Below are positions 1 through 20,279 of a DNA stretch of 20,279 nucleotides, one piece after another (positions within the stretch are counted from its first letter, which is position 1; every line of letters starts with the position of its first letter). The stretch is from a virus. A program made the translations under genes and the position numbers. A model generated the notes under the pieces. It saw nothing but the letters and a program-made list of their open reading frames with translations, ran no database searches and had not been told where the DNA came from. The DNA is taken from IMG/VR virus record IMGVR_UViG_3300017734_000120, positions 1 through 20,279 of that record. One strand, 5' to 3'.

Positions 1-418
1 ATTGCTTATAACCTGACATATAACCAAGTACGTCTTGGTCAAATTGGTCGGCTAGTCTATAAGCTGCTCTATCTGATGCTAACTGTTGAAAGTTAATATG
101 AGAATGAGCTTCTTCAATGTCATCCACTTTAAATGCAAAGTAATTAGCTTTGTCAATTGTAAGTGAAAATTCTTCGTCATCAAGGTCTTGAGGAGTAATA
201 GTTGTTCCTCTTGCATATTCCTTGACTGTTATTTCTGGTTCTTTGATAACCTTAACGGAATCGCCCATATTAGCAATCTCACCAAAGTAATCACTGTTAG
301 TGATAGCTTCAGCGACAGACCCCTTGCGGAAAGCAAGTTGAACCTGTTTGCTGTAAATAATAGGACTAAAATTACCGTTAGGAAGATTACCATAACCAGC
401 TGCTGCTGTAAATGCCAT
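1..418 (-). CDS. Major capsid protein, N-terminal part (runs off the left edge)
   Basis: This is the shell protein of the head. The visible 139 codons begin MAFTAAAGYGNLPNGNFS and continue with a segment rich in beta-strand and acidic residues (VKVIKEPEITVKEYARG, DLDDEEFSLTIDKANYF). That resembles the N-arm and early strands of P22-type or marine-podovirus coat proteins with the HK97 fold. The ATG at 416-418 is preceded by AAGGAG (427-432) at 8-base spacing. The gene directly follows the scaffold gene, the usual place for a capsid gene, and has its own promoter and a leader of about 200 bases, which suits a protein needed in hundreds of copies. The C-terminal part lies outside the window. The family call rests on recognition and gene order. 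Confidence 0.85.
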   Translation of the reverse strand, partial: MAFTAAAGYGNLPNGNFSPIIYSKQVQLAFRKGSVAEAITNSDYFGEIANMGDSVKVIKEPEITVKEYARGTTITPQDLDDEEFSLTIDKANYFAFKVDDIEEAHSHINFQQLASDRAAYRLADQFDQDVLGYMSGYKQ

Positions 419-620
419 TTTTAAATCTCCTTAAACATTTATAATACACGCATAATACGTGTTGCTTTTAGTCATTTTACTTTATAAGGACCATTCATGC
501 GTTGAGGTTGTACGTGAGATAGCTAGTCTCTTGTAGGCTCACATAATTGGGTAATCTCTAAAGTTTAGTGGTAGTATATTATAAGTGTCCTAGAAAGGGG
601 TTATAATATACCTTTAGTTA
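419..620 (-). promoter_or_regulatory. Long structured 5' leader of the capsid gene
   Basis: About 200 untranslated bases lie between the capsid promoter and the capsid start. Three dyads stand out: an 11-bp perfect arm pair (574-584 with 601-611) close to the predicted transcript 5' end, GTGAG/CTCAC arms near 510-545, and ACACG/CGTGT (446-450 with 458-462) just upstream of the AAGGAG ribosome site. No open frame with a ribosome site was found. The structures could stabilise the mRNA or tune translation. That is inference. Confidence 0.5.
574..611 (-). promoter_or_regulatory. Stem-loop at the 5' end of the capsid mRNA
   Basis: GTATATTATAA at 574-584 is perfectly complementary to TTATAATATAC at 601-611, with a 16-base loop. 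Inside the loop CCT (589-591) and AGG (596-598) can pair as well. The predicted start site of the promoter at 627-654 is near 619-620, so the transcript would begin only a few bases before this stem. A 5'-terminal hairpin is a known way to slow mRNA decay. No U-run follows, so it is probably not a terminator. Confidence 0.5.
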
Positions 621-623
621 CAT

Positions 624-654
624 ATAGTTATACTTAGAAATAACTATTTGTCAA
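624..654 (-). promoter_or_regulatory. Sigma70-type promoter of the capsid gene with an overlapping dyad
   Basis: On the minus strand there is a perfect -35 TTGACA (649-654), a 16-base spacer and TATAAC (627-632) as -10. An 8-bp perfect inverted repeat, ATAGTTAT (624-631) and ATAACTAT (640-647), covers the -10 and most of the spacer, where a repressor would block RNA polymerase. The promoter sits between the scaffold stop (668) and the capsid start (418), so capsid transcription can be boosted separately from the rest of the late unit. Confidence 0.65.
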
Positions 655-667
655 CATTCTTTTTTAA

Positions 668-1546
668 TTATCTTGCAGAACCTGATACATCATATATGAA
701 GTTACCTGACCTGATAGCTTCCATTATGGCATCAGCCTGTTTTTCATAAGCTGCAGCGGACATCTTTTGAACATCAGACTCACGTATTTTTTTACCTGAC
801 TCAGAAGTATCAACTTTAGTTTTTGTAGCTTTCGTGCCAACATCCATAGCAGCGCTTTTATCATTTTTTGCTGTGTCTTTCTTGCCAATGTTTCTATCTG
901 CCTTGTAGAGGTCAATGGCTCTTGCTGCTGACCTTGCATCATTATCGTTTTCATATAGTGCATCCTGTACCCATTTTGGCTGTTCTTCAGCCCACTCATG
1001 GAAGTCATCACTGTCTCTAATAGTATCAAAGTCAGGATGAAGTCTCATTAACTCTGCTTCAGCTTTCTCCTTTTTAGCTTCAACAGACATTTCATCTATC
1101 TTTTGTAACCTTGCCTCTAACTGCTCTGACTGTTCTCTAGCCTTCTTCATAGCAATTGTTTCGACAATTTTAGCTACATCAGGGTATTCATTTGCCCATG
1201 CTTCTATGTCTTCATCAGATTTAGGTAGCTTAATCTCTTTCTTAGTTGCTTTAGATAATTGTTCTTTTAAATCATCTAACTGCTTCTGAAACTCTCGTTC
1301 TTTCTCTTGGGTATGTCTTCGTAAGTCTCCATAACGCTTTTTAAAAGTTTTCTCTTCAGCAGAAGTCGGTTCTTCTTCACTCTTATCTTCCGATTCTTCA
1401 ACCTTAGTTTCAACTTCACCCTTTTGCTCTTTCAATAGCTGTTCTAATTCTTGTTCTTCTTTTTTTATTCTTTCTTCTTGTGTGTAAGGTTTACTCACAA
1501 ATGCAACTTTTTTAGGTGTTGCTTCCTTAATCATAGCATCTGCCAT
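668..1546 (-). CDS. Head scaffolding protein
   Basis: This internal protein guides coat assembly into a procapsid and is then removed. Its 292 residues are highly charged and mostly helical: Glu/Lys-rich coiled coil at about 22-60 and 62-108 (including KRYGDLRRHTQEKEREFQ), a middle segment with AWANEYPDVAKIVETIA, then LHPDFDTIRDSDDFHEWA, and a basic low-complexity linker before a short C-terminal helix that would contact coat protein. This composition, and the position directly before the capsid gene, is typical of podovirus scaffolds. AAGGAG lies 8 bases before the ATG. It is the last gene before the capsid promoter. Confidence 0.8.
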   Translation of the reverse strand: MADAMIKEATPKKVAFVSKPYTQEERIKKEEQELEQLLKEQKGEVETKVEESEDKSEEEPTSAEEKTFKKRYGDLRRHTQEKEREFQKQLDDLKEQLSKATKKEIKLPKSDEDIEAWANEYPDVAKIVETIAMKKAREQSEQLEARLQKIDEMSVEAKKEKAEAELMRLHPDFDTIRDSDDFHEWAEEQPKWVQDALYENDNDARSAARAIDLYKADRNIGKKDTAKNDKSAAMDVGTKATKTKVDTSESGKKIRESDVQKMSAAAYEKQADAIMEAIRSGNFIYDVSGSAR

Positions 1547-1611
1547 TTATTTTCTCCTTGGGGTTATCGTAGCCATTTATTGTTGGGGGATAAGTAGCCA
1601 TTAATTGCGGA

Positions 1612-3471
1612 TTACTTTTTAGAAGCTAATCCACCTCGCTTCATCTTTTTAGTTTTCTTTTTTAACTTAGGTATAAAACCACCTTTAGCAGTAGAGTAAC
1701 CTACATCACCCATACCACCCATCTCTGAAGGTGCAGAATCAAAACCACCGTCTCCTCCACCGTCATCTCCCATAGACATGCCTGCTTCCCTGCCTGTTAT
1801 TCTGCCTTCTGCTTCAGCTTTTTCTTGTGCCGCTTTATTTGCAGCTATTCTTTCTCTTGCTCGTTTTTGTTCTGCAAATGCAAGATTCATCTGTCTTTGT
1901 TTTTCTTTTTCTTCTGCTTTTTCTTTAGCCAATCTATCTGCTTCTGCATCTCTAGCTATCTTAGCAGCTCTAGCTTCAGTAAACCTATCTGTACCTACAC
2001 CTGTTCTAATAGCTTCATCTAACTCTCTTACTTGTGTTCTTGTTAAATCATCTATTCTAGATGAAGCGGGTTCAGTAAATTTACTGCCTTCTAATATTTT
2101 ATCTATATCAATAATGTCTTGTGGTTTGGTTCTATTTAAAGTTTTAGTAGCGTCTTTTGCTTTATTTATAATATTACCTAGTTTATCATATCTAGGAACA
2201 TCCATTCCTATTTTTTTAGCCACTTCTGCAAGAGCAGTAGATTTTATACCTACAGCCTTACCAAGTTGTGTTAGTTGTCCTAATGTTTGGTCTTTAATTG
2301 CCTGAGCAACATTTGCTGTTGCTGGTTGAAAATTTACTCTACCTGTAGCATTGTAGTTATCAATACTTTGTAATCCTACTGTTCCATCGAAATTGTATTG
2401 AACAGCATATTCTGTACCGCCTATAGTAGTTCTAGCACCGCCTAAAGCGGCAGTTGCGTCATCTCCATCACTAGCACTATCTTGTATTGTTTCAACTTTT
2501 GCTGTTGGAGTTTTTGTTTCTTCAGCAGCTTTTTCCGTTGCTTCTGGTGTAGGTACAAAACCATCAGGAATAGGATATATTGTAGAACCTAAAGTACCAT
2601 CAGGATTGACAAAATGTGGTATCATGCGAACTTGTCTTAATTTAGCATTGTAGTATCTAACACTTTTAGTTTGAGGTGCTCCTGTACCTGCTCCAGGTGC
2701 TTCATCTACTCCTGTTAAACCTTTAAAAGTGCCAGGTGCATACAATTTTGGAATTTGACCTGGTGTAGGTACATAAGCACCTCTTTGTGCTTCTACCACT
2801 CCACCTATATTATACTCTAAATCATCTTCAATGTCAAGGTCTGTTTCATCAAAAGGTAAATCGTCAGGCATTGTTGCTTCATCTGAATTACCCATTTGAC
2901 CCATCTCTTCCATAGCTTTTAAACCTTGTTTGGCTTCTTGTCGCATCATCATAAGTTTTTCAAGACCTATGTATCGAACAACATCAGCAGGAAATACAAA
3001 CTCACCTTCACTTAATTGTGCAGGTATGTCATCTCTCACTTCTTCTCGTGTAGAACCCGGGGGTACATCGTTGCCTGATACCTCATCAACCATGCCACCT
3101 TCTTCTTTGAGACCACCGTCTTCAAACATTTCCATTTGTTTATTGATAGAAGCACCTTTAGCAGCTTTTAATTCTTTTGGTCTGTTGCCTTTTTTTACCT
3201 CTTCTTTTTTAATCTCTTCAAAAACTTTCTTTACTTCTTCATCTCGGACTACAGGTAGAGCTTCTAATTCTCCCTTAGTATCTTCTTTTGCATCTATTTC
3301 TTTTCTTTCCTGCAAACCCATTTTTATTCTGTATGCTCTTTTAACATCATCATCTGAATCAAAATAATTATTACGATTTCTAGGGTCTTGCTCGTGATAT
3401 GTACCTTCTTTTTTGCGGTACTCTTCTAGCTCTCTAAAACCCATCATTTTAAATTCATTATTGTCTGCCAT
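1612..3471 (-). CDS. Large putative virion protein with EGE-PADVVR motif (619 aa)
   Basis: The function is not established. The protein is modular. The N-terminal ~110 residues are charged. Residues ~118-184 carry a motif I remember from virion proteins of marine podoviruses and cyanophages, with DDIPAQLSEGEFVFPADVVR followed by YIGLEKLMMMRQEAKQG. The middle (~210-440) is Gly/Pro/Thr-rich. A Glu/Lys/Ala coiled coil covers ~500-560. The C-terminus is basic and ends KKMKRGGLASKK, resembling the glycine-pair tags on several small proteins of this unit. It lies between portal and scaffold genes, so a connector, head-interior or tail-associated role is likely. Its start overlaps the preceding 71-residue gene by 14 bases, and AAGGG lies about 9 bases upstream. 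Confidence 0.6.
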   Translation of the reverse strand: MADNNEFKMMGFRELEEYRKKEGTYHEQDPRNRNNYFDSDDDVKRAYRIKMGLQERKEIDAKEDTKGELEALPVVRDEEVKKVFEEIKKEEVKKGNRPKELKAAKGASINKQMEMFEDGGLKEEGGMVDEVSGNDVPPGSTREEVRDDIPAQLSEGEFVFPADVVRYIGLEKLMMMRQEAKQGLKAMEEMGQMGNSDEATMPDDLPFDETDLDIEDDLEYNIGGVVEAQRGAYVPTPGQIPKLYAPGTFKGLTGVDEAPGAGTGAPQTKSVRYYNAKLRQVRMIPHFVNPDGTLGSTIYPIPDGFVPTPEATEKAAEETKTPTAKVETIQDSASDGDDATAALGGARTTIGGTEYAVQYNFDGTVGLQSIDNYNATGRVNFQPATANVAQAIKDQTLGQLTQLGKAVGIKSTALAEVAKKIGMDVPRYDKLGNIINKAKDATKTLNRTKPQDIIDIDKILEGSKFTEPASSRIDDLTRTQVRELDEAIRTGVGTDRFTEARAAKIARDAEADRLAKEKAEEKEKQRQMNLAFAEQKRARERIAANKAAQEKAEAEGRITGREAGMSMGDDGGGDGGFDSAPSEMGGMGDVGYSTAKGGFIPKLKKKTKKMKRGGLASKK

Positions 3472-3673
3472 TTACTTCATCCCTTAGTAGTTTAAGTTTA
3501 TTCAAAATCGCTATTGCACCCTGAGACCTATGTAGAGTAATTATGTCACTAGATTGCTCTAGTATTTTATGTTGCTTACTTATTTGTAAGTCAATGTAAT
3601 CATTGAAGCTGTTCAGTAGCTTGTGGTTGTTCACTAGAGGCTTGATTTGCTGCAGCACCTGCCTGTCCGTCAT
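3458..3673 (-). CDS. Small protein overlapping the portal 3' end (71 aa)
   Basis: I do not recognise a family. The 71 residues look like two or three helices (QVLQQIKPLVNNHKLLNSF, then HKILEQSSDIITLHRSQGAI and LNKLKLLRDEV), a plausible small helical structural or adaptor protein. It starts inside the portal gene, overlapping it by 74 bases in another frame, and its stop overlaps the next start by 14 bases, so translation is probably coupled. AAGGA lies about 10 bases before the ATG. A helical, compositionally balanced product filling exactly the space between two sure genes argues that it is real. Confidence 0.65.
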   Translation of the reverse strand: MTDRQVLQQIKPLVNNHKLLNSFNDYIDLQISKQHKILEQSSDIITLHRSQGAIAILNKLKLLRDEVNGRQ

Positions 3674-5759
3674 TTCCTGAGAATCCTTGCTCGTTTGGTA
3701 AAGGAGCTTGTCCTGTACCTATATTACCACCACCTGCTCCTGTGGGGTCTAATGGGTTAGCACCGACAGGTGGTTGACCTGCCTGTTGAGGTTGTTGGAC
3801 TTGTTCTTGTGGCATAGCACCCTGCATACCTTTTAATATCTCTGCTTGTACTGCTGCCTCATCCATGTTATTTGTTACCTTTTCAGGGTCTAGTTCCATA
3901 GACTTTGCTATCTCTCTTATAATATATGGAAACTTAGCAAATGGAGCAAGTGCCGGATTAGATGCTACCTGTAGGAAAGACATTAATCTTTGACTACGTA
4001 CTTCGTTAGCCATAAGACTTTCTGTTCCTCTAGCTTGTACCTCTAAGTCACCTTTTATATCTTTGTTAAAGTTAAACTGCATATTAAAACGAAACATACC
4101 TTCGCCTAAAGGTTTTAGTAAGTAATCATCTACATTCTTTATAACAGTCTTAATACTACCTGCAGCTGCATTCATAAGCATTGATATACCAGATGCTGTT
4201 CTACCTACACCCTGCACACCTGTTTGCCCATGTGCAAATGATGGAAAGCCTGTACTCTCATCTGCCAGTTGTCTAGCTTTATCAAATAACTGTAAGTTCT
4301 CATTTGATACGTTAGGAAACTTTGTACCGAAGATAGCTTGACCTGGTGCACCACCTTGCCTTCTAAATACTTTACCCGGATACACTGATAAGTCTTGTCC
4401 TGGAACTAAATTGGTCTCATCTACTTCTATAAGTAAGTTTCCTGATAATACTGCATTATCTACAGACATTCTCATAAAGCCGTTCATCAAGGTCTGTGTA
4501 TCATCCATGTTTTCAGCTAAACCTACACCAAAGAAGGAATATGGATTAAGTTCGTAAGGAGCTGCCATATAAGGTATAGTGGCAGGTTTGAAAGGATTAA
4601 GAACCATTCTTATCAGCTTACCATTGCTAATCCATATATTAGCTTGTAACTCGTCAAATTCTTTTAAGTCTTTTGGTATATCTACATCATTTTCTTCAAG
4701 CATGTCAACATCGCACATACCCCAATATTCTAATACCTCAAACCTGTCTATTCCATGGTCAGGTGCATAATCAGATAAATCATCTTCCCAATACTTTTTA
4801 TCATAAGACTCACCTGCAGCAATTACCTCATCAATAACATTACTACGAAAGTAAGGTCTTTTCTTTAATGCACGTAATTGACTTCTTGACATTTTATGTC
4901 TTTCAATGACATATTGTGCTTCATCCATGTTTGATGCATCAGGGTCAGGAAAAAAATTCCACACGGATACATGTGATGTAGAAGGTACAGTTTTAAATAT
5001 AGGGCTGTAGTTACCTTCTTCATCCCAATTAGGATATTCTTTATCTACAGCAAAAGGACCTTTCATTACCCCTGTACCAAACAATGCCATCTCAAATGCT
5101 GTGCTTCTTAATTGCTTACTTGCATTTGATTCTTGTAATTGGTCTATGATTTGCTTTTCCATATTTTTGGCAGCAACCATAGCAGGACTAAATGTTATAG
5201 CAGTAGGTGTTTTACCTACCCCTTCTTCCAAACCTTCAATTTCTCCCAGCTTTTCTTGTAGAGGACCCAGCATTTCTGCCAACGTTTTTTCTGTAGCACC
5301 TTTAGGTAAATCTCTGCCGTCACCTTTAAAACCGTAAGGCGAAGATAACGCAGTATCTCCTCTAAGCTCTTCAGGCTTTTTTGGGTCAAAGTTAACATCT
5401 GCTGCAACACCTTCAGGTAACACTGTTGGCTCAACGCTAATAGGAAACTTGTTACCTGCAAATAATACATCAACAATTTGTCCATAAGCTGCGAGAGTTT
5501 TGGTTTTAGTGACTTTGATAAAAACTCTTGACTTTTCTGCTTCAGTAAATTGTACATCGCTTCCGTATAACCCCCTATAGTTTCTATATGACCTTAACCA
5601 TCTTTCTTCGTCATTATTACGATAGTCTTCGGCACGTTGATATCTTTCCATAACAAAAGGAATAATACCACTTACTCCTACATCACCAGATGCAGTTTCT
5701 TCTACATCTTCTAATGCTATAGAATCATCGTCTAATGTTACTTCGTCTTGTTCTGCCAT
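3600..5759 (-). CDS. Portal protein
   Basis: It forms the dodecameric ring at the packaging vertex, through which DNA enters and to which the tail attaches. At 719 residues it is the size of P22-type portals. The acidic N-terminus leads into FVMERYQRAEDYRNNDEERW, followed by the alpha/beta body (residues ~45-450, including VWNFFPDPDASNMDEAQYVI and FGVGLAENMDDTQTLMNGFM). A conserved stretch follows, FPSFAHGQTGVQGVGRTASG with MLMNAAAGSIKTVIKNVDD. The ~80-residue C-terminal tail is rich in Gln, Gly and Pro and probably disordered. It directly follows the large terminase gene. AAGGA lies 6 bases before the ATG. Confidence 0.88.
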   Translation of the reverse strand: MAEQDEVTLDDDSIALEDVEETASGDVGVSGIIPFVMERYQRAEDYRNNDEERWLRSYRNYRGLYGSDVQFTEAEKSRVFIKVTKTKTLAAYGQIVDVLFAGNKFPISVEPTVLPEGVAADVNFDPKKPEELRGDTALSSPYGFKGDGRDLPKGATEKTLAEMLGPLQEKLGEIEGLEEGVGKTPTAITFSPAMVAAKNMEKQIIDQLQESNASKQLRSTAFEMALFGTGVMKGPFAVDKEYPNWDEEGNYSPIFKTVPSTSHVSVWNFFPDPDASNMDEAQYVIERHKMSRSQLRALKKRPYFRSNVIDEVIAAGESYDKKYWEDDLSDYAPDHGIDRFEVLEYWGMCDVDMLEENDVDIPKDLKEFDELQANIWISNGKLIRMVLNPFKPATIPYMAAPYELNPYSFFGVGLAENMDDTQTLMNGFMRMSVDNAVLSGNLLIEVDETNLVPGQDLSVYPGKVFRRQGGAPGQAIFGTKFPNVSNENLQLFDKARQLADESTGFPSFAHGQTGVQGVGRTASGISMLMNAAAGSIKTVIKNVDDYLLKPLGEGMFRFNMQFNFNKDIKGDLEVQARGTESLMANEVRSQRLMSFLQVASNPALAPFAKFPYIIREIAKSMELDPEKVTNNMDEAAVQAEILKGMQGAMPQEQVQQPQQAGQPPVGANPLDPTGAGGGNIGTGQAPLPNEQGFSGNDGQAGAAANQASSEQPQATEQLQ

Positions 5760-5768
5760 GTTATATCC

Positions 5769-7322
5769 TTAATATCCAAACGTAGAGTCTGCCATCGGCA
5801 TACTACTACTAGGTCTTCCCATAGGGTCGTAGTCAAATATACTAAATCTTGGTCTTGACATTATACCATATCTTAACGCATCATACAAGTGGTCTTCTGC
5901 TCTTGTATCTACATCTTCAGGATTTTTCTTATCCAAAGGTAATGCAGGTAATTGTGCAACTGTGTTTGTACAAGTATTAAAAAATACTAGTCTTGGTTGT
6001 TCTGTAAACTCATCTATCTGTAAACGTCTATGTATTTCATTTTTTCCTGATACACGACTACCTTTACTTCTATCTGATGGTCTCCAACGACAACCCTTCA
6101 TAATCATCTGTTCAGCCAAAGAAGGACCAGTATCACCACGTTTATGCCAAAGAGAGCTATCCAAAACCCCATACTTAATATTTCCATCATCAGCTTCAGC
6201 ATCTAATATCATATCTGCCAAATCTGTGGCAAGGACTTTACTACAATACAACTCTCTATATACAATAATCTGCTCGTCTGGAGAAACAGCAAACCACAAC
6301 ACACCACTATAAGAGCCGTAACCATAATCGCAAGCCCTAAATTTAACCCAATTTCTTGGAATTGGAAAAGGCTCAACAACGTGAATATTCCTATCAAACT
6401 CAGTAAAAGCAGCACCTTCTTTAATATCCCAATCACCTTCAAGCAACTGCTTACGTTGGTGTTCAGGTAAGGAAAGAAGCATTGCTTCATAGTCACCTTG
6501 GTCTGCGAGATATGGGTTGTCTGATAATCTTGCAGGTATAAATCTTCTCTTAAATAACGCTTGTCCTGCTTTACTGTGTCCTTTGGGATAGGAAAGGACA
6601 TTACCTGACTCAATATCTGTGGCATCAAATTGTTTTCCGTATGGTGCAGGGTCAATGAACATTTTCTTGACCCACTGATGACCCGGACCTCCGGGGTTAG
6701 TTGTTGCTCTCATATACACAGGTAAATCATGTGCAGTAGAACGCAAACGTGAACGCATATAGTTCCAAGCATACGGAGTAGACCATTGGGTTAATTCGTC
6801 AAACCCTATCCAACTAAATGCCAAACCTTGATAACGAAGTACATCATCGTCTCGGTCTAGGTATGACATCCATAATCTTGCACCTGATGGTGCTTCCCAT
6901 TGCATCTTTCTTTCTGACCACTTTATACCCTTCCATATTTGAGGATACATTTCCTTAGATTTAAATATAAGTTCTCTAAGTTCTTCTGTTGTGTGTCGTA
7001 GTAGCAACCCACTAAATGATGGATGACCCATATATCTTAAAGGGTCTGCAAGCATGGCATATGATTTACCACCTCCTGCTGAACCACCATATAATACTTC
7101 TCTTTCCCCTGCTGCAAGAAACTCTGTCTGTGGTCCTGCATTTGGTTTGAAGATTACATTTTGTTCTTCAATCGGTACTGCTTCAACGTCTGATACTTCT
7201 TGTATCTTAGGCTCTTGCACCTGTGGTTTGTTCTTCGATGGCTTTCGCTTTCTCGATTGCTTTCTCGGCGTAAGCTGCCCACTTTCTGAGAGTTCTAGCT
7301 TTGTCCTTACGTTGTTTTTCAT
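5769..7322 (-). CDS. terL: Terminase large subunit (ATPase and nuclease)
   Basis: This is the DNA-packaging motor. Q65 could be the adenine-binding residue. Walker A is GSAGGGKS (80-87). Walker B is FSWIGFDEL (169-177, D175/E176). The coupling motif ATTNPGG is at 206-212. The C-terminal RNase-H-like nuclease shows FRACDYGYG (D332), YGVLDSS (D388) and DHLYDALRYG (D477/D481) as likely metal ligands. Its 517 residues fit the family. The first ~40 residues are basic and are encoded in the same DNA as the end of the preceding HTH gene (116-base overlap). This start is supported by AAAGG 7 bases before the ATG. It sits between small terminase and portal, as expected. Confidence 0.95.
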   Translation of the reverse strand: MKNNVRTKLELSESGQLTPRKQSRKRKPSKNKPQVQEPKIQEVSDVEAVPIEEQNVIFKPNAGPQTEFLAAGEREVLYGGSAGGGKSYAMLADPLRYMGHPSFSGLLLRHTTEELRELIFKSKEMYPQIWKGIKWSERKMQWEAPSGARLWMSYLDRDDDVLRYQGLAFSWIGFDELTQWSTPYAWNYMRSRLRSTAHDLPVYMRATTNPGGPGHQWVKKMFIDPAPYGKQFDATDIESGNVLSYPKGHSKAGQALFKRRFIPARLSDNPYLADQGDYEAMLLSLPEHQRKQLLEGDWDIKEGAAFTEFDRNIHVVEPFPIPRNWVKFRACDYGYGSYSGVLWFAVSPDEQIIVYRELYCSKVLATDLADMILDAEADDGNIKYGVLDSSLWHKRGDTGPSLAEQMIMKGCRWRPSDRSKGSRVSGKNEIHRRLQIDEFTEQPRLVFFNTCTNTVAQLPALPLDKKNPEDVDTRAEDHLYDALRYGIMSRPRFSIFDYDPMGRPSSSMPMADSTFGY

Positions 7323-7611
7323 TCATTAACCTTTTTCTCAACCCTACATGAGATATCTCTCTACCTGTTTTAGTAGTGAGCCAATTTGCTACTTCACGAT
7401 ATGAATATTGTTTTACGTACTTTCGTGCTACTTCTATAGCTTCTAACTCAAATGGTATAGGGTCAAGTAAATCAGAATCTTCTTCATTTAACTTATATCC
7501 AAATGGAACAGTTCTAGCTATGCGAGGTATCTGTATCCATTCTTTTTGTTCTTCATCTTTTAAATCTGTTGGCTGTGGAAGTTTCCACTTACCTACACTT
7601 CTATCCATCAT
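7207..7611 (-). CDS. HTH-type protein linked to packaging genes (134 aa)
   Basis: It lies between the two terminase genes. Residues ~50-90 contain PIPFELEAIEVARKYVKQYS then YREVANWLTTKTGREISHVG, a helix-turn-helix of the kind I remember at the terminase locus of marine phages. The C-terminal ~35 residues are a Lys/Arg/Ala helix. It may bind DNA during packaging or assist the small terminase. The start is taken as the first ATG of ATGATGG, overlapping the small-terminase stop by 11 bases; 7608 is equally possible. An ATG at 7638 would add nine unlikely residues. Its last 116 bases also encode the N-terminus of the large terminase in another frame. Confidence 0.7.
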   Translation of the reverse strand: MMDRSVGKWKLPQPTDLKDEEQKEWIQIPRIARTVPFGYKLNEEDSDLLDPIPFELEAIEVARKYVKQYSYREVANWLTTKTGREISHVGLRKRLMNEKQRKDKARTLRKWAAYAEKAIEKAKAIEEQTTGARA

Positions 7612-7963
7612 TCTTTGGTGGCAAGAGCATAACACCACCAGTGCTTTCTACTTGCATCTTCTCTGTCTTCACTAAGCCTGTCCTATCTAGTAATTCTTTT
7701 GCTGCCATCATCTTGTCTTTTAAACCTAGCTCTGTAGGGTCATATAAGCCTCCTACCATAGCCATAGCAGCTTTAGGTGCATTCCTACTCATAAAAAGCT
7801 GTGTAGCCTCTAGAATCTCATCTTTCAGCGATTTAACGATATCTGTAGTACTAGAGCTTTCAGAATATCCTGCTAACTTTTTAGCTGCTACTACATCTCC
7901 ACCTGCTTCATCAAATAAAACAGACAGAAACTTTTGTTGTCTTTCAGTTAGTTCTCTACTCAT
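7601..7963 (-). CDS. terS: Terminase small subunit
   Basis: It recognises the packaging site and recruits the large terminase. The 120 residues begin MSRELTERQQKFLSVLFDEA, then GDVVAAKKLAGYSESSSTT, the N-terminal helix-turn-helix typical of small terminases. A helical oligomerisation segment follows (DIVKSLKDEILEATQLFMSR to ELLDRTGLVKTEK), and the tail (VMLLPPKNDG) is short and probably binds the motor. The start codon shares bases with the lysozyme stop (TAATG), and the 3' end overlaps the next gene. Motif, length and position one gene upstream of the large terminase agree. Confidence 0.88.
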   Translation of the reverse strand: MSRELTERQQKFLSVLFDEAGGDVVAAKKLAGYSESSSTTDIVKSLKDEILEATQLFMSRNAPKAAMAMVGGLYDPTELGLKDKMMAAKELLDRTGLVKTEKMQVESTGGVMLLPPKNDG

Positions 7964-8427
7964 TATGCTATACTTTCTCTTGCATACACTCTATCAACTC
8001 GTGTTATCAATCTCTGTGCTCTGTTAGGAGTTTGTTTGAACCAACGAGAATCTTCCATCTCGTCTGCCATCTTTGCCCAATCACAATCTTCTACAGCAGC
8101 AATCATGTTCTTAAATTTGGATAAACGAGGTCTACCTAATTGGAAGCACATATTGGCTAATACATGTTGTATATCTTCAGGTAGATTATCAAATTGCGAA
8201 AACAATAGGTTACAATCTTTTATAGTCGTTTCTATGTCTTTCGCAAACCAATCATCCACTTGTTCATGTGGAATCCTTGTTCCTATGGGTTTTTCGTAAT
8301 ACTCTTCATCCCATTCTGTAATCAGATGTCCAATACCCCCTGTAGGGTATCCTTCTGAACATTTATATATTTCGTACTTAACACCTTCATCGTCTGCTAT
8401 TTCATCTTGTAGTTTTATTAAGTTCAT
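7963..8427 (-). CDS. T4-type lysozyme (GH24 endolysin)
   Basis: It cleaves the peptidoglycan glycan strand at lysis. The 154 residues match the length and fold pattern of T4 lysozyme. The catalytic Glu is E14 in ADDEG, and T29 (YPTGGIGHL) matches T26 of T4. The position of catalytic Asp20 is C23, in YKCSEGYPT. Near the end SRWFKQTPNRAQRLITRV is the usual GH24 C-terminal motif. There is no signal peptide, so export needs a holin, and holin-like genes lie upstream. GGA sits 5 bases before the ATG, and the stop forms TAATG with the small-terminase start. Confidence 0.9.
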   Translation of the reverse strand: MNLIKLQDEIADDEGVKYEIYKCSEGYPTGGIGHLITEWDEEYYEKPIGTRIPHEQVDDWFAKDIETTIKDCNLLFSQFDNLPEDIQHVLANMCFQLGRPRLSKFKNMIAAVEDCDWAKMADEMEDSRWFKQTPNRAQRLITRVDRVYARESIA

Positions 8428-8436
8428 TGTCTTCCT

Positions 8437-8532
8437 TTACATGCACAAGTCTTGATACTTGGTTGTGTGTAGTCTATGCTTAGATAAGTCTCCGCTAGAA
8501 TGTATAAATAAGTTTTTAAACCAAGTAACCAT
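8437..8532 (-). CDS. Small protein in the lysis group (31 aa)
   Basis: The 31-codon frame starts MVTWFKNLF and ends YQDLCM. The hydrophobic-aromatic N-terminus followed by a polar tail could be a peripheral membrane helix. Its ATG shares the A of the holin-like gene's TAA (TAATG) and has GAGGAAG about 8 bases upstream. It fills the gap before the lysozyme almost exactly. I recognise no family. The call rests on ribosome site, stop-start overlap and tight packing. Confidence 0.55.
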   Translation of the reverse strand: MVTWFKNLFIHSSGDLSKHRLHTTKYQDLCM

Positions 8533-8924
8533 TATTTCTTCCTCATAATCTTCATAGCCTGACCTGCACCCTTAATACCAAACGATGCACTAATTGCTAT
8601 AAACAAAAGGTACTGATACCACTCAGGAAGTGTATTCAATACCTCAAACCCTGTTCTTACATATTCTGTCATGCTAGGAATGAACACTAGTATAGCAGGT
8701 AAAAGTAAAACTGTCAAGGCAAATTCGTCTTTCCATGAATTATCTGTGGCATCTGCCATAGACTTTTCCCATTCAACTTCGCCTGTTGCTACCTTCTCAG
8801 CTACAACTGCTTTAGCTTTAGCTTGTGCTACCTTTGCCTGTCCTTCAGCTTTAACCTTCTCAACCTTGCTGTCCATCCAAGAACTAGCGAGATTTGCGAT
8901 TGGTCCTATCAACGCTGTTAACAT
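8532..8924 (-). CDS. Holin-like membrane protein (GTA-type, three hydrophobic segments)
   Basis: It would open the inner membrane so that the lysozyme reaches the wall. The 130 residues begin with a hydrophobic segment (MLTALIGPIANLASSW), then a charged Lys/Ala/Glu helix, then SWKDEFALTVLLLPAILVFI and later WYQYLLFIAISASFGIKGAG as membrane spans. The tail is basic (MKIMRKK). The WKDEF and SFGIKG motifs suit the Holin_3TM family of gene-transfer-agent holins as I remember it. The start at 8924 is chosen over an upstream one at 8969 because AAAGGAG lies 6 bases before it. It overlaps the next upstream gene by 41 bases and is followed by a small gene and the lysozyme. Confidence 0.7.
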   Translation of the reverse strand: MLTALIGPIANLASSWMDSKVEKVKAEGQAKVAQAKAKAVVAEKVATGEVEWEKSMADATDNSWKDEFALTVLLLPAILVFIPSMTEYVRTGFEVLNTLPEWYQYLLFIAISASFGIKGAGQAMKIMRKK

Positions 8925-9132
8925 GATTATCTCCTTTATGTTCGTGACCCATCCAAATGCCAAAGACACCTGTCATCACACCCATAACTACTGACACGAA
9001 AGCTGACTGAGCTGCTGTTGGTGCATCAAGTTCCATAAACCATTCAGCACATCTCCATGACATTACTGTGCTTGCAAGCATCATACATCTTGGTAGTATC
9101 TTCCATTCTAAGAATTGTTCAACGGTTACCAC
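8884..9132 (-). CDS. Small membrane protein, possible second holin or lysis regulator (82 aa, GTG start)
   Basis: The sequence starts VTVEQFLEWKILPRCMMLA and has two hydrophobic segments, about 12-33 and 42-62 (SAFVSVVMGVMTGVFGIWMG), followed by a short polar tail. I remember similar EWKILPR...WFM proteins from marine phages, where they are unnamed or called holins. The start is GTG, sharing its G with an upstream TAG (TAGTG), with AGGAAAG about 8 bases upstream. Two overlapping membrane genes before a lysozyme suggest a holin and partner, but the role is inferred. Confidence 0.65.
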   Translation of the reverse strand: MVTVEQFLEWKILPRCMMLASTVMSWRCAEWFMELDAPTAAQSAFVSVVMGVMTGVFGIWMGHEHKGDNHVNSVDRTNRKSR

Positions 9133-9200
9133 TAAAGTCTTTCCTGCCTAATTCTTTGTTTTGCTTGCCACTGTCTAAGAGCCTTTACGTGTTTTAGCAT
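9132..9200 (-). CDS. Possible microprotein (22 aa)
   Basis: The short frame starts MLKHVKALRQWQAKQR and ends RQERL, a strongly basic amphipathic helix. Its stop overlaps the GTG of the following membrane protein (TAGTG), the junction style used across this unit, and AGGA lies about 9 bases upstream. There is no family match and little length to judge, so it is tentative. Immediately upstream (about 9208-9245) are two small hairpins, CCTTC/GAAGG and TCGC/GCGA. Confidence 0.4.
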   Translation of the reverse strand: MLKHVKALRQWQAKQRIRQERL

Positions 9201-9259
9201 TAGATAGTTTCCTACCTTCTGGAAGGGCTTCGCTAAAGCGAGATAAAATTCGTATTTTT

Positions 9260-9505
9260 TCATCTAAATCTCGCCGTTTTTGAAGCAATCTTTTTGGGCT
9301 GTTTAGATACCTGTCTACCTGCTCTAGTTGCTTTTCGTTTAGCAGCCGTACTGGCGGCGTATTCACTGGGAGAAAGAGCCTTAATTGCTTTTTCAGGTAG
9401 ATAACGTTCACCTGTTGCTTTACTCCCCTGTGTACTAGGCTTCCCACTTTTAGTTCGCCACTTTTGTTTTGTCCAATTTGCTAGGGATTTTTGTGGTGCT
9501 CTCAT
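9260..9505 (-). CDS. DUF5872-like C-terminal half, small basic protein (81 aa)
   Basis: The protein is very basic. It contains SLANWTKQKWRTKSGKPSTQ, then ATGERYLPEKAIKALSPSEY, and ends SKQPKKIASKTARFR. As I remember DUF5872, this corresponds to the second half of a domain found in large DNA viruses and phages. The first half (GQWSARKAQ...GGGY) is encoded separately at 10618-10905. The function is unknown; nucleic-acid binding would suit the charge. It starts inside the DUF1289 gene in another frame (56-base overlap), with AAAGGAAG close to the ATG. The alternative minus-strand frame through 9175-9447 lacks family-like sequence. Confidence 0.75.
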   Translation of the reverse strand: MRAPQKSLANWTKQKWRTKSGKPSTQGSKATGERYLPEKAIKALSPSEYAASTAAKRKATRAGRQVSKQPKKIASKTARFR

Positions 9506-9605
9506 ATGCTTCCTTTATTTGTTCTATTGTTCTAAAGCATCCTGTACAGACATTTCCTTGTAACTTGCAGATGCCTACACACGGACTCAAAACTTTCCTA
9601 CCCAT
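9450..9605 (-). CDS. DUF1289-type Cys-rich small protein (51 aa)
   Basis: The sequence is MGRKVLSPCVGICKLQGNVC followed by TGCFRTIEQIKEAYE. The four cysteines (C9, C13, C20, C23) in SPCxxxC...CxxC, followed by an RTIEQI-type helix, are the signature of DUF1289, a small bacterial and phage family that probably binds a metal or iron-sulphur centre. The C-terminal half is a polar tail. Either the ATG at 9605 or a TTG at 9590 (AGGA 6 bases upstream) could be used. It overlaps the 3' end of the 147-residue gene by up to 19 bases and the DUF5872-like gene by 56 bases. Confidence 0.72.
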   Translation of the reverse strand: MGRKVLSPCVGICKLQGNVCTGCFRTIEQIKEAYESTTKIPSKLDKTKVAN

Positions 9606-10030
9606 TTACCTGCTGCCCATGCTAACAGTCCTGCAAAGAATATAACAACTATAAATGCTATTCCGTAACCTACATATTCCATCAACTCTTGTTGACGCTT
9701 CTCTGCCATCTTTTCTTGATAACGTCTAGACTTACGTGCTTCAGCTTGGAAGGCTTGCCAATCTTGCCACAATCCGGGTCTGCCTAGATATATCATCATC
9801 TTCTTGAGTTCTTCTTCTTTTTCTTTTATCTGCTCAAGAGCCATGAACTCTTCTAAGTCTGAACCTCCTACACCTTTAGCTTTCTTTTTCTTTAGATTCT
9901 TTTCTATTGCTTCTTTAGAGAATACAAAATCGCTTATATGTTTCGCACATCCACTCAGTTCTTTACCGTTGGACACAAATTGTTTTATGACACTGAAAGC
10001 AGCGTTAGCTGCGGCTAGTTCTGCTAACAT
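9587..10030 (-). CDS. C-terminally anchored helical protein (147 aa)
   Basis: The function is unknown. It starts MLAELAAANAAFSVIKQFVS, followed by a basic stretch (EKNLKKKKAKG), a long charged helix (DLEEFMALEQIKEKEEELKK, then IYLGRPGLWQDW), and one membrane span near 119-141 (VGYGIAFIVVIFFAGLLAWA). I recall similar proteins near the lysis or tail genes of marine podoviruses. A tail anchor with a long coiled coil would suit a spanin-like or virion membrane-contact protein, but neither is shown. AAGGA lies about 9 bases before the ATG. It follows a small secreted-type protein. Confidence 0.7.
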   Translation of the reverse strand: MLAELAAANAAFSVIKQFVSNGKELSGCAKHISDFVFSKEAIEKNLKKKKAKGVGGSDLEEFMALEQIKEKEEELKKMMIYLGRPGLWQDWQAFQAEARKSRRYQEKMAEKRQQELMEYVGYGIAFIVVIFFAGLLAWAAGKWVGKF

Positions 10031-10031
10031 T

Positions 10032-10214
10032 TTATTTTTTCCTTATAGGTTTACAGTATGCTGTTATCTCTAAATTAGCTCCTTCCTTTTGTGGTATTGA
10101 AGGTTGGTTGTGCAGTCTCTCTGCAAAGTATAAACATCTATCTATATCTTGGAAGGTTTGTGTTTGGTCTACTACTCTTAATCCCATCATAAACACAAGC
10201 ACAAACTCAATCAT
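10032..10214 (-). CDS. Small protein with N-terminal hydrophobic segment (60 aa)
   Basis: MIEFVLVFMMGLRVVDQTQT is a hydrophobic start that could act as a signal anchor. The remaining ~40 residues hold two cysteines (C27, C54), which could form a disulfide if exported. I recall similar short proteins in marine phages, without function. Architecture resembles the 67-residue protein at 13150-13353. The ATG lies 2 bases after the stop of the Cys-rich microprotein, so translation is probably coupled. A GAGGAGG 26 bases upstream is followed by an AGGTAC/GTACCT hairpin (10225-10241). Confidence 0.65.
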   Translation of the reverse strand: MIEFVLVFMMGLRVVDQTQTFQDIDRCLYFAERLHNQPSIPQKEGANLEITAYCKPIRKK

Positions 10215-10218
10215 TTAT

Positions 10219-10332
10219 TTACACAGGTACGCCTTGTACCTCCTCATTCTTTTTTTCTGTGTGACATTCACAGTTACATTCTTCAACATCACATTCGTAG
10301 CATTTGCATGTATCACACTTTTCTTTTGTCAT
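10219..10332 (-). CDS. Cysteine-rich microprotein, metal-binding candidate (37 aa)
   Basis: The whole frame reads MTKEKCDTCKCYECDVEECN then CECHTEKKNEEVQGVPV. There are seven cysteines (6, 9, 11, 14, 19, 21, 23) and H24 in 19 residues, spaced CxxCxCxxC-x4-CxCxCH, as in a metallothionein-like or zinc-knuckle peptide. It overlaps the previous gene by 20 bases and ends just before the next start, filling an otherwise empty gap. The ribosome site is weak (AAGAAAG), so coupling to the upstream gene is likely. The chance of such a Cys array in noise is low, but no family is recognised. Confidence 0.6.
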   Translation of the reverse strand: MTKEKCDTCKCYECDVEECNCECHTEKKNEEVQGVPV

Positions 10333-10618
10333 TTTCGTGTTTCTTTCTTAGTTGCTCTTTTGCTATTCTTGCAAGTCTTGCTTGCTCTTTCTTCCCAGAT
10401 ACCTTGGCTCGTTGTTCAAGGACTGTAAGTATTTGTATCTTTCTCGCAAATGGTTTATTAATTCTCTTAACTTTTGCAATGGTTGCCTTGGCATCTGAGA
10501 CTGTAGCGAACTTGATGCTAACTGTGTCTTTAGGGTTTTCATCCGTATACAGTCTTCTGTCACTACCTTTTGGTTTTTTGCCTGTGCCAACTTTAGGGTC
10601 TGCCTTCTTCTTTGTCAT
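10313..10618 (-). CDS. Small basic protein (101 aa)
   Basis: The protein begins MTKKKADPKVGTGKKPKGSD then RRLYTDENPKDTVSIKF and continues with helical ATVSDAKATIAKVKRINKPF and a Lys/Arg-rich C-terminal helix. I recall the GTGKKPKGS-RRLYTDENPKDTV pattern from marine phage genomes, where it has no assigned function. It may bind nucleic acid or be carried in the particle. The start at 10618 is preferred over one at 10687 because it shares its A with the upstream TGA (TGATG) and removes a poor N-terminus. Confidence 0.7.
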   Translation of the reverse strand: MTKKKADPKVGTGKKPKGSDRRLYTDENPKDTVSIKFATVSDAKATIAKVKRINKPFARKIQILTVLEQRAKVSGKKEQARLARIAKEQLRKKHENDKRKV

Positions 10619-10905
10619 CAACCTCTGTATCCACCACCTTTTGCTTTGTATTGCTTGGCAAGCATTTGGGCTTTTCTCGCAGACCATTGTCCAGCTCCAC
10701 CACCTTTTGAACCCGACTTGATTTGGCTAAATAATCGCTTACGCATGGTTGGTTTAGTATAATTCCCAGCACTGTTTACGGTACTCCCACCTTTGTTTAA
10801 CTTGATTTTAGATAAAGCCTTTGCCTGACCTGCATGTGCTTTACTAGCTTTCTTTAATTTACTTGCTACTTTTTTTATTGTTGCTTTTGCTTTTTTTACT
10901 GCCAT
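10618..10905 (-). CDS. DUF5872-like N-terminal half, lysine-rich protein (95 aa)
   Basis: The N-terminal 45 residues are Lys/Ala-rich (AVKKAKATIKKVASKLKKAS), like a histone tail. The C-terminal ~30 hold SKGGGAGQWSARKAQMLAKQ then YKAKGGGYRG, which as I remember is the first half of DUF5872. The second half lies in a separate gene at 9260-9505. The protein also carries the glycine-pair motif seen across this unit. The start at 10905 is chosen because GAGG lies 6 bases upstream. It overlaps the 234-residue gene by 47 bases. Confidence 0.7.
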   Translation of the reverse strand: MAVKKAKATIKKVASKLKKASKAHAGQAKALSKIKLNKGGSTVNSAGNYTKPTMRKRLFSQIKSGSKGGGAGQWSARKAQMLAKQYKAKGGGYRG

Positions 10906-11563
10906 CTCTATCCTCATATAGATTATTAAATGTAGTATATGGGTCTAAGTAAGACTCATGTGACTCTGCTGAGTGTGTCCACTGTGATGGCGTAAAATCA
11001 GGAGCACCTTCACCTGTAACCCATAAAGCAGGACTTGTGGCTCTTACTCTGTTATTCGGCAAGGCTACAATGTTACCTGTCCATTTACCTGCATCAATCA
11101 AATACATTACGTGTGATTGTTTATGCTGTGCAGGGTCATCTGCTATGTCACTGTCAGTATAGTCCACTGTGAACATATACTTAGCTTTGTAAAACTCGTT
11201 GTCTATCTTACACAGCCACGGACTAGAACTTACTCTATCCATCACTATGACACTGTGATTCCTAGACTCACAATCCCATGGTTGACACAAGTGGTCTTCC
11301 ATTGGCTCTGCCCACTCATCTACAGGTATGTCAGCTACAAGTGCTTGTATAGGCATCCTTGCCCACATTGCACCACCATGTATATTTTCGTCTTCAGTAC
11401 AGCCTGTGAATACGACCTGAAAACTCAATGACCTATCAGGTATAGTATTAACAGCAAAAGCTAATGCGTGGAGATATTCTCCGTGGTAGTCCAGATGATT
11501 ACATGTGAACTCCCTACGTACCCAACATTTAAAATGTGGTACGTTACTTATCAGATAGGGCAT
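10859..11563 (-). CDS. Conserved putative virion protein (234 aa)
   Basis: I recall this family from marine podoviruses and cyanophages, without a firm function. The N-terminus is MPYLISNVPHFKCWVRREFT. Further on are NIHGGAMWARMPIQALVAD, HLCQPWDCESRNHSVIV, DPAQHKQSHVMYLIDAGKWT and NRVRATSPALWVTGEGAPDF. It is rich in aromatic residues and beta strands, like a structural or adaptor protein, with a basic Ser/Lys tail (DGSKKSKSNNKKSSK). It is by far the largest gene among small ones in this part of the late unit. The ATG overlaps the previous stop (TAATG). A virion role is inferred. Confidence 0.72.
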   Translation of the reverse strand: MPYLISNVPHFKCWVRREFTCNHLDYHGEYLHALAFAVNTIPDRSLSFQVVFTGCTEDENIHGGAMWARMPIQALVADIPVDEWAEPMEDHLCQPWDCESRNHSVIVMDRVSSSPWLCKIDNEFYKAKYMFTVDYTDSDIADDPAQHKQSHVMYLIDAGKWTGNIVALPNNRVRATSPALWVTGEGAPDFTPSQWTHSAESHESYLDPYTTFNNLYEDRDGSKKSKSNNKKSSK

Positions 11564-11847
11564 TACTTCTTTTTAGCGGCTCCACCTTTAGCGTACATCT
11601 TAGTTTTTTTAGTTGCACCACCTTTAGCCATATACTTAGTCTTCTTCATGCCACCTTTAGCCATGTATTTTGTTTTCTTTTTCATTGCGGCTCCTCCACT
11701 CATCATTTTTTTCTTTTTATCTGTGATGCCAAACTCTTTTTTTAACTTAGCCGCATTCTCAGGTGCTTTATTTTCTAATGTAGCAATTAAATCCATTATT
11801 TTCTTTTTTGTCAATCCATAGCTACTAGGACTTTGTGTTTTTGCCAT
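11563..11847 (-). CDS. Lysine/glycine repeat protein with K-Y-M-A-K-G-G units (94 aa)
   Basis: Residues 1-46 form a helical domain (SSYGLTKKKIMDLIATLENK, then AKLKKEFGITDKKKK). Residues 50-94 are low-complexity, with SGGAA and three tandem units: KKTKYMAKGG (57-66), KKTKYMAKGG (68-77) and KKTKMYAKGG (80-89). The function is unknown. The motif recurs singly in other proteins of this unit and at the C-terminus of the 619-residue virion protein, so it could be a particle-targeting or DNA-neutralising tag. Both ends use TAATG overlaps. SD is GAGGAAAG. Confidence 0.72.
   Translation of the reverse strand: MAKTQSPSSYGLTKKKIMDLIATLENKAPENAAKLKKEFGITDKKKKMMSGGAAMKKKTKYMAKGGMKKTKYMAKGGATKKTKMYAKGGAAKKK
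11581..11679 (-). repeat. Three tandem 30-36 bp repeats inside the Lys/Gly repeat gene
   Basis: On the + strand the units read CCACCTTTAGCCAT or CCACCTTTAGCGTAC followed by A/T-rich lysine codons, repeated three times at 33-36 base spacing. They encode KTKYMAKGG-type units. Such a repeat could gain or lose units by slippage. Confidence 0.65.
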
Positions 11848-12107
11848 TATACTTTCCTCACTAATTTTTTAGCATTACGTGTTCTCTTAAAAGAACGATT
11901 TGCAGTTTTAGATGTAACAGCTAGATTACCTATTCTGTTATCTCTAGGATTGCCATTTCTGTGGTGTACGTCTTTGCCATCACCTTTGGCTGTGCCACCA
12001 CCCTTCATAACTATCTTACGTGCTTTATTCCTACCTGCCCTGTTTACTTTCTGTGCAGGTTTAGAATGGTAGTTTGCGTACTCTTTTTTGTAGTTACGGT
12101 TAGGCAT
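11847..12107 (-). CDS. Small HNH-like protein (86 aa)
   Basis: The basic N-terminus (MPNRNYKKEYANYHSKPAQK) is followed by KDVHHRNGNPRDNRIGNLAV (residues 45-64), which matches the core HNH pattern: H48/H49, N51, D56/N57, N61-L62, as in HNH_3-type phage nucleases. The second zinc or metal ligand set is minimal, so activity is uncertain. HNH proteins near phage packaging genes can assist terminase or be free-standing homing enzymes. Here it sits within the small basic genes of the late unit, with TAATG overlaps at both ends, which suggests a fixed phage function rather than a recent insertion. Confidence 0.7.
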   Translation of the reverse strand: MPNRNYKKEYANYHSKPAQKVNRAGRNKARKIVMKGGGTAKGDGKDVHHRNGNPRDNRIGNLAVTSKTANRSFKRTRNAKKLVRKV

Positions 12108-12334
12108 TAGTTGCCTGTTATTTTTTTATAGGCTTCCATACCTCCAGGACCACTAGCTCTTAATGCTTTTAGTCCAGGGTTGTCTGTAACAGAACCACCT
12201 GCTGAGTACATATGTTTCTTTCCACCTGACATGCCACCGTAAGCCATTTCAGCTTTTTTCTTTTTCATTTTCTTCATATCTTTTTTGTCCATAATTGAAA
12301 TGATTATAGCCATGCCTTTACCTTTTTTAGCCAT
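12107..12334 (-). CDS. Small glycine-pair motif protein (75 aa)
   Basis: The protein is Lys/Met/Gly-rich: MDKKDMKKMKKKKAEMAYGG, then MSGGKKHMYSAGGSVTDNPG and LKALRASGPGGMEAYKKITG. The MAYGG and MYSAGG units belong to the same short-motif class as its neighbours, and the conserved-looking tail (TDNPGLKALRASGPGGMEA) recurs in marine phages as I remember. The function is unknown. It is joined by TAATG at both ends and follows AAGGGGAAG, a good ribosome site. Confidence 0.68.
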   Translation of the reverse strand: MAKKGKGMAIIISIMDKKDMKKMKKKKAEMAYGGMSGGKKHMYSAGGSVTDNPGLKALRASGPGGMEAYKKITGN

Positions 12335-12846
12335 TATTTCTTCCCCTTCTTGAGCATACCACCCCTAGAGTTAAACTTTACGTTTGTATCTTTACCTGAC
12401 TTATCTTTCATCATAAGCTGTTTCTTTTTTGGTTTAACTTTTGGTTTGATTGACTTAGGTCTTGATGGTGGAGCTTTAGGTGGAGTATCTTTAACTGTTT
12501 TTTTCTTGAAAGGAGTTACTGTTTCTGACTTAGACTTACCTACCCTTTTTCTTTCATCGGCACGTAGAGTACCATCACCCATTTTTTTTATTCCGAGTAA
12601 GTCATTTATAAAGTCACCTGCAGTATAAGCAGCAACCGTGCCACCTACACCTATTCCTCCTCCTACTAATTTATCTATCTTTTTTTCTATTTTAACTCTG
12701 TCTTTACCTACTGTTATCCCATCTTTTTTGCTAGTTCTTCCAGGCAAACCTTTAGTAGACAACCCCAACTTTTTTAATACCTTTTCTTGCATAGGCTTAG
12801 TTAGCTTGTCTATTGCTCTCATTACACCTGTATAAGTTACTGCCAT
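12334..12846 (-). CDS. Lysine-rich protein with C-terminal glycine-pair tag (170 aa)
   Basis: The family is unknown. A short helical N-terminus (MAVTYTGVMRAIDKLTKPMQ) leads to a glycine-rich, weakly hydrophobic stretch (KLVGGGIGVGGTVAAYTAGD), then a long basic Pro/Lys-rich linker (KAPPSRPKSIKPKVKPKKKQ) and an ending of NSRGGMLKKGKK. The GVGGTVAAYTAGD stretch is too short and polar to call a sure membrane span. The ending resembles that of the 619-residue virion protein. GGTAGGAG precedes the ATG at good spacing. Confidence 0.65.
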   Translation of the reverse strand: MAVTYTGVMRAIDKLTKPMQEKVLKKLGLSTKGLPGRTSKKDGITVGKDRVKIEKKIDKLVGGGIGVGGTVAAYTAGDFINDLLGIKKMGDGTLRADERKRVGKSKSETVTPFKKKTVKDTPPKAPPSRPKSIKPKVKPKKKQLMMKDKSGKDTNVKFNSRGGMLKKGKK

Positions 12847-12855
12847 TTTATTCTC

Positions 12856-13149
12856 CTACCATTTTACCTTATGTGACCAATACTTCGCTGATAACTTTGA
12901 AGTTGGTTTACCTTGAGCATTGTGCCTTGCATAATAACTCTTCTTACGTGCCTTATCCTTCGCTGAGGTAGGATTCTTACCAGCACCTTTTACACCCTGT
13001 TGTCCAAAGCGTATGAATTTGTATGTGTCACCTTCTTTTGCCATTACGCAGTGTGACTTCGTTGGATGGTTAGGTGTTCTCTTAGGTTTGTTTACACCTT
13101 TGAGACCTTCTTCCTTCATTTTATTTTTGACTCGTTCAGGTATAGCCAT
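12856..13149 (-). CDS. Conserved small basic phage protein (97 aa)
   Basis: The sequence contains NHPTKSHCVMAKEGDTYKFI then RFGQQGVKGAGKNPTSAKDK and ends LSAKYWSHKVKW. I recall the KSHCVMAKEG-YK-IRFGQQG...RHAQ..K.SA.YW..KVKW pattern from many marine and other phages; no function is assigned to my knowledge. A compact basic domain suits nucleic-acid binding, but that is inference. It starts 1 base before the stop of the following upstream gene, so expression is coupled. Confidence 0.75.
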   Translation of the reverse strand: MAIPERVKNKMKEEGLKGVNKPKRTPNHPTKSHCVMAKEGDTYKFIRFGQQGVKGAGKNPTSAKDKARKKSYYARHNAQGKPTSKLSAKYWSHKVKW

Positions 13150-13353
13150 TTAAATATCCAATTTCTTTTCGTCTGAAATACATTTATACCTAGTTGCAAC
13201 ATATTCAGGCATCCAATCAGGCAATTCCATTGCTATCTCATATGCTCTCACTTCACATTGCTTCTCGGTTTGGTACGGACCTTTTATATCTTTTAGTGTC
13301 TGACAGACCTGTGGGTCTTTTAACATACAGACATATACAAATGCCTCAAACAT
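13150..13353 (-). CDS. Small Cys-containing protein with hydrophobic N-terminus (67 aa)
   Basis: MFEAFVYVCMLKDPQVCQTL is a short hydrophobic start. Four cysteines (C9, C17, C33, C58) could form disulfides outside the cytoplasm. I recall similar unnamed small proteins in marine phages. Layout parallels the 60-residue protein at 10032-10214. AAGGGATG lies about 10 bases before the ATG, which overlaps the end of the first late gene by 8 bases. Confidence 0.65.
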   Translation of the reverse strand: MFEAFVYVCMLKDPQVCQTLKDIKGPYQTEKQCEVRAYEIAMELPDWMPEYVATRYKCISDEKKLDI

Positions 13354-13555
13354 TGTCTAACATCCCTTCTGCTTTCATAGCTGTCTCTACATGCTTCAAG
13401 GTGTATCTCACACCTGTATCAGCTTCGATGGCAGCACGTACATAAAATACAGAACTATGGGGGATATGTAAGTTTTTTAGTTTATTAGTACGGATAGCAT
13501 CATAGAAACTTTCTAAAATGTTCTCTGGTGTCTCTAGTTTTACTGATTTTTTCAT
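13346..13555 (-). CDS. First gene of the leftward unit (69 aa, unknown)
   Basis: The sequence is MKKSVKLETPENILESFYDA, then IRTNKLKNLHIPHSSVFYVR and AAIEADTGVRYTLKHVETAM. It looks like a small alpha/beta or winged-helix-size domain (residues 9-65), possibly DNA-binding, but I do not recognise a family. The start at 13555 gives an ATG with no clear Shine-Dalgarno (ACCCCTTGACAATC precedes it). A TTG three codons upstream is the only alternative. It is the first gene after the strong leftward promoter at 13691-13719, a position often held by a regulator. Confidence 0.6.
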   Translation of the reverse strand: MKKSVKLETPENILESFYDAIRTNKLKNLHIPHSSVFYVRAAIEADTGVRYTLKHVETAMKAEGMLDNV

Positions 13556-13607
13556 GATTGTCAAGGGGTAAAGTATATTTAGTACAGATAATTAATATAT
13601 CTATGTA

Positions 13608-13679
13608 CATTTAAGTGTTTCATATAAGTGTATTTAACAAGAATAAGTAATTATCATTTATATGTATCATTTAAGTGTT
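13608..13679 (-). repeat. Direct repeats AACACTTAAATG in the late leader
   Basis: Between promoter and first gene, AACACTTAAATG occurs exactly twice on the minus strand (13668-13679 and 13608-13619). Each is followed by (A)TACATA. A degenerate copy, TACACTTATATG, is at 13621-13632. The same core, AAGTGTT or its complement, recurs elsewhere in the control region. These could bind a regulator or replication initiator. Confidence 0.5.
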
Positions 13680-13690
13680 AGTTATACATA

Positions 13691-13719
13691 ATTATACTCG
13701 ATTTTGGAAATGTTGTCAA
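13691..13719 (-). promoter_or_regulatory. Leftward (late unit) promoter, perfect sigma70 consensus
   Basis: The minus strand holds TTGACA (13714-13719), exactly 17 bases, and TATAAT (13691-13696): both hexamers and the spacing are consensus. The start site should be near 13684, giving a leader of about 130 bases. It faces the whole leftward gene set. Such a perfect promoter would need repression or competition to be timed; the repeats on both sides are candidates. Confidence 0.8.
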
Positions 13720-13755
13720 GCTCAATTATTTTTATTTGTGTATATTCTTATTTTC

Positions 13756-13831
13756 GTGTGATAAAAATGTCACACATTATTGGCATATTGTCTGTTTTTA
13801 GGTGTGTGTGTTGCAAATATGTCACACTTTA
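13756..13831. promoter_or_regulatory. Paired TCACAC operator-like sites upstream of the leftward promoter
   Basis: Site 1 is GTGTGA-N8-TCACAC (13756-13775). Site 2 is GTGTG...TCACAC (13806-13827). The right halves share ATGTCACACWTTA (13767-13779 and 13819-13831), 52 bp apart, which is five helical turns. They lie about 80 and 133 bp upstream of the predicted leftward start site. A protein dimer bound at each could loop or activate. Spacing differs from a CRP site (N8, not N6). Confidence 0.5.
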
Positions 13832-14294
13832 CTAGGTATATAAGTGTTCAACAGTTGTACTAGTGGTTAACACTTTAAAAATCACTTCTGTGTATTTCTC
13901 TGTATACGTATACCTGGTACCCCCACCTGTCGCATGCCCTGCCCACCTTGATTTCTATCACTTTTTCCTAGTTTCAAATAAAAAATACTCTTAGATATAG
14001 ATAAATTGTACATTTTTTATGCTTTACTCTAGCTAAGTCATTGATTTTATTACATTTTCTATGCTCTAACCAACTGATTATCTATCAGTTACCATTTAAT
14101 ATGTATCTCAAAACTACCTAACCCCTTGATATTGTTACGAAAATATACCCTAGATGCATGAAACCTTTTTTGCATTATATAGTAACAACTTTTTTTATAC
14201 CCTTACAAACCTTAAACAATCAAAATAATTCAATTAAAATATCCAATAAAAACAAACACTTAACAAATTAATTCAATTTATTTCAATTATTCGC
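13832..14294. other. AT-rich non-coding stretch with palindromes and a C-rich patch
   Basis: No gene was found. Contents: AGTG-GTTAA-CACT (13862-13874); a perfect 12-bp palindrome GTATACGTATAC (13902-13913); a C-rich patch (13919-13948) with CCCACCT twice, 20 bp apart, whose minus strand has several G-runs; a perfect hairpin AACTGAT-TATCT-ATCAGTT (14072-14090); and TTCAATT at 14229, 14272, 14282 and, just beyond, 14323. The AT-rich tract with short repeats beside a divergent promoter pair could be a replication origin. That is not shown. Confidence 0.4.
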
Positions 14295-14323
14295 TTTACA
14301 TTCTCATTCTCTTTTGCAATACT
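14295..14323 (+). promoter_or_regulatory. Possible rightward promoter before the structured stretch
   Basis: TTTACA (14295-14300, 5 of 6), 17 bases, AATACT (14318-14323, 4 of 6). Transcription would start near 14330, exactly where compact hairpin-forming sequence begins. A second weak candidate is TTGACT (14512-14517) with TCTACT (14535-14540), also 17 bases apart. Confidence 0.35.
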
Positions 14324-14329
14324 TCAATT

Positions 14330-14865
14330 ATCAGCAAGGCAACTAGCCAAGTTGGTAAGAAGTAAAAGAAAGTTTTTAGTTTGAGAAAAGCGTTCTTTTG
14401 ATAAGCAAAAGCAACTAAGTCTTATTAATCGCAACAAAACAAAATAAAAGGTTTCAGTTTTGAGATAATCGTTCTTGTAACAACTTTCCCAAAACATTTT
14501 AAAAAAACTTCTTGACTAACAAAACTAAAACTGCTCTACTGATAATACGAAAAGACAGAAGGAAACGACAACCTTTTAAAAAAATAGTGCAAGTGCGGAC
14601 TTTAAACCGAACCTATCAAGTGCAACTTCACTATACGATAGATGCGAATTCTTACCCATACGTGGGCAAGACGTGGGCTAACTAGGTGTGCCAAAAGGGT
14701 GGTAACTTCTTAGACTAGACAAGTGCCAAGTAAGAGGCTTGTTGAATATGGGAAAAGTGCGACAACAGAAATCCTAGGGTGGTCAATGGTAAGAGTGCGA
14801 GAAATTTCTAGAAGGGCAAGTTTTGTTTGTTGTCTTGTCCTTTCCCTACGGTGCTAGGGCTTTAA
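14330..14865 (+). ncRNA. Candidate structured non-coding RNA (or origin) in the control region
   Basis: About 540 bases have no credible reading frame but many local hairpins: CAACT/AGTTG (14341-14355); CTTTTG/CAAAAG (14395-14411); CTATC-A-AGTG...CACT-ATAC-GATAG (14613-14641); CCCA-UACG-UGGG (14655-14666), a tetraloop of UNCG type; ACAAG..CC/GG..CUUGU (14720-14742); GAAGGGCAAG with CUUGUCCUUUC (14811-14844); and finally CCCUA-CGGUGC-UAGGG (14844-14859) followed by a short U-run, as in a weak terminator. Its second half is visibly richer in G and C than the flanks. AGTGC occurs six times in 14586-14798. Identity unknown; both strands and ends are uncertain. Confidence 0.4.
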
Positions 14866-14948
14866 TCTACAAACTATACTACATGAAAAGTAAGCTAAGA
14901 GTTTAAGTGAAAAACACTTGGGTTGTATAACTAAAACAATTACCTTAT

Positions 14949-15059
14949 GGCATCAAGATAAATGCCTCATGTAATGAATTAAACCTTAATGACTAAGGGC
15001 ATTGTGATTACTTTTTATGATGCCCTTGACATTGTGTTGTTAAAGGGTATAATGCCCTT
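14949..15059 (+). promoter_or_regulatory. Operator array AAGGGCAT/ATGCCCTT over the rightward promoter
   Basis: GGCAT/ATGCC arms (14949-14966) are followed by AAGGGCAT (14995-15002), ATGCCCTT (15020-15027, touching the -35) and AAGGG-TATAATG-CCCTT (15043-15059, enclosing the -10). Repeated half-sites of one palindrome placed over both promoter elements are how phage early promoters are repressed. The binding protein is unknown and may be encoded in either unit. Confidence 0.6.
15026..15053 (+). promoter_or_regulatory. Rightward (early unit) promoter
   Basis: TTGACA (15026-15031), a 16-base spacer and TATAAT (15048-15053). Both hexamers are perfect. The predicted start is near 15060, about 28 bases before the first rightward ATG at 15088. 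Any coding frame beginning upstream of 15060 would not be on this transcript. Confidence 0.8.
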
Positions 15060-15087
15060 AACTTTAACCATTAATGGAGAATACAAC

Positions 15088-15444
15088 ATGGCTATTAAAA
15101 CAATCAATGCAACTTTTTGGAAACAATCAACGGGTTTAACGGGTCAAAACTTGACTGAATCAAATCAAAAAAAGTTTACTAGAGTTGCTAAAAAGTATAA
15201 GAAGGTTACAGAAAAGTCACTTTCTAAGACTAGATTATATAAGGCTAGTAGGGTTGGAGCAAGAAACTTGAAGAAGGAGTTTGGTACTAGAATTGGTAGT
15301 ACTAGCATTGCGACCTTTGAAATGTTACTTACTGCAATTGATAAAGAACTTAATGGAGTTAAGCACTCTATTGAGTTTGGTGAGTTTCAAGTTAAGTCTT
15401 ACAATGACTTTGCTAACTCAACTGCTACTAGGAAAAAAGCCTAG
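15088..15444 (+). CDS. First gene of the rightward unit (118 aa, unknown)
   Basis: The sequence starts MAIKTINATFWKQSTGLTGQ and has a very basic stretch (FTRVAKKYKKVTEKSLSKTR, then VGARNLKKEFG), then STSIATFEMLLTAIDKELNG and a polar tail ending TATRKKA. I do not recognise the family. A small basic first early gene could be a host-takeover, anti-repressor or DNA-binding protein. The ATG at 15088 is chosen because it has GGAG at 8-base spacing and lies downstream of the promoter; the same frame is open from an ATG at 14989, but that lies upstream of the promoter. A strong hairpin follows the stop. Confidence 0.7.
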   Translation: MAIKTINATFWKQSTGLTGQNLTESNQKKFTRVAKKYKKVTEKSLSKTRLYKASRVGARNLKKEFGTRIGSTSIATFEMLLTAIDKELNGVKHSIEFGEFQVKSYNDFANSTATRKKA

Positions 15445-15453
15445 TAAGGTTAA

Positions 15454-15490
15454 GTACAATGTGATATATTCCCCTTGTATCGCATTGTAC
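15454..15490 (+). promoter_or_regulatory. 13-bp stem-loop after the first rightward gene
   Basis: GTACAATGTGATA (15454-15466) pairs with TATCGCATTGTAC (15478-15490), with one G-T wobble and an 11-base loop. GTTAA and TTAAC flanks can extend it with a bulge. No run of U follows, so it is more likely an RNase III-type processing site, a stability element or a partial attenuator than a full terminator. It separates the first gene from the rest of the unit. Confidence 0.55.
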
Positions 15491-15530
15491 CCTTTAACTA
15501 CACAACTAAACCAACTTAGGAGAATACCCC

Positions 15531-15734
15531 ATGACTAGTAGACAAGAACTGTTTATGATGCTAGATAGAGTTAATAAATCTTACAATCTAGAACTTGACT
15601 TAAATCATTCATCAATATATGGTGGTTGGCAGTTAACAAATAAAGAAGGCAGTACTATAATTAAACATAGAGTACCCATAAGAGAAATGTTATCTTTTCT
15701 TGATGGTATGAGTAAAGCAAAGGAGATATTATGA
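15531..15734 (+). CDS. Small protein (67 aa, unknown)
   Basis: The sequence is MTSRQELFMMLDRVNKSYNL, then ELDLNHSSIYGGWQLTNKEG and STIIKHRVPIREMLSFLDGM. Helix, two or three strands and a helix would suit a small alpha/beta fold. No family is recognised. TAGGAG lies 8 bases before the ATG, and its stop forms ATGA with the next gene, so the two are co-translated. Confidence 0.7.
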   Translation: MTSRQELFMMLDRVNKSYNLELDLNHSSIYGGWQLTNKEGSTIIKHRVPIREMLSFLDGMSKAKEIL

Positions 15735-16321
15735 TTACAACTAAAAACATAATAGCTATATACAAACTAGCTAAACCAAGTGAGATAAAACATGGCTTGA
15801 CTTGGTACGTCAATGCTAACTCAGATTGTAAGGAGATAGCTGAGAAACTTGAACTACCCTTACATATTGTGATAGGGGTAGTATCTGCACTAAGTCCTAA
15901 TAACAAATGGGAACGTAACGTAATCAATGCAGAAGATTTATGTACTGCCTTTATCAATGGGCAAGATATGGATAGCATAAAGGTTAGCACATATCATAAG
16001 ATGAAGGAGAAAGCATGGAGTATATTACAATCAATGCCAAGCTATGATGAAACTATTGAGATACTTAATGGCAAGAAAATTGTATCCTTCTTTAGGAATA
16101 TAAGTGGTGATGAAACTGATATCACTATTGATGGACATGCTAGAAATATTTACTACAATGATAAACAAGGCTTGACAACACCTAATACAAACATTAAAAA
16201 GAATGAGTATAAGGACATACAAAAGGCATATGCTAGGGCATCTAAAAAGCTAGGTATCAAGGCATACGAATTGCAAGCTATAACATGGGTAGCATGGAGA
16301 AGAATACATGGAATTGGATAA
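15731..16321 (+). CDS. DUF7178-like phage protein (196 aa)
   Basis: I recognise a widespread phage protein family without a settled function. Markers in order: IVIGVVSALSPNNKWERNVI (~47-66), NAEDLCTAF, KMKEKAWSIL, ILNGKKIVSFFRNISG (~111-126), then DITIDGHARNIYYND (~129-143) and LGIKAYELQAITWVAWRRIH (~174-193). The helical layout with a conserved DGHA core and a YELQAITW-W helix resembles helix-hairpin-helix DNA glycosylase-like folds, which would suggest a DNA-related role, but that is inference. It overlaps its upstream neighbour by 4 bases (ATGA) and the next gene by 14. Confidence 0.75.
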   Translation: MITTKNIIAIYKLAKPSEIKHGLTWYVNANSDCKEIAEKLELPLHIVIGVVSALSPNNKWERNVINAEDLCTAFINGQDMDSIKVSTYHKMKEKAWSILQSMPSYDETIEILNGKKIVSFFRNISGDETDITIDGHARNIYYNDKQGLTTPNTNIKKNEYKDIQKAYARASKKLGIKAYELQAITWVAWRRIHGIG

Positions 16322-16574
16322 GGTATCTATCAATAGGCTAGTACCTATATACTTAATGAGTTCATACTTGTACTATGAACATGATAAGAATGTACTAGAC
16401 GATACACAATTTGACTATGTCTGTAAAAAGTTATATGATAATTTTGATGACGTTACACATATGCATAAACACTTACTTGATAAAGATAACTTGAAAGCAG
16501 GTAGTGGGTATGGTATAACTTACACTAACTTAATAATCAGTAGTGCTTTAACTTGGTATAAGGAGAATAGCTAA
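16308..16574 (+). CDS. Small protein resembling the DNA ligase Ia motif (88 aa)
   Basis: MELDKVSINRLVPIYLMSSY leads into LYYEHDKNVLDDTQFDYVCK and KLYDNFDDVTHMHKHLL. The pattern YYxxDxxxLxDxxFDxxxKxL recalls the N-terminal Ia domain of NAD-dependent DNA ligase (YYxxDxPxxSDxxYDxLxxxL), but the catalytic adenylation domain is absent. I recall similar free-standing small proteins in phages. The function is unknown. GGAG lies about 8 bases before the ATG. The gene overlaps the previous one by 14 bases and the next by TAATG. Confidence 0.65.
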   Translation: MELDKVSINRLVPIYLMSSYLYYEHDKNVLDDTQFDYVCKKLYDNFDDVTHMHKHLLDKDNLKAGSGYGITYTNLIISSALTWYKENS

Positions 16575-16732
16575 TGACACAAAAAAATGATGTAGTTACA
16601 AAACTAAAACATATAATAAAAGTGGCTAGAGAATATGAGATAGATGCTCAATCACAAATAGATGGATATAATTATTTAATAAATGATGTAGAAAAACTTT
16701 TGAAGGAGATACAATATGATACAAGTAACTAG
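16574..16732 (+). CDS. Small helical protein (52 aa)
   Basis: The sequence is MTQKNDVVTKLKHIIKVARE, then YEIDAQSQIDGYNYLINDVE and KLLKEIQYDTSN. It is mostly one or two amphipathic helices, suitable for a small dimer or adaptor. AAGGAG sits 8 bases before the ATG, which shares the A of the previous TAA (TAATG), and its end overlaps the next start by 17 bases. No family is recognised, but the signals are as good as for its neighbours. Confidence 0.65.
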   Translation: MTQKNDVVTKLKHIIKVAREYEIDAQSQIDGYNYLINDVEKLLKEIQYDTSN

Positions 16733-16931
16733 ACAATCTGTATTGACAAGACAAATGAACACAATGGAACTGCCCATATCACAAGAGCATCTAAATATAT
16801 ATGATACTGTTGGAGATATACTAGTACAAGATGCTTTTCCTAATTTGGATAAGGAGCAACGGGAGTTCTTGATAAGTGGTATCACACCCCAAGAATGGAA
16901 TGAAACTTTTGGAGATAATGAAGATGCATAA
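16716..16931 (+). CDS. Conserved small phage protein (71 aa)
   Basis: The sequence is MIQVTRQSVLTRQMNTMELP, then ISQEHLNIYDTVGDILVQDA and FPNLDKEQREFLISGITPQE, ending W-NETFGD-NEDA. I recall the VTRxSxLTxxxNTMEL...IQDAFPNLxxxxREFIxxGITPEEWxxxF pattern from many phage genomes; it has no known function. AAGGAG at 7-base spacing supports this start. The stop overlaps the next gene. Confidence 0.75.
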   Translation: MIQVTRQSVLTRQMNTMELPISQEHLNIYDTVGDILVQDAFPNLDKEQREFLISGITPQEWNETFGDNEDA

Positions 16932-17091
16932 ACTAATATTACAAATTGAAAATGATATAGCTAATAAGTATAAATATATAGTTTGGGTTGGTGGTTGTGA
17001 TGACTACTATTCTAACTATAAAGATGCCAAAAAAGATGCTGACAAATGGAAAGCTAAAGGCTATGATGATGTAATAATTGAACAAATATAG
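16924..17091 (+). CDS. Small protein (55 aa)
   Basis: The sequence MHKLILQIENDIANKYKYIV then WVGGCDDYYSNYKDAKKDAD and KWKAKGYDDVIIEQI looks like a compact alpha/beta fold with strand-helix-strand order. I recall the WVGGxDDYYxxYxxAxxDxxxWxxKGYDDVIIE pattern from phages, without function. The ATG at 16924 is favoured because GGAG lies 9 bases upstream. The ATG at 16918 is too close (3 bases), and one at 16876 adds an unlikely N-terminus. Confidence 0.65.
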   Translation: MHKLILQIENDIANKYKYIVWVGGCDDYYSNYKDAKKDADKWKAKGYDDVIIEQI

Positions 17092-17100
17092 GAGAAATAA

Positions 17101-17316
17101 ATGAAACATTGGTATACTAAAGAAGAAATGGGCGAAGGTTTCCAATATAATCAAGAGGAACATGATGACAATCAATATAATTCCTTGGTTGTCATTGATG
17201 AGCATGAGGAAAACACCATGAGAACTAAATATCTTATGCGAGATGTGTGGGATATGGAGAAACTACTTGACTTAAAGAAACATTTAGATAATATAATATT
17301 AGAAAGGAAACAGTAA
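17101..17316 (+). CDS. Small acidic protein (71 aa)
   Basis: MKHWYTKEEMGEGFQYNQEE is followed by an acidic stretch and by LMRDVWDMEKLLDLKKHLDN, a clear amphipathic C-terminal helix. The family is not recognised. GGAG precedes the ATG at good spacing. Its TAA forms TAATG with the next gene. Acidic small early proteins of phages are often inhibitors or DNA mimics, but nothing here proves that. Confidence 0.6.
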   Translation: MKHWYTKEEMGEGFQYNQEEHDDNQYNSLVVIDEHEENTMRTKYLMRDVWDMEKLLDLKKHLDNIILERKQ

Positions 17317-17606
17317 TGGCTAAAAATCAATTCGGAAAATCAAAAGAAATAGATAATGCCTATGCAACATATAGAGTTGACAACCCTAGCAATGGCATGT
17401 ATTTTGAGTGGAAAATCCTTAAGACTTATCAAGTAAAGTCTAATGAGGATAAGAATCAGTATGCTAGATGGTTTACTGCATGTAAATCGCCTATGACATA
17501 CGATAGTTGGGAGTATGGAGATGCTTATATACATGAAATCATGTCTGTAAACCCTAAATTAATCAATGCAACTGAAGAATGGAGAAAAGAATATGACATT
17601 AACTAG
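17316..17606 (+). CDS. Conserved small phage protein (96 aa)
   Basis: MAKNQFGKSKEIDNAYATYR is followed by GMYFEWKILKTYQVKS, NQYARWFTACKSPMTYDSWE and YGDAYIHEIM. I recall the MAKNQFGKS...EWxVLKTYK...ARWFxAxKSPMTxxSWEYGDxYxxE pattern from many marine and enteric phages. It is unnamed in function. Rich in aromatics, it is probably a compact alpha/beta domain. It starts by TAATG overlap. Confidence 0.78.
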   Translation: MAKNQFGKSKEIDNAYATYRVDNPSNGMYFEWKILKTYQVKSNEDKNQYARWFTACKSPMTYDSWEYGDAYIHEIMSVNPKLINATEEWRKEYDIN

Positions 17607-17796
17607 TAAAATTATATTAATGGTATGCCTAATGATGGGAACTGCTATGTTTATCAATGGGTTAGATGCAATAATGTATGAAGTAGGTATGATTTATATC
17701 TTGTCATATACATTATCAATAGTGATGCTATGTGTAGGCATTAGAATATTAACAAAGGTAGAGGATAGCACACATGGAAGAGGAAGAACTGTATAA
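17593..17796 (+). CDS. Small two-span membrane protein (67 aa)
   Basis: MTLTSKIILMVCLMMGTAMF opens with a hydrophobic span (~6-23). A second span is at ~33-54 (MIYILSYTLSIVMLCVGIRI), and the tail is polar and basic (THGRGRTV). The function is unknown. In an early unit it could act in membrane modification or superinfection exclusion; that is speculative. GGAG lies about 9 bases before the ATG, which overlaps the previous gene by 14 bases. An ATG at 17566 in the same frame is less likely. Confidence 0.65.
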   Translation: MTLTSKIILMVCLMMGTAMFINGLDAIMYEVGMIYILSYTLSIVMLCVGIRILTKVEDSTHGRGRTV

Positions 17797-17884
17797 TCTT
17801 TTTGAGGAAACTCTTAGAGATGATGAAGAAGATTACCTACCCCTAGAAGAAATACCAACTTTATATGGAGATTGCTATGGCTAA
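17774..17884 (+). CDS. Small acidic protein (36 aa)
   Basis: The sequence is MEEEELYNLFEETLRDDEED then YLPLEEIPTLYGDCYG. About 14 of 36 residues are Asp or Glu. GAGG lies about 9 bases before the ATG. It overlaps the membrane protein by 23 bases and the next gene by 8. A high negative charge in a host-takeover region could mimic DNA or bind a basic partner, but size and lack of homology keep this tentative. Confidence 0.5.
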   Translation: MEEEELYNLFEETLRDDEEDYLPLEEIPTLYGDCYG

Positions 17885-18158
17885 TGCTAGTGCAAACATA
17901 ACTGAAGTAAACCTAAAACTAAAACCAAAAGAGTTATCTATGATTGTTGACTCACTCTATAGAGATTTAGATGATATGACAACAGGTAATGATGATTTCT
18001 CACAAGTAACTTTGAATGTTGATGGTAAGCTACCTTTCTATAAAGTAGAAAAACATTCTGACTCACACGTTAGAAAATGGTTTATCAAGTATAGAAGATT
18101 GGCTGTACAACTAGATAGAATGTATGTTAAGGTAAGAAAACTAGGAGGAACATGGTAA
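17877..18158 (+). CDS. Small protein before the methyltransferase (93 aa)
   Basis: The sequence MANASANITEVNLKLKPKEL then SMIVDSLYRDLDDMTTGNDD and RKWFIKYRRLAVQLDRMYVK looks like two helical blocks with a short strand region between them. The family is not recognised. The ATG at 17877 has GGAG at 7-base spacing; an ATG at 17865 is less well placed. Its stop forms TAATG with the methyltransferase start. Confidence 0.65.
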   Translation: MANASANITEVNLKLKPKELSMIVDSLYRDLDDMTTGNDDFSQVTLNVDGKLPFYKVEKHSDSHVRKWFIKYRRLAVQLDRMYVKVRKLGGTW

Positions 18159-19351
18159 TGAATGTACTAAGTTTATTTGATGGTTGTAGTGGTGGTCAAC
18201 TTGCCTTGCAAAAGGCAAATATCCACGTAGACAACTACTATGCAAGTGAGATTGACAAGTATGCAATCAAGGTAACTCAAGCTAACTTTCCTAACACTAT
18301 TCAGCTAGGAGATGTTACAGACTTAGACCCACATGAAATAAAATATTGGGATATTGATTTGCTTATGGGTGGTTCGCCTTGTCAAGGCTTCTCATTTGCA
18401 GGACATCAGCTTAACTTTGATGACCCACGTAGTAAGTTATTCTTTGACTTCATACGTATAAGAGATGAGTGTAAGCCTAAGTATGTACTGCTAGAGAATG
18501 TACGAATGGCTAAGAAGTCTCAAGATGTTATATCTAAGTACATGGGATTTGAACCACAAGTATTGAACTCTAGTAGAGTATCAGCACAAAACAGATATAG
18601 ACTATATTGGTTTGGTAGACTATACTATGATGTTGAAGATGACTTTGAACACTATCCTAAGTACGAGCAAATACCTATCCCACCTATGATTGACAAGGGT
18701 ATCACTATGCAAGACATACTAGAAGATGGCTATGCTACAGATGAGATGACTAGCAATGGCAAGTCTCATTGTCTTACTGCTAGGTATAATGGTGCAGTAT
18801 GGTGGAATAGTATTGAACGTAAGCAACGTACTATGGTACTCAAGGATAATCCTACCATGTCTAAAGATGGATTGATTAGGGTAGGTACTGCTGACCTCAA
18901 AGGACATGACTCAATCAAACGAGTGTATGCACAAGAAGGTAAAGCACCTACACTTACTACCATGCAAGGTGGACACAGAGAACCAAAGGTTGCAGTAGGT
19001 AGGATTGTTAATCGTAGACTTGATGAGCATGGTACTAGGAAAGATGACCAACTTGAGTTACCTTACACAAGACAGATAGAAGTTCGTAAAGATGAGAAGT
19101 CTAATTGTCTCACTACTGTACAAAAAGATAACGTGCTAGTCTCTAAAGATATGTGGCGAAAGCTAACACCCTTAGAGTGTGAACGATTGCAGACATTACC
19201 TGACAACTACACCAATCATGTATCCAATAGTCAGAGATACAAGATGATTGGAAATGGGTGGACAGTTGATGTGATTGCACACATACTCAAGGGTATTCCA
19301 TTAGCTGAGACATGGCATGAAATGTATAACAACAACAAGGAGATGGTATAA
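18158..19351 (+). CDS. C5 cytosine-specific DNA methyltransferase
   Basis: It transfers methyl from S-adenosylmethionine to carbon 5 of cytosine. Residues counted from 18158: motif I LFDGCSGG (6-13), motif IV GGSPCQGFSFAG (71-82) with catalytic C75, motif VI LLENV (111-115), motif VIII QNRYRLYW (144-151), motif IX KLTPLECERLQTLP (335-348) and motif X IGNGWTVDVIAH (364-375). Between VIII and IX lies the target-recognition region with three KxxxLT(T/A) repeats. Its 397 residues are normal for the family. No restriction partner is next to it, so protection of phage DNA is likely. The ATG at 18158 fits AGGAGG 9 bases upstream and the TAATG junction; 18152 is less likely. Confidence 0.93.
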   Translation: MNVLSLFDGCSGGQLALQKANIHVDNYYASEIDKYAIKVTQANFPNTIQLGDVTDLDPHEIKYWDIDLLMGGSPCQGFSFAGHQLNFDDPRSKLFFDFIRIRDECKPKYVLLENVRMAKKSQDVISKYMGFEPQVLNSSRVSAQNRYRLYWFGRLYYDVEDDFEHYPKYEQIPIPPMIDKGITMQDILEDGYATDEMTSNGKSHCLTARYNGAVWWNSIERKQRTMVLKDNPTMSKDGLIRVGTADLKGHDSIKRVYAQEGKAPTLTTMQGGHREPKVAVGRIVNRRLDEHGTRKDDQLELPYTRQIEVRKDEKSNCLTTVQKDNVLVSKDMWRKLTPLECERLQTLPDNYTNHVSNSQRYKMIGNGWTVDVIAHILKGIPLAETWHEMYNNNKEMV

Positions 19352-19512
19352 TGACAATGTATAGATTAGGAATAGTAGAAGATAATAAAATGAATAGAGA
19401 ACAATTTTTTGAGTGGCTTAATAAGTATAAAGGAACTTACAAATTTATTGAAGATGACTATGGAGAAGTTACAATAAAATTTTTAGTTGATGAAACAGAG
19501 GAGAACGTATAA
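19351..19512 (+). CDS. Small acidic protein (53 aa)
   Basis: The sequence is MTMYRLGIVEDNKMNREQFF, then EWLNKYKGTYKFIEDDYGEV and TIKFLVDETEENV. It looks like strand-helix-strand-strand and is acidic. The start uses a TAATG overlap with the methyltransferase stop and AAGGAG about 9 bases upstream, and its own TAA overlaps the next ATG. No family is recognised. Confidence 0.65.
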   Translation: MTMYRLGIVEDNKMNREQFFEWLNKYKGTYKFIEDDYGEVTIKFLVDETEENV

Positions 19513-19742
19513 TGACTAAGAAAAAAACTAAATCTGAATTAATTGAAATCACTAGACAAAAAGGTATTCAAGGCATGAGTGAGGAACAGATGAAAGCAGT
19601 TAAAGAAACTGAAAAACATCTAAGTTCAGCACTACAGATGTTGTTTGAGTGTCAAGACTTATATCTGTCTGACATAAGAAACTTAGAGCAAAGTATGTGG
19701 GATTTAAGACGTAGCTTTGACTTAGATAGAAGGGATTGGTAA
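19512..19742 (+). CDS. Small helical protein (76 aa)
   Basis: MTKKKTKSELIEITRQKGIQ leads to SEEQMKAVKETEKHLSSALQ, MLFECQDLYLSDIRNLEQSM and WDLRRSFDLDRRDW: almost entirely amphipathic helix, so a coiled-coil dimer or adaptor is likely. The family is not recognised. Both ends use TAATG overlaps; GAGGAG precedes the ATG. Confidence 0.65.
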   Translation: MTKKKTKSELIEITRQKGIQGMSEEQMKAVKETEKHLSSALQMLFECQDLYLSDIRNLEQSMWDLRRSFDLDRRDW

Positions 19743-19939
19743 TGATTAAACTACCCACTACTACATGGATAGAACTGTACTCAGAGTTGTCACAGTATGC
19801 TGAAGCTAGAGCTTTTCCTCACAGAAACCCATACAATGATGATGGGAGCAGACGAGCATATACTGAAGATGACTTTGTTCAAATTGTCAATGATGTAGAA
19901 AAGATAATGTCACAATTTTTTGAGAAGGAGAATGACTGA
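19742..19939 (+). CDS. Small protein (65 aa)
   Basis: The sequence is MIKLPTTTWIELYSELSQYA, then EARAFPHRNPYNDDGSRRAY and TEDDFVQIVNDVEKIMSQFF. It has a helix, a polar loop and a second helix. No family is recognised. AAGGG lies 7 bases before the ATG at 19742, which shares the A of the previous TAA. Its TGA overlaps the hydrolase start (TGATG). Confidence 0.65.
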   Translation: MIKLPTTTWIELYSELSQYAEARAFPHRNPYNDDGSRRAYTEDDFVQIVNDVEKIMSQFFEKEND

Positions 19940-20279
19940 TGCTTGAAGCACTCATGTGTCTAGCACTCAATGTCTACCATGAAGCTAAGAACCAAAGTTT
20001 CATAGGGCAAGTAGCAGTAGCACAAGTTGTTATGAATAGGGTAAAGGATGAAAGATATCCTAACAATGTATGTGACGTAGTTAAACAAGGCTTAACATAC
20101 AAATGGAATCCATCCATACCTATCAAGAACAAATGCCAATTCAGTTGGTACTGTGATGGCAAGAGTGACAAGCCTAAGAACAAGCAAGCTATCAAGCAAG
20201 CATTGAAAGTTGCAAGTGGTGTATACAAGGGTAACCTAGATGACTTTGTTGAAGGTGCGACACACTACCATGCCTACTA
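19939..20279 (+). CDS. SleB-type cell-wall hydrolase, N-terminal part (runs off the right edge)
   Basis: The visible 113 codons carry Hydrolase_2 (SleB family) signatures: LALNVYHEAKNQSFIGQVAV then AQVVMNRVKDERYPN, with E15 as the likely catalytic glutamate; CQFSWYCDGKSDKP; and EGATHYHAY at the edge. The family cuts peptidoglycan. No signal peptide is clear, although the first dozen residues are mildly hydrophobic. AAGGAG lies 8 bases before the ATG. It lies in the rightward unit, unlike the T4-type lysozyme of the late unit, so it may serve in early wall modification, entry or a second lysis step. Confidence 0.85.
   Translation, partial: MLEALMCLALNVYHEAKNQSFIGQVAVAQVVMNRVKDERYPNNVCDVVKQGLTYKWNPSIPIKNKCQFSWYCDGKSDKPKNKQAIKQALKVASGVYKGNLDDFVEGATHYHAY

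Follow-up and report, generated by a model that had tools for sequence, protein, structure and literature searches.

A Predicted Family of Large Structured Noncoding RNAs in the Divergent Region of HMO-2011-Type Phages

The DNA analyzed in this study (the window, i.e., the whole virus record of 20,279 bases) is a fragment of an HMO-2011-type phage, and comparison with its relatives points to a structured RNA of ~430–480 bases on the plus strand of the region between its early and late gene blocks. The compensatory changes described below leave us nearly certain that ~14559–14976 specifies a plus-strand structured RNA under selection. The homologues found come from no fewer than 20 different phage contigs. 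Judged by its extensive secondary structure, which is supported by covariation, and its lack of a conserved reading frame, the RNA defines a new family among the large structured noncoding RNAs of phages, like GOLLD and ROOL in kind but belonging to neither. This strongly selected family in the HMO-2011-type phages would be another large phage RNA beside those two. The features are compiled in Table 1.

Table 1. Predicted RNA, its structural elements, promoters and flanking genes (window positions).
Feature	Position	Strand	Description
First gene of the leftward (late) block	13346..13564	-	72-aa protein, function unknown
Candidate RNA promoter	14512..14540	+	TTGACT (14512–14517), 17-base spacer, TCTACT (14535–14540); from consensus
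Structured RNA	14547..14976, possibly to 15028	+	Start placed from promoter position and first covarying hairpin; end from closing helix of 3' domain
5' hairpin	14559..14575	+	Conserved loop AAACGACAA; stem AAGG/CCTT, AGAG/CTCT, AGAC/GTCT, AGGG/CCCT in relatives
Small hairpin	14597..14608	+	GG..CC / GA..TC / AG..CT
Two-step hairpin	14613..14641	+	CTATC/GATAG; inner AGTG/CACT, AGGG/CCCT, AGAG/CTCT; pair 14621–14630 significant
Long-range helix	14645–14656 with 14788–14799	+	Changes on both sides in 6 pairs
Hairpin ACGT-GGGCAAG-ACGT	14660..14674	+	Conserved loop GGGCAAG; 100% paired, 2 pairs changed on both sides
Helix 14676–14692 with 14768–14784	14676..14784	+	GGCTA-CTAGG/CCTAG-GG-TGGTC; sequence nearly invariant; closes variable arm
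Variable arm	14698..14764	+	Helix 14707–14712/14749–14754 and hairpin 14719–14742
Signature hairpin	14814..14840	+	Covarying 7-bp stem, invariant 13-base loop UUUUGUNURUUGU; in all four sequence groups
Short variable hairpin	14844..14860	+	CCCTA..TAGGG; no terminator
3' domain	14877..14976	+	10-bp closing helix, long arm 14890–14948, hairpin 14949–14966 (GGCAT..ATGCC / CGTAT..ATACG)
Boundary hairpin	14994..15028	+	TAAGGGCAT..ATGCCCTTG; abuts early promoter; terminator-like, weak T tract
Early promoter	15026..15053	+	TTGACA-16-TATAAT, 12/12; separate from RNA promoter
First early gene	15088..15444	+	118 aa, function unknown; varies between members while the RNA does not

Genomic Setting

HMO-2011-type phages are reported to be abundant in the sea, and isolates have been obtained on SAR116, RCA roseobacters and SAR11. 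The terminase and portal genes place the window among the HMO-2011-type podoviruses, and its portal is 76–78% identical to those of HMO-2011 and CRP-1. The late block runs leftwards and the early block, which includes a DNA methyltransferase gene (PHROG 116) at 18152–19351, rightwards. Between the start of the first leftward gene (13564) and that of the first early gene (15088) lies an intergenic gap of ~1.5 kb in which no credible genes were found; ARAGORN detected no tRNA anywhere in the window. The sole plus-strand open reading frame in the RNA, of 57 codons (14512–14685), is broken by stops or frameshifts in 13 of the 13 relatives examined, which rules out a coding potential for this stretch. 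The absence of credible genes had been proposed in an earlier note on this DNA, as had a G+C content above that of the flanks, and both descriptions hold (0.39–0.45 at 14500–14900 vs. 0.25–0.31 at 14100–14599).

Evidence for a Selected Structure

The fold of the lone sequence was no more stable than those of its shuffles (z of +0.73 for 14330–14880 and +1.10 for 14580–14865). Single-sequence folding was therefore not used as evidence, and the seven local hairpins from which the earlier note had argued for an RNA carry no weight of their own. Consensus folds were obtained with RNAalifold on alignments of the relatives nearest to the window (i.e., group A), and pairs were counted in one of these alignments, A7, with 14 distinct sequences. 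The A7 consensus contains 111 pairs, canonical in 94.9% of the cells. Changes on both sides with pairing kept were found at 39 pairs in 132 cells, values that no shuffle of A7 reached (22 pairs and 40 cells in the shuffled control) and that dropped to 5–9 pairs and 8–15 cells when the partner was slid by 1–3 bases. Scores in the 3' domain are depressed because this domain is different in two members, L126 and L202, and A7 misaligns it in them.

All column pairs were also compared in a structure-blind test, in which the G statistic with average-product correction was set against a null in which the observed substitutions were placed anew on an unchanged tree. The five top pairs (14882–14971, 14621–14630, 14650–14794, 14883–14970 and 14598–14607; E of ~0–0.05 in three runs) are all canonical, one of them with a single exception, and all fall within predicted helices, with 14882–14971 and 14883–14970 significant in the 3' domain. 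In the upstream control (14230–14575), two top pairs were non-canonical yet had an E of 0.012, which indicates that the E-values of this test are somewhat too optimistic; its weight rests on the identity of the top pairs rather than on the E-values. Compensatory changes across homologues, which had been set beforehand as the check on a large structured phage RNA beside the early promoter, thus stand far above shuffles, slides and the phylogeny-preserving null, and they argue for such an RNA.

The consensus pairs include 173 G-U cells vs. 16 A-C cells, an excess that identifies the plus strand as the RNA. A conserved DNA element, such as a packaging or attachment site or a site of regulator binding, would be in keeping with the other conserved DNA blocks in the gap (13850–13950 and 14012–14065), but it is a very improbable explanation, given that the compensatory changes come with G-U wobble on one strand only, that the hairpin loops are conserved apart from their stems and that covariation is concentrated in helices rather than in sites.

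Architecture of the RNA

The 5' hairpin is paired in 100% of the sequences, and three of its four pairs have changed on both sides. The single-stranded GCGAA stands between the two-step hairpin and the 5' strand of the long-range helix, which encloses the hairpin 14660–14674 and the nearly invariant helix that closes the variable arm. The sequence of the long-range helix turns over from CUUACC/GGUAAG to CUUAUC/GAUAAG (L194), UUUCCC/GGGAAA (L126) and UCUAGC/GCUAGA (L202). A UACG-tetraloop stem, previously suggested at 14655–14666, has no compensatory support; comparative pairing replaces it with pairing of 14651–14656 (CUUACC) with 14788–14793 (GGUAAG) and of 14660–14663 with 14671–14674 (ACGU/ACGU, AUGU/ACAU and ACAU/AUGU). 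The variable arm accommodates insertions of tens of bases, which are whole hairpins in L194 and L197 and are longer in L091.

The signature hairpin, with the motif CUAG-UUUUGUNURUUGU-CUAG, is kept in the divergent relatives. Its loop was present in 25 of the 25 sequences inspected, an invariance that is partly a product of the search, since some members were found through this motif; stem pairing outside the motif is not so affected. In 15 distinct sequences the stem is 100% paired and has changes on both sides. Further conserved single-stranded segments of the RNA are GCGAA, GUGCGAC and GGGCGAUAA.

The final stem of the earlier description (14844–14859) is real, being CCCUA/UAGGG in the window and CCUUA/UAAGG in L090, but the view of it as terminator-like has to be given up since the RNA continues beyond it and most relatives have a larger hairpin at this place. 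The extent first assigned to the RNA, 14330–14865, was too long on the left, where 14330 to ~14540 comprises the promoter and upstream DNA and lies outside the RNA, and too short on the right.

Relatives and Synteny

Relatives were gathered from the first early protein, the first leftward protein and pattern scans with conserved stretches, and all members are contigs of an uncultured-virus collection. They comprise group A, near the window (L088, L089, L090, L091, L092, L094, L095, L096, L099, L126, L194, L197 and L202), group B (L199, L201, L203, L228 and L288) and groups C and D (L200, L210, L248, L256, L213 and L291); the family is surely larger than the members listed. Cross-group profile matches had E-values of 1e-8 to 1e-17 and better (for example, down to 7e-15 for B vs. 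A, 5e-64 for D vs. C and 2e-13 for C vs. B with L228). A core covariance model (R1) gave 61–98 bits for members vs. ~11–21 bits for chance matches. A pattern scan with GGTGGTCAATGGTAAG also returned matches due to chance, most of them within coding DNA; these were set aside.

The divergent relatives in the four sequence groups retain the synteny, the signature hairpin and the architecture. Most of the contigs long enough for testing carry an HMO-2011-type portal (77–92% identity) or DNA polymerase (62–78%). The RNA and the homologue of the first leftward gene could both be located in 15 of the 16 records checked, and in these the RNA is present once, divergent from that gene and ~1.1–1.7 kb away from it. 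L197 and L182 both derive from IMGVR_UViG_3300017767_000153, a contig that has two copies of the leftward gene in opposite orientation (5664 on the plus and 11451 on the minus strand), with the RNA beside one only; it is possibly a chimeric assembly.

The RNA is accessory and patchy among HMO-2011-type phages. Among the 40 relatives of the neighboring gene with enough upstream sequence, 7 have it and 33 do not, and the gap is ~0.7 kb shorter in most relatives without it. No homologue was found in the stretches examined of twelve sequenced relatives (HMO-2011, eight CRP phages, HTVC033P, HTVC115P and ctYwJ313). In bacterial and archaeal genomes, 13 pattern matches lacked the full stem, and the five scored by the core model matched in the loop only. 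That many relatives do without the RNA speaks against its being essential for replication or packaging. Its patchy spread among otherwise similar phages makes a comparison of phages with and without it practical, and the alignment and covariance model can be used directly on metatranscriptomes and larger metagenome collections.

Stretches of 1.2–1.5 kb with no annotated genes, or only very short ones, were seen at the corresponding place in other HMO-2011-type phages, namely CRP-207 (53415–54895; L329), CRP-9 (54902–56157; L328) and ctYwJ313 (43120–44595; L333). They do not match the window RNA and may hold other RNAs.

Comparison with Known RNAs

No Rfam 15 family matched the RNA at the gathering thresholds or, with relaxed ones, for the window region (to E 10) or groups B–D (to E 1); three weak matches in the window region were attributed to chance. 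The Rfam covariance models of GOLLD, ROOL, group I introns, pRNA, 6S RNA and tmRNA gave no match to it, and ARAGORN detected nothing; the earlier opinion that the RNA could be identified as neither GOLLD nor ROOL is thus confirmed. Searches of open-access papers turned up no account of an RNA of this kind in HMO-2011-type phages.

The GOLLD cage is a homo-oligomeric 14-mer and the ROOL cage is an 8-mer. GOLLD and ROOL are large ornate phage RNAs that form such RNA cages (PMC12286853). The RNA described here resembles GOLLD in being a large, elaborately folded phage noncoding RNA that was found via covariation and whose function is unknown (PMC12286853), but it is about half as long, GOLLD often exceeding 800 bases, and GOLLD is often near phage tRNA genes. 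In contrast, the window lacks tRNAs, the tRNA of L291 (791–861) is more than 1 kb from its RNA and, unlike GOLLD, the window RNA sits between early and late blocks. ROOL (Rumen-Originating, Ornate, Large) is likewise a large phage RNA with an elaborate structure and no known function, and it proved dispensable in one strain that was studied (PMC12286853). The ROOL studied, at 659 nt, is longer than the present RNA, which belongs to HMO-2011-type podoviruses and lies in a window free of tRNAs. Phage ICP1 makes an abundant noncoding transcript of ~800 bases, a size like those of GOLLD and ROOL, from a long gene-free stretch with no nearby tRNAs (PMC7567579). The likeness is one of kind; ICP1 is a different phage in which expression was shown, whereas the window RNA is predicted from sequence. 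Like the packaging RNA (pRNA) of phi29, the RNA is phage-encoded and structured, but an indispensable function in packaging is hard to reconcile with its accessory distribution.

It is improbable that the RNA belongs to a known family of ribozymes or other RNAs (e.g., RNase P-like, group I intron, GOLLD or ROOL) but has diverged beyond detection by Rfam, in view of the negative searches at the permissive thresholds given above. Apart from an ornateness like that of GOLLD and ROOL, such membership could be read from the short motifs GGUAAGAGUGC and AGUGCGAC..ACAGAAA, which we take to resemble conserved regions of RNase P. RNase P RNA itself had no Rfam match, however, and no unpaired GGUAAGAG core motif was seen. 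RNase P and permuted RNase P were rejected because the RNase P-like GGUAAG forms one side of a covarying helix, and relatives have GAUAAG, GGGAAA or GCUAGA in its place. The resemblance of the motifs is due to chance.

Promoters and Proposed Role

The putative RNA promoter is preceded by an A/T-rich, UP-like stretch and matches the consensus at 9 of 12 positions in the window, 11 of 12 in L228 and 10 of 12 in L094 and L099. TTGAC followed by a spacer of 17–18 bases recurs at this site in most members, the best being L228 (TTGACA-17-TATACT), L094 and L099; several members have a weak -10 element. The early promoter downstream of the RNA scores 10–12 of 12 in nearly all other members. An inverted repeat, AAGGG-TATAATG-CCCTT (15042–15060), spans the -10 box of the early promoter, is conserved in group A and looks like a repressor operator.

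The boundary hairpin may terminate transcription of the RNA or form its last domain. Its pairing is retained in groups B–D though the stem sequence turns over strongly, and its apex is partly conserved (UGCGCUAGUC..GACAGUUAAGCA in most of groups B–D). Many members have a strong hairpin adjoining the early promoter, with T tracts that are weak except in L228.

The reading that we favor, with a probability of about 0.6, is an independent, trans-acting accessory RNA whose role is carried as a folded RNA or as an RNA-protein particle. The host sigma-70-type RNA polymerase would transcribe the RNA from its own promoter at 14512–14540, and the separate transcript would end near the boundary hairpin. 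The transcript is predicted to fold into the 5' hairpin, a multibranched core closed by the long-range helix, the signature hairpin and the 3' domain, and to act in trans during infection; the invariant loop and the single-stranded segments GCGAA, GUGCGAC and GGGCGAUAA would be its contact sites. More tentatively, the RNA could be a new class of phage RNA that forms an RNA-only or RNA-protein assembly with a dispensable role, directed at the host or against competitors, in which the 13-base loop makes the contact. Antisense pairing of the signature loop was considered and dropped, as its complementarity revealed no consistent target among phage leaders or within the RNA.

A cis-acting leader appears doubtful by comparison. 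In that case the transcript of the early operon would begin with the RNA as its long 5' section, which would control early gene expression by attenuation, antitermination or ligand sensing; large conserved RNA leaders do control phage operons, an example being the put antitermination RNA of HK022. The RNA lies directly upstream of the early genes on the same strand, and six members of group A (L091, L092, L094, L095, L096 and L099) have no strong hairpin between the RNA and the early genes, so that read-through as a leader is possible in them. Other members, however, do have a strong hairpin there, and in almost all members the near-perfect early promoter stands between the RNA and the genes, which therefore need no read-through. 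Moreover, the homologue of the window's first early gene is the first downstream gene in most of groups A, B and D, but L228, L200, L210 and L194/L197 have other first downstream genes and retain the RNA. A leader adapted to one particular gene would hardly be expected to persist while that gene changes.

We consider it unlikely that the RNA serves as a primer or activator of replication starting in the divergent region, in the manner of ColE1 RNA II or an R-loop origin. Structured primer RNAs occur in plasmids, and the cumulative GC-skew minimum falls in the divergent region that holds the RNA, but gene orientation also explains the switch in skew. The sampled HMO-2011-type isolates, in the stretches examined, and most close relatives are without the RNA; as phages of the same type lack it, replication does not depend on it.

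Other Conserved Elements of the Divergent Region

Upstream of the putative RNA promoter, 14330–14500 is conserved in group A and contains a plausible hairpin (GATAAG..CTTATT / ACAAG..CTTGT) whose covariation is not convincing; in groups B and C, different motifs are conserved upstream of this promoter (GCATAAGCAC..GTAACCTTGCTAG). About 90 bases at 13850–13950 are shared with HMO-2011 (L005) and with many contigs of the HMO-2011 type in which the RNA is absent; they may represent the region of the late promoter or some other DNA element. Two phages, HTVC115P of Pelagibacter and CRP-603 of Roseobacter, have intergenic DNA that is 81–91% identical to a short AT-rich segment at 14012–14065.
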